Made by a program: the position numbers and the translations under genes. The notes below the pieces were generated by a model that was not told the DNA's origin, did not search any database, and saw nothing but the letters and a program-made list of their open reading frames with translations. This document shows positions 1 to 64,000 of a stretch of 64,000 bases of DNA, piece after piece. This stretch comes from Roseobacter sp. (GTDB taxonomy: Bacteria > Pseudomonadota > Alphaproteobacteria > Rhodobacterales > Rhodobacteraceae). Each line of letters opens with the position of its first letter. Position 1 is the first letter of the stretch. Location: contig JAGXGZ010000081.1 of NCBI GenBank assembly GCA_024636495.1, forward strand, positions 1 through 64,000. Reading direction: 5' to 3'.

Positions 1-31
1 CAGGAACTTCGCCAAAGGCGGATAGAAAAAT

Positions 32-1228
32 GTGCATGGAGATGATCACCCGATAAGAACAACAACCCCTCCAGAATCTATCCCGCCATCACCCGCAAGA
101 GCGATCCTTTACGCACTAAGTTCCAAACGCGATTCCCCTGAGGGTCGAAGCGAGCCGCACTCACGGATAATTTTTGAATGCAAAAATCACCAGAATCCAA
201 TTCACGAACGTGATGTTAACGACTTTTCTAGCAAAATTGGACGTATTTTTGGACACGGGGCCAAGGGCGTGGTCGTATCTTCTTCACGACTGCAATCTGG
301 TGCAGAGAAGACGGCGAGAAATTGTGGGCTAGGCATTGTAAAATTCGACAACAATGGAATCGATATTGTTGCAGATCGCACTGGAGGAACTTGGGCAGAA
401 AACCACTTTTTACAAAATCAAATATTTGACGGCCCAGAAAAGTCAAAATCACTTAAATTCTCCGCCTACAGCGACGGTAGGTTTTTCGGTTCTATCAACC
501 AACTTCTGCTAAGTTTGTCGCCAGAGTTGGCTATTGAGGGTGGCAGCGTCGTTAACCCACTGACCAATTACGTACCCTTTATACCCGATACAGAAATCCG
601 AGAAATTGCTCAAAACTTCTTGAAAGTTTTGCGGCACGTCCGCGGCGCTGTAGACCTTGAAAAGCTGTGTGAGGAACTTGAAGTGCAGTTGACCTTCTCG
701 GAAAGGCTGACACACGATTTTGATGGCCAGCCAATTCTCGGAACTGCAAACTTCAATAAGAGGATGATCGAGGTTAACCTGCACGGCAACAAGCATCGTG
801 AGAGGTTCACTATCGCCCACGAGATTGGTCACTTTTGCTTGCGCCATGACCAATACTTACATTCGGAGTCAATCATAGAGCATGATCTGCTCGTTGAAGC
901 TCAATCAGACGGCACCCTCAATTACGAGCGTCTCGAAAATCAGGCCAACGTATTTGCCTCTGAGTTACTACTACCTTATGAAGATTTTCGAATATCTGTT
1001 GAGGCGCTTAGGTTGCACATTGGTATCTCCGATCGGGGCTTCGGGTACATATTCGTGGACGATCAGAAATGTAACTATGAACCTTACAATGAAATGATAT
1101 CGTCATTGTCAAAATACTTTGACGTTTCAAAGCAAGCAATCGAAATAAGGCTCAGAAAAATAGGACTAGTTACGGACAAACGCGGAAATAACCAGTTTCG
1201 AAGATTCCGTTTTGAAAATTGGTCCTAA
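32..1228 (+). CDS. ImmA/IrrE-family zinc metallopeptidase with an N-terminal restriction-endonuclease-like (Mrr-type) domain
   Basis: HEXXH motif in FTIAHEIGHFCLRH plus typical ENQANVFASELLLP; N-terminal IIFECKN...KGVVVSSSRLQSGAEKTARNCGLGIVKFD resembles a PD-(D/E)xK/Mrr core. GTG start at 32; in-frame stop upstream at 23-25. Confidence 0.75.
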   Translation: MHGDDHPIRTTTPPESIPPSPARAILYALSSKRDSPEGRSEPHSRIIFECKNHQNPIHERDVNDFSSKIGRIFGHGAKGVVVSSSRLQSGAEKTARNCGLGIVKFDNNGIDIVADRTGGTWAENHFLQNQIFDGPEKSKSLKFSAYSDGRFFGSINQLLLSLSPELAIEGGSVVNPLTNYVPFIPDTEIREIAQNFLKVLRHVRGAVDLEKLCEELEVQLTFSERLTHDFDGQPILGTANFNKRMIEVNLHGNKHRERFTIAHEIGHFCLRHDQYLHSESIIEHDLLVEAQSDGTLNYERLENQANVFASELLLPYEDFRISVEALRLHIGISDRGFGYIFVDDQKCNYEPYNEMISSLSKYFDVSKQAIEIRLRKIGLVTDKRGNNQFRRFRFENWS

Positions 1229-1335
1229 TTATAACGTGAGTTTTATTCTTCCATCGTAATGATTTCGTTTGAGTTAACAGCAGTATGAAGCATGAGTGGT
1301 ACGAACCGGACTTTGGGTGCTTACGCTGTATTTAA

Positions 1336-1365
1336 ATCAGAGGGCAGGTAACCCCGCCCTCTGAT
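1336..1365 (-). terminator. Hairpin terminator downstream of tyrS
   Basis: ATCAGAGGGC-N10-GCCCTCTGAT perfect inverted repeat, followed on the minus strand by TTTAAAT. Confidence 0.6.
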
Positions 1366-1368
1366 CCC

Positions 1369-2652
1369 TTATCCCAACTGCACCAGCGCATGCCGCTTTT
1401 TGCCTGCGCTCAGCTTGATCGGGGAGGCCAAGCCGGCCGCGTCGATCATCATGCCTGCGTCGGTCAGCGGTGCGTCATTGATCCGCGCCCCGTTTTCCGA
1501 GATCAGGCGCTTTGCCTCTTTGCCCGACCCCGCAAGGCCCGTTTTTACGATCAGCTGCACGATGGACATGCCATCGCCCAGATCGGCCGCGCTCAACGTC
1601 AGGGTGGGTAGGTCATCGCCTACGCCGCCTTTTTCGAACACTTCGCGTGCGGTGGCCTCGGCGGCTTTGGCGGCCTCGGGTCCGTGCAGCAGGGCTGTGA
1701 CCTCGTTGGCGAGGCGGATCTTGGCCTCGTTGATCTCGGACCCCTCAAGGGCACCCAGACGGTCGCATTCATCGACCGGAAGCTCGGTATAAAGTTTCAG
1801 GAAACGGCCCACGTCGGCATCCGTGGTGTTGCGCCAGAATTGCCAGAATTCATAGGGCGACATCATGTCGGGATTCAGCCAGATGGCACCCGATTGCGAT
1901 TTGCCCATCTTCTTGCCGTCCGATGTGGTCAGCAGCGGTGTGGTCAGCCCGTAGACTTCGCCGTCGATCACCCGGCGCGTCAGGTCGATCCCGTTGACAA
2001 TATTGCCCCATTGATCCGATCCGCCCATTTGCAGGATACAGCCGTGGCGGCGGTGAAGCTCCATGAAATCATAGGCTTGCAGGATCATGTAGTTGAATTC
2101 GAGGAAAGACAGTGACTGTTCGCGGTCCAGCCGCGACTTGACGCTTTCAAACGACAGCATCCGGTTGATCGAAAAATGCCGCCCGATGTCGCGCAGGAAA
2201 TCGAGGTAGTTCAACCCGTCCAGCCATTCGGCGTTGTTGATCATCTGCGCAACATTTTCTGGGCCTACCGCTTCGCTACTTGAGGGCATCGGCCCTTCTT
2301 CATAGGTCAGGTAGGCGCTGAACACTTTTTTAATGCCGGCGATGTTATCGTCGATCTGTTCCGGCGTTAGCAGGGGGCGTTCATCCGCGCGAAAGGACGG
2401 ATCGCCCACCTTGGTTGTGCCGCCGCCCATCAGGGTGATCGGCTTGCCGCCAGTCTTTTGCAGCCAGCGCAGCATCATGATCTGGATCAGCGACCCCACA
2501 TGCAGGGACTTGGCGGTGGCGTCAAAACCGATATAGCCGGGTTGCGCACCTTTCAGCAAAGCTTCGTCAAGGCCCTGATAGTCCGTGCAATCGGCGACAA
2601 AGCCGCGTTCCATCATAATGCGGATGAATTCTGATTTCGGATGATATGTCAT
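1369..2652 (-). CDS. tyrS: Tyrosine--tRNA ligase
   Basis: Class I aaRS signature ([16 protein letters not shown]), [15 protein letters not shown] (KMSKS-like), C-terminal S4-like domain. Confidence 0.95.
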
Positions 2653-2717
2653 GGCGCTTGCCCTTTGGTTGGGTGGTGGTGCACTCTATATGGGCTGAGC
2701 AGACAAAGGAAAAGGCC

Positions 2718-3842
2718 ATGAATAAGGCCCATGGAAATCGGATCGCAAAAACGGGCGTGTTAAGGGCCGCAGGCGCCATGAGCGGCACGTCGCTCGACGG
2801 GGTGGATGTGGCCGTGATCGACACGGATGGCCATGATATCATGGGCTTTGGTGCTTCGGGATACCGGGAATATACCGGTGATGAGCGCAAGGTGATTGCC
2901 GCAGGTTTCGGAAAATGGTCGGGCCCCGAAGTGCAAGCCGCGACTAAGGTTATCGAAGCGGCGCATCTTGAGATTTTGCGCGATTTTACGGATGTGGATG
3001 TGATCGGCTTTCACGGCCAGACCTTGGCCCATGCGCCGCGTCTTCAGGGCACTTTGCAGGTGGGGGATGGCGCGGCTTTGGCTGATGCGTTGGCGCTGCC
3101 GGTGGTGTGGGATTTTCGCAGCGCCGATGTCGAATTGGGCGGAGAGGGTGCGCCTTTGGCCCCGTTTTTCCACCATGCCTGTGCGCGCTACGCGGGGCTG
3201 ACCGGGCCGGTCGCAATTCTGAATTTGGGCGGTGTGGGTAACCTGACATGGGTTAATCCTGCGATTGCGCGCCCCGAGGCCGAAGGTGCTTTGCTGGCGT
3301 TTGATACTGGCCCGGCGAATGCCCCGATCAATGATCTGATGCAGGCACGTCTAGGGTTGGCCTATGACAAGGGCGGGGCGGTTGCGGCCAAAGGCACGGT
3401 AGAAACCGGCGCACTTGAGCTGTTCTTGGCCGAGCCGTATTTCGCACGAATGCCGCCCAAGTCATTGGACCGTAACGATTTTGCCGAGATGGTAGCGCTT
3501 GTCGGGGAGCTGTCGGATGCCGATGCTGCCGCCACCCTGACCGCCATGTGCGCCGCTGGCGTGGCCGAGGCGATGGCGCATTGCCCGCGCTTGCCGGACC
3601 GGGTGCTGGTCACGGGCGGCGGGCGGCATAACCCGGTTTTGATGGAAATGCTGGCCGTCAGTCTGGACTGCCCCGTAGCACCGATCGAGGATATCGGGCT
3701 GGACGGTGACATGCTGGAGGCGCAGGCGTTTGGCTATCTTGCCGTGCGCGTGGCGCGCGGGCTGCCGACGTCGTGCCGCAGTACAACAGGGGTGCGCGCA
3801 GCAGTGGGCGGCGGAACGGTCAGCATTCCCACGGGCGATTAG
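2718..3842 (+). CDS. anmK: Anhydro-N-acetylmuramic acid kinase
   Basis: [52 protein letters not shown]. Start placed at internal ATG 2718. Confidence 0.93.
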
Positions 3843-4255
3843 CGCGGGATATCAAAGCCTTGCGGGGCGAGGATAAAGCCCTCAAATTGAAACCCCGGCG
3901 ACACGGTGCAGCTGACGAGCGTGAAATTACCGGTGGTGCGCGCCGCTTGCCAGCGGTTTTCCGGCACGATGATTTGCGGCTGGCCTTGGGTCAGATCTGG
4001 GCTGAGAAGATGATCGGTCGCAGGGCCGGCATCATCGGCTGCAAGCGATAAAACCAAGGGCGCGCCTGCGTGGTATAGCCAGATTTCAGTGGCATCGACC
4101 CGGTGCCAATGGCTGCTTTCGCCTTCTTTCAGCAAAAAATAAATGCAGGTGCCCGTGGGGCGGCCTTTGTTCTCGGCGATCCATGTCTGGCGGTAAAACC
4201 CACCCTCGGGGTGCGGTTCCAGCCGAAGGTGCGCGATAATTTCATCAGCCGTCAT
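3839..4255 (-). CDS. Cupin-fold protein (DUF985 family)
   Basis: [61 protein letters not shown]. Confidence 0.85.
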
Positions 4256-4313
4256 GTCAAACCCTCTTGTCTTGCGCGCGGCGCGGACCCGTAGCCGGGC
4301 CCGCGCCCCAATG

Positions 4314-5630
<1,317 letters not shown>

Positions 5631-5660
5631 TTAGCCTGCGAGGGGCCAGATGGGAAGTGG

Positions 5661-6530
5661 TCAGGCAACGTCTTTGACTTTGCGTTCGCGCCAGACGGTG
5701 TAAATTCCCGATGCAACAATGATGGTCGCGCCGATATAGGTCATCAGATCGGGGTTTTCTCCGAACACGGTGATGCCGACGACCATTGCAAACAGCAGTC
5801 TTGTGTAGCGGAACGGCGTGACAAAGCTGATCTCGCCGATGCGCATGGCCGCGACGATCCCGTAATAGGCGACCAAACCAATCGCAAGTGCCGACCCCAT
5901 GTACATGCATTGCAGACCCGTCATGGGGACAAAAAACTTTCCGCTGAAAACCATGTAAAGCAGGCTGGTTGGTATGATCGCGACAAAGGCCAGAAATGAC
6001 AGCTGAAAGCTTGAGATTGATTTGGGCACGCGCCGGGTGGCCAGATCACGCAGGGACAGGCCAAAGACCGCGAAAACTGCCAGCAGCGACAGCGCCTGAA
6101 AGCTTTCCATGCCGGGACGGATGATCAAGATCACCCCGCAAAGCCCGACCAGAATAGCGCTCCACCGTCGCCAGCCGACAGGGTCGCCCAGAAACAGAGC
6201 CGCGCCACAGGTCACCACCAGCGGCGTGGCCTGCAAGATCGCAGAGGCCGAGGAAATGGGGGTCAGCACGATGGCCGACACAAACCCCAACGTTCCCACG
6301 ATTTCGCCCAAAGCGCGCAGCAATATGGGGCGGGTCAGCATCGCGCGTTCATACAGGGGCTGCCCTTTGACCAACATCACGGCGCCGAAGCAGACGGTGC
6401 CCCCAACGCCAAGGACGAACAGAATTTGGCCAATAGGGATGTCCGTGCCCATCAGTTTAATGAACATGTCTTCGATGGCAAAACCCAGCATTGCAAAGAC
6501 CATGATTACAGCGCCGCGCAGATTATCCAT
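5661..6530 (-). CDS. DMT-family (EamA) transporter
   Basis: About 10 hydrophobic segments in a ~290-aa protein with EamA-like duplicated organisation. Confidence 0.85.
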   Translation of the reverse strand: MDNLRGAVIMVFAMLGFAIEDMFIKLMGTDIPIGQILFVLGVGGTVCFGAVMLVKGQPLYERAMLTRPILLRALGEIVGTLGFVSAIVLTPISSASAILQATPLVVTCGAALFLGDPVGWRRWSAILVGLCGVILIIRPGMESFQALSLLAVFAVFGLSLRDLATRRVPKSISSFQLSFLAFVAIIPTSLLYMVFSGKFFVPMTGLQCMYMGSALAIGLVAYYGIVAAMRIGEISFVTPFRYTRLLFAMVVGITVFGENPDLMTYIGATIIVASGIYTVWRERKVKDVA

Positions 6531-6636
6531 CGATGAAAGCCTTTTGAAATTGCAGTAACCGACCCATGCCGACTTGAAGCGAGATACGCAAGTGGGCCGT
6601 CTGGTGGTCGCCGTTTGGTGCTGCTATCGATGCTGT

Positions 6637-7686
6637 ATGAAATGGCCCAAACCACCGAATGATCTGATCACAACTGCGCTGACCCTTTTCGTAGGCACCC
6701 TTGGTGCGGCACTTGGCTGGGCCTTGGGCGCGCCGGTGTATCTGTTGATCGGGCCTGCGGTCCTTGTTTCGCTCGCGGGGCTTGGCGGGCTGCGCATGGG
6801 GGTGTCGCTGCCTGTGCGCAATGCCTGTTTTGTTGTCATTGGTCTGGCTGTGGGCGCGGGGTTTGACCGCAGTGCGCTGGATGCGATGATCCGCTGGCCG
6901 TTGGCCTTTGTCGTGGTTGTGGTGATGATCTGGGTCATGCTGGTGGTGAGTCGCTGGATGCTGGGGCGATTTTTCGGGTTCAATGCGCGCGCGGCCCTGC
7001 TGGCCGCTGCACCGGGGCATCTAAGCTTTGTTTTGGCCATCGCGGCAGAGGCGGGGGAAGATGTCGTGCGGGTGTCGACCACCCAATCGGTGCGGTTGCT
7101 GTCGCTGACACTTGTGGTGCCTTTTGTGGCGTTGGCCATGGGCGTAGAGTTGGGCGGATCTGTCGCCCCGCAAGGTGTGTTGATGGCCGCATGGCTTACT
7201 TTGGTTATGTTGGTTTTGGGTGTCGGTGCGGGGATCATTCTGGGGCGGTTGAACGTACCAGCGCCCATGTTGATCGGGCCGATGCTGGTGTCTGCGCTTG
7301 GCCATCTGACCGAACTTGCACCCGGCGTATTGCCTTTGTGGCTGGTTCTGCCGGCGTTCTTGGTTCTGGGATCGCTGATAGGCACGCGGTTTTCCGGGGT
7401 CAGCATGCGCGATCTGGCCAGTGGTCTTGCGGCGGGGCTGGCGGTCACCGGCGTTGCCGTGGCGTTGGCGATTGTCGCGGCGGTGCCCGTGGCTGTGGCG
7501 CTTGGGGTGCCGCTGGCGCATATCCTGGTGGCCTTTGCCCCCGGCGGGTTCGAGACGATGATCGCCTTGGGTGCCGTGCTGGGGGTGGTACCGGGATTCG
7601 TTGCCGCTTGTCATATGATGCGGATCTTTGTGCTGAGCGCGATGTTGCCTTTTATGCTGGGGCGCAGCGCACCGCCTGACCTTTAA
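6637..7686 (+). CDS. AbrB-family membrane protein
   Basis: Multi-TM protein with duplicated AbrB-type segments (LAALGWALGAPVYLLIGPAVLVSLAGL; VPAPMLIGPMLVSALGHL; FAPGGFETMIALGAVLG). Start at ATG 6637. Confidence 0.8.
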   Translation: MKWPKPPNDLITTALTLFVGTLGAALGWALGAPVYLLIGPAVLVSLAGLGGLRMGVSLPVRNACFVVIGLAVGAGFDRSALDAMIRWPLAFVVVVVMIWVMLVVSRWMLGRFFGFNARAALLAAAPGHLSFVLAIAAEAGEDVVRVSTTQSVRLLSLTLVVPFVALAMGVELGGSVAPQGVLMAAWLTLVMLVLGVGAGIILGRLNVPAPMLIGPMLVSALGHLTELAPGVLPLWLVLPAFLVLGSLIGTRFSGVSMRDLASGLAAGLAVTGVAVALAIVAAVPVAVALGVPLAHILVAFAPGGFETMIALGAVLGVVPGFVAACHMMRIFVLSAMLPFMLGRSAPPDL

Positions 7687-7980
7687 TGGTCGCAGCGGTT
7701 GACTTTGCCCGCATTTGCGCCCATCTACCCGTCAAGCGATGCCTTCTGCCGCGTGAGCAGATCAGCCCTTTGACCCTTTGGTCATCATATTGCTGAGACA
7801 ACAAGGCCGCCGATGTTCCCAAAATCACGCGTGGGGCCAAACGCAACAGACAGGGTGTTGGCAATAGGCTGGCCCCTGCGATCTGCTTTGCGTCCCTCGC
7901 GGTTTCGCCCCTTGATGGGGGGCCGCGTGATTTAGACAGGTCCGGCAGTTTTGCCGCGGCCTTCGGAAAGACGACAGAAT

Positions 7981-9309
7981 ATGAGCGATTTTGAAATGAT
8001 GGGTCTGCCCCGCCGTTTGGTCAAAGCATTGACAAACATGGGCATGACAGATCCGACCCCGATCCAGCGCCAAGCAATCCCGCATGCCATGAATGGCCGC
8101 GATGTGATGGGGCTTGCCCAGACCGGTACGGGCAAAACGGCCGCCTTTGGTGTGCCGCTTGTGGCGCAAATGCTTGAGATGGAAGCGCGCCCTGAACCAC
8201 GCACTGTGCGCGGCCTTGTGCTGGCACCGACCCGCGAACTGGCGAACCAGATCATGGAGAACCTCAAAGGGTTCTGCGAAGGTACGCAGTTGAAAACGAT
8301 GATGGTCGTGGGTGGCCAGTCGATCAACCCACAGATCAAACGTATGGAACGCGGTGTTGACTTGCTGGTGGCCACACCGGGCCGTTTGCTGGATCTGATG
8401 GACCGTCGCGCTGTGCTGCTGCACAAAACCACGTTCCTTGTGTTGGACGAGGCCGACCAGATGCTCGACATGGGCTTTATCCATGATCTGCGCAAAATCG
8501 CGTCGGTGCTGCCCAAGGAACGCCAGACCATGCTGTTCTCGGCCACCATGCCAAAGCTGATGAACGAAATCGCCAACAGCTACCTGATCAGCCCGATCCG
8601 TATCGAAGTCTCGCCTCCGGGCAAGGTGGCGGACAAGGTAACGCAAGAGGTGCATTTCATCGCCAAGGCCGAGAAGAAGGCCTTGTTGATCGAAATGCTG
8701 GCCAAGCATACCGAAGAACGGGCGCTGGTGTTTGGCCGTACAAAACATGGCTGTGAAAAGCTGATGAAGGACTTGGTCAAAGCTGGATTCAAAGCGGCCT
8801 CGATCCACGGCAACAAAAGTCAGGGCCAGCGTGACCGCGCGATTGAATCGTTCAAAAAGGGCGAGATTACCGTGCTCGTGGCCACGGATGTGGCCGCCCG
8901 TGGCTTGGATATTCCTGATGTGAAACACGTCTACAACTACGAACTGCCCAACGTGCCCGACAACTACGTTCACCGTATCGGCCGGACGGCTCGCGCGGGC
9001 AAAGACGGGGCCGCGATTGCATTTTGCGCACCTGACGAGATGGGCGAACTGAAGGACATCCAAAAAACCATGAAGGTCTCTATTCCGGTGGCCTCTGGCC
9101 GCCCTTGGGAAGCGATTGACGAGCCTGCAAAGCCAAAAGGCGGTCGCGGTCGTGGTGGTCGTCCAGGTGGCGGCGGCGGTGCCGGTGGGCGTCATCGCTC
9201 TGGTGGTGCTGGCGGTGCAGGCGAGGGTAAGCCAGCAGCCGCAGGGGCCGCGCGCCGCAAGCGCAAGCCCAGCAGTGGCGGCAAGCCCGGCGGTCAGCGC
9301 GCCGCGTGA
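7981..9309 (+). CDS. DEAD-box ATP-dependent RNA helicase
   Basis: AQTGTGKTAAFGVPL, PTRELANQI, VLDEADQMLDMGF, SATMP, HRIGRTARAGKDG; Gly/Arg/Lys-rich C-terminal tail. Confidence 0.95.
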   Translation: MSDFEMMGLPRRLVKALTNMGMTDPTPIQRQAIPHAMNGRDVMGLAQTGTGKTAAFGVPLVAQMLEMEARPEPRTVRGLVLAPTRELANQIMENLKGFCEGTQLKTMMVVGGQSINPQIKRMERGVDLLVATPGRLLDLMDRRAVLLHKTTFLVLDEADQMLDMGFIHDLRKIASVLPKERQTMLFSATMPKLMNEIANSYLISPIRIEVSPPGKVADKVTQEVHFIAKAEKKALLIEMLAKHTEERALVFGRTKHGCEKLMKDLVKAGFKAASIHGNKSQGQRDRAIESFKKGEITVLVATDVAARGLDIPDVKHVYNYELPNVPDNYVHRIGRTARAGKDGAAIAFCAPDEMGELKDIQKTMKVSIPVASGRPWEAIDEPAKPKGGRGRGGRPGGGGGAGGRHRSGGAGGAGEGKPAAAGAARRKRKPSSGGKPGGQRAA

Positions 9310-9536
9310 CCCACGGCCTTCGTAAACTGACCCTTGGTGGTCTTTATTGCGTGGTGGCGCTGCTTGTTGCAGTGCCACCCGTCTATCTGCTGGCAACGAC
9401 CAAAGCCTGCGCACCGCCCTGCGAGATGACATCGCGCCAGCTTTTTACGGCTGATACTGCGGTGATGTGGTTGGTCCCCTTTGGCATAGCGGCCATTCTT
9501 TTGGCACTGGTTTTCAAACTTAAAAACCGCTCCTGA
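9306..9536 (+). CDS. Small two-TM membrane protein of unknown function
   Basis: GTGA overlap with the helicase stop; two hydrophobic helices. Confidence 0.55.
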   Translation: MTHGLRKLTLGGLYCVVALLVAVPPVYLLATTKACAPPCEMTSRQLFTADTAVMWLVPFGIAAILLALVFKLKNRS

Positions 9537-9599
9537 CATCTTCCAAATGGTTTTAAATCCTCGCCCGCAGGGCGAAACCTGCACCAGTGCGCCGCAGCG

Positions 9600-10814
9600 C
9601 TACGGTGTCGGTCCAATGGGGGTCGCTTGCCGTCTGACAACCCGGCCCAACCAAAGCATCAGCAAAAACCCAAGTGCTGCCAGCACAACGACCGACGTGA
9701 TCAGCGGCGTGATCGTGCCGTTGAACAAAAGCCCAATGGGTGATGCAATCAGGGCTGCCATCACCGTTGACACGGCACCGATGACCGACGCCGCCATGCC
9801 CGCGATATGGCCCAACGGCTCCATCGCCAATGCATTCAGGTTGCCAAGGACAAGCCCTGCTTGAAAAAACAACGCAACCTGCCAAACCAAAAAGAACCCA
9901 AAACCGTAAGGCTCTGGCAAATCCCCCAAGCCAAGTCCGACCATGGTACCTGACAGGATGATTTGCGCGCCAAGCGTGATGGTAACGATACGCTGCATTC
10001 CGAACCGGACCACCAAGAGCGCGTTCATCAGGCTAGAGCCACCCGATATCAGCGCAATCACCCCGAACCAGAACGGAAAGCTCGCGGCGCGGTCATAGAC
10101 CTGATCAAAGATCGGTTGCACCAGCATGAGCGTTGCAAACAGGATCGACATCGCCAGAGTCTGAACGGTGATCGACAAACGCACCATGGGATTGGCGAAG
10201 ATCTCTTTCACGGCCAACCAGACCAGCTGCGGGCGCAAGGGACGCCGGTCAGCGATGGGCAGTGTTTCTGGCAACCTAAATCCCATCCAAACGACCGAAA
10301 TGACCGAGAACACAACAAAAGACACGAAAATACCGCGCCAATCGGTGAAACGGATGATCACGGCCCCCATAGCCGGGGCAAAGGCAGGCACCAACACGAA
10401 AACCATCATCGCAAAGGACATGATCTTGGCCATCTGACGGCCCGAGAACAGGTCGCGAATGATGGCAAGCGATACGATGCGCGGGCCAGCAGCCCCAAGG
10501 CCTTGGACAACGCGGGCGGCAAGCATCACCTCAAGCGACTGGCTGGCCCAAGCCACGACCGTCGCCGCGATATAAAGCGCTGCACCGCCGTAGACGACAT
10601 TCTTGCGCCCAAAGGCATCTGACAGCGGGCCTGTGAAAAACGTGCCCAACCCAAGGCCGAACACGAACGAGGTCAGAATAAGCGGCACCCTTTCAGGGGA
10701 CGTTGGTGCCAGATCGGCGGTGATTTGGGGCAGGGCAGGCAGCATCGCGTCGGTAGAAAACGCTATTGTGGCGAACAACATGGCGATCAGCGCGACAAAC
10801 TCGGCGCTGCTCAT
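9600..10814 (-). CDS. Bcr/CflA-family MFS multidrug efflux transporter
   Basis: 12-TM pattern; FSTDAMLPALPQITADL and GLGLGTFFTGPLSDAFGRKNV motifs. Start placed at ATG 10814. Confidence 0.88.
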   Translation of the reverse strand: MSSAEFVALIAMLFATIAFSTDAMLPALPQITADLAPTSPERVPLILTSFVFGLGLGTFFTGPLSDAFGRKNVVYGGAALYIAATVVAWASQSLEVMLAARVVQGLGAAGPRIVSLAIIRDLFSGRQMAKIMSFAMMVFVLVPAFAPAMGAVIIRFTDWRGIFVSFVVFSVISVVWMGFRLPETLPIADRRPLRPQLVWLAVKEIFANPMVRLSITVQTLAMSILFATLMLVQPIFDQVYDRAASFPFWFGVIALISGGSSLMNALLVVRFGMQRIVTITLGAQIILSGTMVGLGLGDLPEPYGFGFFLVWQVALFFQAGLVLGNLNALAMEPLGHIAGMAASVIGAVSTVMAALIASPIGLLFNGTITPLITSVVVLAALGFLLMLWLGRVVRRQATPIGPTP

Positions 10815-10930
10815 TTTGAAATCAGGTCTGTCAGATTGCACGTGCACCGCTCCTGATGGTCGGGCAGCCACAGATCACCCTTTTACTCTGCCTTAACGGG
10901 TGCTTGGGCGCAATACAACCCGCCTGTAAT

Positions 10931-11413
10931 CTAGGCAGACTTGACCAAAGGTTCGACCCAAGTGGGCGGCAGGTCGGATGGCAAATGCACCACCTGAACA
11001 ATGTCGCTAAGCGCGTCCATGTCCGGCCCCATGCCATTGCGCACTGCAAAGACCGAGATGTTGTAGTTTACGATATCGGTCAACCGCTGGTCCCAGCTTT
11101 CCAAAGCGATCACCCGCGAGACAAAGCGACAGCTTTCCAATACTGCGCGGCGTGCGTCAAAAGACGCTTTGCTGGGGCGGCCCATCTGGTCGCAAAACGC
11201 ATCTGTTGCGCACCCCACCACAAGATCGCTGCCCAGCGATGCCAATTGGCCCAGCCAGCGTGCATGGCCGGTGTGAAACCCGTCAAATGCGCCATAGGTC
11301 AACACGCTGCGCAGCGGTGGTTTTTGAACCCGTTTAACCGACGTCACACAAAGCGCGGGTGCGGCCTGCACACGGTTGCGCACCCTAAAAGGCGCTATAG
11401 TTTGCTGTATCAT
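10931..11413 (-). CDS. Nucleotidyltransferase/cytidylyltransferase-like protein
   Basis: LTYGAFDGFHTGHARWL (HxGH motif) as in TagD-like cytidylyltransferases; true start uncertain. Confidence 0.75.
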   Translation of the reverse strand: MIQQTIAPFRVRNRVQAAPALCVTSVKRVQKPPLRSVLTYGAFDGFHTGHARWLGQLASLGSDLVVGCATDAFCDQMGRPSKASFDARRAVLESCRFVSRVIALESWDQRLTDIVNYNISVFAVRNGMGPDMDALSDIVQVVHLPSDLPPTWVEPLVKSA

Positions 11414-11514
11414 TATGCCCGCTCATTCTTTCGCCGGGGTCTTTGCCCCTTTTGTAGGGTGATTCTAGTCCGTGCGAATCGTAATGGCAAAGGAATATTG
11501 CACGCGGGGCGTCT

Positions 11515-12162
11515 TCAGGCCGGAGCGCTGCCGCGCAATTCGGCAAGCACCTGTTTCCACAGTTCAGGCGATTGTGCGCCCGGGACGGCATGTTGTCCTG
11601 CCACGATAAAGGTCGGAACCGAATTTATGCCCATCCCGCGGCTATGCGCATCGCGGTCGCGGATATCTTGTGCGTCTGCATCTGTTTCCAAAAGCCGCGC
11701 AACCAAAGAGGCGTCCATACCAATGCTGTCCGCGATATCGGCAAGCACTTCGCTGTCTCCGATATCGCGTGCCTCGACGAAATAGGCTTTGAACAAAGAC
11801 GATACCGCTGCGGTCTGACGCCCCTCGATTCCGGCCCAATGGATCATGCGGTGGGCATTCAGGGTGTTTGGCGTGCGTTTCATATCTTCGAAGTTGATCT
11901 TCAAGCCCGCTTTTTGTGCGTGATCAACGACCGGCAGATAGGCCTTTACTGCGGCCTCTTGGCCGCCGAACTTGCCTTCAAGGTATTCACGCCGGTCCAT
12001 GCCGCCCTGGGGCATCGTGGGGTTCAGCTGAAACGGGTGCCATTCAATCAAAAACGGATGATCCGGCTCTGTCTCCAGCGCGCGGTCAAGGTTCGCCTTG
12101 CCAATATAGCACCACGGGCAAATCGGGTCTGACATGATATCAAGCTTGATCGGATCGGTCAT
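11515..12162 (-). CDS. DsbA-family (FrnE-like) oxidoreductase
   Basis: DIMSDPICPWCYIGK (CPWC), GINSVPTFIVAGQHAVPGAQ. Confidence 0.9.
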   Translation of the reverse strand: MTDPIKLDIMSDPICPWCYIGKANLDRALETEPDHPFLIEWHPFQLNPTMPQGGMDRREYLEGKFGGQEAAVKAYLPVVDHAQKAGLKINFEDMKRTPNTLNAHRMIHWAGIEGRQTAAVSSLFKAYFVEARDIGDSEVLADIADSIGMDASLVARLLETDADAQDIRDRDAHSRGMGINSVPTFIVAGQHAVPGAQSPELWKQVLAELRGSAPA

Positions 12163-13673
12163 TTTTGGGCCTCAAAGCCGGCGCGCAGGGCGCGGCGCAG
12201 CAATTTGCCGTTCGCGCCCATGGGCAGCTCGGGCAGATGAACATAAAGACGCGGCTGTTTATAGCGCGCCAGGTTGGCTTGTGCATAAAGTGCCAAAGCC
12301 GCCTCGTCCAGCGCGCTATCGGATGTGTAAAATGCGGCGATGACGGTTACATCGGGGCGCACTTCAACTTCGGTCGCGCCAATGGCGGTGATGCCGGGGA
12401 ATTTCGCCAGCGTCTGTTCAACCTCGATGGGCGAGACGCGAAAGCCGCCTGCGTTCATCATATCGTCATTGCGCCCCAGATAGGTGATCTGACCGTCACT
12501 GCCCATCTGGCCCTGATCGCCGGTCAGGAACCAATCGCCCTGAAATTTTGCGGCAGTCTGATCAGGTGCGCCTAGATAGCCCAGCATCAGCCCCGGATCG
12601 CTTTTGTGGATGGCGATTGTGCCCTCGGTCTCGCGCGGGACCGGTCCAACAGGCCCCAAAATCGCAATACGCCGCCCTTTTTGGGGCTGGCCCAAGCTGC
12701 CCGCTGTTGCAGGCTGCTGCGGCGAGGCGGACAGAAAGGTTGAACATTCCGACATGCCGTAGGCTTCGAAGATGTGTGTCTGGGTTGCGGTGTGCCATGC
12801 GGCACGCACCGCTTCGGGCAGCTTTTCACCCGCGCTCAGGCCGTGGCGCAGGCCCGGCAGGCTTAGGGTGTCGTGATGTTTGAGGATCTGGCGATAGACC
12901 CCTGGAGCGGCGGCAAAGATACTGGCCTTGGTGCGCGCGATCCTGTCGGGCAGATCTGCGGCTGCGGTGTGCGCGTCAGGGATCAACGCAGTCGCCCCGA
13001 TGGTCCATGGGTCCATAAGCCCGGTGCCTAGCGTATAGGTCCAGTTGAATGCGCCCGCATGCATGACGCGGTCACCTTCATGAAGGCCGTACCAGCCATC
13101 AAACATCATTTGCCTTGCCCAGATCGCCCGGTGGGCGTGCATCACGGCACTGGGTTTGCCGGACGTGCCAGAGGTATAGATGATGTAGCCAAGGCGGTCG
13201 GGATCGCCCATGTGCCAATTCGCGGGCGGCAAATCCCGCATCGCCCGCAAAGCGTCAAGAGGGACGCAGGCCGCATTGGCAGGGCAGGCAACATCGGGAT
13301 CGTGCAAGATCGCCTTTGGGCTCAGCGTGTCGATCATCTTTGACACTTCGGGGGCGGTAAGTGCGGCTGCCGTTGGCACAGGCACCAATCCGGCAGCCAA
13401 GGCCCCCAGATACGCCAGCGGAAAATCGACAGTATTGCCGAGCCGCATCAAAACGATGTCGCCCGGTATCAGGCCAAGTTGCAAAAGCCCTGTCGCAGTG
13501 CCGCGCACGGCGGATTGCAGCGCACCGTAGGTCCAGTCTTCGCAAGCGTTCTGGCCCACGATGGAAAGAGCCGTCTTGTCGGCAAGCCGGGTGGCCTGAG
13601 CCAGCACATGGGCGGCCAGATTGAAGGGCGCGGGGCAGGGGGTGAACCCGTGGGATGCACAGAGTGACAACAT
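12159..13673 (-). CDS. AMP-dependent acyl-CoA synthetase/ligase
   Basis: YIIYTSGTSGKPSAVMHAHRAI, EAYGMSECSTF, WFLTGDQGQMGSDGQITYLGRNDDMMNAGGFRVSP, GKLLRRALR. Confidence 0.9.
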   Translation of the reverse strand: MLSLCASHGFTPCPAPFNLAAHVLAQATRLADKTALSIVGQNACEDWTYGALQSAVRGTATGLLQLGLIPGDIVLMRLGNTVDFPLAYLGALAAGLVPVPTAAALTAPEVSKMIDTLSPKAILHDPDVACPANAACVPLDALRAMRDLPPANWHMGDPDRLGYIIYTSGTSGKPSAVMHAHRAIWARQMMFDGWYGLHEGDRVMHAGAFNWTYTLGTGLMDPWTIGATALIPDAHTAAADLPDRIARTKASIFAAAPGVYRQILKHHDTLSLPGLRHGLSAGEKLPEAVRAAWHTATQTHIFEAYGMSECSTFLSASPQQPATAGSLGQPQKGRRIAILGPVGPVPRETEGTIAIHKSDPGLMLGYLGAPDQTAAKFQGDWFLTGDQGQMGSDGQITYLGRNDDMMNAGGFRVSPIEVEQTLAKFPGITAIGATEVEVRPDVTVIAAFYTSDSALDEAALALYAQANLARYKQPRLYVHLPELPMGANGKLLRRALRAGFEAQK

Positions 13674-13737
13674 GCCCCATCGCTAGCGTGCGCTTAGGCC
13701 CGTTGCAAGCCACAGGGCGGGGCGATATAGGCAGCGC

Positions 13738-14361
13738 ATGTCAAATGATGTGCCCAAATCCATGATCCAGATCGCCCGAGAAAGCGGCGCGGTCGAGACG
13801 GCCCCCCCGGTTGATCTGGGTGCACGGGTGCGCGAATTGCGCAAAGCGCGCAAATGGACACTGGAACAAGCGGCCAACCAAGCGGGGCTTGCGCGTTCAA
13901 CCCTGAGCAAGATCGAAAACGGGCAGATGTCGCCCACCTATGACGCGCTGAAAAAGCTGGCTGTCGGCCTTGAGATTTCGGTTCCCCAACTGTTTACGCC
14001 GCCCTCTGCCGGGCAGATCAACGGGCGCATGGCGGTGACGAAATCGGGCGAAGGTGCCGCCAAGGCGACCACAACCTACGAACATGAAATGCTTGCCGAC
14101 ACGTTGCGCAAAAAGCAGATGCTGCCTTACCGTGCCCGTATCCGCGCCCGCAATATGGAAGAGTTCGACGGCTGGGTCCGCCATGATGGCGAAGAATTCC
14201 TGTATGTTCTGACAGGGGTAATCCGTCTCTATACGGAATTTTACGAACCTGTCGAAATGCGACGGGGAGATAGCGCTTATTATGACGCCACCATGGGCCA
14301 TAACGTGGTCTCGGCCAGCGACGAGGATGCGATGATCCTTTGGGTCACGTCGCTGGCATAA
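13738..14361 (+). CDS. XRE-family transcriptional regulator with C-terminal cupin domain
   Basis: HTH VRELRKARKWTLEQAANQAGLARSTLSKIENGQMSPTYDALKKLA; cupin-like C-terminus. Confidence 0.92.
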   Translation: MSNDVPKSMIQIARESGAVETAPPVDLGARVRELRKARKWTLEQAANQAGLARSTLSKIENGQMSPTYDALKKLAVGLEISVPQLFTPPSAGQINGRMAVTKSGEGAAKATTTYEHEMLADTLRKKQMLPYRARIRARNMEEFDGWVRHDGEEFLYVLTGVIRLYTEFYEPVEMRRGDSAYYDATMGHNVVSASDEDAMILWVTSLA

Positions 14362-14459
14362 GACGCCTGCATGGGGGTCAGACCTGAGCGGGGTGCGTTT
14401 CCACGAAAGGGTTTTGCTGGACTGGCCTTCGAAAGATGGACCAGCGAAATTTTGATCCC

Positions 14460-16280
14460 TTACCGATCAGGGTCGATCCACCAGACTTCAGGCATATAGT
14501 TCGGCCCGTCACCGTAAAGCGGTACGTGGGCGGGATATTTCATTTCGGCAATATGGGCGATGCGGTCTTCGGTGAACTGCCAGAACGGGATGACATAGCG
14601 CCCGGCGGTCAATGCGCGGTCAAGCGCCTGGGTCGCGGCCGTGAAGTCTTCGGTGCTGGTGGCGCTGACCATCGTGTCGATCATGGCGTCGATGGCCGGG
14701 GACTTGGCCCCCATCATGTTGCGGCTGCCGGGCTGGTCTGCCGCCTCAGATCCCCAGTAATAGCGCTGTTCATTGCCGGGGCTCAGCGACAAGGCACGCC
14801 GGAAAACCGCCATATCAAAGTCGAAATCGGCATTGCGCGCAACGAATTGGGCATCATCCACCGCATCCACGGTCACGTCGATCCCCAGCCGCTTCAACGC
14901 CTGAATGTAAAGTTCTGCAATGGCCATGTTTTCGGTGCTGCCCTTGGACAGTAGAATGGAAAAGGCCAGCGGTGTCCCTTGAGCGTCGCGCATGGTACCG
15001 TCTTGGGCGCTAAAGCCTGCCTTCGTCAGCGCCTCCATCGCAGCGCCTATGCCCGACCGGTTCCGCGCAGAGCCGTCAGAGACAGGCAACGCATAACCCT
15101 CAAGCGCGCCGGCAGGCAGGCTTTCCTTGAACGGCTCAAGCAGCGCGGCCACCCGCCCGGTCGCCGGACCCTTGGCCATCGCCAGCGGCGAGTTCGAGAA
15201 ATACGAGGTGATGCGAGGCTGTGCGCCACCTGTCAGAGTCTCGTTGATAAACTCGAAGTTGAATGCCGCGATCATCGCTTCGCGCACGCGAATGTCATCA
15301 AAGGGCGCACGACGCGTGTTCATCACAAATCCCGTCATTCCTGACGGCTTATTGTGCGAGAACGTGGATTTAACCACATCGCCCCGTTGCACGGCAGGGA
15401 AATCATATTGCGTTTCCCACGTCTCGGCGTTGAATTCGCGGATGGCCGAAATTTCGCCCGCCTTGAACGCCTCGAACAGCACATTGGCATCACCGTAAAA
15501 ATCAAGCTTGATCTGGTCGATGTTGTTTGTGCCGCGCCGAAACGGCACGTTTTTGCCCCAATAGTCTGGGTTACGCGTCAGGGTCACCTGCCGTCCGGCC
15601 TGATAATCGGTGACTGTGTAGGGGCCGGACCCCAAAGGAATATCAGCCAAGGGTGCATTGGCGAAATCGCGGCCTTCCCATTGCGCTTTGCTTAGAATGG
15701 GGCGCATGCCCGCCAGCAGTGCCAGTTCGCGGTTATCGGTGTTGAAGGCCATCCGTACGCTGCGCGGGCCAGTCTGTGTGATGCTTTCAATTTGCGCACG
15801 CAGACCGTGATAGCGCGGATGCCCTTCGGTCCCCAGCAACTCGTAGCTAAAGATCACATCCTCGGGGGTCACTGGGCTGCCATCGGAAAAGCGGGCCTCG
15901 GGTCTAAGGGTGAATTCAACCCACGACCTGTCCTCTGGCACTTCAACCGATTCGGCCAATAGACCGTAAAGAGAGAAGGGTTCATCCCAGGATCGGCCCA
16001 TCAGCGTCTCGTGGGTGAAAAAAGGAAGCTGCCAAGGCGATGTGCCTTTGCGCACGAACGGATTAAGGCTGTCAAAGCCGCCGGTGTTGCCCAGCACGAT
16101 TGTGCCGCCCATGGGCGCATCCGGGTTTGCATAGGGGAGGGACACAAAATCCTGTGGCAACGCAGGTGTGCCATACATAGATATCCCGTGCATCGGTTCA
16201 GCCAGCACATTGCCCGACCACAGAATCAGTGAAGAAACAGCCGCAACCGCCCGACAGGTTTGGAAAAAATATGAGGTCAT
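14460..16280 (-). CDS. ABC transporter extracellular solute-binding protein, family 5 (YejA-like)
   Basis: Signal peptide; HGISMYGTPALPQDFVSLPYANPDAPMGGTI, FDSLNPFVRKG, MGRSWDEPFSLYGLLAES, FTLRPEARFSDGSPVTPEDV. Confidence 0.9.
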   Translation of the reverse strand: MTSYFFQTCRAVAAVSSLILWSGNVLAEPMHGISMYGTPALPQDFVSLPYANPDAPMGGTIVLGNTGGFDSLNPFVRKGTSPWQLPFFTHETLMGRSWDEPFSLYGLLAESVEVPEDRSWVEFTLRPEARFSDGSPVTPEDVIFSYELLGTEGHPRYHGLRAQIESITQTGPRSVRMAFNTDNRELALLAGMRPILSKAQWEGRDFANAPLADIPLGSGPYTVTDYQAGRQVTLTRNPDYWGKNVPFRRGTNNIDQIKLDFYGDANVLFEAFKAGEISAIREFNAETWETQYDFPAVQRGDVVKSTFSHNKPSGMTGFVMNTRRAPFDDIRVREAMIAAFNFEFINETLTGGAQPRITSYFSNSPLAMAKGPATGRVAALLEPFKESLPAGALEGYALPVSDGSARNRSGIGAAMEALTKAGFSAQDGTMRDAQGTPLAFSILLSKGSTENMAIAELYIQALKRLGIDVTVDAVDDAQFVARNADFDFDMAVFRRALSLSPGNEQRYYWGSEAADQPGSRNMMGAKSPAIDAMIDTMVSATSTEDFTAATQALDRALTAGRYVIPFWQFTEDRIAHIAEMKYPAHVPLYGDGPNYMPEVWWIDPDR

Positions 16281-16359
16281 TTTCGAAACAATCCAGTTCT
16301 GCCCTTGTTTTGTTAGCTCAAGTCTTAACGCCGCTAGCTGGGGTTATCAAACTTTAAGC

Positions 16360-16388
16360 TTGGATTACGGCGCAGGTTTGCGTATAAA
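16360..16388 (+). promoter_or_regulatory. Putative sigma70-type promoter (TTGGAT-N17-TATAAA)
   Basis: -35 TTGGAT at 16360-16365, -10 TATAAA at 16383-16388, spacer exactly 17 bp. Confidence 0.5.
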
Positions 16389-16393
16389 GAGAT

Positions 16394-16471
16394 CACTGCT
16401 CGATAGGTTTCTTGCCTGTATGAAACCTGCCTCAATAACTTAGCGTCCGCTTCGTGCGGACGTTTTTTTTT
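16394..16471 (+). ncRNA. Candidate intergenic small RNA with two hairpins, the second an intrinsic terminator
   Basis: Promoter-like motif upstream; hairpin AGGTTTC-N10-GAAACCT (16405-16428); CGTCCGC-TTCGT-GCGGACG + T9 terminator. No convincing ORF in the unit. Confidence 0.5.
16444..16471 (+). terminator. Rho-independent terminator
   Basis: Perfect 7-bp GC-rich stem CGTCCGC/GCGGACG followed by nine T. Confidence 0.85.
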
Positions 16472-16584
16472 GGCCAGAGGGCAGGCGGTGATATGCGTGG
16501 CAGCGGCGGGGTTTTCCAAACTAGGCATTTTCTTTGGTCGCATCGCGCTACATGATGCATTCTCAGAAAACGCTGGAGAACACC

Positions 16585-17370
16585 ATGGCCTATACGATCA
16601 ACCTTTCGGGAAAAACTGCCGTTATTACCGGATCCAATTCCGGCATCGGGCTGGGGATCGCGTGGGCACTTGCGCGGGCGGGGGCCGATGTCGTGCTGAA
16701 CTCCTTTACGGATCGCGACGAGGACCACGCCATCGCCGAAGAGATCGCCAAGGAAACGGGCGTAACGGCACGCTATATCAAGGCAGACATGTCCAAAGCC
16801 GACGAATGCCGCCAGTTTATCGCCGATGCAAAGACATGCGATATCTTGGTGAATAACGCAGGCATTCAGCATGTGGCACCGATCCCGGATTTCCCTATGG
16901 CGAAGTGGGATGCAATCCTTGCTATCAACCTCAGTTCCGCATTTCACACATCGGCCATTGCTTTGCCGATGATGCGCAAAGCGGGATGGGGCCGCGTGAT
17001 CAACATCTCCTCAGCCCATGGCCTGACGGCATCGCCCTTCAAAGCGGCCTATGTTGCAGCGAAACATGGCATTGTGGGGCTGACCAAAGTCACCGCTCTT
17101 GAGACCGCGAAAGAGCCGATCACCTGCAACGCCATCTGCCCGGGCTATGTGTTGACCGATATCGTGGAAAAGCAGATTCCCGATACGATGAAGGAATATG
17201 ACATGAGCCGCGAAGATGTGATCAAGAACGTCATGCTTGAACGCCAGCCCAGCAAGGAATTTGCAACCGTTGAACAGTTGGGCGAGACCGCCACGTTCCT
17301 ATGTTCGGATGCCGCAGCACAGATCACAGGTACCACGCTGAGCGTTGATGGCGGCTGGACAGCACTTTAA
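16585..17370 (+). CDS. bdhA: 3-hydroxybutyrate dehydrogenase (SDR family)
   Basis: GKTAVITGSNSGIGLGIA, LVNNAGIQHVAPI, YVAAKHGIVGLTK, CPGYVLTDIVEKQIPD; start at ATG 16585. Confidence 0.88.
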   Translation: MAYTINLSGKTAVITGSNSGIGLGIAWALARAGADVVLNSFTDRDEDHAIAEEIAKETGVTARYIKADMSKADECRQFIADAKTCDILVNNAGIQHVAPIPDFPMAKWDAILAINLSSAFHTSAIALPMMRKAGWGRVINISSAHGLTASPFKAAYVAAKHGIVGLTKVTALETAKEPITCNAICPGYVLTDIVEKQIPDTMKEYDMSREDVIKNVMLERQPSKEFATVEQLGETATFLCSDAAAQITGTTLSVDGGWTAL

Positions 17371-17380
17371 GAACTTTTAT

Positions 17381-17465
17381 GCCTTCGACGAGGATATTTA
17401 AGAGCCAGAGAAGAGACCCCTCGGTCACCTTTATTCTCGGGCTCTTAAATATCTCCGCCGGAGGC
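17381..17465. repeat. REP-like imperfect inverted repeat
   Basis: GCCTTCGACGAGGATATTTAAGAGCC (17381-17406) versus the reverse complement of 17440-17465 (GCCTCCGGCGGAGATATTTAAGAGCC), 22/26 identical. Confidence 0.75.
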
Positions 17466-17496
17466 GTCTTTCTTTGGATAAGGGCGGCACGTTGCT

Positions 17497-18528
17497 ATGA
17501 AAAAGAAGCAGATAAATCTTGCGCTTCAAGGTGGCGGTGCCCACGGGGCCTACACCTGGGGTGTGCTTGACCGGTTGTTGGAAGAGGACGGGCTTGAGAT
17601 TGCAGCGATCTCTGGCACGTCGGCGGGCGCGCTGAATGGTGCGGCTCTCAAGTCGGGAATGATCCTTGGGGGACGTCAGGGTGCGCGCGACAATCTGGAC
17701 TGGTTGTGGGAAAAGGTTGCCGGTGTTCAGGATATGCACCTGTCGGGGTGGATGGCCCCGTTCGGGATCGCGGCACTCAGCAAGGCGATCGAGCATAGCT
17801 TGCCGGTTGCAATTGGCGCCGCAATGACGCGGATCGTGTCGCCTTATGATTACGGCCCGATCTATCAAAATCCGCTGCGCGAAATCGTCGAAAAATTCAA
17901 CTATGATCTGGTGTGTGGACAGCAAGAGCCGCGATTCTTCGTGAGCGCTACCAACGTGCGCGACGGCAAGATTAAAATATTCGAAGGCAACGAGATCGGC
18001 CCAGACGCGCTTTTGGCCTCGGCCTGTCTGCCGACGCTTTTTCAGGCGGTCGAAATCGAGGATCCGAAAACCGGGCGCGTCGAAGCCTATTGGGATGGTG
18101 GCTACACCGGAAATCCCGCTTTGTTTCCTTTGTATAACGCGGATTTTCCGGCTGACATCGTCATCATCAACATCAATCCCTTGCAGCGCGACGATCTGCC
18201 CACCAGTCCCAACGAAATCCAGAACCGGATCAACGAGATCAGCTTTAACTCAAGCTTGCTACGTGAGTTGCGCGCGATCGAGTTCGTTCAGCGTTTGTTG
18301 GACGCGGGCAAACTGCAAGAGGGCCAGATGAAACGGGTTCGTATCCATATGATTGCCGATGACGACATGATGTCAAAACTGTCTGCTGCGACGAAGAGCG
18401 TGCCCAATCCTGCCGTGATTTCAGCGCTCAAACAGGCAGGTCGCACTTCGGCAGAGCAGTTTTTGCGCGATGATATCGATCATGTGGGCACGCGCAGTTC
18501 GGTCGATCTGGAAAAGATGTTCAACTAG
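17497..18528 (+). CDS. Patatin-like phospholipase family protein
   Basis: LALQGGGAHGAYTWGVLDRLLEE, ISGTSAGALNGAAL (GxSxG), YWDGGYTGNPAL (DGG). Confidence 0.92.
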   Translation: MKKKQINLALQGGGAHGAYTWGVLDRLLEEDGLEIAAISGTSAGALNGAALKSGMILGGRQGARDNLDWLWEKVAGVQDMHLSGWMAPFGIAALSKAIEHSLPVAIGAAMTRIVSPYDYGPIYQNPLREIVEKFNYDLVCGQQEPRFFVSATNVRDGKIKIFEGNEIGPDALLASACLPTLFQAVEIEDPKTGRVEAYWDGGYTGNPALFPLYNADFPADIVIININPLQRDDLPTSPNEIQNRINEISFNSSLLRELRAIEFVQRLLDAGKLQEGQMKRVRIHMIADDDMMSKLSAATKSVPNPAVISALKQAGRTSAEQFLRDDIDHVGTRSSVDLEKMFN

Positions 18529-19268
18529 GGCTTGATCGGCGTAGCCGGGTTTGCAGAACCCTCGACCGGCACAGTTCGGTCTGGCGGGTACACAAGGCCG
18601 GCCGAGATTACCAGTTTTGCAGCATCTTCCACGGTCATGTTCAATTCGATCACGTCTTCGCGCGGAAAGAAAAGCAAGAAGCCGGAGGTCGGGTTTGGCG
18701 TCGTTGGGATGAAAACACCAACCAGTTCCTTTTCAAGGCCCACATGGCGCGCTACCTCGCCCTTTGCCGCAATCGAGATAAACCCAAGCGCCCAGGCGCC
18801 GGGGCGGGGATATTCAACCATGCAAGCCGTCTCGAAGCTGCGTTCACCTTGGGCAAAGATCGTTTCGGATATCTGCTTAATGCCGGAGTAAATCGTGCGC
18901 ACAACAGGCGTGCGTTGCACCAAACCTTCGGCAAACCGAATAAAGGAACGCCCGATGATCCCTTTGGCCAGCCAACCCACTATGATGGTGAACAGCAAAA
19001 AGATGATCACACCAATCCCGCGCACGTTGATCTGCGATGACGGATCAAGCCCGAAATACGTCTGAATCAGGCGGTCAGGATGATAGGCGACTGGCACCAT
19101 GGGCAACACGATCCCGTCAATCCAGCCGACCACGCTCCAGATCAGCCAAATCGTCAGTCCCACGGGGGCGATCACCACAAGGCCGGTCAGAAACGCTGCG
19201 CGCAACCGCCCAAACACCGTTCTGCGCGGTGCCGGCGGCGGGCTTGGGGGCGTAAACGGCGTGTTCAT
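18525..19268 (-). CDS. DUF502 family membrane protein
   Basis: FLTGLVVIAPVGLTIWLIW, LLFTIIVGWLAKGIIGR, VRTIYSGIKQISETIF, FIPTTPNPTSGFLLFFPREDV. Confidence 0.88.
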   Translation of the reverse strand: MNTPFTPPSPPPAPRRTVFGRLRAAFLTGLVVIAPVGLTIWLIWSVVGWIDGIVLPMVPVAYHPDRLIQTYFGLDPSSQINVRGIGVIIFLLFTIIVGWLAKGIIGRSFIRFAEGLVQRTPVVRTIYSGIKQISETIFAQGERSFETACMVEYPRPGAWALGFISIAAKGEVARHVGLEKELVGVFIPTTPNPTSGFLLFFPREDVIELNMTVEDAAKLVISAGLVYPPDRTVPVEGSANPATPIKP

Positions 19269-19354
19269 GGTGATCTTTTATTCCAATACATTTAGAGGGG
19301 TTAGGTAAGCGCTCTGACTGAGCGCTACAATGGAGAACGCGTTATTTTTGGGCA

Positions 19355-20269
19355 TCAAGCGGTGTTCAACGCCAGTGCTGCTGCAATTTTGGACGCCAAC
19401 CGTGCATTGTTTCGCACCAGCGCAATGTTTGCCGTCAGCGAACGCCCTTCGGTCAGTTCAAAGATCCGTTGCAGCAGATAAGGCGTGACCGCTTTGCCGG
19501 TGATGCCGTGGGTGCTGGCGTCTTTTTGGGCGGTGGCGATGATCGGAGCCAGATCGGCTGCCGGGATTTCAGCGGCAGCCGGGATCGGGTTTGCAACAAG
19601 CTGGCCGCCGGGCAAGCCCAGTTCAGCGCGGACGCGGTGCGCGGCAGCGATCTGTACCGGATCATCCATACGCAAGGGGGACTTCAATGGCGAGGTGCTG
19701 CTCCAGAACGCGGGAAAGCTGTCTTGGCCAAAGGTAATAACGGGCACACCTTGGGTTTCCAGCACTTCAAGGGTCTTTGCGACGTCCAGAATGGCCTTGG
19801 CCCCTGCGGCCACCACGGTGACGGGGGTTTGGGCCAGTTCAAGCAGATCCGCCGAGATATCGAACGTGTTTTCAGCGCCTTTGTGCACGCCGCCGATCCC
19901 GCCTGTTGCAAACACGGCGATGCCTGCAAGATGTGCTGCGATCATTGTGGCCGCCACTGTTGTCGCCCCGGTCCGGCCTGTGGCGATGCATGCGGCCATA
20001 TCGGCCCGCGATAGTTTTGCAACGCCCTTGGCTTGGGCCAGTGCGCTAAGCTGATCGTCCTCAAGGCCGATGTGGAGGTGACCGTTGATCACGGCGATGG
20101 TTGCGGGCGTGGCCCCGGCGGCGCGGATATCGGCCTCGACCTGACGGGCAACGTCAAGGTTTTGCGGATAGGGCATTCCATGGGTGATGATAGTGCTTTC
20201 GAGCGCGACAATCGGCGTGCCATTTTTGTGGGCAGCAGTGACTTCGGCAGAGCGGTGCAGGGGGATCAT
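19355..20269 (-). CDS. psuG: Pseudouridine-5'-phosphate glycosidase
   Basis: VALESTIITHGMPYPQN, GVAKLSRADMA, GKTGATTVAATM-like region, VFATGGIGGVHKGAE, DISADLLEL. Confidence 0.93.
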   Translation of the reverse strand: MIPLHRSAEVTAAHKNGTPIVALESTIITHGMPYPQNLDVARQVEADIRAAGATPATIAVINGHLHIGLEDDQLSALAQAKGVAKLSRADMAACIATGRTGATTVAATMIAAHLAGIAVFATGGIGGVHKGAENTFDISADLLELAQTPVTVVAAGAKAILDVAKTLEVLETQGVPVITFGQDSFPAFWSSTSPLKSPLRMDDPVQIAAAHRVRAELGLPGGQLVANPIPAAAEIPAADLAPIIATAQKDASTHGITGKAVTPYLLQRIFELTEGRSLTANIALVRNNARLASKIAAALALNTA

Positions 20270-21186
20270 ATTTTGGTCTCTCCGGAAACATATTGTGCAG
20301 CGGCGGCAAGGGCTTGGGATAGTGCAGCGTCGGGTGCTGCACCCATCAGTTCGGCGGCAATGTGGGCTGCCATAAAGGTATCGCCAGCGCCTGTGACGCG
20401 GGTGACAGAAACGGGGGGCGGGTCTTGGGTGATCACGCCATCCGATTGGCCAACGGTGGCCGGGTTACCACCATCAGTGACGACGGCGCGCACTGCCCCG
20501 CGGGCAAGCATCGCACGGGCGGCATCCTGCGAGGTTGCAAAACTGGTTTGGCACAGCAACCCGGCCTCTTCGAGGTTCACATAAAGCGTGCCGCGCTTGG
20601 CCTGCATGAACGGACTAAGCCGCATGGCTTTGCCGGGGCTGGCCGGCGCGACCCGTAGATCGGCCTGCGACAGCAGCGGGCTGCGGGCCATCTGGGACAG
20701 CAGATCAAGCGTCAGGTTGCCATCAAGTGCGACCGCCCCGCGATACGGAGAAGGCAACGTACCGTCGGCGAAGGGACGCAATATCTTGTCTCCCGCCGCC
20801 TCAAGCGAATGGGCGTCCGCGATGGCCGCAATCAGGCCATTGTTGCCTTCGACCGCCATATAACGGTCGGTCGGCAGATCATCCGATCGGTAGACGTATT
20901 GCGTGCTCAGCCCGCGCAATTGGCAGGCCGCGATCAGCTCGTCACCTTCGGCGTCGCGCCCCACTGCACTGATCAGGGCGGGCGAAAGCCCAAAGCGGGC
21001 CAGCGCCATGGCGATGTTAAGGGCAACGCCACCGGGCAGACGGGTGATCCGGCCGGGCATGTCGGAACCTTGGCGCATTGGCACCTCGGCACGTCCGATG
21101 ATGTCCCATAAAACGGAGCCTATGCATAAAATGTCAGGTGTCTGTGTCATGCCGCCTGTTTTGCCCAGACCGGTGGGCAGGTGCAA
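20266..21186 (-). CDS. psuK: PfkB-family sugar kinase (probable pseudouridine kinase)
   Basis: GGVALNIAMALARFG, RVTGAGDTFMAAHIA; 4-nt overlap with psuG. Confidence 0.82.
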   Translation of the reverse strand: MHLPTGLGKTGGMTQTPDILCIGSVLWDIIGRAEVPMRQGSDMPGRITRLPGGVALNIAMALARFGLSPALISAVGRDAEGDELIAACQLRGLSTQYVYRSDDLPTDRYMAVEGNNGLIAAIADAHSLEAAGDKILRPFADGTLPSPYRGAVALDGNLTLDLLSQMARSPLLSQADLRVAPASPGKAMRLSPFMQAKRGTLYVNLEEAGLLCQTSFATSQDAARAMLARGAVRAVVTDGGNPATVGQSDGVITQDPPPVSVTRVTGAGDTFMAAHIAAELMGAAPDAALSQALAAAAQYVSGETKI

Positions 21187-21192
21187 GCATGC

Positions 21193-22002
21193 TTATTTCG
21201 GCACAGCAAAGGTCAGCGATGCCCAAAGGGATTCCCACTGCGGGCTTGTTTCTGTTTCGCCCACGTCCGGTGCGGGGCGCAGAACCACGGAATCGACCAG
21301 ATACGTCATGCCGGGCGTAACCGGAAAGGTCAGAAGGCCCATATCATCCGAGCGATAAACGGTGACAGTGACCACTTTTTCGGGGGTCTTTTCGTACACT
21401 TCAATCTGAATATCTTTGCGCGGCGCACCTTCATAAGTCAGCGCGACCTCCATCATATCGTTGAAATCGGCATCGTACGGGTTTGTCAGGGCCGTCAATT
21501 CGGTCTCAAGGCCCAGCTCCTGATCAGAGCCACGACCGTCACCAATCGCGATCAACGCTTTGGAATGACGGGTGTAGCGTTCGCGCACCGAATCCTCCGG
21601 ATAGCCCGCAGCGCGGTGGTCTGCGATGGCGGTTTTGAAATCCTTGTGTTCGGTAAACCCGACGAAAGTTTCCCAATCCTTATAGGTCAGCGAAGACGCA
21701 GTTGCCTCGTGGGCGACAATCAATAAACCGTCACGCGCGGGTGCTTTCATCTGCAAAGCCGGAGAATCACCCATGCGTCCGGCAATGGGCAGGGTCTTGC
21801 CTTCAAACGTCAGATCAAAGCGTTCCGTGCGGTTCGGAAAGTAAGCGAGGGTGGTCCCTTCGAAAAGCTGTCCGTTTTTTATATCGGTTGTTATTTCCGC
21901 ACCGGGCTGCACTTGATATGCTGGCGCTTCAAGCCAGAATTCATGAGCAAGAGTAGGCGATGCTGCCAAAGCACCAACCAGTACGAGTGAAAAACGGGAC
22001 AT
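21193..22002 (-). CDS. DUF4198-like periplasmic protein
   Basis: Signal peptide ending in SPTLAHEFWLEAP; IAGRMGDSPALQMKAPARDGLLIVAHEA; MTYLVDSVVLRP. Start placed at ATG 22002. Confidence 0.7.
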   Translation of the reverse strand: MSRFSLVLVGALAASPTLAHEFWLEAPAYQVQPGAEITTDIKNGQLFEGTTLAYFPNRTERFDLTFEGKTLPIAGRMGDSPALQMKAPARDGLLIVAHEATASSLTYKDWETFVGFTEHKDFKTAIADHRAAGYPEDSVRERYTRHSKALIAIGDGRGSDQELGLETELTALTNPYDADFNDMMEVALTYEGAPRKDIQIEVYEKTPEKVVTVTVYRSDDMGLLTFPVTPGMTYLVDSVVLRPAPDVGETETSPQWESLWASLTFAVPK

Positions 22003-22006
22003 AAAC

Positions 22007-23332
22007 ATGCGAAACACCTTTTATATGATACTTTGTAAGCTGGCCTATGCGCTGGTTTTGTCAAGTGTACTGGTGGGCACCGCGCGCGCGCACGAAGTTG
22101 TGCCGACGATTGCCGATCTGACGGTTGCGGACGGTAGGGCCGATTTAACCCTGCGTATCAATCTTGAGGCGTTTATTGCCGGGATTGATCTGGACGCAGT
22201 GGAAAACACAGATGATGCTGAAAACGCTAACGAGTACGACACGTTGCGCGCTTTGAGCACGCAGGAACTTGCGGCCCGCGCCCCTGAAATCCTTGCCAGT
22301 TGGAACGGGCTGCCGCTGGTGCGCGCCGACGGAGAGGCCGTAGCGCTGCAAACCGTCTCCCTGACTGTTCCCGAAGTTGTGAACATGGAGTTGCCGCGCA
22401 TCGCCGAATGGTCGCTGCGCGGCACCGTGCCAAACGATACCCGCGGCGTGGTGGTCGCATGGCCCGCAGGGTCAGGCGCGCTGGTTTTGCGCCAGCAGGG
22501 CGTTGAAGAGCCCTATACAGGGTATTTGGACGGTGGATCGGAAAGCCCCGAAATCCTGATGGCCGGAGGCGGGCAGCAGACCGCTTTGCAGGCTTTTGCG
22601 ACATATATCCCCGTGGGGTTCGATCACATTTTGCCCAAAGGTCTTGATCACATCCTGTTCGTTTTGGGCCTGTTTTTTCTTTCAACGCACCTCAAGCCGC
22701 TGATTTGGCAGGTTTCTGCCTTTACCGCTGCGCATACGGTGACGCTGGCGCTTGGCGCACTTGGTCTGGTGAGCGTGCCTGGATCGATCGTCGAGCCGCT
22801 GATTGCCGCCTCGATCGTTTATGTCGCCGTCGAAAATATCTTTAGCTCGGGGTTAAGCCGCTGGCGGCCTTTGGTCATTTTCGGGTTTGGTTTGCTGCAC
22901 GGGTTAGGCTTTGCATCCGTCTTGGGGGAATTTGGACTGCCCGAAGATCAATTCATTCCTGCCCTTATCGGGTTTAATGTCGGGGTCGAACTGGGCCAAT
23001 TGACGGTCATCGCGATCATGTTCCTGTGCGTCTGGCAGGCCCTGCGTGTGGCCCGTGGCGACGGCGGCACACAAGGGGCAAAGATGTTCTATGTCGGGAT
23101 GACCGTTTTGGCGCTGCTGCTGTGTGTGGTGCCGATGCCGAACGTGGCTGAAATGCTCGAGGCCCCCGTGCCGCTGTTTCTGGTGCCGCTGGCGCTGGTC
23201 TTTACGGCATGTTTCCTGTCGATCCAGTTTCGCCAAACGGCGGAGCCTTTTCGACGGTTTGTCGCAATCCCGGCATCGGTCGGGATCGCGGTTATCGGGG
23301 CGTATTGGTTTGTGGAACGGGTGTTTTTATAA
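22007..23332 (+). CDS. HupE/UreJ-family membrane protein
   Basis: FDHILPKGLDHILFVLGLFFLS, FTAAHTVTLALGALG, GFGLLHGLGFASVL, GFNVGVELGQLTVIA; N-terminal signal-like segment. True start may be 22025. Confidence 0.85.
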   Translation: MRNTFYMILCKLAYALVLSSVLVGTARAHEVVPTIADLTVADGRADLTLRINLEAFIAGIDLDAVENTDDAENANEYDTLRALSTQELAARAPEILASWNGLPLVRADGEAVALQTVSLTVPEVVNMELPRIAEWSLRGTVPNDTRGVVVAWPAGSGALVLRQQGVEEPYTGYLDGGSESPEILMAGGGQQTALQAFATYIPVGFDHILPKGLDHILFVLGLFFLSTHLKPLIWQVSAFTAAHTVTLALGALGLVSVPGSIVEPLIAASIVYVAVENIFSSGLSRWRPLVIFGFGLLHGLGFASVLGEFGLPEDQFIPALIGFNVGVELGQLTVIAIMFLCVWQALRVARGDGGTQGAKMFYVGMTVLALLLCVVPMPNVAEMLEAPVPLFLVPLALVFTACFLSIQFRQTAEPFRRFVAIPASVGIAVIGAYWFVERVFL

Positions 23333-23345
23333 CACCCGAACCAAG

Positions 23346-23966
23346 CTAGCGCATTGCGGCGATCAGGTCAGACAGGGCTTTGACCGGATCGTCGGCCGTC
23401 CAGATCTCGTCACCGAGACCGAAAAAGTCGGTAAACGGCGTCAGCGTGCGGATCAACGCATCGTCAAGCTGTCCTTCTGCGACGACGGGCACCTCGATCA
23501 CTTCGGACCACCATTTGAACAGGTCCAGTTCAGCGTGCGAGCCATCATCAAGCGCAGAAGGCTGGACCGGGCCGAAACTTACGTAATCCGCGCCAGCTTC
23601 CCCAGCGGCCATTCCGTCATGGCGCGAGCCTGCGCAAAAGCTGCCGACGATTGCTTCGTCGCCCAGCGTTTTGCGGGCATGCCGCACAGAGCGGGCAGCG
23701 TCGGTCAGATGCACACCGTCAAGCCCGATGCGTTCGGCCAAAAGCGTATGATCCGCAATCACCAGCGCCACATCGCGGGCATCCGTGATCTCGCGCAGCG
23801 CATCTGCGGCGCGCAAAACAACATCTTCGTCGCGGGTGCTAAGGGCCAGCCGCACACAGGCGATGGGATGTGCGTCAAGAACGCGGGCAAGGGATTGCGG
23901 GAACGTTTCAAGTGTAAACTGGGGCGGGGTAATCAGGTAAAGCTGGGGCTGTTCGGGCGTATCCAT
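23346..23966 (-). CDS. Thiamine phosphate synthase-family (ThiE-like) protein
   Basis: LYLITPPQF, LVIADHTLLAERIGLDGVHL, IVGSFCAGSRHDGMAAGEAGADYVSFGPV. Confidence 0.8.
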   Translation of the reverse strand: MDTPEQPQLYLITPPQFTLETFPQSLARVLDAHPIACVRLALSTRDEDVVLRAADALREITDARDVALVIADHTLLAERIGLDGVHLTDAARSVRHARKTLGDEAIVGSFCAGSRHDGMAAGEAGADYVSFGPVQPSALDDGSHAELDLFKWWSEVIEVPVVAEGQLDDALIRTLTPFTDFFGLGDEIWTADDPVKALSDLIAAMR

Positions 23967-24110
23967 GACGGTCTGTCCTTTATAGAGTTGCCGTCAATTA
24001 ACGGATCAAGCGGGGAAAGAAAAACTTTTATGCCTTCGGCGAGGATTTTTTACCATTTGGAAGGGGGCGGCGTTCTTGTGACAAGGGCCCCGTGCGGGTA
24101 AGAGGCGATC

Positions 24111-24863
24111 ATGAATAAGACAGTAGAGAACCCCAAAATTCCGGCCTTTGTCTTGGTGCGCCCGCAGATGGGCGAGAATATAGGTGCCGCTGCACGCGCG
24201 ATGTGGAATTTCGGTCTGGACCGGATGCGCATCGTGGCCCCGCGTGACGGCTGGCCGAACCCGGCGGCGGATGCGATGGCCTCGGGGGCTGGGCGGTTAT
24301 TGGACGAGGCGGTGGTTTACGACGATCTGGCGGGGGCATTGGGCGATTGTGCGTTTGTTTTTGCAACCACAGCGCGCGAACGGGATTTGACCAAGCCTGT
24401 CTACAGTCCCGAAGCGGCGATGGCGAAGGCGGCTGAGTTGATCGCAAACGGTCAGCGGGTAGCGGTCATGTTCGGCCCAGAACGGGCAGGGCTTGAGAAT
24501 GAGGACATTGCTCGGGCCAATGCAATTGTGTCGGTCCCGGTGAACCCCGCGTTTGCGTCGTTGAACCTTGCACAATGTGTGCTGTTGATGGGCTATGAGT
24601 GGATGCGCGCGCAAGCCGAGGTCGTGCCCGAACAGGTCGAGATGGCGGGCACTCAATGGGCCGAAAATAGCGAGATTGAGCATCTGGCGCGTCATTTTGA
24701 GGAACGTCTGGACGTGGCGGGGTTCTTTTTCCCCGAACACAAAGCGACCAGCATGAAGGTTAATTTGCGCAATATGTGGTCGCGATTGCCGCTCACACGC
24801 GCGGATGTGCAAATGTTGCACGGCACCCTGCGACAGATGGTGCGTTGGAAAGAGCGCGGCTAG
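24111..24863 (+). CDS. SpoU/TrmJ-family RNA methyltransferase
   Basis: FVLVRPQMGENIGAAARAMWNFGLDRMRIVAPRDGWPN, VMFGPERAGLENEDI, NLAQCVLLMGYE. Confidence 0.93.
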   Translation: MNKTVENPKIPAFVLVRPQMGENIGAAARAMWNFGLDRMRIVAPRDGWPNPAADAMASGAGRLLDEAVVYDDLAGALGDCAFVFATTARERDLTKPVYSPEAAMAKAAELIANGQRVAVMFGPERAGLENEDIARANAIVSVPVNPAFASLNLAQCVLLMGYEWMRAQAEVVPEQVEMAGTQWAENSEIEHLARHFEERLDVAGFFFPEHKATSMKVNLRNMWSRLPLTRADVQMLHGTLRQMVRWKERG

Positions 24864-24919
24864 ACCTTTGGGCGCGCGTGTCTTACTTCTGCGGTGCAAT
24901 ATAGCAGACAAGAGGCAAC

Positions 24920-26074
24920 ATGGCTCAGACACGGAAGCTTTTTGAGGAAGTTGGCGACGCGCAGGCAGCAAGGCCCGTGGCGCAAACCGGAGGAATTGAT
25001 CGTGGGCGCGGTGGCGCGCGGGGCGCGATCCGGATTTGGTTGTTTATCTTATTTGCGCTGGTCTTTGTGATGATCGCCGTCGGCGGGCTGACACGGCTGA
25101 CCGACAGTGGGCTTAGCATCACTGAATGGCGCCCCTTTTCAGGCGCGCTACCACCCCTGAGCGAGGCGGACTGGCAGTCTGAATTCGCGAAATACCAGCA
25201 GATCGATGAATTTCTGGTGCAAAATTCATGGATGCAACTGCATGATTTCAAAGTAATTTACTGGTGGGAATGGGGTCATCGTCAATTGGGTCGGGTCATT
25301 GGCCTTGTCTGGGCAATCGGCTTTTTCTGGTTCCTGCTTCGGCGTCAGATCCCCACGGGTTGGACACCGCGTTTGCTGCTGCTTGGCGGGCTTGGCGGGA
25401 TGCAGGGGGCGATCGGCTGGTGGATGGTTTCTTCTGGTGTGACCACGGGCGAGGCGACGTTGGACGTGGCAAGCTACCGCTTGGCGACGCATCTGGGGCT
25501 GGCGTTTGTCATTCTAGGCTTCATCACCTGGTACGCCTTGCTGTTGGGGCGGTCCGAGACGAACCTGATGCAGTCAAGGCGCACGAAAGAGGGTAAGCTA
25601 TTTGGTCTGTCTACGGGTCTGCTGCATTTCGCTTTTTTGCAGATTTTGCTGGGGGCGCTGGTCGCAGGGATCGATGCGGGGCGGTATTTTGTCGATTGGC
25701 CGTTGATGCAAGGTCAGTTCTTTCCGCCTGACGCACTGAATATAGTCCCGGTCTGGCGGAATTTCTTTGAAAATCCCGGTCTTGTGCAGTTCATGCACCG
25801 CATGGCGGGCTATCTGCTTTTTGCCTTTGCCGTGGTCGTCTGGCTGCGCGGACGTACATCGGCGCACCCCAATACGCGCAAATCCTTTAATTGGATGATG
25901 CTGGCAATGACGGGGCAGATTGTGCTGGGCATCGTCACGGTGCTGAACGCAGCGCCTGTCCATATTGCGATTTGGCATCAGGTGCTGGCTGTGGTTTTGT
26001 GGGTCATGATCCTGCGATCCCGCTTTCTGAGCGCCTATCCCATTCCAGCATCCGTGAGAGGAAAAACCAAATGA
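24920..26074 (+). CDS. ctaA: Heme A synthase (COX15/CtaA family)
   Basis: VGGLTRLTDSGLSITEWRPFSGALPP, WWEWGHRQLGRVIGLVW, FMHRMAGYLLF. Confidence 0.95.
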   Translation: MAQTRKLFEEVGDAQAARPVAQTGGIDRGRGGARGAIRIWLFILFALVFVMIAVGGLTRLTDSGLSITEWRPFSGALPPLSEADWQSEFAKYQQIDEFLVQNSWMQLHDFKVIYWWEWGHRQLGRVIGLVWAIGFFWFLLRRQIPTGWTPRLLLLGGLGGMQGAIGWWMVSSGVTTGEATLDVASYRLATHLGLAFVILGFITWYALLLGRSETNLMQSRRTKEGKLFGLSTGLLHFAFLQILLGALVAGIDAGRYFVDWPLMQGQFFPPDALNIVPVWRNFFENPGLVQFMHRMAGYLLFAFAVVVWLRGRTSAHPNTRKSFNWMMLAMTGQIVLGIVTVLNAAPVHIAIWHQVLAVVLWVMILRSRFLSAYPIPASVRGKTK

Positions 26075-27546
26075 GTGCTTTCGATGATCTGATGGCGTTT
26101 CAACGCGAAACCGAGGCTTTGGGCCAGATCGCAGGCCGTTTGGGCTGGGATCAGGAAACCATGATGCCCCGCGGTGCTGCCCCGCAGCGGGGCGAGGAAA
26201 TGGCGGCCATGGAGGGAGTGCTACACGCGCGCCGTGTCGACAGCCGCATCGGTGATTGGCTTGAGATGATCGATGAGGGCCATCTTGACGCGGCCGGCAG
26301 CGCACAATTGCGCCACATCCGCCGCAGCCATGCCCGCGCCAGCAAGGTGCCCACTGCATTGGCAGCACGGATTGCGCGGGTAACCTCGGAAGCGCAAGGC
26401 ATTTGGGCCGAAGCGCGGGCCGCAGATGATTTCAAAGCTTTCGCACCGACATTGTCCGAGGTGATCACACTGAAGCGCGAAGAGGGGATGGCTCTGGCGG
26501 CGGGCGGCGATATCTATGATGCGATGCTGGACGATTATGAACCCGGTGCCACCGGGGTCGAGCTTGAGGCGATGTTCGGTGCGCTGCGCCCCGAATTGAC
26601 CCGTCTGCGCGAAGCTTTTCGCGGGGCTGAGGCTCCGCCGATGCTTGAGGGGAAATTCGACGAATCCGCGCAGATGAAGCTGACGCGGCAGCTGGCGAAA
26701 ACCTTTGGCTATGACATGAGCAAGGGCAGGGTGGACAAGGCCGTGCATCCTTTCTCAAGCGGGTCTGGCCTCGATGTGCGGATCACGACGCGCACGAATG
26801 AAGTTGATCCTTTCAATTGTTTCTATTCGACAATCCACGAGGTTGGTCATGCCTGTTACGAGCAGGGGATCAATCCAGCCTATCTGCTGACGCCCCTTGG
26901 CAATGGCGTGTCGATGGGCGTGCATGAGAGCCAAAGCAGAATCTACGAGAACCAACTTGGCCGCAGCCGTGCGTTCACCGGTTGGCTTTATGGTCAGATG
27001 CGCGACGCCTTCGGGGATTTCGGCGTGGCGGATGAAGACATGTTTTACCGGATCGTGAACCGTGTCTCTGATGGGTTTATCCGGACCGAAGCAGATGAGC
27101 TGCAATATAACCTGCATGTCCTTTTGCGCTTTGATCTGGAACGTGCCTTGATGGGGGGGGATTTGCAGGTCGATGATCTGGAAACCGCGTGGAATGACCG
27201 GTTCAAAGCAGATTTCGGCTTTGAGGTCGACAAGCCCTCTAACGGGGTGTTGCAAGATGTGCATTGGTCCGTAGGTCTGTTTGGCTATTTCCCGACCTAT
27301 TCACTGGGAAATGTGTATGCAGGGTGCCTGCATGACGCGTTGCGCGGTGATCTACCCGATCTTGATATGCAACTGGCGCAAGGCGAGACAGAGGCCGCGA
27401 CGGGATGGCTGCGAGCCAATGTACAGACCCATGGTGGGCTTTACGCGCCAAAAGAAGTTATCACACGTGCAACGGGAAGCACCCCAAGCGAAGCGCCTTT
27501 GCTGGCGTATTTGACGTCAAAATTTAGCGCACTTTACAAGTTATAG
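26071..27546 (+). CDS. M32-family carboxypeptidase
   Basis: GWDQETMMPRGAAPQRGEEMA, YSTIHEVGHACYEQG (HEXXH), GVSMGVHESQSRIYEN; start ATG 26071 overlaps ctaA stop. Confidence 0.95.
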   Translation: MSAFDDLMAFQRETEALGQIAGRLGWDQETMMPRGAAPQRGEEMAAMEGVLHARRVDSRIGDWLEMIDEGHLDAAGSAQLRHIRRSHARASKVPTALAARIARVTSEAQGIWAEARAADDFKAFAPTLSEVITLKREEGMALAAGGDIYDAMLDDYEPGATGVELEAMFGALRPELTRLREAFRGAEAPPMLEGKFDESAQMKLTRQLAKTFGYDMSKGRVDKAVHPFSSGSGLDVRITTRTNEVDPFNCFYSTIHEVGHACYEQGINPAYLLTPLGNGVSMGVHESQSRIYENQLGRSRAFTGWLYGQMRDAFGDFGVADEDMFYRIVNRVSDGFIRTEADELQYNLHVLLRFDLERALMGGDLQVDDLETAWNDRFKADFGFEVDKPSNGVLQDVHWSVGLFGYFPTYSLGNVYAGCLHDALRGDLPDLDMQLAQGETEAATGWLRANVQTHGGLYAPKEVITRATGSTPSEAPLLAYLTSKFSALYKL

Positions 27547-27820
27547 GCGATAAGTGCGGTTATTTCGCTCTTTAGCGGGGCCTATTAAGTATTGAGTTTC
27601 TGGTTAACGTGATAGAGAATGTTTAAATTATGGGCAGTTCCCAGAAAAAACGACAATCAACACATTCATGCGAGCCGAAATTATTTCAATAAAATCAGCG
27701 GGTGACCCTTAAATCATCATATTTTCAGCCGTCTGGGTTGCATGAAGATGTTTGCAAACAGCAAGCATATATGCGATAGAATTATTAAGAGATTATTTTT
27801 CGTAATTTGGAGATCTACAA

Positions 27821-28144
27821 ATGACACGTTTCACAGCACTCACAGCAGCCCTTCTTTTGTCCGCTGGCGTGGCTTCTGCGCAAGATACAACCGCTGCAAA
27901 CGTTGGTGGCGCATCCGGCGTTCCCGGCTACCCAACAACTGTTATCGGTGCAAACGGCATCACATATGCATGTGGTCCGTTGACTGGTGGCGTATACAAC
28001 TGCGTTACAGCAGGTAACGCTGCGGCCGCAACTGGTGGCGCATTCGGTGGCATCGGTGCAGGTGGCGTTGCGGGTCTGGTTGCAGCAGTTGTTGCAGTTG
28101 CAGCAATCGCGAACAACGACTCTGCCGCGACAACAACCAATTAA
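27821..28144 (+). CDS. Small secreted Gly/Ala-rich protein of unknown function
   Basis: Sec-type signal peptide (MTRFTALTAALLLSAGVASAQ); two cysteines; Gly/Ala/Val-rich hydrophobic tract; strong downstream terminator. Confidence 0.75.
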   Translation: MTRFTALTAALLLSAGVASAQDTTAANVGGASGVPGYPTTVIGANGITYACGPLTGGVYNCVTAGNAAAATGGAFGGIGAGGVAGLVAAVVAVAAIANNDSAATTTN

Positions 28145-28170
28145 ATATACGTCAATCTGACGTTATTAAG

Positions 28171-28202
28171 ATGCACCACTTTCTAAGTGGTGCATTTTTT
28201 TG
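28171..28202 (+). terminator. Rho-independent terminator
   Basis: ATGCACCACTT-TCT-AAGTGGTGCAT followed by T-run (11-bp perfect stem). Confidence 0.9.
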
Positions 28203-28217
28203 TGCTTATAGTCCTTT

Positions 28218-28258
28218 GAAAAATAATGGGTCGCTAAGCGTTTTAGCTTAGCGACCCA
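28218..28258 (-). terminator. Terminator of gyrA
   Basis: TGGGTCGCTAAGC-N6-GCTTAGCGACCCA (13-bp stem), minus-strand tail TTATTTTTC. Confidence 0.85.
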
Positions 28259-28283
28259 ATTTAATGTGTAGAGTTTTAAAGTC

Positions 28284-31046
28284 TTAGACGTCGGTGCTGT
28301 CGTCACTTTCATCTTCAACATCATCACCCTGATCTGCAATCCAGGCAACGCTGACCACAACTTCGCCTTTGCCAGTATCAAACACCTTCACCCCACCAGC
28401 ACTGCGTGACCGGAACGAAATGCCTTCAACGGGGACGCGAATCGATTGTCCTTTGGATGTCGCGAGCATGATCTGATCGTCCATCTCTACAGGGAAGGAG
28501 GCGACGATATCACCGCCGCGCATCGCTTTGTCCATCGCCGTCACACCCAAACCGCCGCGCCCACGCACCGGATAGTCATGGCTGGACGACAGTTTGCCCG
28601 ACCCTTTTTCCGAAATCGTCAGCAACAGATTTTCAACCGCTGACATCTCGGCATAGCGTTCCTGGCTGATCGTCGCATTGGCGTTGACCTCTTCCTCGTC
28701 CGAGGTGCTTTCGGCATCATCCGCTATCCCGGCCATTGCACGGCGCATCTTGAGATAGGCTGACCGTTCATCCGACGTCGCATCAAAGTGGCGGATGATC
28801 GACATGGAAACCACCTTGTCATCGCCGTTCAGCTTGATGCCGCGCACCCCGACCGACGCGCGGCTGTTGAACACGCGCACATCTGTGGCAGGAAAGCGGA
28901 TCGCACGGCCGGAATTCGTGACCAGCATCACATCATCATCATTCGACGCGATGCGTGCATTGATCAGCGTTGTTTCGGCGTGATCGTCCTCGAATTTCAT
29001 CGCGATCTTGCCATTACGCATGACGTTGGTGAAATCCGACAGCTTGTTTCGCCGGACGGTGCCTGCGGAGGTGGCGAATACCACCTGCAGGTCGTCCCAG
29101 TCTTTTTCATCGCGGTCCACTGGCATGATCGCCGCAATCGACACACCAACGGGGATCGGCAGGATGTTGACGATCGCCTTGCCCTTGGACGTACGGCTGC
29201 CCTGAGGCAGGCGCCAGGTTTTCAGCTTGTAGACCATCCCATCGGTTGTAAAGAACAACAGCTGCGTGTGGGTGTTGGCAACGAAAAGCGTGGTGACCAC
29301 GTCTTCTTCTTTGGTCTGCATACCCGACACGCCTTTGCCACCGCGGCGCTGGCTGCGGAAATCAATCAAAGGGGTGCGCTTGATATAGCCGCCAGATGTC
29401 ACCGTCACGACCATATCTTCGCGCGCGATCAGGTCTTCGTCATCCATGTCACCGGACCAATCCACGATCTCGGTGCGGCGCGGGACGGCGAACAGGTCTT
29501 TCACCTCGGCCAATTCGTCCGAGATGATGCCCATGATCCGCTCGCGGCTGCCCAAAATCTCAAGGTATTCCTTGATCTTCTTGGCCAGCTCTTCCAGCTC
29601 GTCGGTGACTTCTTTCACGCCGATCTGGGTCAAGCGCTGCAAGCGCAATTCCAAAATAGCGCGGGCTTGCGCCTCTGACAGGTTGTAGGTGCCATCGTCA
29701 TTGGCGGTATGGGTCGGATCGTCGATCAAAGCGATATAGGGCAGGATATCACGCGCTGGCCAGCGCCGTGTCATCAGCTTTTCACGCGCTTCCCCTGCAT
29801 CGGCAGAGGACCGGATGGTCGCGACAATTTCGTCGATGTTTGTGACGGCCACGGCCAGACCACACAGGATATGGCTGCGTTCACGCGCCTTGCGCAGCAA
29901 AAACGCGGTGCGACGCGCGACCACATCTTCGCGGAAGTCGATGAAATAGGTCAGGAATTTGCGCAATGTCAGCTGTTCAGGGCGGCCACCGTTCAGCGCC
30001 AGCATGTTACAACCGAAATAGGTCTGCATTGGCGTGAAACGGTAGAGCTGGTTCATCACCACCTCGGCGGTCGCATCGCGCTTGAGTTCAATCACGACAC
30101 GCACACCGTTACGGTCGGATTCGTCTTGAACGTGGGCGATGCCTTCGATCTTTTTCTCGCGGACCTGTTCCGCGATCTTTTCGATCATGGTGGATTTGTT
30201 CACCTGATAGCAGATTTCGTCGATGATGATTGCAAAGCGGTCTTTGCGGATTTCCTCGACCCGGGTTTTGGCGCGCATGATGACGCTGCCACGCCCCTCA
30301 AGGTAGGCTTTGCGTGCACCGGCACGGCCCAGCATGATGCCGCCTGTGGGAAAATCGGGGCCGGGGATATATTCGATCAGGTCTTCCGAGGTGAGATCGG
30401 GGTTTTCGATCAGCGCCTGACAGGCATCAATGACCTCGCCCAAGTTATGCGGCGGAATGTTGGTGGCCATACCGACAGCAATACCGCCCGCGCCATTGAC
30501 CAGCATGTTGGGGAACCGTGCAGGCAGAACCGTAGGCTCACGTTCCTTACCATCGTAGTTATCGATGAAATTGACGGTTTCTTTGTCCAGATCGGACGTC
30601 ATGAACGACGCGACCTTGTCCAGCCGCGATTCTGTATACCGCATCGCCGCAGCGCTATCGCCGTCCATCGAGCCAAAGTTGCCCTGACCGTCGATCAGCG
30701 GCAGCGACATGGAAAAATCCTGCGCCATCCGCACCAGCGCGTCGTAGATCGCGCTGTCACCATGGGGGTGATACGAGCCCATTACGTCGCCCACAGACTT
30801 CGCAGACTTGCGGTAAGTCTTGTCGTGGGTAATGCCTTTTTCATACATCGAATAGATGATGCGGCGGTGAACCGGTTTCAGGCCATCACGAAGGTCAGGA
30901 ATGGCGCGCGAAACGATGACCGACATGGCGTAATCCAGATAGGATGTACGCATCTCGTGTTCGATTGTAACCGTCGGGCCATCATAAACAGGGCGCGCTG
31001 GCGGGATTTCGTCATCGTTTTCAGGTGTTTCTGGCGTGTCGTTCAC
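28284..31046 (-). CDS. gyrA: DNA gyrase subunit A
   Basis: [68 protein letters not shown]. Confidence 0.98.
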
Positions 31047-31206
31047 GTAATCTGCCTAGCTCTTGCTGGTTCTATATATTGGGGTTTTGTATAGCAGACA
31101 GCGCAGATAGGGTGCAATGCTTGTGACAGCGCTTATTAGCGCAGATTAAGGCAGACTTCCTAAGCCTTTGAATTTACTTAAGACTAATTCGTCGGGAATT
31201 TCGCTT

Positions 31207-32160
31207 TCAGGCCGCACAACTGGCACCGCCCAAGACACAGAATTTCGCGCAATGAGGGTGGTTGAGCGCCACGTCTTTTTCGGCCTCTTCTAGGCTGGTC
31301 CCCAGCTCGAATTCTGCCGAATACGGCAACAGGGTACAGGCCAGTACGGCGGGCTTGTCAGCGCCCTTGCGTTTGACCACCATGCGCGAGCTTGAACACA
31401 TTACTGCGTCTGGTGACTTGTTGAGGATACCCCAGCAAGCGGTTGTTATTTCTGGAACTTCGACGGTTTCATCCATCTCGGGGAACAGCACTGTCATACC
31501 GGGATCGCTGGCATCAATATCAAATCCGTGTTCGGCATAAAAGGCACCATAGCCGGCGCGGCTGTCTTGATCACTGGCCCCGAAAACCGACCGACCGGCG
31601 ACAGCCATGCGAAATTCGTTGTCGCGCAGCCATTTCATGCCAATCACGGTTTTATCCAAGGCACCTTTGCCACGTTCCGCGTCATGCAGATCCGTGCGGT
31701 AGTGATCGACGGAAATTCGCAATGTCAGCTTGCCGGGGTAGGCTGCGTTCAGTCGTTTCAGCCCATCGCGCATTGATGGACGCATCATAGGGCGCATGGC
31801 ATTTGTCAGGATCAAAACGTCATAGCCTTCGGCCAATGACGCCTCGGTGATGTCAATCATTTGCGGGTTCATAAAGGGTTCGCCGCCGGTAAAAGCGATC
31901 TCGGTCACGGGCCAGTTGCGGGTCTTGATCTGGCCCAGATAATCGCGCACCTCATCGGCAGTGATATAGACCAACGCGTCGTTGGTCGGGCTGGACGCGA
32001 TATAGCAGTTCACGCATTCGATGTTGCACAGCGTGCCCGTGTTGAACCACAGCGTCTGAGGGTTTGTCAGGCTTACGGTCGCTCTGTCTTCGCCTTTTGC
32101 AGTCACCAAGGGGTCTTGGAATTTGCCTGCATTCGCCTCAACGACATCTTTCATCAACAC
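31207..32160 (-). CDS. Radical SAM protein of unknown function
   Basis: CNIECVNCYIASS (CxxxCxxC), AFTGGEPFMNPQM, C-terminal CAKFCVLGGASCAA. Confidence 0.9.
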   Translation of the reverse strand: MLMKDVVEANAGKFQDPLVTAKGEDRATVSLTNPQTLWFNTGTLCNIECVNCYIASSPTNDALVYITADEVRDYLGQIKTRNWPVTEIAFTGGEPFMNPQMIDITEASLAEGYDVLILTNAMRPMMRPSMRDGLKRLNAAYPGKLTLRISVDHYRTDLHDAERGKGALDKTVIGMKWLRDNEFRMAVAGRSVFGASDQDSRAGYGAFYAEHGFDIDASDPGMTVLFPEMDETVEVPEITTACWGILNKSPDAVMCSSSRMVVKRKGADKPAVLACTLLPYSAEFELGTSLEEAEKDVALNHPHCAKFCVLGGASCAA

Positions 32161-32255
32161 TCAACCCTTAAATCGTTCCGGTGGTTTTTCTTTTCCTATG
32201 GGAATGGTAAAAGCAAGAAAACCCCGTGTATTCTTTTGCACAGACTTGTGAAGCG

Positions 32256-32284
32256 TTGGAATACTTGTATGTTTGCGCTAACAT
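32256..32284 (+). promoter_or_regulatory. Putative promoter of zwf-pgl-pgi
   Basis: TTGGAA (32256-32261)-N17-TAACAT (32279-32284), 49 bp upstream of the zwf ATG. Confidence 0.35.
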
Positions 32285-32332
32285 AGATTAAAATATCCCA
32301 AATGCCGCATTTGCGCGGCAAGGAGCTTTCCG

Positions 32333-33802
32333 ATGGTCTCACGCGTCATTCCTGTCGATCCCTTCGATCTCGTGATTTTCGGCGGAACAGGTGATCTGGC
32401 GCGTCGCAAGATCCTGCCGGGGCTGTTTCGGCGTTTCTGCTCAGGCCAGATGCCCGAAAATGCCCGTATTATCGGCGCAGCGCGGACCGAAATGGATGCT
32501 AATGGCTACCGCGAGATGATTGCGGCGGCGATTGCCGAATTCAACGCCGATTTCGACCATGAAACGGGGCAGCTTGAACGCTTTCTGGCGTCTTTGGATT
32601 ATGTTGCTATTGATGCCAAAGGCACGGATGGCTGGGCTGATCTGCAAAAGCTGATGGCAGGCACGGACCGGATTGAGGCGTATTACTTTTCTGTATCGCC
32701 CTCTTTGTTCGGCGATCTGGCAGAGCGTTTGCAGCAATGGGGTATGGCCGACGCGCGCAGCCGCATCGTGGTGGAAAAACCTTTTGGCCGCGATCTGGCC
32801 ACGGCAAAGGCGTTAAATGCAACCTTGGCCAAGTATTTCGACGAAAGCCAGATTTACCGTATCGACCACTATCTGGGCAAGGAAACCGTCCAAAACCTGA
32901 TGGCTGTGCGCTTTGGCAATATGCTGTTCGAGCCGCTTTGGAACAGCCAGTATGTGGATCACATCCAGATTACGGTGGCCGAAACCGTTGGCGTGGGCGG
33001 CAGGGGCGAATATTACGACAAGTCCGGTGCGATGCGGGACATGGTGCAAAACCACCTGATGCAATTGCTGTGTCTTATCGCGATGGAACCACCAGCGCGG
33101 TTTGACCCTGACGCTGTGCGCGACGAAAAACTAAAGGTTATTCGGGCACTTGACCCAGTATTGCCTCACCATATTTCGCGGGGGCAATATCAGGCTGAAC
33201 CGTGCAACGAGACTGAACACCCCGGCTACCGCACGGCTGTGGGGGATCCGCGGTCGCGCACCGAAAGCTTTGTTGCGCTAAAGACCCATATCAGCAACTG
33301 GCGGTGGGCGGGCACGCCGTTTTATCTGCGCACGGGCAAGCGTATGGCGGCCCGGTCGTCCGAAATCACCGTTGTTTTCAAGGAAACGCCGCATTCGATC
33401 TTTGCCGAAGACGCGGGGCGTCATCGAAATGTTCTCTCGATCCGGTTGCAGCCGAACGAAGGGATCACCTTGGGCGTGACAATCAAGGAGCCGGGGCCGG
33501 GCGGGATGCGTCTGATCGATGTGCCGCTCGACATGACGTTTGCCGATGCGCTTGGCCCTGAAAGCGCCGAACAGGTCGACGCCTACGAGCGGTTAATCAT
33601 GGACGTCATCCGGGGGAACCAGACGTTGTTCATGCGCGGTGACGAGGTAGAGGCCGCTTGGGCTTGGACGGACCCGATTATTCAGGGCTGGGAGGCGCGC
33701 AATGACGTGCCCAAGCCTTATGATAGCGGGTCAGATGGCCCAACGGACGCAATCGAGTTGATGCGCCGCGACCAGCGCAAATGGCGGGAGCTTTCCAAAT
33801 GA
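32333..33802 (+). CDS. zwf: Glucose-6-phosphate 1-dehydrogenase
   Basis: DLVIFGGTGDLARRKILPGLF, RIDHYLGKETVQNLMAVRFGN, VGDPRSRTESFVALK. Confidence 0.97.
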   Translation: MVSRVIPVDPFDLVIFGGTGDLARRKILPGLFRRFCSGQMPENARIIGAARTEMDANGYREMIAAAIAEFNADFDHETGQLERFLASLDYVAIDAKGTDGWADLQKLMAGTDRIEAYYFSVSPSLFGDLAERLQQWGMADARSRIVVEKPFGRDLATAKALNATLAKYFDESQIYRIDHYLGKETVQNLMAVRFGNMLFEPLWNSQYVDHIQITVAETVGVGGRGEYYDKSGAMRDMVQNHLMQLLCLIAMEPPARFDPDAVRDEKLKVIRALDPVLPHHISRGQYQAEPCNETEHPGYRTAVGDPRSRTESFVALKTHISNWRWAGTPFYLRTGKRMAARSSEITVVFKETPHSIFAEDAGRHRNVLSIRLQPNEGITLGVTIKEPGPGGMRLIDVPLDMTFADALGPESAEQVDAYERLIMDVIRGNQTLFMRGDEVEAAWAWTDPIIQGWEARNDVPKPYDSGSDGPTDAIELMRRDQRKWRELSK

Positions 33803-34470
33803 AGTTTATAGAATATGCCGATCGCAATGTGTTGGCGCGCGATGTCGCCAATATTCTGGCTGTTGAACTGGAAAACGCGTTGCAAAGGAACGACAGCGTC
33901 AGTCTTGCAGTGCCTGGAGGGACCACACCGGGCCCTATTTTCGACAGCTTGAATGGCGCGCAACTTGATTGGTCTCGTGTGCATGTGATGTTGACCGATG
34001 AACGCTGGGTTGCCCCCGATCATGATATGTCGAATGCACGATTGCTGCGCCAGCGCTTGTTGGTAGGCCCTGCAGCGGCTGCCGCATTCACCCCGTTCTT
34101 TGTTGACGGGCTGACCGCCGCAGAGGCGTCGGAGGATTTGTCGGCTGCGATTGCCCCACATTTGCCCTTGTCGGTTTTGGTGCTGGGAATGGGAGCAGAC
34201 ATGCACACGGCATCGCTGTTTCCGGGATCACAGGGGCTGGAGGCAGCCATGGCGGACAACGCTCCCGCGATCTGCCCGATAAACGTCGAGGGCCAAGACA
34301 TCGGGCGCATAACCTTGTCACGGGCTGCGCTGGATGCGGCACAGTCAAAACATCTGGTCATATTCGGCCAAGAGAAACGCGCGGCGGTAGAGCGGGCCAT
34401 GACCTTGCCGGACCATGAGGCCCCCATCGGCGCAGTATTGAAAGAGGCGGTAGTCCATTGGGCAGCATGA
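33799..34470 (+). CDS. pgl: 6-phosphogluconolactonase
   Basis: [40 protein letters not shown] overlap with zwf. Confidence 0.92.
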
Positions 34471-36056
34471 ACAAATTTAGCGACCTGATCCGCAAGCAAG
34501 ACGCAGTCAAAGACCGCTCTATCCTGTCATTGTTCGATAATGGCAACCGTGGTGCGGATTTTTCGGCTCAAGCTGGGGATATATTGTTCGATTTCTCTAA
34601 GACAAATATTGATTTCGACGCGATGAATGCCTTGCTTGCACTGATCGAAACCTCTGATGTGGCGGCCCGGCGCGACGCGATGTTTGCTGGCGACAAGATA
34701 AACGAAACCGAAGGCCGCGCAGTGCTGCACACCGCATTGCGCAATGTCGACGGCGGTGCGGTGATGATGGACGGCAAAGATGTGATGCCTGCCATTCTGG
34801 AAACGCTCAAGCGGATGGGCGATTTTGCCGATAAAATCCGCGCAGGCACCATCACCGATGTGGTCAATATCGGCATTGGTGGCTCTGATCTGGGTCCGGC
34901 GATGGTCGTGCAAGCGCTGTCGCCCTATCATGACGGGCCGCGCTGCCATTTCGTGTCGAATGTCGATGGGGCGCATATCGCCGATACGTTGCGCGGGCTG
35001 GATGCCAAAACGACGCTGGTCATCGTTGCCTCCAAAACCTTTACGACCATTGAAACCATGACCAATGCCCGAACGGCGCGGGCATGGATGCTGGATCACG
35101 GTGGCGACCCTGCGCGCCAGTTCGTCGCTCTCAGCACCGCTCAGGAAAAAACCGACGACTTCGGCATTGATCCCTCTCAGGTCTTTGGCTTCGAGGATTG
35201 GGTTGGCGGGCGCTATTCCGTATGGGGGCCGATTGGCCTGTCGCTGATGATTGCGATTGGTCCGCGCGCTTTTCATGCGTTTTTGCGCGGTGCACAATCC
35301 ATGGACCGTCATTTTTGCGCCGCTGCCCCGCACGAGAACATGCCGATGCTGCTGGCACTTGTGGGCATCTGGCACAACCAGATCTGCGGCTACGCAACGC
35401 GGGCGGTGCTGCCCTACGATCAACGGCTGGGGCAATTGCCAGATTATCTGCAGCAGCTTGAAATGGAATCTAACGGCAAGTCCACCCAGATGGACGGCAC
35501 CACCGCACCGTTCAACACAGGGCCAGTGGTGTGGGGGGCGCCAGGTACAAACGGCCAGCACGCCTTTTACCAGCTGATCCACCAGGGCACGCGGGTGATC
35601 CCGTGTGAATTCATGATAGCGGCCAACGGGCACGAACCCGAACTGGCCCATCACCACAAACTGCTGATCGCCAATTGCCTCGCGCAATCCGAGGCATTGA
35701 TGCGCGGGCGCAGCTTGCAAGAGGCGTCACAGATGATGGCGGCCAAGGGCCTGACCGGGGCCGAGCTTGACCGTCAGGCGCGCCACCGCGTTTTCCCGGG
35801 CAATCGGCCTTCTACCACGCTCAGCTATCCATGGCTCGATCCGTTCACGCTTGGTCAGATCATTGCACTTTATGAACACCGCGTCTTCGTCGAGGGGGTA
35901 ATCTTGGGCATCAACTCCTATGACCAGTGGGGCGTAGAACTTGGCAAGGAACTTGCGACATCGTTGCAGCCCATTGTCGAGGGCAGTGAACCCGCAGTCG
36001 GCAAAGACGGCTCTACGATGGCTCTCTTGGATTTCATTGCAAAACACGCCGACTGA
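34467..36056 (+). CDS. pgi: Glucose-6-phosphate isomerase
   Basis: [56 protein letters not shown] overlap with pgl. Confidence 0.97.
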
Positions 36057-36092
36057 TCGGGCTTTTCGGTTCATTTGGCCAGATAAACTCCG

Positions 36093-36123
36093 GGGGGATG
36101 AGGGGCAGCGCCCCTCATCCCCC
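36093..36123. terminator. Strong hairpin between convergent pgi and antiporter genes
   Basis: GGGGGATGAGGGGC-AGC-GCCCCTCATCCCCC perfect 14-bp stem; no T-run on either side. Confidence 0.5.
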
Positions 36124-36135
36124 TGCGTAAAAGAC

Positions 36136-37392
36136 CTAAACCAAATCCGGATGCCGGCCGACGCGGTTGGCAAGACGGGCGACCGTCAGGCCTTGGACGA
36201 TGATCGAAAACACCACTACGATGTAAGTGCAGGTCAAGATCAGCGGTTTCCACTCTCCCTCGGGGAGGGACAAGGCCAAAGCCACAGAAATCCCGCCTTT
36301 CAAACCGCCCCATGTCATGATCGGAATGACGCCTTGGTTAAAGTTCCGAAACGGGCGCAAGATCCCGATGGGCACCGCGACAGCCACCAAACGACCCGAC
36401 AACGCCAGAATGATCGCGGCCATGCCGGTCAGGAAAAGATCGCCATTAAATGCGATGGCAAAGACTTCAAATCCGATCATTAAAAACAGGACAGCGTTCA
36501 AAATTTCGTCGATCAGCTTCCAGAAGGCGTCGACATAGCGGCGGGTTTCTTCGGACATGCCGCGCGCCGCCCCGACATCGCCAATCAGTAACCCAGCACA
36601 GACCGCCATGATGGGGGCCGACACATGCAGAGCAACGGCCAGCTCGTATCCGCCAAATGCCAGGCCAAGGGTCAACAAAACCTCCAAGGAATAATCGTCG
36701 ATCCGACGCATTACGCGGAACGTGAGCCAGCCCAAAACCAGCCCCAGCACTGCGCCGCCAACGGCTTCTTGAAAAAACAGTTGTGTTGCACCCCATACGG
36801 CGTTGCCTTCGGCACCGTGTCCCTCAAGCGCCGGAAAGGCGAGGCCCACAAGAATCAAGAACACCACATAGCCGACACCGTCGTTGAACAGGCTTTCACC
36901 CGCGATCTTTGTCTCAAGCGACTTGGGCAGATCGGCCTCGCGCAACACCCCCAGAACCGCAACCGGATCCGTGGGCGAGATGAGCGCGCCAAACACCAAT
37001 GCGGTGAGCAGCGGCATGCCTGTCAGCCATGAAAAGCCAATGCCGACGATGGCCGTTGAAAGCGCCACACCCAGCGTCGCCATCAGCGCGACAATGACCC
37101 ATTCGCGGCGCAGGTCGGATGTTTTGACATGCAGTGCACCTGCAAATAGCAACAGACCCAACATGCCTTCCAAAAGGGCTTCGGAAAAATCGATCCCCGT
37201 CACAACGCCGCGCACGGCGTTTGCGATGCCAAGGCTCGGCAGGGCCAGATCGATCCCCAGCAAACCAAAGGACGCGATCAGGGCGACGATCAGAATGCCG
37301 ATGGAGGAGGGCAGCTTGAGAAACAAGTAGTTTACCGCGCCGAACCCTCCGGCCATGACGATCAGCAGTGACGCGATTTGCAAGAAGGTCAT
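36136..37392 (-). CDS. Na+/H+ antiporter (CPA1-like cation:proton antiporter)
   Basis: Multi-TM; GALISPTDPVAVLGVL, AGESLFNDGVGYVVF, TWGGLKGGISVALALSLP. Confidence 0.93.
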   Translation of the reverse strand: MTFLQIASLLIVMAGGFGAVNYLFLKLPSSIGILIVALIASFGLLGIDLALPSLGIANAVRGVVTGIDFSEALLEGMLGLLLFAGALHVKTSDLRREWVIVALMATLGVALSTAIVGIGFSWLTGMPLLTALVFGALISPTDPVAVLGVLREADLPKSLETKIAGESLFNDGVGYVVFLILVGLAFPALEGHGAEGNAVWGATQLFFQEAVGGAVLGLVLGWLTFRVMRRIDDYSLEVLLTLGLAFGGYELAVALHVSAPIMAVCAGLLIGDVGAARGMSEETRRYVDAFWKLIDEILNAVLFLMIGFEVFAIAFNGDLFLTGMAAIILALSGRLVAVAVPIGILRPFRNFNQGVIPIMTWGGLKGGISVALALSLPEGEWKPLILTCTYIVVVFSIIVQGLTVARLANRVGRHPDLV

Positions 37393-37416
37393 GATGGGGT
37401 TCTTTCTGGTCAGGGC

Positions 37417-37863
37417 TTAAAGCTTGATGTCGTAGGTCACCCATGGGGTGCGATCGGCAAGCGTGTCATAGACTGCGCGGGCACGGTAGTTGTTTTCGGC
37501 TGTGATCCAGCGCACCACGCCCCATCCGTTGGTTTCGGCCACCACTTTTACCGCGTCGATCAGGGCTTGTGCCGCACCATAACCGCGGGCTGCGGGGGCA
37601 ACGAATAAATCATCCAGAAAACAGTTTGTGAGCGCGCGAAGCTGGCTTGTGAAGGGACGGTAATGGGTAAAGCCGATCACGGTGCCGCTTGTATCTTCGG
37701 CGACGATACACATGCTGGAATGGGTCGTATCCATCAGCCAGCCAAACACCGTTTCGCGCATCTGCGCAGTTTGTTCGACCTTGTAGAACGCGGCATATCC
37801 GGCAAAGAGGGCTTCCCACACGGGTCGGTCGGCTGCGGCAAGGGCACGGGTGGTCACCGTCAT
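37417..37863 (-). CDS. GNAT-family N-acetyltransferase
   Basis: FLDDLFVAPAARGYGAAQALIDAV acetyl-CoA binding motif; start placed at 37863. Confidence 0.88.
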   Translation of the reverse strand: MTVTTRALAAADRPVWEALFAGYAAFYKVEQTAQMRETVFGWLMDTTHSSMCIVAEDTSGTVIGFTHYRPFTSQLRALTNCFLDDLFVAPAARGYGAAQALIDAVKVVAETNGWGVVRWITAENNYRARAVYDTLADRTPWVTYDIKL

Positions 37864-37885
37864 CGTGGGTTCCTTTTGGTTGTGG

Positions 37886-38365
37886 TCAACTTTGCGCCGT
37901 AGCGTGATCATGGGTTTCAAAATGGCGCTTCAGGCGGTCGGGCAGGGCGAAGCGGCCTGACCCATCTGGTTCAAGCAGCACTAAAATGCAGTCAAAGGTC
38001 GCGCGCAATTGGCCGTCCACCCACACCTGCTGGCTTAGGCTGTAAGACGTGTTCCGAAATCCCGTGCAGCGGCAGGTCACGATGTAGTCCTCACGCTCCA
38101 GCAATTCATGCAGATAGCGGATCGACCCCGACCGGATGACCACGCGCGGCCCCGGCGTGTCGATCAGACCTTGTTCCACAAGGGATTGCGTGTATCGAAT
38201 GCGAAGCCGTTCAAACCACTCAAAATAAGTGCAGTTGTTGACGTGGTTGTTTGTATCCAGATCGGAAAACCGCACCTGATCCGCCATCGCAAGGGGCTGG
38301 GGTTCATTAATACCTGCGCTGCGTTGCTGATCGGGGCTTAGGGGGGTGTGAAAAGGAACTGTCAT
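37886..38365 (-). CDS. Acyl-CoA thioesterase (hotdog fold)
   Basis: VRFSDLDTNNHVNNCTYFEWFERLRI. Confidence 0.88.
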   Translation of the reverse strand: MTVPFHTPLSPDQQRSAGINEPQPLAMADQVRFSDLDTNNHVNNCTYFEWFERLRIRYTQSLVEQGLIDTPGPRVVIRSGSIRYLHELLEREDYIVTCRCTGFRNTSYSLSQQVWVDGQLRATFDCILVLLEPDGSGRFALPDRLKRHFETHDHATAQS

Positions 38366-38454
38366 TCACCCTGCGTAAGCATGTGTCTGCGCGCTTGCAA
38401 GAGCAGGATGGATTGTTCAGGGTAGCGATAAAACCATAGTCGGGAGGACACGCC

Positions 38455-40080
38455 ATGCTTGGCCAAATGATGAGTAAATCGCTAACGATCTCAAGTCTGA
38501 TCGAACACGCACAACGCTACCATGCTACCGGAGAGATATATTCGGTCAATACTGGGGGCGGGGTCGAGGAAACCTCCTGGGGTCAGGTCGGGGCCAATTC
38601 ACGCGCTCTGGCGTCAGCATTGGCGGGTCTGGGGCTTGAACCACAAGCGCGCTGCGGCACGATCGCCTGGAACAACCGTCGCCATCTCGAGATCTACTTT
38701 GGGGCGTCGGGCGGTGGTTTTGTATGCCACACGATCAACCCCCGTCTTTTTCCTGAGCAGCTTGTTTATATCCTGAACCATGCCGAGGATAAGGTTTTGT
38801 TCATCGACAAGACGTTCGTCCCGTTGGTTGCCGCGATCCGTGACAAGCTTGAGCATCTTGAGCATATCGTGTTGATGGAAGGCAGTGACGCGGAAGCTGC
38901 CAAGGCGCTTCCCGGTCTGAAATTCTATGATGATCTGATCGAAAGCGGCGATTCCGAATTTGAATGGCCGGAATTGGATGAAAACACGGCATCAAGCCTT
39001 TGCTATACCTCGGGCACCACGGGCAATCCAAAGGGTGTCTTGTATTCGCACCGCTCGACCGTGCTGCACAGCTTTGGCATCAACCTGGCCGACAGCATCG
39101 GCATTTCCGCCAAAGAGGTCGTTCTGCCTGTCGTCCCGATGTTCCACGTCAACGCATGGGGCGCGCCTTATGCTTGCGCGATGGTCGGCGCGCGCATGGT
39201 CATGCCGGGGCCGGGGCTGGACGGGCCGTCGCTGGTTGGGTTGATTGATAAATACCAGATTTCACTGGCTTTGGGCGTACCGACAATCTGGCTGGGCCTG
39301 TTGGACGAAGCAGACAAGATCGGGTCCAGTCTGGCCAGCCTCAAGCGCACGGTTGTTGGCGGTTCTGCCTGCCCACCGTCGATGATGACGGCCTTCCGCG
39401 AGAAATACGGGGTCGAGACGATCCATGCGTGGGGCATGACTGAAATGTCGCCTGTCGGCAGCATTAACCAACCCTTGGCCAAGCATATGGACCTGCCAGA
39501 GGCCGATCAGCACAAGCTGCGCGAGAACCAAGGCCGGCCTGTGTACGGGGTCGAGCTGGAAATTCTGGACGACGATGGCAAGCCGCTGCCCCATGATGGC
39601 AAAACTCAAGGCGATCTGGTGACAAAAGGGTACTGGATTCTGGATGCGTATTTCCGCAAAACCCGCGAGGAAACGCTGACCAAGGATGGGTGGTTTGATA
39701 CTGGCGATGTGGCGACGATGGACCCTGACGGCTATGTCACGATCCGCGACCGGTCAAAGGATATCATCAAATCAGGTGGCGAGTGGATCAGCTCGGTCGA
39801 GCTGGAGAATATCGCTATCTCTCATCCGCAATTGTCCGATGCCGCCGTGATTGGTGCGAAGCATAAAAAATGGGATGAACGCCCCATTCTGATTGCCGTG
39901 AAGCGCGAGGGGCAAGAGCCGACCGAAGAAGACGTGCTTGGCATCTTTGAGGGAAAGATTGCGAAATGGCAAACGCCCGATTGCGTGGTCTTTACCGACG
40001 TTCTGCCGCGTAACGCTACTGGTAAAGTGCTTAAGCGCAATCTTCGCGACGAATTTGGTGATGTGCTGATCAAGAAATAA
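38455..40080 (+). CDS. Fatty-acyl/3-methylmercaptopropionyl-CoA ligase-like AMP-binding enzyme
   Basis: SSLCYTSGTTGNPKGVLYSHRSTVLH, AWGMTEMSPVGS, GWFDTGDVATMDPDGYVTIRDRSKDIIKSGGEWISSVELEN. Confidence 0.9.
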   Translation: MLGQMMSKSLTISSLIEHAQRYHATGEIYSVNTGGGVEETSWGQVGANSRALASALAGLGLEPQARCGTIAWNNRRHLEIYFGASGGGFVCHTINPRLFPEQLVYILNHAEDKVLFIDKTFVPLVAAIRDKLEHLEHIVLMEGSDAEAAKALPGLKFYDDLIESGDSEFEWPELDENTASSLCYTSGTTGNPKGVLYSHRSTVLHSFGINLADSIGISAKEVVLPVVPMFHVNAWGAPYACAMVGARMVMPGPGLDGPSLVGLIDKYQISLALGVPTIWLGLLDEADKIGSSLASLKRTVVGGSACPPSMMTAFREKYGVETIHAWGMTEMSPVGSINQPLAKHMDLPEADQHKLRENQGRPVYGVELEILDDDGKPLPHDGKTQGDLVTKGYWILDAYFRKTREETLTKDGWFDTGDVATMDPDGYVTIRDRSKDIIKSGGEWISSVELENIAISHPQLSDAAVIGAKHKKWDERPILIAVKREGQEPTEEDVLGIFEGKIAKWQTPDCVVFTDVLPRNATGKVLKRNLRDEFGDVLIKK

Positions 40081-40089
40081 ATACGCAGG

Positions 40090-40118
40090 CGCTGGCCTTG
40101 GTTAAAAGGCCAGCGTTT
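40090..40118 (+). terminator. Hairpin terminator downstream of the CoA ligase
   Basis: CGCTGGCC-N10-GGCCAGCG followed by TTT. Confidence 0.6.
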
Positions 40119-40729
40119 CATGGCAGCGCAGATTAAACGCTAAATCTGTTTGAATCAGCGCATCTATACGTAGGTGCGCCGGCGCTTGCTGCACGATTTG
40201 CAGACTTCTTCTGGCATTGACCGGCTGTCACGCCAGCGGTGTAAGCCAACAAAGCAGGGAACTCGCGCCAGAGCGCGGAAAATAGAGTGTAACATCGATT
40301 ACCTATGGGAGTGTGGTTAAGCTGTGAAAACTCTTGCTTAGTAAAAAAAGGCCACCAATTAACAAAATTAAGCATATCAAATCAACGCTATAAGTCCAAA
40401 TAATACTTTATTTTTCAATCTTTAGCTGTTTTAAATCAACGGTGTACAATCCTGTCGGGAAATCTTGGCTTGATTTGCGTCTATATTAGGCATATTAGTG
40501 CGCTTTGGTTCATTTCGGATGTCGATGACAAACATTTAAACCGCGAATCTAATGGCACGGGGAAATGCTGCAATTACTCTTCCCATCCTAAATGGAACAC
40601 ATGGTATTCTCTTCTCTGCAAACGTCCGACGATGCGCCGTTTGCGCGCCCGATTGCCGCCCCGACACTCTGGCAATCTCGTTCGACCTAGGTGTCAGCTC
40701 CCCCCAAAGGGCCTCAAAACAAGCGAGTA

Positions 40730-40806
40730 TGGTAGGCCCGGCAGGACTTGAACCCGCAACCAAAGCGTTATGAGCGCTCTGCTCTAACCAGTTGAGCTAC
40801 AGGCCC
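40730..40806 (-). tRNA. tRNA with CAT anticodon (probably tRNA-Ile2; tRNA-Met not excluded)
   Basis: Reverse complement GGGCCTGTAGCTCAACTGGTTAGAGCAGAGCGCTCATAACGCTTTGGTTGCGGGTTCAAGTCCTGCCGGGCCTACCA folds as a cloverleaf; anticodon loop CTCATAA; encoded CCA. Confidence 0.93.
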
Positions 40807-40939
40807 GCCATATCGGTTTCGTAAGGGGGTGCGGCTTGCACGTCAAGACCAAGAACGGTTGGCTAGGTGTGTCTTGCATTGCACGCCTGCGCGCGGTGCT
40901 ATAACCCGCTTTCGCAAAGGCAATAAGCGGCGGGGCCCG

Positions 40940-41989
40940 ATGATGACCAACTCGAAGAACGGAATCACCTATGCGGATGCAGGGGTGGATATCGACGCGG
41001 GCAATGCGCTGGTCGAGCGGATCAAACCTGCGGCCAAGCGTACCAAACGTCCCGGCGTGATGTCAGGCCTCGGCGGCTTTGGCGCATTGTTTGACCTCAA
41101 AGGTGCGGGCTATGTCGATCCGATCCTTGTGGCCGCGACTGATGGTGTCGGGACCAAGCTGCGTATCGCGATTGATACCGGAAATGTTGACGGCGTTGGC
41201 GTTGATCTGGTGGCCATGTGCGTTAATGATCTGGTCTGCCAAGGGGCGGAGCCTTTGTTTTTCCTTGATTATTTCGCCACCGGCAAACTGGAGACAGAAG
41301 AAGCCGCACGCATCATCGAAGGTATCGCACGAGGCTGCGAAGGATCGGGTTGCGCGCTTATTGGCGGCGAGACGGCGGAAATGCCGGGTATGTATTCTGA
41401 CGGCGATTTCGACCTTGCAGGCTTTGCCGTGGGGGCCATGGAACGGGGCGCTGATTTGCCAAGTGGTGTGGTCGCGGGCGATGTTCTGCTGGGGTTGGCC
41501 TCGGACGGGGTGCATTCAAACGGCTATAGTCTTGTGCGCAAACTGGTCGCAATGTCGGGCCTGGGATGGGAGGCGAACTGCCCGTGGGCTGATGGCTCTT
41601 TGGGCGAGGTTTTGCTTACCCCTACAAGGCTTTACGTGAAACCGGCCTTGCAAGCGATCCGGGCAGGGGGCGTGCATGCGTTGGCCCATATCACCGGCGG
41701 TGGCTTGACCGAAAACCTGCCCCGCGTGTTGCCAGACGACATGGGGGCCGAGATTGACCTGAGCGCGTGGGACATGCCCGGCGTGTTCAAATGGATGGCT
41801 GACATCGGCAGCATGACCGAGCCGGAAATGCTCAAGACGTTTAACTGCGGTGTTGGTATGATTCTGGTCGTGTCGGCAGATCAGGCCGAGGCGCTGTCAG
41901 GATTACTGCGCGAAGCGGGCGAAACCGTTTACGATATGGGCCGCGTCACGGATGGGGCAGGCATCGACTACAGCGGAAACCTTTTGTGA
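40940..41989 (+). CDS. purM: Phosphoribosylformylglycinamidine cyclo-ligase
   Basis: [51 protein letters not shown]; start ATG 40940. Confidence 0.97.
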
Positions 41990-42585
41990 CCAAACGCGTT
42001 GCGATTTTTCTGTCGGGCGGTGGGTCGAACATGCGGGCATTGGTCGAAGATATGACCGGCGACCACCCTGCGCGGCCTTGTGTTATTGTGTCGAATGTTG
42101 CCAATGCGGGCGGGATTTCTTGGGCGCGCGCGCGCGGCATTGCCACCGAAGTTGTTGATCACAAACCCTATCAAGGCGACCGCGCCGCGTTCGAGGCAGA
42201 ACTGTCGGCGCGTCTGGCCCCTCATGCGCCGGACATCATTTGTCTGGCCGGTTTTATGCGCAAACTGACTGCTGGCTTCACCGATGCGTGGGCGGGCCGC
42301 ATGATCAACATCCATCCGTCGTTGCTGCCACTTTACAAAGGCTTGCACACCCATGCCCGTGCGATCGAGGCTGGCGATGCGCAGCATGGCTGCACGGTTC
42401 ACGAGGTCACAGCCGCGTTGGACGATGGCCCCATTCTGGGGCAGGCTGTGGTGCCGATTTTGGCGGATGATACGGAAGAAGCCCTGGCTGCGCGCGTCCT
42501 GGTGCAAGAACATCGTCTGTATCCCGCCGTCCTGCGCCGTTTCGCAGGCGGTGACCGCAGTTTGTTGATGCTGGGCAGTCAGTGA
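41986..42585 (+). CDS. purN: Phosphoribosylglycinamide formyltransferase
   Basis: [54 protein letters not shown]; overlaps purM stop. Confidence 0.97.
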
Positions 42586-42655
42586 ACGGCTTTTCGGCCC
42601 GCACTGTTTCGATTATTCATTGCCTGTTGGCAAACCTCTGGTCAAAGTAGATTTT

Positions 42656-43813
42656 ATGAAAACAATCACAACCACAGCCGAGCTTGAAGCCTACTGCCTT
42701 GAAGCTGCCAAATATAATTATGTGACGGTCGACACCGAATTTTTGCGCGAACGGACATATTACTCCAAGCTTTGCCTGATTCAACTTGCGATGCCGGGAA
42801 CTGACGATTCCGGTGCCGTTCTGGTTGATCCACTTGTGGGCGACATGTCGCTAGAGCCGCTTTATACGTTGTTTCGCGATACATCCGTGGTCAAAGTGTT
42901 TCATGCCGCACGTCAGGATCTTGAGATTTTCTTTGTTGATGCGGGTGTTTTCCCCGAACCGTTGTTTGATACGCAGGTCGCGGCGATGGTGTGTGGCTTT
43001 GGCGAACAGGTGGGTTACGAGACTCTGGTGCGCAAGATTGCCCATCAGGCCGTGGACAAAACATCGCGTTTTACCGATTGGTCACGCCGTCCGCTTAGCG
43101 ACGCGCAGGCGAAATACGCATTGGCCGATGTAACCCACCTGCGGCAGGTCTATGAATTTCTGGCCGCGCAGTTGAAAGAAAACGGCAGGGCGCGTTGGGT
43201 TGCGGAAGAGCTTGAGATTCTGACCAGTCCCGATACCTATACCACTGCGCCCAGAGACGCATGGAAACGGGTCAAGACGCGGACAAATTCGTCAAAGTTT
43301 TTGGCGATTGTTCGCGAACTCGCGGCGTTTCGCGAGGATTATGCGCAGTCGCATAACGTCCCGCGCAGTCGGGTGTACAAAGACGATGCGCTGGTCGAAC
43401 TGGCCAGCAACAAGCCCAAGAACCACGAAGAACTGGGCCGCGCGCGTCTGCTTTTGCGCGATGCGCGCAAGGGCGAGATTGCCGATGGTATTCTTAAGGC
43501 CGTCCAAGCGGGTGTGAATTGCCCCGCAAATGACCTGCCTCAGCCCGATCGCAGCCGCGACAAGTTGCAAGTGAACCCCGCGCTGGCCGATCTATTGCGG
43601 GTGCTTTTGAAAGCCAAGACCGAGAGTGCAGGGGTCGCTGCCAAGCTGATCGCCCCTGCAATTGATCTTGACGGGATCGCTGGGGGTTTGCGCGATATGC
43701 CCGCCCTCAAGGGGTGGCGGCGCGAGGTGTTCGGTGATGACGCAATCCGGCTTTGCGAGGGAAAGATCGCTTTGACCGCGGTTGGGTCAGACGTCAAAGT
43801 GGTTGAGCTTTAA
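42656..43813 (+). CDS. rnd: Ribonuclease D
   Basis: YVTVDTEFLRERTYYSKLCLIQLA, KVFHAARQDLEIFF, DWSRRPLSDAQAKYALADVTHL; HRDC-like region. Start ATG 42656. Confidence 0.95.
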   Translation: MKTITTTAELEAYCLEAAKYNYVTVDTEFLRERTYYSKLCLIQLAMPGTDDSGAVLVDPLVGDMSLEPLYTLFRDTSVVKVFHAARQDLEIFFVDAGVFPEPLFDTQVAAMVCGFGEQVGYETLVRKIAHQAVDKTSRFTDWSRRPLSDAQAKYALADVTHLRQVYEFLAAQLKENGRARWVAEELEILTSPDTYTTAPRDAWKRVKTRTNSSKFLAIVRELAAFREDYAQSHNVPRSRVYKDDALVELASNKPKNHEELGRARLLLRDARKGEIADGILKAVQAGVNCPANDLPQPDRSRDKLQVNPALADLLRVLLKAKTESAGVAAKLIAPAIDLDGIAGGLRDMPALKGWRREVFGDDAIRLCEGKIALTAVGSDVKVVEL

Positions 43814-43842
43814 GGCTCAACCCATTGTTATATAAACATTTA

Positions 43843-44364
43843 TTACCGACGTGATGTCATCGCGTTGCGCTGGCCTTCGACACGGATCGTGCGAACCCCG
43901 GCCAACATCTGGTCGGTAAGCTTGCGTCCCGCAGTGACTTCTCGGGTTGGGATTGTGCCGATCGCTGTGTTACTTGCGGGCTCGACCCCTTCAAGGCGGT
44001 AGGTCAGAACTCCGTCAACAGGCAGCTCGTCCTCGTTTGCGGGTGTCAATTGCACCTCGTAAATGCCCTGACGCGCGGCCAATCCGGTTGCGCGGATCAA
44101 TGCGCCACCGGCAACACGCTCGATCGTTAGATTGGTGACCTGATCAAATGGACGACCTTTATACGACGTCGCTTCGGCTCGCGAGCTGCTGAACAGGCTT
44201 GAGCGTTCGGGGATCAACGGGTTGGTATTGACCTGTTGGGCAGTCACGGCTTCGGAGCGTGCCGAACCGAACCAATTAAACGGGTTAGCCCGGCTGTCGC
44301 GGACTGTTGCACAGCCAGACAGAACAAGGGTCGATACCAAAAGAGCCGAAAAGGTTTTGCGCAT
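43843..44364 (-). CDS. Putative lipoprotein
   Basis: Lipobox MRKTFSALLVSTLVLSGCATV. Confidence 0.75.
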   Translation of the reverse strand: MRKTFSALLVSTLVLSGCATVRDSRANPFNWFGSARSEAVTAQQVNTNPLIPERSSLFSSSRAEATSYKGRPFDQVTNLTIERVAGGALIRATGLAARQGIYEVQLTPANEDELPVDGVLTYRLEGVEPASNTAIGTIPTREVTAGRKLTDQMLAGVRTIRVEGQRNAMTSRR

Positions 44365-44479
44365 AGGGTCCGCCGTGAAATTACCGTGCTATTTGACTAA
44401 CCCATCCCAAGCCTGTTGGGAAGGGGTGGACGTTTCGCAATGCGCAACCTACCTGTCTAGCAATCGGAGTGAGGGAAAT

Positions 44480-44893
44480 ATGATGGCCACAGCAGCGTTT
44501 GAGGAACTGGTTGAGGATTTCGAATTCCTGGATGACTGGGAAGATCGTTATCGACATGTGATTGACCTGGGCAAGGGGATGGACCCGCTTGCCGAGGCGC
44601 TGCGCGTCCCTGCCACCAAAGTTGATGGATGTGCCAGCCAAGTCTGGTTGCACGCGAGTTTCGACGACAGGTCGCTGCATTTTGACGGGGCAAGTGACGC
44701 GATGATCGTCTCGGGGCTGATTGCTGTTTTGCGTTGCCTTTACAACGGGTTGCCGCCTGCTGATGTCCTGGCCGTTGACGCACGTGCCGAGATGGGGCGG
44801 CTGGGGCTGAACGAGCATCTGTCGGCGCAACGGTCAAACGGCTTGACCGCGATGATCGAACGGATTCGCGAGACTGCATCCGCGCAAGGCTAG
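44480..44893 (+). CDS. sufE: SufE-family protein
   Basis: FEELVEDFEFLDDWEDRYRHVIDLGK, KVDGCASQVWLHASF; start ATG 44480. Confidence 0.92.
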   Translation: MMATAAFEELVEDFEFLDDWEDRYRHVIDLGKGMDPLAEALRVPATKVDGCASQVWLHASFDDRSLHFDGASDAMIVSGLIAVLRCLYNGLPPADVLAVDARAEMGRLGLNEHLSAQRSNGLTAMIERIRETASAQG

Positions 44894-44960
44894 ATTTGTT
44901 GGCCACTCGCGCGTTTGGAGCAGGCGAGGCGGCACGTGAGTTTATTCGGCAAAACGAAAA

Positions 44961-45599
44961 TCAGAGCGCTTTGAGCGTTTGTTCGAGGTCTCCATATCCT
45001 GTGAAGCGGCGCTCGAACGCGAGACCAAGGGTTTTTGCACATTCTTCGGCTTTGGCGGTCAGGGCGGGATCATCGGTCTGGGCCTGATACACCAGCTTTT
45101 CATAATTGCCGAAATACATATCGCGCAGTTCCGGATGGCGGTCTAATCCCATCGGTTTCATGATAAATGCATCGAATTGCCGGACCAGAAAATCCGTGAG
45201 GTAGAAGGTCGTGATCTCTGTCTCGGTCAGTTTCGCGAACCGGTCATTGCCCTCGAAAAAGCTGTAGCAATGTGGCCCTGCAACCATCTGAACGCCCATG
45301 TCTTCACAGGCCGCCTCCAGCAGTCCACCGGTGCCGCAATCGGCGTAGACGACAAAGACATCATCATATTGGTCGCGGTGTTTCGCCACGGCGGCACGCA
45401 CGGCGTTGGTGATTTTTTCAGGGTAAAGATGCAGATTGGCGGGCAGGCAGGTCAGGTCCAGATGCGTCCAGCCATTTGCGGCCCGAAGATCAAGGATCTC
45501 TCGGGCCAAGGCACCACAAGCGATCAACAAGATGCGTCCCTTTGCAGCCTTAAGGGGCAATCCTTGTTCGGTCAGCTGTTGATCAGAAAGCGGTTTCAT
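44961..45599 (-). CDS. DUF1638 domain-containing protein
   Basis: ILLIACGALAREI, DLTCLPANLHLYPEKI, VVYADCGTGGLLEAACEDMGVQMVAGPHCYSFF. Confidence 0.88.
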   Translation of the reverse strand: MKPLSDQQLTEQGLPLKAAKGRILLIACGALAREILDLRAANGWTHLDLTCLPANLHLYPEKITNAVRAAVAKHRDQYDDVFVVYADCGTGGLLEAACEDMGVQMVAGPHCYSFFEGNDRFAKLTETEITTFYLTDFLVRQFDAFIMKPMGLDRHPELRDMYFGNYEKLVYQAQTDDPALTAKAEECAKTLGLAFERRFTGYGDLEQTLKAL

Positions 45600-45616
45600 C
45601 TGGTCCCCCTAACGCA

Positions 45617-45645
45617 AAAGGCCCCTCCGGTCAGGAGAGGCCTTT
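45617..45645 (-). terminator. Hairpin between corrinoid-protein gene and DUF1638 gene
   Basis: AAAGGCCcCTCC-GGTCA-GGAGaGGCCTTT inverted repeat. Confidence 0.6.
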
Positions 45646-45663
45646 ATGTTCTATCTCAAAGCA

Positions 45664-46362
45664 TCAGGCCTTGGCGCTGTTATGCTTGCGGCCGACCCAT
45701 TCCTTTGCGGTCTCAACCGCGACGGCGGCATCCCGGCAATAGGCATCTGCACCGATGGCCTTGCCGAATTCTTCGTTCAGCGGCGCACCACCGACCAAAA
45801 CGATATAGTCATCGCGGATGCCCTGTTCGATCATCGTGTCAATCACGACCTTCATGTAAGGCATCGTGGTTGTCAAAAGCGCGGACATGCCCAGAATATC
45901 GGGCCCTTCGGTTTCCATCGCCTCAAGGTATTTTTCAACCGAGTTGTTGATGCCAAGATCGACCACTTCAAAGCCGGCACCTTCCATCATCATCGAAACA
46001 AGGTTCTTGCCGATGTCGTGAATGTCGCCTTTGACGGTGCCGATCACCATCTTGCCTACACGTGGTGCGCCGGTTTCAGCCAGCAACGGCTTGAGAATGG
46101 CCATGCCACCCTTCATCGCATTGGCAGCCAGCAACACTTCGGGCACAAACAGGATACCGTCGCGGAAATCTGCGCCGACAATGGTCATGCCGCCAACAAG
46201 TGCTTTTGTCAGCACATCATAGGGAATCCAGCCACGGGCGATCAGGATGTTAACGCCTTCTTCGATCTCTTCACGCATACCGTCGTACAGATCATCAAAC
46301 ATTTGCTGAACAAGTTCTTCGTCGTCCAGATCAGCCAGGATAATTTCGTCTTCTTCCGACAT
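45664..46362 (-). CDS. Corrinoid (B12-binding) protein, MtbC/MetH cobalamin-domain type
   Basis: KMVIGTVKGDIHDIGKNLVSMMMEGAGFEVVDLGINNSVEKYLEA (DxHxxG cobalamin site). Confidence 0.93.
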   Translation of the reverse strand: MSEEDEIILADLDDEELVQQMFDDLYDGMREEIEEGVNILIARGWIPYDVLTKALVGGMTIVGADFRDGILFVPEVLLAANAMKGGMAILKPLLAETGAPRVGKMVIGTVKGDIHDIGKNLVSMMMEGAGFEVVDLGINNSVEKYLEAMETEGPDILGMSALLTTTMPYMKVVIDTMIEQGIRDDYIVLVGGAPLNEEFGKAIGADAYCRDAAVAVETAKEWVGRKHNSAKA

Positions 46363-46433
46363 TGTCTTTCCTCATCGATTAACTTGCCCACAGGGCTTTT
46401 GCTCTTGTGTCACGGAATCCCAATGTGCCTCGT

Positions 46434-46463
46434 GCAGTTTGCGACAATGGCCGCGCCAACTGC
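46434..46463 (-). other. Inverted repeat in the leader of the corrinoid-protein gene
   Basis: GCAGTT-N18-AACTGC; 71-100 bp upstream of the minus-strand ATG. Confidence 0.35.
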
Positions 46464-46535
46464 GACGTTTCACTAGTTGAAAAATAGCGTCAATCATCCC
46501 GTAAAACAATGGCTTGGCGAACATATCTTGAAGAT

Positions 46536-46550
46536 GTTCTTATTTTGTTC
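46536..46550 (+). promoter_or_regulatory. Putative LexA (SOS) box GTTC-N7-GTTC
   Basis: GTTCTTATTTTGTTC, perfect match to the alphaproteobacterial direct-repeat LexA motif, 12 bp upstream of the radical SAM ATG. Confidence 0.6.
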
Positions 46551-46562
46551 CAGAAGAATTGA

Positions 46563-47642
46563 ATGGATCGAGAAGACCGCAGATATAAACTGGCCGGGCG
46601 TGGCACATCGCTGAACCATTCAGGGCGGTTCGAGGCGTTTTCAACGTTGGCTGTTGACGATGGTTGGGCGGGTGATGATGATCCGCTGCCGGTTTTGCGC
46701 ACCCAGGTCAGCGAGGAGGTTGCCCGGTCTGCCATCACTTATAACCGTTCGCCGGATTTGCCGTTTGATCGCTCGATCAATCCTTATCGGGGGTGTGAGC
46801 ACGGCTGTATCTACTGTTTTGCGCGCCCCAGCCATGCCTATCTGGGGCTGTCGCCGGGCCTTGATTTCGAAACGCGGTTGATCGCACGGCCGGGCGCCGC
46901 CGACGTGTTGCGCCGGGAATTGGCGGCCAAGCGCTATCAGGTCGCGCCCATTGCAATTGGCACCAACACCGACCCGTATCAGCCGATCGAGAAAGAACAC
47001 CAAATCATGCGACGCCTGCTTGAACTGTTATCGGAGGTGAACCATCCGGTGGCAATCGTGACCAAAGGCAGCCTGATCGAGCGTGACATTGATATTCTGT
47101 CAGACATGGCAGCGCGCGGATTGGCGCGTGTCGGCATTTCGGTCACGACGCTTGACGCCAAGCTTGCCCGCCTGATGGAGCCGCGCGTGCCTTCACCCAA
47201 GCGCCGTTTGCAAATGATCGCAAGGCTTTCAGAGGCGGGGATACCTGTGCGGGTCATGGCCTCGCCGATGGTGCCTGCGCTGACCGATCCCGAGCTTGAG
47301 GCCATTTTGGAAGCGGGGCGCGATGCGGGGGCGCAGTCGGCAAGTTGGATCATGCTGCGCTTGCCGCGCGAGGTGTCACCGTTGATGCAGGATTGGTTGG
47401 CGCAGCATTATCCTGATCGGGCAGGCCGGATCATGGCACGGTTGCGTGAAATGCACGGGGGTAAAGAATATGACGCGAATTGGCACCGGCGCATGCGCGG
47501 CGAGGGGCCATATGCCGAAATCATCGCGCAACGTTTTAACCTGGCGGTAAAACGTCTGGGGCTGTCGACGCTCTTGCCGCCTATGCGCTGCGACCTGTTT
47601 CGCCCGCCCAGACAGGCGAGCGATCAGATGGATTTATTTTAG
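46563..47642 (+). CDS. PA0069-family (COG1533/SplB-like) radical SAM protein
   Basis: SINPYRGCEHGCIYCFARPSHAYLGLSPGLDFETRL (CxxxCxxC). Confidence 0.93.
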   Translation: MDREDRRYKLAGRGTSLNHSGRFEAFSTLAVDDGWAGDDDPLPVLRTQVSEEVARSAITYNRSPDLPFDRSINPYRGCEHGCIYCFARPSHAYLGLSPGLDFETRLIARPGAADVLRRELAAKRYQVAPIAIGTNTDPYQPIEKEHQIMRRLLELLSEVNHPVAIVTKGSLIERDIDILSDMAARGLARVGISVTTLDAKLARLMEPRVPSPKRRLQMIARLSEAGIPVRVMASPMVPALTDPELEAILEAGRDAGAQSASWIMLRLPREVSPLMQDWLAQHYPDRAGRIMARLREMHGGKEYDANWHRRMRGEGPYAEIIAQRFNLAVKRLGLSTLLPPMRCDLFRPPRQASDQMDLF

Positions 47643-48661
47643 CTGGTTTTCGCGCCACGACGGCCACGGCGGGGCCCGCGCACCGGCCCTTCGCCATCTG
47701 TGCCGTCACTGGCAGAGGAAAACGGGCCCAAGGCTTCGACGATTTGTTCAAGCGTTGGTGCATCGCCCTTGGGCCGGCTATCTAGGGCTTCGCGCATGTG
47801 CACCAGATGTTCGGGCATCGTGCCGCAGCACCCGCCGATAATGGTTGCACCGCAATTTCGGGCCATTTCGGCGTAATTTGCCATCAACTCGGGCGTGCCA
47901 TCATAATGGATGTGCCCTTCGACGTATTTCGGGATGCCTGCATTGCCTTTCGACACGATCGGCGTTGGCATCCCCTTGGAGGCGAACCCCAAGACCGTGC
48001 GCAACACGTCCGATGCGCCGGTGCCGCAGTTGGCACCGTAAGCCAGCGGGCCGTTTTCCAGCGTGTGAACCATGTCGACCATCGCTTCCGAGGTCATACC
48101 CATCATGGTACGGCCTGCGGTGTCAAAGCTCATCGTGCCGACCCAATCTAGGCCTGCGAGTTTAAACCCTTCGGCGGCAGCACGGTATTCTTCGGGGGCG
48201 CTGATCGTTTCCAACCAGCCCACATCCGCACCGCCTGCTTTCAGCCCGTCAGCGGTCTCGTGAAACATCTCTACCGCCAGTGCGTGGGTCAAAGGGCCTA
48301 CAGGCTCCATGATCTCGCCGGTGGGGCCAACAGATCCTGCGACGATAACCTTGCGGCCCGCTTTGTCGGCGACTTCACGCGCCAATTCGGCGGAAACGCG
48401 GCTTAGCTCATGAGCGCGTTTTTCGGCCCCGTGCAATTTCAGGCGCGACGCATTTGCCCCGAAAGAGTTGGTCAGAAAAATGTCGCTGCCCGAGTCGACG
48501 GCACCCTTGTACAGTTTGATGATATTTTGCGGTTCGTCCGTGTTCCACATTTCGGGTGCATCGCCAGACATCAGACCCATGTTGAACAGGTTCGTACCTG
48601 TCGCGCCATCGGCCAGAAGCGTTCCTTTTTCAGCCAGAAGTTTGGTAAGGGGATTGGACAT
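47639..48661 (-). CDS. bmt: Betaine--homocysteine / homocysteine S-methyltransferase family protein
   Basis: GTLLADGATGTNLFNMGL, GANCGTGASDVL, IIGGCCGTMPEHL (zinc-binding GGCCGT). Confidence 0.9.
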   Translation of the reverse strand: MSNPLTKLLAEKGTLLADGATGTNLFNMGLMSGDAPEMWNTDEPQNIIKLYKGAVDSGSDIFLTNSFGANASRLKLHGAEKRAHELSRVSAELAREVADKAGRKVIVAGSVGPTGEIMEPVGPLTHALAVEMFHETADGLKAGGADVGWLETISAPEEYRAAAEGFKLAGLDWVGTMSFDTAGRTMMGMTSEAMVDMVHTLENGPLAYGANCGTGASDVLRTVLGFASKGMPTPIVSKGNAGIPKYVEGHIHYDGTPELMANYAEMARNCGATIIGGCCGTMPEHLVHMREALDSRPKGDAPTLEQIVEALGPFSSASDGTDGEGPVRGPRRGRRGAKTS

Positions 48662-48673
48662 GAAAAAGCTCCG

Positions 48674-50560
48674 CTAAAGATGTGATTGCGCGTCATCCCA
48701 CGATGCCAAACGTGAGGCAACCTCATAATTTTCATCACCATGATGAGGGTGATCGGGTTTTGTGAGCCGGGAAGGGCGGTAGACCGCGCGCGCAATGTCC
48801 GCCAAGCCAAGCATCAGAAGGGTTCGGTTGGGGGCCGCAGCGTACAGCGGCTGCCAATGCGGGCGGAAGCTGGATTTGAACTGCCGCAAGCCCGGCCCTC
48901 CGCATTTTTGCACGGTGAATTGCGCCAGCCTGACCATGATCGCGGAGGTTGGATCGGGGCAAGCTGGCACCGCTGCGAGGCTTAGGCGTTCGACCCCACA
49001 GCGCGCGGCCGCGTCAATCGCGGCATGTACAAGGTGGTGCATTGTCCCGTCCGGAATATCTTGATCCTGGCGCATCAGGTCCAGACACCATTCATGGGGG
49101 GTGTGATGAAAGCTGGCAAAACCGACAAGGCGGCCACCCTGATGTGCCAGAAACACGTGTTGGTAGGATAGATAGTCGGGGCAGAACCTGCCCATGGTCC
49201 CGCCGCGCGCATCCCCGCGCGCATGACGCCACGCTTGGTCAATGCGCACCATGTCGGACAAAGGCAAATTCTTGGCCCAAGATATCTTTACTCCGGATTT
49301 TTCAGCCGCGCGTAGTTTTCTGCGCAGGTTCCGATAGGGGGCAGACGCCGTATCAAAGCGGGTCGGCACCAAAACGGCCTCGTCCGCGATATGGGACACA
49401 AACCAGCCTTTTTGCCGCGCGCGCAGCGCGGTCCGCGCCGAGCATTTATAAAGGATCGCGATACGGTTGCTGTCATGGGCTGCTCTTGCAACCTCGTGCG
49501 TTGGATCATGATCGGGTTCCATGATGGGATCAAACAACGCGCAGAGCGTTTGACCCGTCGGCCAAAGGGCGCTTTGACCTTGAACATAGCCCTCGTTTTG
49601 CCGGATCACACCAACTTCGGAACGGATGGCACGGCCAATATCGGCGTTGGGTGCTGGATTCGCAGCGAACTGGCGTGCAAACGGCCTTAGCATGCACGCC
49701 ATCGCGACGAGCGCAGGAACAGCATAGTAAACGGCCCGAAACGCAATGATCCCGGCCAAGACCTGAGCCGATGCCCCTTCGGGCAGGAAAGTCAGAAAAA
49801 CCAATTCGAACGGGCCCACGCCCCCCGGTGTGCCGCTCAGCAATGCAGCGATCAATGCGCATAGAAATAGTGGCAGCAACACAGTGTAGGAGACGTCGTT
49901 TGCGGGAATAAGCAAGTAAAGGGCTGCTGACGCAGCACCAACATCCAGGGCTGTCCAAATCATGATTGACCCAAACGCGAGCAAGCTTGGCAAGCGAAAT
50001 TCTCGTCTTGCGACCCTGATAACGGGATAGAAAAACATCGCGGCGGCGGTGATTGGCACGCAAGTGAGGACCGCCAAGGCGGGCCAAAATGTAAACGCAG
50101 GCGCGGGGAACAGCAGGCAAGCGGCGGCAGCGACAATCAGCAATGCGGCCATGAATGTCAGGCACACAAACGCAGAAAGCCGCAAGGCGGTGGGCATGGT
50201 AATGTCAGGCAACATGCGCCACCGTGCCACCGCCCCTGTGATCAGGCCCACTCCCAACGTTTGCGCCAACGCGATGGCAATCGTACCGGAACCGCAGGCT
50301 TTCCATGTCTCAAGCCGTGTACTGAAATGCCGGTGCGCGACGGCGTCATAGCGCCCGACAGCCAAAAAGCTTAACGCGGTGCACATTGCCGCCAAAAGGA
50401 TGGCTGCGGGGGGCAAGGACGATAGCTCGTGCACAACCTCTTGCCAGAACCCTGCGGACAGCTGACCTGTCATTGTCCAAATGCATCCAGCACCGATCAG
50501 CACAGAAATCGCCAGTTGCAAAAACCGCAAGCCATGGCCCGCCGTGCGTTGCCTGATCAT
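48674..50560 (-). CDS. MprF-like membrane protein with phosphatidylglycerol lysyltransferase/DUF2156-type C-terminal domain
   Basis: N-terminal multi-TM (LSGTPGGVGPFELVFLTFLP) and C-terminal GNAT-like domain (FVSHIADEAVLVP..., GRLVGFASFHHTPHEWCLDLMR). Confidence 0.82.
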   Translation of the reverse strand: MIRQRTAGHGLRFLQLAISVLIGAGCIWTMTGQLSAGFWQEVVHELSSLPPAAILLAAMCTALSFLAVGRYDAVAHRHFSTRLETWKACGSGTIAIALAQTLGVGLITGAVARWRMLPDITMPTALRLSAFVCLTFMAALLIVAAAACLLFPAPAFTFWPALAVLTCVPITAAAMFFYPVIRVARREFRLPSLLAFGSIMIWTALDVGAASAALYLLIPANDVSYTVLLPLFLCALIAALLSGTPGGVGPFELVFLTFLPEGASAQVLAGIIAFRAVYYAVPALVAMACMLRPFARQFAANPAPNADIGRAIRSEVGVIRQNEGYVQGQSALWPTGQTLCALFDPIMEPDHDPTHEVARAAHDSNRIAILYKCSARTALRARQKGWFVSHIADEAVLVPTRFDTASAPYRNLRRKLRAAEKSGVKISWAKNLPLSDMVRIDQAWRHARGDARGGTMGRFCPDYLSYQHVFLAHQGGRLVGFASFHHTPHEWCLDLMRQDQDIPDGTMHHLVHAAIDAAARCGVERLSLAAVPACPDPTSAIMVRLAQFTVQKCGGPGLRQFKSSFRPHWQPLYAAAPNRTLLMLGLADIARAVYRPSRLTKPDHPHHGDENYEVASRLASWDDAQSHL

Positions 50561-50691
50561 TGTTCGTTCCCCCGACCCAACCTAGCCAGACACTAGAAAA
50601 GGCGGACTTCTATTCCCTTAAGACAGAAAAAAACGCACCGATGATTTTACTCAAAGGCGCGCTTTTTCGTATTGGCCGACGGAAAGGGGGG

Positions 50692-51009
50692 TTAGCCTAC
50701 ATCTTTCATCAACTGGGCTTTCGCCTCGATCATAAGCTCGGCCATTTTAGCGCGAATTGTTGCTTCCTCGGCACGGCTGCCAAGATCACCCGACACTTTG
50801 CGGTAAACATCTTCTTCGCCTGCTTCTTCAAAGTCGGATTTGACGACTTCGGTCGCATAGGCGGCAGCTTCATCACCGGATTTGCCCAAAAGATCGGCAG
50901 CCCAAAGGCCCAAGAGTTTGTTACGCCGTGCTTCTGCTTTGAACTGCATTTCCGAATCATGCGCGAATTTGTTTTCGAATGCATTTTCGCGGTCGTTGAA
51001 GGTGCTCAT
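50692..51009 (-). CDS. DUF1476 protein (F1-ATPase zeta-type inhibitor)
   Basis: FNDRENAFENKFAHDSEMQFKAEARRNKLLGLWAADLLG; start ATG 51009. Confidence 0.93.
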   Translation of the reverse strand: MSTFNDRENAFENKFAHDSEMQFKAEARRNKLLGLWAADLLGKSGDEAAAYATEVVKSDFEEAGEEDVYRKVSGDLGSRAEEATIRAKMAELMIEAKAQLMKDVG

Positions 51010-51169
51010 GGGGTGTCTCCTGAAAAAAGGGCTGAGGTGACAAAGATATGGGTCGCCTGGCCCCCGCGCGCAAGGGGCCTGCGCTTGCGCGGCGGGGGCG
51101 GTTGGACTATGTGACACTCAAAAGGGCGCGCGGATATTCCCGCCTGCCTTCAGTCTGGAAGGGATGTGC

Positions 51170-51931
51170 ATGGCCCGTCGCACCAAAATCTACGAAGGCA
51201 AGGCAAAGATCCTGTACGAAGGGCCAGAGCCGGGGACGATCGTTCAATATTTCAAGGACGACACCACTGCATTCAACGCAGAAAAGCGGGCCGTGATCGA
51301 AGGCAAAGGCGTGTTGAACAACCGTCTGTCCGAATTTTTCATGACCGGGCTGAACAACATCGGGGTGCCGACGCATTTTATCAAACGGTTGAACATGCGC
51401 GAACAACTTGTCCGCCAAGCCGAGATTATTCCGCTCGAGATTGTTGTGCGCAACTATGCGGCTGGATCATTCTCGGCTCGTTTGGGGATTGAAGAGGGTG
51501 TTCAATTGCCGCGCCCGATTGTCGAATACCACTACAAGAATAACGATCTTGGCGATCCTCTGGTCACCGAAGAACATATCGCTGCGTTTGGCTGGGCCGG
51601 GCAGCAGGACATGGAAGACATTCTAAGTCTGTCCTTGCGGGTCAATGATTTCATGTCGGGCGTCATGATGGCGGTTGGCATTCGTCTGGTGGATTTCAAG
51701 ATCGAGGTGGGTCGGGTCTATGACGGTGACTTTCAGCGCTTGATTGTCGCGGACGAGATCAGCCCAGACAGCTGTCGTCTTTGGGACATCGAGACCGGGC
51801 AAAAGCTGGACAAGGATGTGTTCCGGCGCGATCTGGGGTCGTTGACGGATGCCTATACCGAAGTTGCGCGGCGTTTGGGTGTGATGCCCAAGACGTCGAC
51901 ACCGATGTTGAAACCGACATTGATCAACTGA
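51170..51931 (+). CDS. purC: Phosphoribosylaminoimidazole-succinocarboxamide synthase
   Basis: [60 protein letters not shown]; start ATG 51170. Confidence 0.97.
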
Positions 51932-51997
51932 CATGCGGTCAATGGGGGACAGGTCGGATATGAGTTTATTTTGCAAAATGAAGCAGGGGGACGCGCC

Positions 51998-52228
51998 ATG
52001 AAAGCACGGGTGCATTTGATGTTGAAGACGGGTGTTCTGGACCCGCAGGGCGAGGCGGTGCGCCACGCGCTTGGGGCCATGGGCTTTGAAGGGGTCAAGG
52101 GGGTGCGCCAAGGCAAGGTGATTGAACTTGATCTGGACGAGGCTGCCACACAGGCCGATGTCGAGGAGATGTGCGAAAAGCTGCTGGCCAACACGGTGAT
52201 CGAATCCTACAGCGTGGAGATGGTCTGA
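51998..52228 (+). CDS. purS: Phosphoribosylformylglycinamidine synthase subunit PurS
   Basis: [44 protein letters not shown]. Confidence 0.95.
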
Positions 52229-52896
52229 TGCATGCAGCGGTCGTTGTTTTCCCCGGCTCGAACTGTGACCGCGATCTGGCGGTTGCCTTAAAGGCCGCAG
52301 GGGCCAAGGTGTCGATGGTCTGGCACAAGGACACGGCCTTGCCTGAGGGCGTTGATATCGTCGGCATCCCAGGTGGGTTTTCCTACGGTGATTACCTGCG
52401 CTGCGGGGCGATTGCCGCAAATTCTCCGATCTGCCGTGAAGTCGCTGCCCATGCAACGCGAGGCGGCTATGTCATGGGCGTTTGCAACGGGTTTCAGGTT
52501 TTGACCGAAACCGGATTGCTGCCCGGTGCGCTGCTGCGCAATGCGGGGCTAAAGTATATCTGCAAAACCGTCGGCTTAAAGGTTGCGACTGCTGACAGCG
52601 ATTATACCTCTGGCTATAGCGTGGGGGCGGTGATCGACATCCCCATCGCGCATCACGATGGCAACTACTACGCTGACGCAGATACGATAGCGCAATTGCA
52701 CGACGAGGACCGCATCGCCTTTACCTATACCGACAATCCCAACGGGGCGCAGGCCGATATTGCAGGCATCTTATCACCCAACCGCCGTGTGCTGGGCATG
52801 ATGCCGCATCCCGAACGGATGGCCGATCCGTTGCATGGCGGCACCGACGGGGTGGCGCTCTTCCGCGCATTGGCGGGGGCACTTGTCACAGCGTGA
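52228..52896 (+). CDS. purQ: Phosphoribosylformylglycinamidine synthase subunit PurQ
   Basis: [53 protein letters not shown]. Confidence 0.97.
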
Positions 52897-52932
52897 CTTG
52901 AGTGCACCGTTCAGGTTGCGTAGATTGGGGTA

Positions 52933-54693
52933 ATGAGCCTCGTCACGCACTCGAACGCAAATTCCATATCTGTCAGCTGGCGCGTCCGGCTGGCTTTGGG
53001 CCTTTTGCTGGTCGTCGCCATCGCAACAATTTCGATTACCAACAGGCTGCTGACCGATAGGTTCACGGAAAGCACGCGCAACCGTGCCGAACTTCGCATC
53101 GCACTTTACAGTGGCAACCTGCTGGCCGAATTGCGCCAGAATGCGATTGTGCCGCAATTGCTGGCGCGTGATCCTGCGTTGATCCAGGCCTTGATGACCT
53201 CCGATTATTCGCTGTCCACCCAGCGGCTGATTTCATTTGTCGAAGAAATCGGTGCCGCGTCCTTGATGTTGTACGATCTGGACGGGCGTATGGTGGCGGC
53301 AACCGACCGAAACCGGCTGGGCGCCTCGCACCGGACGGATGCATATTTCGTGGATGCGCTGCGCTCAAACTCTACTGTTTTCAGTGTGATAGCCCGTGAC
53401 ACCGGGGGTTACCGGTTTTTCTATTCCCGCCGCATCCAAGAAGGCGGGACGACCCTTGGCGTGATTGCAGCCGAAGTGGATTTGCAGCGGTTCGAGCGGG
53501 CTTGGGCGGGCATCTCAGATGCTGTTATCGTGGCCGACAGCACCGGCGACATTATCATGGCGACAGAGCCGCGCTGGCGTGGATTGACCGAGGAAGAGGC
53601 GCTGTCGAACCAGACACCGCAAAGCGCCATCGAGCGCGCGATCAAGGCGACAGCCGATTGGACGGCCTTGCCGCCTGACGCCTATCTGCAAGGTGAGGCG
53701 GTGATGCGCCTGTCATCGCGGATCCCGTTTCGGGGTTGGCGGATCACCAGCTACACAACGTATGAATCCGTGCGCGAAAAGGTAAACGGGGTTCTGGCGC
53801 TTGAGGTGATGGGCTTTGCCATCCTGCTGGCGCTGACTTTCTATGCGCTAAGCCGGCGCACGGCGGGTAAGGCCGCACTGTTTCAGCGTGAATCCGCCGA
53901 GCTGCGCGCGCTGAACGTCGCCCTTCAGCGCGAGATCGCAGAGCGCAAGCGCGTGCAGCAAACCTTGGCCGTCGCTGAACAGACCCTTGAGCAATCCAGC
54001 AAACTGGCCGCTTTGGGCGAAATGTCGGCCGCCGTCAGTCACGAATTGAACCAGCCCTTGGCCGCGATGAAAACCTATCTGGCGGGTGCACGATTGTTGA
54101 TGCAACGCAACAGGTTAGACGAGGCGTTGTCGTCGTTCGGGCGTATTGACGACTTGATCGAGCGGATGGGGGCCATCACCCGTCAGCTAAAAAGCTATGC
54201 GCGCAAGGGTCAGGAAAGCTATTCTCCCTTCGATATGCGCGAGGCTCTGGCGTCATCGCTTTCAATGATGGAGCCGCAATTGCGGCAACGTCAGGTGCTG
54301 ATCAACCGCATCCTGCCGGATGTGCCGGTGACTGTGCTGGGCGACCGCATGCGGATCGAACAAGTGCTGGTCAACCTCTTGCGAAATGCGTTGGACGCCA
54401 CCAAATCAGAGCGGAACCCGCAGGTCGAAATCATGTTGACCGCAGGGGAGACGGCCACGTTGACCGTGCGCGACAATGGCCCGGGTATCGAAGACCTCGA
54501 TGCTTTGTTCGAGCCGTTTTACACAACCAAGCAGCCGGGCGATGGCGTCGGGCTGGGGCTTGCGATCTCGTCGGGCATTGTGACCGAACTGGGTGGCAGG
54601 CTGACAGCGCGCAATGGCCAGAATGGCGGCGCGGTTTTTGAAATGCAGCTGCCCATTATGGTCAGCTTGGAAAATACACAGGCGGCAGAGTAA
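52933..54693 (+). CDS. Sensor histidine kinase (DctB-like, extracytoplasmic sensor domain)
   Basis: Two TM segments flanking a sensor domain; ALGEMSAAVSHELNQPLAAMKTYL; NLLRNALDAT; DNGPGIED; GLGLAISSGIV. Confidence 0.92.
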   Translation: MSLVTHSNANSISVSWRVRLALGLLLVVAIATISITNRLLTDRFTESTRNRAELRIALYSGNLLAELRQNAIVPQLLARDPALIQALMTSDYSLSTQRLISFVEEIGAASLMLYDLDGRMVAATDRNRLGASHRTDAYFVDALRSNSTVFSVIARDTGGYRFFYSRRIQEGGTTLGVIAAEVDLQRFERAWAGISDAVIVADSTGDIIMATEPRWRGLTEEEALSNQTPQSAIERAIKATADWTALPPDAYLQGEAVMRLSSRIPFRGWRITSYTTYESVREKVNGVLALEVMGFAILLALTFYALSRRTAGKAALFQRESAELRALNVALQREIAERKRVQQTLAVAEQTLEQSSKLAALGEMSAAVSHELNQPLAAMKTYLAGARLLMQRNRLDEALSSFGRIDDLIERMGAITRQLKSYARKGQESYSPFDMREALASSLSMMEPQLRQRQVLINRILPDVPVTVLGDRMRIEQVLVNLLRNALDATKSERNPQVEIMLTAGETATLTVRDNGPGIEDLDALFEPFYTTKQPGDGVGLGLAISSGIVTELGGRLTARNGQNGGAVFEMQLPIMVSLENTQAAE

Positions 54694-54696
54694 ATT

Positions 54697-56031
54697 ATGG
54701 CTCAGGCAATGAAAATCGCGATTGTAGACGACGAACAAGACATGCGGCAGTCGATCAGCCAGTGGCTGGCGCTATCCGGCTATGACACGGAAACCTTTCC
54801 AAGTGCCGAAGATGCGTTGAAAAAGCTGGGGCCGGATTATCCCGGCATCGTCATCTCTGACATCAAGATGCCGGGCATGGGCGGGATGGAATTCCTGAAA
54901 AAGCTGATGGGCAGCGACAGTGCCTTGCCGGTCATCATGATCACCGGCCACGGCGATGTGCCCATGGCGGTCGAGGCGATGCGCGTTGGTGCGTTCGATT
55001 TCCTTGAAAAGCCATTTAACCCCGACCGGATGAGCGAGCTTGCCAAGAAAGCAACCAACGCGCGCCGTCTGGTGATGGACAACCGCGCCCTGCGGCGTGA
55101 ACTGTCAGACGGCAGCCAGCTGATGAAAAAGCTGATCGGCGGGTCGCCCGTGATGGAGCGTTTGCGCGAGGATATCCTTGATCTGGGGCAGGCGGACGGC
55201 CACGTGCTGATCGACGGCGAGACGGGGACGGGCAAGACGCTTGTGGCCCACGCGCTGCATGCCGTCGGATCGCGCGCAGGCAAGAAGTTCGTGCTGGTAA
55301 GCTGTGCAGCGCTTGAAGAAGACGCCCTGAGCAAACGCCTCTTTGGTCCGATGATGCCCGAGGATGCGCAATTGCCCGCGATAGAAGAAGCACGCGGCGG
55401 CACATTGGTGCTTGAAGGGGTCGAAGCGCTTAGCGAAACGCTGCAAGCGCGGTTGCTGAGCGCGATAAACGAACAAGGCACACCTGCCGAGACGCGGATC
55501 GTGGCGATTTCCAACCTGCAAGAGGCGGGGCGGACAAGCGAAGACGCTTTGCGGTCGGATCTGTTTTATCGCCTTGCGGCATTGCGGATCACCGTGCCAC
55601 CGCTGCGGCAACGCGGCGAAGATATCCTGACGTTGTTCACCCGTCTGAGCGAAGAATTTGCCGATGAATATGGCTGTGAGGCCCCGCAGGTTTCGGCGCA
55701 GGAAGCCGCGCAACTGTTGCAGGCCCCGTGGCCCGGCAATGTGCGCCAACTGATCAATGTGGCAGAACGGGCCGTGCTGCAATCGCGGCGTGGGTCTGGG
55801 TCAATCGCGTCGTTGCTGATGTCGGATCACGAAGAAATGCAGCCTGTGATGACGACGGATGGCAAGCCGCTTAAGGAATATGTCGAGGCGTTCGAGCGGA
55901 TGCTGATCGACAACACCATGCGGCGGCATAAGGGATCTATCGCTTCCGTGATGGATGAATTGTGCCTGCCGCGTCGGACATTGAATGAGAAAATGGCCAA
56001 ATATGGCTTGCAGCGCTCGGATTACCTTTAA
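54697..56031 (+). CDS. NtrC/DctD-family response regulator lacking the GAFTGA motif
   Basis: Receiver (IAIVDDEQDMRQSI, IVISDIKMPGMGG, VIMITGHGDV), AAA+ (DGETGTGKTLVA), Fis HTH (LCLPRRTLNEKMAKYGL). LFG is followed directly by PMMPEDAQLPAIEEARGGTLVLEGV. Confidence 0.9.
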   Translation: MAQAMKIAIVDDEQDMRQSISQWLALSGYDTETFPSAEDALKKLGPDYPGIVISDIKMPGMGGMEFLKKLMGSDSALPVIMITGHGDVPMAVEAMRVGAFDFLEKPFNPDRMSELAKKATNARRLVMDNRALRRELSDGSQLMKKLIGGSPVMERLREDILDLGQADGHVLIDGETGTGKTLVAHALHAVGSRAGKKFVLVSCAALEEDALSKRLFGPMMPEDAQLPAIEEARGGTLVLEGVEALSETLQARLLSAINEQGTPAETRIVAISNLQEAGRTSEDALRSDLFYRLAALRITVPPLRQRGEDILTLFTRLSEEFADEYGCEAPQVSAQEAAQLLQAPWPGNVRQLINVAERAVLQSRRGSGSIASLLMSDHEEMQPVMTTDGKPLKEYVEAFERMLIDNTMRRHKGSIASVMDELCLPRRTLNEKMAKYGLQRSDYL

Positions 56032-56052
56032 GCGCTGCCTGCCGTTGCAGGG

Positions 56053-56340
56053 TTAAAGCCGGGTTTCGATCAGTTGCTTGGCTGCGCCTGTATCATCTGT
56101 ATAGCAGGTCCATGGTTTGGCTTTGGGAAGATCGATGATGTACTGATTGGTCTCAACAATTGGAATTGTCGTGTTGATCTTTCCGCCTGAAATTCCGGTG
56201 TGGCTTTCTACCGCTCGAATGCAACTTCTTTGGGCACCTGTTTCGGCACGGGCAGCAGGGTCGCTTGCGGTAGACATGTCTTCGCAAGCTGCAAGTGCCA
56301 CAAACGGCAGGCAAAGCGCAAAACGCAGGGGAAAATGCAT
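56053..56340 (-). CDS. Small putative lipoprotein/periplasmic protein
   Basis: Signal sequence MHFPLRFALCLPFVALAACEDM with lipobox-like LAAC. Confidence 0.6.
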   Translation of the reverse strand: MHFPLRFALCLPFVALAACEDMSTASDPAARAETGAQRSCIRAVESHTGISGGKINTTIPIVETNQYIIDLPKAKPWTCYTDDTGAAKQLIETRL

Positions 56341-56906
56341 CGTAACTTCCTTATTTGGAGGGTGCAGCCTGATACAGGCTTGTTCCTAACCAAGGCCCTA
56401 ACGCCCGGTAAGACTGTTTCCCACACGGGGCCATGATGTCAAGCTGCGCTGCATTGTTAACAGATCGTGAACAGGCATCTGCGTCCCAAAGGCATGCAGC
56501 ACGCGATTGACCATTGTCATTTGACCGCATCTGGCTTTAACTGGAATAAGGGTTGTATGCGTCATATGACGCAACGTGACACCCTTAGACAGTTTCGCTG
56601 CCTCGGTTACCCGTTCACCGGTGTCCAGGCAGACCGATGAGGCCCTTAAAAAAGGCCAAAGAACCGCTGACGGATGGTGTGGGCCAAGGTCTGAACCAGA
56701 TGCAGTATTTAATGGATGTAAACGGTGCGAAAGCGCCCTTTTCGTCGGAGAAGAACCGCGATGACGCGTGCAGACGCCTTGAGCAGACAAACAAGCGGCC
56801 TTTTGGGCCCTGTTTTAGCCGCGTCACCCATCGCCCTGACAAGACATACCCTGCCGCGCGGTGCCCCACCGGGGCGTTTGCGTGCGCAGCTGTGCAAAAT
56901 GGATTT

Positions 56907-59657
56907 ATGCCTAAGAAAATGCTTATCGATGCCACCCACGCCGAGGAAACGCGTGTTGTTGTGGTTGATGGAAACAAAGTCGAGGAATTTGACTTTGAAT
57001 CCGAGAATAAACGCCAGCTAGCTGGCAATATCTATCTTGCGAAAGTAACGCGGGTAGAGCCTTCCTTGCAGGCTGCGTTTGTAGATTACGGTGGAAACCG
57101 TCATGGTTTCCTCGCGTTTTCGGAAATTCACCCCGATTATTACCAGATTCCCGTCGCTGACCGTTTGGCGCTGATGGAGGAAGAGCGTGCCTATGCCGAA
57201 GCGCAGGCCGCCAAGGAAGATGACGACGAGACGCCCAAGCGCCGCACGCGGTCGCGCAGCCGCGCCAAGCCAAAAGCCGAAGACACTGTCAGCGACGATG
57301 CAACGGCCAGCAAGGACGCGGATAGCGATCAGATCGACGGCATGGAAACCGTTGATCTGGACGATGACGATGAGGGGTCTTCCCCGATGGAGCGTGTCGG
57401 CGAGACACCCGTCGAAGAGCCCGATCATGATGATGATCACGGTGATGACGAAGACGATGATCGCCCAACGTCCAACGACGCGGCATCAAAGGATGACAGT
57501 ATCGAATCTGTTGCTGATGATGATGACCACGACGATCTGCGCCCGGCCCGCAAGCCACGGCCAAAGCGCTACAAGATTCAGGAAGTTGTCAAAGTCCGCC
57601 AAATTCTGTTGATTCAGGTCGTCAAGGAAGAACGCGGAAACAAGGGCGCGGCACTCACAACGTACCTGTCGCTTGCCGGTCGCTATTGCGTGCTTATGCC
57701 CAACACCGCCCGTGGTGGTGGTATCAGTCGCAAGATCACCAATGTCGCGGACCGCAAGAAACTTAAAGAGATCGCTAACGAGATCAAGGTGCCAAAAGGT
57801 GCCGGTCTGATCGTGCGCACCGCCGGTGCGCAGCGCACCAAAGCCGAAATCAAGCGTGACTACGAATATCTGCAACGTCTGTGGGAGCAAATCCGCGAGC
57901 TGACGCTGAAATCAATTGCACCTGCCAAAATCTACGAAGAAGGCGACCTGATCAAACGGTCGATCCGCGATCTCTACAACCGCGACATCGACGAGGTCTT
58001 TGTCGAGGGCGAACGCGGCTACCGCATCGCCAAAGACTTCATGAAGATGATCATGCCGTCCCACGCGAAAAACGTGAAACTCTACAGCGAAACACTGCCC
58101 TTGTTTGCGCGCTATCAGGTCGAATCCTATCTGTCGGGCATGTTCAACCCCACGGTTCAACTGCCGTCTGGCGGTTATATCGTGATCGGCGTGACAGAAG
58201 CGTTGGTGGCAATCGACGTCAACTCGGGACGGGCCACCAAGGAAGGGTCGATCGAGCAGACGGCGACCAAGACCAACCTTGAGGCCGCCGCCGAAGTCGC
58301 CCGCCAATTGCGCCTGCGCGATCTGGCCGGTCTGATCGTGATCGATTTTATCGACATGGACGAACGGCGCAACAACGCTGCCGTCGAAAAGATGATGAAG
58401 GACAAGCTGAAAACCGACCGCGCGCGCATCCAGGTGGGCCGCATCTCGGGGTTCGGCTTGATGGAAATGTCGCGCCAGCGTCTACGCCCCGGCATGATCG
58501 AGGCGACAACCCAGCCCTGTCACGCCTGCCACGGCACCGGGCTGATCCGCTCGGACGATAACCTTGCCTTGTCGATCCTGCGCGAAATCGAAGAAGAAGG
58601 CACGCGCAAGCGGTCGCGCGAGGTGCTGATCTGCGCGCCCGTCGGCATCGCCAACTTCTTGATGAACCAAAAGCGCGAACATATCGCCCATATCGAAGGC
58701 CGCTATGGCATGTCGGTGCGGATCGAGGGTGATCCGACCTTGGTCAGCCCGGACTTCAAGATTGAAAAGTTCAAGACTGCGACCCGTGTTGTGGTTCCGA
58801 TTGAACATGTCGTCTCGGTTGATACGACGATCATGGACGAAATCGACGAGCAAGAAGTTGATGTGGTCGAGGATGAAGAAGAAGCCGTCGAGACGGTAGA
58901 GACATCTTCACGTGAAAGCAACAACCGTACCAATGATGCCGACAGTGACGACAATGACGGCGATGGCAAACCCAAGCGTCGGCGTCGGCGTCGGCGCAAG
59001 CGGGGCGGCCGGTCCAATGGCGATGATGCCAATAACGATGACACCAACAACGGTGATGCCGACGCGGACGATACCCCGTCGGACGCGGCAAACTCTGATG
59101 AGGCGTCTAAAGCGCCTGCTAATACGGATGTAGCCGAGGCAAAGGCCGAGACTGAAGAAAAGCCCAAGCGTACGCGCAGCCGGACCCGCAAGCCAAAGGT
59201 CGAAGTTGCAGCAGACGTGGATAGCGCAGACGCGTCCGTGGCATCTGACCCGGCAGACGAGCCCGCACCAAAGCCAAAGCGCACGCGGACCCGTAAGCCC
59301 AAAGCAGCCCCCGTTGAAAAAGCGGCAGAGCCTGAAGAAAAGCCAGCGGATCAGCCTGATGAGACGGTCGCAGCGGAAGTCTCGCCTGCACCCGAGCCGG
59401 TCGATGTGCCGCCCGCACCTGCAGAGGTTCCGGCGGCAGAGGTCCCTGTTGCGGCCCCTGAAGAGGTTCCGGCGGCAGAGGTTCCAGTTGAGGCCCCTGA
59501 AGAGGCCCCGGCGGCAGAGGTTGCCACACCAGATCCGCTGATCGAGGACGTGCCTGACCAAGCTGTCGCACCAGAGCAACCTGCGGCAGAAAAGGTCGAG
59601 GAAAAGCCAGCCAAGGCCAAATCAAAGCGGCGCGGCTGGTGGTCGCTGGGCGGCTAA
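56907..59657 (+). CDS. rne: Ribonuclease E/G
   Basis: MPKKMLIDATHAEETRVVVVDGNKVEEFDFE..., NIYLAKVTRVEPSLQAAFVDYGGNRHGFLAF, GLIVIDFIDMDERRNNAAVE, CHACHGTG zinc-link; start ATG 56907. Confidence 0.96.
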   Translation: MPKKMLIDATHAEETRVVVVDGNKVEEFDFESENKRQLAGNIYLAKVTRVEPSLQAAFVDYGGNRHGFLAFSEIHPDYYQIPVADRLALMEEERAYAEAQAAKEDDDETPKRRTRSRSRAKPKAEDTVSDDATASKDADSDQIDGMETVDLDDDDEGSSPMERVGETPVEEPDHDDDHGDDEDDDRPTSNDAASKDDSIESVADDDDHDDLRPARKPRPKRYKIQEVVKVRQILLIQVVKEERGNKGAALTTYLSLAGRYCVLMPNTARGGGISRKITNVADRKKLKEIANEIKVPKGAGLIVRTAGAQRTKAEIKRDYEYLQRLWEQIRELTLKSIAPAKIYEEGDLIKRSIRDLYNRDIDEVFVEGERGYRIAKDFMKMIMPSHAKNVKLYSETLPLFARYQVESYLSGMFNPTVQLPSGGYIVIGVTEALVAIDVNSGRATKEGSIEQTATKTNLEAAAEVARQLRLRDLAGLIVIDFIDMDERRNNAAVEKMMKDKLKTDRARIQVGRISGFGLMEMSRQRLRPGMIEATTQPCHACHGTGLIRSDDNLALSILREIEEEGTRKRSREVLICAPVGIANFLMNQKREHIAHIEGRYGMSVRIEGDPTLVSPDFKIEKFKTATRVVVPIEHVVSVDTTIMDEIDEQEVDVVEDEEEAVETVETSSRESNNRTNDADSDDNDGDGKPKRRRRRRRKRGGRSNGDDANNDDTNNGDADADDTPSDAANSDEASKAPANTDVAEAKAETEEKPKRTRSRTRKPKVEVAADVDSADASVASDPADEPAPKPKRTRTRKPKAAPVEKAAEPEEKPADQPDETVAAEVSPAPEPVDVPPAPAEVPAAEVPVAAPEEVPAAEVPVEAPEEAPAAEVATPDPLIEDVPDQAVAPEQPAAEKVEEKPAKAKSKRRGWWSLGG
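59424..59523 (+). repeat. 39-bp in-frame tandem repeat (~2.5 copies) in rne C-terminal region
   Basis: GAGGTTCCGGCGGCAGAGGTYCC.GTTG.GGCCCCTGAA at 59424-59462 and 59463-59501, partial copy from 59502; encodes EVPAAEVPV.APE. Confidence 0.8.
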
Positions 59658-59677
59658 AAGCCTGAAAGAGAACGACA

Positions 59678-59706
59678 AAGGGCAGGCCTTCGGGCCTGCC
59701 TTTTGT
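59678..59706 (+). terminator. Terminator downstream of rne
   Basis: GGCAGGC-CTTCGG-GCCTGCC followed by TTTTGTGTTT. Confidence 0.85.
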
Positions 59707-59720
59707 GTTTTATGGGGCGT

Positions 59721-59948
59721 TCATTTCTTTTGGATCACATAGAGTTGCGGCGTGCTTTCAAGGTCTTGGCTGACCAGCTTGTGCCCCGTTTCGTTACAAA
59801 AATGCGGGATGTCGATAATGGCTGCAGGATCATCGGCCATAACGCTTAGCACCGCGCCAGAGCTCATGGCCTGCAAGCGTTTGCGTGCTTTAAGCACGGG
59901 CAGGGGGCACAGCAGCCCCGTCGCATCAAGGGTATGTTCATCATTCAT
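59721..59948 (-). CDS. TusA-family sulfurtransferase
   Basis: LDATGLLCPLPVLKARKRLQAMSSGAVLSVMADDPAAIIDIPHFCNETGH; start ATG 59948. Confidence 0.92.
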   Translation of the reverse strand: MNDEHTLDATGLLCPLPVLKARKRLQAMSSGAVLSVMADDPAAIIDIPHFCNETGHKLVSQDLESTPQLYVIQKK

Positions 59949-60050
59949 ACCCCCCAAATAGGTCAGATGTTTCAATGCGTCCACAACCTTGTGACGCAGG
60001 TGCGCGCAACAGGGCGTGACGCGGTGCTCAAACCGCAGTAAGGCTGGGAT

Positions 60051-60803
60051 ATGTTTGGAATTGACCTTATCGACGCAGGCCTTTTGCCCGCCATTTTCAT
60101 AGCGCTGACAGCTGGCGTTATCAGCTTTCTCAGCCCATGTGTGTTGCCGATCGTACCGCCTTATCTGGCGTATATGAGCGGTGTGACGCTGAACGATATG
60201 TCCAGCATCAGCTCGGCACGGCGCAAGGCGGTGATTGCGGCGCTTTTCTTTGTGATGGGGCTAAGTACTGTCTTTTTGATCCTGGGCTTTACCGCGTCCG
60301 CCTTCGGGGCGTTTTTCCTGCAAAATCAAGTGCTGTTTTCAAGGCTGTCGGGGGCTGTGGTGATCATTTTTGGTCTGCATTTCCTTGGCGTCTTCCGTAT
60401 TCCGTTTCTGGATCAAGAAGCGCGGCTGGATGCCGGTGACAAGGGTGGATCGTCGTTCGGTGCCTATGTTCTGGGTCTTGCGTTCGCCTTTGGCTGGACG
60501 CCTTGCATCGGCCCGCAACTGGGCGCGATCCTTGCGCTTGCCGCATCCGAGGCATCGGTGGCGCGCGGCACCATGCTGTTGGGGATCTATGCAATCGGCC
60601 TTGGCATTCCGTTTTTGCTGGCCGCGATGTTCATCACGCGTGCGACGCTTTTGATGAACCGGATCAAACCCTACATGAAACTGATCGAGCGGATCATGGG
60701 CGGGCTGCTGATCCTTGTGGGGCTGGCGCTGTTGACTGGTGCATTCTCGACGTTCTCGTTTTGGCTGCTTGAAACTTTCCCAGCTCTCGGTTCGCTTGGC
60801 TAG
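60051..60803 (+). CDS. ccdA: Cytochrome c biogenesis protein CcdA
   Basis: AGVISFLSPCVLPIVPPYLAYMSG, AFAFGWTPCIGPQLGAIL. Confidence 0.93.
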   Translation: MFGIDLIDAGLLPAIFIALTAGVISFLSPCVLPIVPPYLAYMSGVTLNDMSSISSARRKAVIAALFFVMGLSTVFLILGFTASAFGAFFLQNQVLFSRLSGAVVIIFGLHFLGVFRIPFLDQEARLDAGDKGGSSFGAYVLGLAFAFGWTPCIGPQLGAILALAASEASVARGTMLLGIYAIGLGIPFLLAAMFITRATLLMNRIKPYMKLIERIMGGLLILVGLALLTGAFSTFSFWLLETFPALGSLG

Positions 60804-60858
60804 GTGCCTTACTCTTGCCAGAAAACCTGTCTAAACTGACGCGAACGACAGGTGGGTC

Positions 60859-62085
60859 ATGGCCGAAAACATCGAACAGACAGTCAAAACGCGCCGGGTT
60901 TTTTATATTCCCGGCTACGACCCCATTCATCCGCGCCGCTACCGTGAACTTTACCGCAAAGAAGGCGCTGAACAGGCCCGGATTTCGGGCTATCAGATCG
61001 GATTGACGCCCAAAACCACCAGGGGAAACTACGGCTGGTCGGTCAACGCGCAGATTGAAGCCGTCGATGTCGAAGCGCAGGTCGAGGTGCTTGTCTGGTC
61101 CGACATCGTGCGCATTTCGATGAGCAATTCGATTCCAGCCACCTACGGACAACTGGTTCAAACGGCTTGGGTCTATATCGCATCGGGCGCGCTGTGGCGG
61201 TTGATGAAACTGCGCAAGGGGCCGGTGATCGCAGCGCTTTATCCGGTTGGGATGTTGCTGTTGCAACTGGCGCTGGCGGTGCTGGCAGGCAGGATGGTTT
61301 ACGGTTTGCTAACCTATTTTGGTGGTCCGTTTTGGTTCAAAGGGATCGCGGCTGCCTTGGCGATCGTTGCCGGGTGGAGCATCCTGAGGTGGTTCAAGAA
61401 ACATGACGGCAAGTTTTTCGCCTATTACCTGATGCATGATTACGCCTACGGCGCGGCCACGCGGGGCGCGAACCGCCCCGAGCTTGAAACCCGCATGGCC
61501 GAATTTGGTGAAACGATCGCCCAAGCCCTGAAATCCGACGTGGACGAGGTGCTTGTCGTGGGACACTCGTCAGGTGCGCATTTGGGTGTGTCTATTCTGG
61601 CCGATTTGGTCCGTGCCAATCTGGTGTCCGAAGACGGGCCCGCATTGGGTTTCCTGACGCTGGGGCAGGTGGTGCCCATGGTGTCGTTCCTGCGCGATGC
61701 GCACCGGCTTAGGGCGGATTTACGGTTCTTGTCCCAACGTGCCGAGCTGACCTGGATCGACGTGACCGCACCCGGCGACGGTTGCGCTTTTGCGCTTTGC
61801 GATCCCGTGGCTGTGTCGGGGGTCGCACCGCCAAAGCAAATATGGCCGTTGGTCTTTTCCGCAGCTTTTACCCAATCGCTTAGCCCCAAACGTTGGAAGG
61901 AACTGCGTTGGCGGTTTTTCCGGCTGCATTTTCAATATCTTTGCGCCTTTGATGCACCAAAGGACTATGATTATTTTCAGATTACCGCAGGCCCGCACAG
62001 TCTGGCTGAACGCTACGGCGCACGCGCGCCGTCCAAATCACGTATCGTCAAACCGGTGAATAAATTCACTTCGACCGCGCCATGA
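60859..62085 (+). CDS. Membrane-associated alpha/beta-hydrolase-like protein
   Basis: FYIPGYDPIHPRRYRELYRKEG, two hydrophobic helices, VLVVGHSSGAHLGVSIL (GxSxG). Confidence 0.75.
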   Translation: MAENIEQTVKTRRVFYIPGYDPIHPRRYRELYRKEGAEQARISGYQIGLTPKTTRGNYGWSVNAQIEAVDVEAQVEVLVWSDIVRISMSNSIPATYGQLVQTAWVYIASGALWRLMKLRKGPVIAALYPVGMLLLQLALAVLAGRMVYGLLTYFGGPFWFKGIAAALAIVAGWSILRWFKKHDGKFFAYYLMHDYAYGAATRGANRPELETRMAEFGETIAQALKSDVDEVLVVGHSSGAHLGVSILADLVRANLVSEDGPALGFLTLGQVVPMVSFLRDAHRLRADLRFLSQRAELTWIDVTAPGDGCAFALCDPVAVSGVAPPKQIWPLVFSAAFTQSLSPKRWKELRWRFFRLHFQYLCAFDAPKDYDYFQITAGPHSLAERYGARAPSKSRIVKPVNKFTSTAP

Positions 62086-63434
62086 CACAGCCGCCCAAAC
62101 CAGACAGCCGGCCTGATAAGGTATCGCTGTGGCGATATGCAAAGCTTTTTCGCCAAGACATCCTGTCGGCGCAGCCCGCGCGGCTTTACCGCGCATGGAT
62201 GGCAGAGTTCAAAACGCCGTTTTTCCGCAGCTACCTGATCAACCAGCCCGACCTGATCAAGACAGTCCTGAAAGAGCGCCCGGATGACTTCCCCAAGTCT
62301 GACCGGATTGGCGAGGGGCTGCGGCCTTTGCTGGGTAATTCGGTATTCCTGACCAATGGCGAGACCTGGAAGCGGCAGCGGCGCATCATAGACCCCGCGT
62401 TTGAGGGGGGGCGTCTGCGCGATACATTCCCCGCCATGTGGGACGCGGCAGAGGCGGCGGTCAACCGATTGGGCAACCGTGTGGGCGAGGTCATCGAGAT
62501 CGAAGCCGAGACAAGTCACGTCGCAGCCGATGTGATCTTTCGCACGCTGTTTTCGCTGCCCATTGATCATCACATTGCCCGCGATGTGTTTGATGAATTC
62601 AAGGCCTATCAGCGCAGCCAGCCGATCCTGAATATTGCGGCTTTTGTCCCGCTGCCGCGTTGGCTGCCCCGGCTGTTTCGCCGCGACACGCGTAACAGTG
62701 CGGCAAAAATCCGTGGGCTGATCACCGAACTGACCGAGACGCGGATGGCGCAGATCAAGGCAGGCACAGCACCCGCTGATTTGGCAACCAAGATCATGAC
62801 GACTGTTGACCCGGTCGAAGGCGATACCTTCAGCACGCAAGAAATGGTCGATCAGGTCGCGATCTTCTTTCTGGCAGGGCACGAAACCAGCGCGTCGGCG
62901 TTGGCGTGGACGCTGTATTTGATGGCGACCCACCCAAAGTGGCAGGACCGTCTGGCCGAAGAGGCGCAGCAAATCGATACCTGTGATTTTACGGTGATGT
63001 CGAAGCTACGTCTGAGCCGCGATGTCTTTCGCGAGGCGCTGCGGCTTTATCCGCCTGTACCGATGATGGTGCGCGAGGCGACCTGCCCGGAAGAGTTTCG
63101 CGAAAGGCAGCTAAAACCGGGGGCCCAGATTGTGATCAGCCCGTGGCACCTGCACCGTCATGAACGCCTGTGGGATAATCCTGACGGCTTTGACCCGGAA
63201 CGTTGGCAAACCGAGAACGGCAAAACATGCCAGCGCGAGGCCTATTTGCCGTTTAGTGCGGGTGCACGGGTCTGTCCGGGGGCGGGATTTGCCATGGTCG
63301 AGGGTCCGTTGATCCTGTCGCGTATTCTGCGGGACTATAAGGTGGAACCGATCGGCGGGCGTGTGCCCGTTCCCGTTGCACATCTGACGGTGCGATCAAA
63401 AGATGGCATTTGGTTGCGGCTTGTCCGACGCTAA
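62082..63434 (+). CDS. Cytochrome P450
   Basis: I-helix FFLAGHETSASAL, ExxR (EALRLYP), heme-binding FSAGARVCPGAGFAM; ATGA overlap with upstream hydrolase. Confidence 0.96.
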   Translation: MTQPPKPDSRPDKVSLWRYAKLFRQDILSAQPARLYRAWMAEFKTPFFRSYLINQPDLIKTVLKERPDDFPKSDRIGEGLRPLLGNSVFLTNGETWKRQRRIIDPAFEGGRLRDTFPAMWDAAEAAVNRLGNRVGEVIEIEAETSHVAADVIFRTLFSLPIDHHIARDVFDEFKAYQRSQPILNIAAFVPLPRWLPRLFRRDTRNSAAKIRGLITELTETRMAQIKAGTAPADLATKIMTTVDPVEGDTFSTQEMVDQVAIFFLAGHETSASALAWTLYLMATHPKWQDRLAEEAQQIDTCDFTVMSKLRLSRDVFREALRLYPPVPMMVREATCPEEFRERQLKPGAQIVISPWHLHRHERLWDNPDGFDPERWQTENGKTCQREAYLPFSAGARVCPGAGFAMVEGPLILSRILRDYKVEPIGGRVPVPVAHLTVRSKDGIWLRLVRR

Positions 63435-63503
63435 CACAATACCATCGCGCGATCAGATGCTTTAAACGGAAAAAAACGGAATCAACAAAAGGCCTGCAAA
63501 ACC

Positions 63504-64000
63504 ATGAGCACGACAGACGCACAACGGACACAAATGGCGACCGGCAAGGGATTTGTAGCAGCATTGGACCAATCCGGCGGTTCAACCCCGAAAGCGCTAA
63601 GCCTTTATGGCGTCGAGCCATCGGATTATTCTGGCGACGCTGAAATGTTTCAGGCGATGCATGACATGCGCGCGCGGATCATACTGGCGGATGATTTTAC
63701 CAATGCCAAAGTTCTGGGGGCGATCCTTTTCGAGCGCACGATGGACGAGACGATCAACGGCAAGCCCGTGGCGCAGGTATTGTGGGAAGACCGCGGCGTC
63801 GTGCCCTTTCTAAAGATCGACAAGGGGTTGGAGGACGAGGCGAACGGCGTCCAATTACTCAAGCCCATGCCCGAGCTTGAAGCCCTATTGGCCCGCGCCA
63901 AGCAGGCCGGTATTTTTGGAACAAAGGAACGCTCGGTGATCCAGTCTGCCAATGCGGCGGGCATTGCTGCTGTGGTTGCACAGCAGTTCGAGGTTGCTAA
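63504..64000 (+). CDS. Fructose-bisphosphate aldolase class I (truncated by window end)
   Basis: ATG 63504 opens MSTTDAQRTQMATGKGFVAALDQSGGSTPKALSLYGV..., open to the window end; absent from the ORF track because no stop is reached. Confidence 0.9.
   Translation, partial: MSTTDAQRTQMATGKGFVAALDQSGGSTPKALSLYGVEPSDYSGDAEMFQAMHDMRARIILADDFTNAKVLGAILFERTMDETINGKPVAQVLWEDRGVVPFLKIDKGLEDEANGVQLLKPMPELEALLARAKQAGIFGTKERSVIQSANAAGIAAVVAQQFEVA

Follow-up and report, generated by a model that had tools for sequence, protein, structure and literature searches.

A stand-alone small RNA of Sulfitobacter, the probable counterpart of StsR, is conserved across the Rhodobacteraceae together with its complement in the mraZ leader

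Introduction

The window analysed here, a stretch of 64,000 nucleotides, encodes on its plus strand (16395..16471) a stand-alone small RNA (sRNA) that we identify, with a probability of roughly 0.86, as the Sulfitobacter StsR, a trans-acting RNA predicted to act on UpsM and the leader of the dcw cluster. The identification is based on the partner of the RNA, its size, its promoter type and its presence in a genome congeneric with Rhodobacter sphaeroides, the StsR of R. sphaeroides itself being compared by its published description.

StsR is a 72-nt sRNA of R. sphaeroides that is controlled by RpoHI/RpoHII and binds UpsM and the dcw 5' UTR (PMC8307010). It binds Hfq and promotes the cleavage of UpsM by RNase E (PMC8307010). 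The RNA is induced by stress and slows cell division through cleavage of the leader of the cell-division genes; its other published target is the rpoE mRNA, which is paired just after the start codon. UpsM is the terminated mraZ leader, 206 nt in length and cut to 130 nt (PMC5089854, PMC6238624), and long leaders of this terminated kind are typical of mraZ in the Rhodobacteraceae (PMC5089854). The StsR-UpsM switch from stress to cell division is known in one model species. The present comparison would extend its reach to nearly all sampled genera of the family, marine roseobacters included, with both halves, the sRNA and the UpsM site, retained.

An sRNA gene with its own promoter and terminator

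Transcription probably starts at A16395 and the 3' end lies in the T run, which gives an RNA of about 72-77 nt. The covariance model R1, built from 35 Sulfitobacter loci, matches positions 16395-16470 and spans 76 positions, in agreement with the transcript of ~75 nt predicted in a preliminary description of this DNA. The two structures named in that description are both present in the sequence. Hairpin 1 (16404..16429, plus strand) has eight pairs between the arms TAGGTTTC (16404-16411) and GAAACCTG (16422-16429) around a 10-nt loop, TTGCCTGTAT, and all eight pairs are invariant in 35 sequences. The GC-rich intrinsic terminator (16442..16471, plus strand) consists of a 9-pair stem (16442-16464) and nine T (16463-16471), and is listed with nine pairs by a terminator scan of the window. 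Dinucleotide shuffles average -13.6 +- 2.3 kcal/mol, and the sRNA strand, at -24.2 kcal/mol, reaches a folding energy below that of all 200 of them (z = -4.65). The RNA has the core AGGTTTCTTGCCTGTATGAAACCTGCC. Its predicted pairing region for the mraZ leader is TGCCTGTATGAAACCTGC (16413..16430, plus strand), and the 5' heptamer CTGCTCG (nt 2-8; 16396..16402, plus strand) is a candidate for pairing with a second site. The gene is present in a single copy in the window's own genome.

The -35 element TTGGAT (16360..16365) and the -10 element TATAAA (16383..16388) lie on the same strand, separated by a spacer of 17 nt. Among 195 distinct upstream regions from Rhodobacteraceae, the family promoter reads CAAACTTTTAGCTTGGA-N18-TATAAAG. 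The -35 consensus is CTTGGA/C, with T-35, T-34 and G-33 at 100, 91 and 95%, and the -10 consensus is TATAAAG, with T-12, A-11 and T-10 at 96-98%, so that each of these six positions is 91-100% conserved. An upstream box, CAAACTTT (-47 to -40; 16348..16355, plus strand), is 79-94% conserved per position and is followed by TAAG and then by the -35 element. The promoter had been called near-consensus. It is present and conserved in the family, but that wording was generous: a sigma-70 scan of the window listed no promoter at the sRNA, because TTGGAT matches TTGACA at only 3/6 positions. TTG at -35 and TAT at -12 are features of RpoHI/HII promoters (PMC10673084) and occur here, while the T-9 that RpoHI needs (PMC3441632) is absent. 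The promoter could be read by sigma-70.

Conservation and distribution

The sRNA was found in all 35 congeneric genomes. Covariance model searches recovered it, in one copy, in 293 of the 298 sampled genera of Rhodobacteraceae, and in 150/150 genomes of the order; in the family search it was present in 261 of 263 good genomes. The class sample outside the family yielded one marginal match (G403, 32.7 bits), which we take as chance, as the mraZ leader of this genome has no partner site (-16.1 vs a mean of -15.2). Named carriers include Ruegeria, Paracoccus, Rhodovulum, Roseovarius, Leisingera, Cereibacter and Rubellimicrobium; their loci were picked by exact match to the core and so show breadth, not invariance.

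Conservation is concentrated in the 5' part of the RNA. Nucleotides 1-47 are invariant in the 35 Sulfitobacter loci and nt 1-41 are almost invariant family-wide: 19 of the 25 lowest-scoring members lack any mismatch in nt 1-40, whereas positions from nt 42 onward vary freely. In the 35 loci the terminator stem varies with all pairs kept (100% of cells paired), three pairs having changed on both sides; covariation is uninformative on hairpin 1, because this hairpin never varies within the genus. A covariance search in Rhodobacteraceae had been suggested beforehand as a check, and a lack of conservation of promoter and hairpins as grounds for refuting the candidate; both promoter and hairpins are conserved. 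The comparative analysis thus supports a stand-alone sRNA gene whose own promoter and terminator are kept in relatives.

In Paracoccus NZ_CP038206.1, NZ_CP035287.1, CP038202.1 and NZ_CP038196.1, the sRNA gene lies on replicons of 1.5-2.2 Mb filed as plasmids. Two of these are typed as conjugative and none is the record filed as the chromosome. PLSDB has nothing annotated at the sRNA locus of these replicons, and a phage search did not find the sRNA. Several small-genome marine lineages (L272-L276, L098, L100) carry an intact core.

Complementarity to the mraZ leader

The sRNA is complementary over about nt 19-36 to CAGGTTTCATACAGGC, a sequence conserved in the leader of mraZ in the dcw cluster (site 1). 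The reverse complement of the pairing region occurs in the mraZ leaders of most genomes as an exact match of 12-18 nt, and by complementarity site 1 is conserved in 53 of 64 leaders. In 50 of 63 leaders, the duplex energy with the sRNA beats that of all 100 shuffled sRNA cores. In the window's genome the duplex energy is -30.0 kcal/mol, with shuffled cores giving a mean of -20.1.

The site in this genome, GCAGGTTCATACAGGCA, has one T fewer, which leaves a 1-nt bulge in the duplex. A search with the uninterrupted 18-mer complement therefore matched the sRNA itself alone, while the form lacking the T has its sole perfect match in the 3.88-Mb genome in the mraZ leader. This leader is distributed over two contigs whose ends overlap (the end of G000:C40 and the start of G000:C76), and for this reason the pattern search matched its single site twice.

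As StsR is the known partner of UpsM, complementarity of the core to UpsM marks the sRNA as very probably the StsR counterpart. The RNA resembles StsR (RSs0827; PMC8307010) in length (about 72-77 vs 72 nt), in being stand-alone, in its complementarity to the UpsM/dcw leader, in its promoter with a TTG-type -35 element and in its occurrence in the family Rhodobacteraceae. Cereibacter flavus, from the genus of R. sphaeroides, also encodes it, with the full core and a length of about 75 nt when counted through the T run. The differences are that the window belongs to another genus and that RpoH dependence, Hfq binding and cleavage are known from R. sphaeroides only; the Hfq-type layout of the window sRNA fits the Hfq binding published for StsR (PMC8307010). 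UpsM (RSs0682; PMC5089854) shares with the window sRNA a family-wide distribution, the appearance of a stand-alone sRNA and an intrinsic terminator. It differs in being a 206-nt leader in cis to mraZ; the window sRNA, which is complementary to UpsM, comes from a separate locus. A text search of the literature for the core sequence returned unrelated primers only, and no discussion of RSP_0826-0828 was found in the R. sphaeroides papers searched.

The position of site 1 fits the published cleavage. It starts about 145-150 nt before the terminator T run in mraZ leaders, and in C. flavus 148 nt before the end of that run; this spacing would put the 5' end of the published 130-nt product immediately 3' of the duplex.

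In G162 the genome's own sRNA-leader pair scores -33.8, against -29.7 with the standard core, which is suggestive of a compensatory change in sRNA and leader. Some diverged lineages (G118, G088) have no clear UpsM site and no clear compensatory change; G088 does have 10 nt complementary to its altered sRNA 5' end, but in the wrong order.

A second complement and a possible two-site clamp

Site 1 alone cannot explain the conservation of the RNA, because conservation is just as strict in nt 1-18 and 36-41 as in the UpsM-complementary part. This invariance, together with the comparison to StsR by description instead of by sequence, is what speaks for a genuine family-wide sRNA other than StsR, for which the complementarity to the mraZ leader would be one of several pairings. 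We consider this unlikely: StsR is the partner known for UpsM, length, UpsM binding and family distribution coincide, and the RNA is present in Cereibacter and in single copy. Near-invariance over 41 nucleotides, unusual in a trans-acting sRNA, leads to predictions about a second pairing site that can be tested.

A candidate for such a site exists. Of 53 leaders, 36 contain CGAGCAG, the complement of sRNA nt 2-8, at a distance of 36-52 nt (about 48) on the 3' side of site 1. The leader of the window's genome is among them, and the order of the two sites is correctly antiparallel. Permuted heptamers matched a mean of 1.1 leaders, and 3 of 500 shuffles reached at least 36. As a caution, the whole UpsM hairpin around CGAGCAG is conserved, and the heptamer is missing from several diverged lineages. 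The small-genome marine lineages mentioned above have a rearranged mraZ leader in which site 1 is retained and CGAGCAG is not.

In predicted folds, UpsM keeps site 1 moderately accessible (P unpaired 0.5-0.7) and pairs the adjoining U-rich stretch on its 3' side with the 5' end. Folding simulations with site 1 blocked gave an open cleavage region for just one leader out of nine. Blocking of site 1 by itself thus fails to free the U-rich stretch in most genomes, a problem that the second complement may solve. We tentatively propose, at somewhat below even odds, that StsR grips UpsM at two in-register sites (CAGGTTTCATACAGGC and CGAGCAG) and thereby clamps open the U-rich RNase E region, which would explain the 41 near-frozen nucleotides.

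Proposed mechanism

The gene, its conservation and its complementarity were obtained here, and RpoHI/HII control, UpsM binding and cleavage are results of others in R. sphaeroides; we infer by analogy that the same control, binding and cleavage operate in Sulfitobacter. Stress or stationary phase would lead an RpoH-type sigma factor to transcribe the RNA of about 75 nt. Pairing with CAGGTTTCATACAGGC, in UpsM and in the read-through dcw mRNA, would involve the loop and 3' arm of hairpin 1 (about nt 19-35). Because the 10-nt loop lies almost wholly inside the pairing region, contact is likely to be made by the loop first, with the 3' arm unzipping afterwards. The 5' heptamer CTGCTCG may pair with the second UpsM site about 48 nt further 3', and the U-rich stretch between both sites would be left open. 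Cleavage of this stretch by RNase E would then remove UpsM and lower dcw expression.

Genomic context and coding potential

The sRNA lies between two genes with the directions stated in the preliminary description, leftward for the left gene and rightward for bdhA. On the left, a gene on the minus strand (14460..16280) encodes a 606-aa ABC transporter component, an extracellular solute-binding protein of family 5 type (NCBIfam matches below the curated cut-offs). Of 167 loci, 156 have this gene as the adjacent divergent neighbour of the sRNA, most often 114-116 nt away from the core (mode 115); two of the small-genome marine lineages (L098 and L100) have lost it. Upstream of the sRNA -35 element, within 16281-16359, a CAAACTTTTAG box is conserved to about the same degree as the promoter. 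The near-fixed distance to the solute-binding gene and this conserved box suggest a shared, overlapping divergent control region. On the right, bdhA (16585..17370, plus strand) encodes 3-hydroxybutyrate dehydrogenase (TIGR01963, E 1.9e-108, above the cut-off). The interval between bdhA and the next gene contains an inverted repeat (17384-17470; AGGATATTTAAGAGCC / GGCTCTTAAATATCT and CTCCGCCGGAGG), which looks like a terminator or a dispersed repeat.

In most loci bdhA follows the element on the same strand after 115-300 nt, as would be expected if the element were a cis-acting bdhA leader, an attenuator or riboswitch combining a bdhA promoter with a regulated terminator. Such a leader is very improbable. 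bdhA lies within 700 nt of the sRNA in 114 loci, and the RNA is unchanged where the gene is 1-2.3 kb away (9 loci) or did not turn up (36 loci, some with limited sequence length), which argues against a role as its leader. Moreover, hairpin 1 and the terminator have no competing fold, and the core matches a trans partner instead.

Within the RNA, the frame ATG AAA CCT GCC TCA ATA ACT TAG (16420-16443) could be read as a short gene for the peptide MKPASIT, and 95 of 202 loci do read MKPASIT followed by a stop. In 74 of the 202, however, there is no stop before the terminator stem, so the frame is probably not coding. Nucleotides 28-41 are invariant, without synonymous drift, which fits a constraint at the level of RNA and not of protein; the ATG is located within the hairpin and no obvious ribosome site precedes it. 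We regard a coding function as highly improbable.

Relation to other sRNA families

At gathering scores, Rfam reported a tRNA alone over the window and no family at the sRNA locus. The claim of an unannotated sRNA thus holds in that the sRNA is real and without an Rfam family; the sRNA is nevertheless of a known kind, given that the UpsM/dcw leader contains a complement to its invariant core. With no matching model in Rfam, StsR-type genes go unannotated, and the present alignment could found a family. Membership in the alphaR8/MmgR (suhB, RF00519) or Hrs13 (RF02631) families is rejected and has a negligible probability: despite weak overlapping matches (Hrs13 21.6 bits, suhB/mmgR 20.2 bits), a similar two-hairpin layout and an effect of MmgR on polyhydroxybutyrate that recalls the adjoining bdhA, both scores are far below gathering (52 and 41, respectively), the single-stranded 10-mer UUUCCUCCCU that the alphaR8 family carries and that defines it (PMC12559287) is absent, and no N-formylglutamate amidohydrolase gene, the usual neighbour of alphaR8, adjoins the sRNA.

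Two known systems are nevertheless similar in part. The alphaR8/MmgR/SisA-D RNAs (RF00519; PMC12559287) are likewise alphaproteobacterial two-hairpin sRNAs with an exposed C/U-rich segment, from which the window sRNA is set apart by the missing UUUCCUCCCU and its score of 20.2 against a cut-off of 41. The CrfA sponge of Caulobacter (PMC12559287) is likewise an RNA that targets another sRNA, there in nutrient stress. CrfA has an unrelated sequence and neutralises its targets, the Sis sRNAs; StsR instead marks out UpsM and its mRNA as RNase E substrates.
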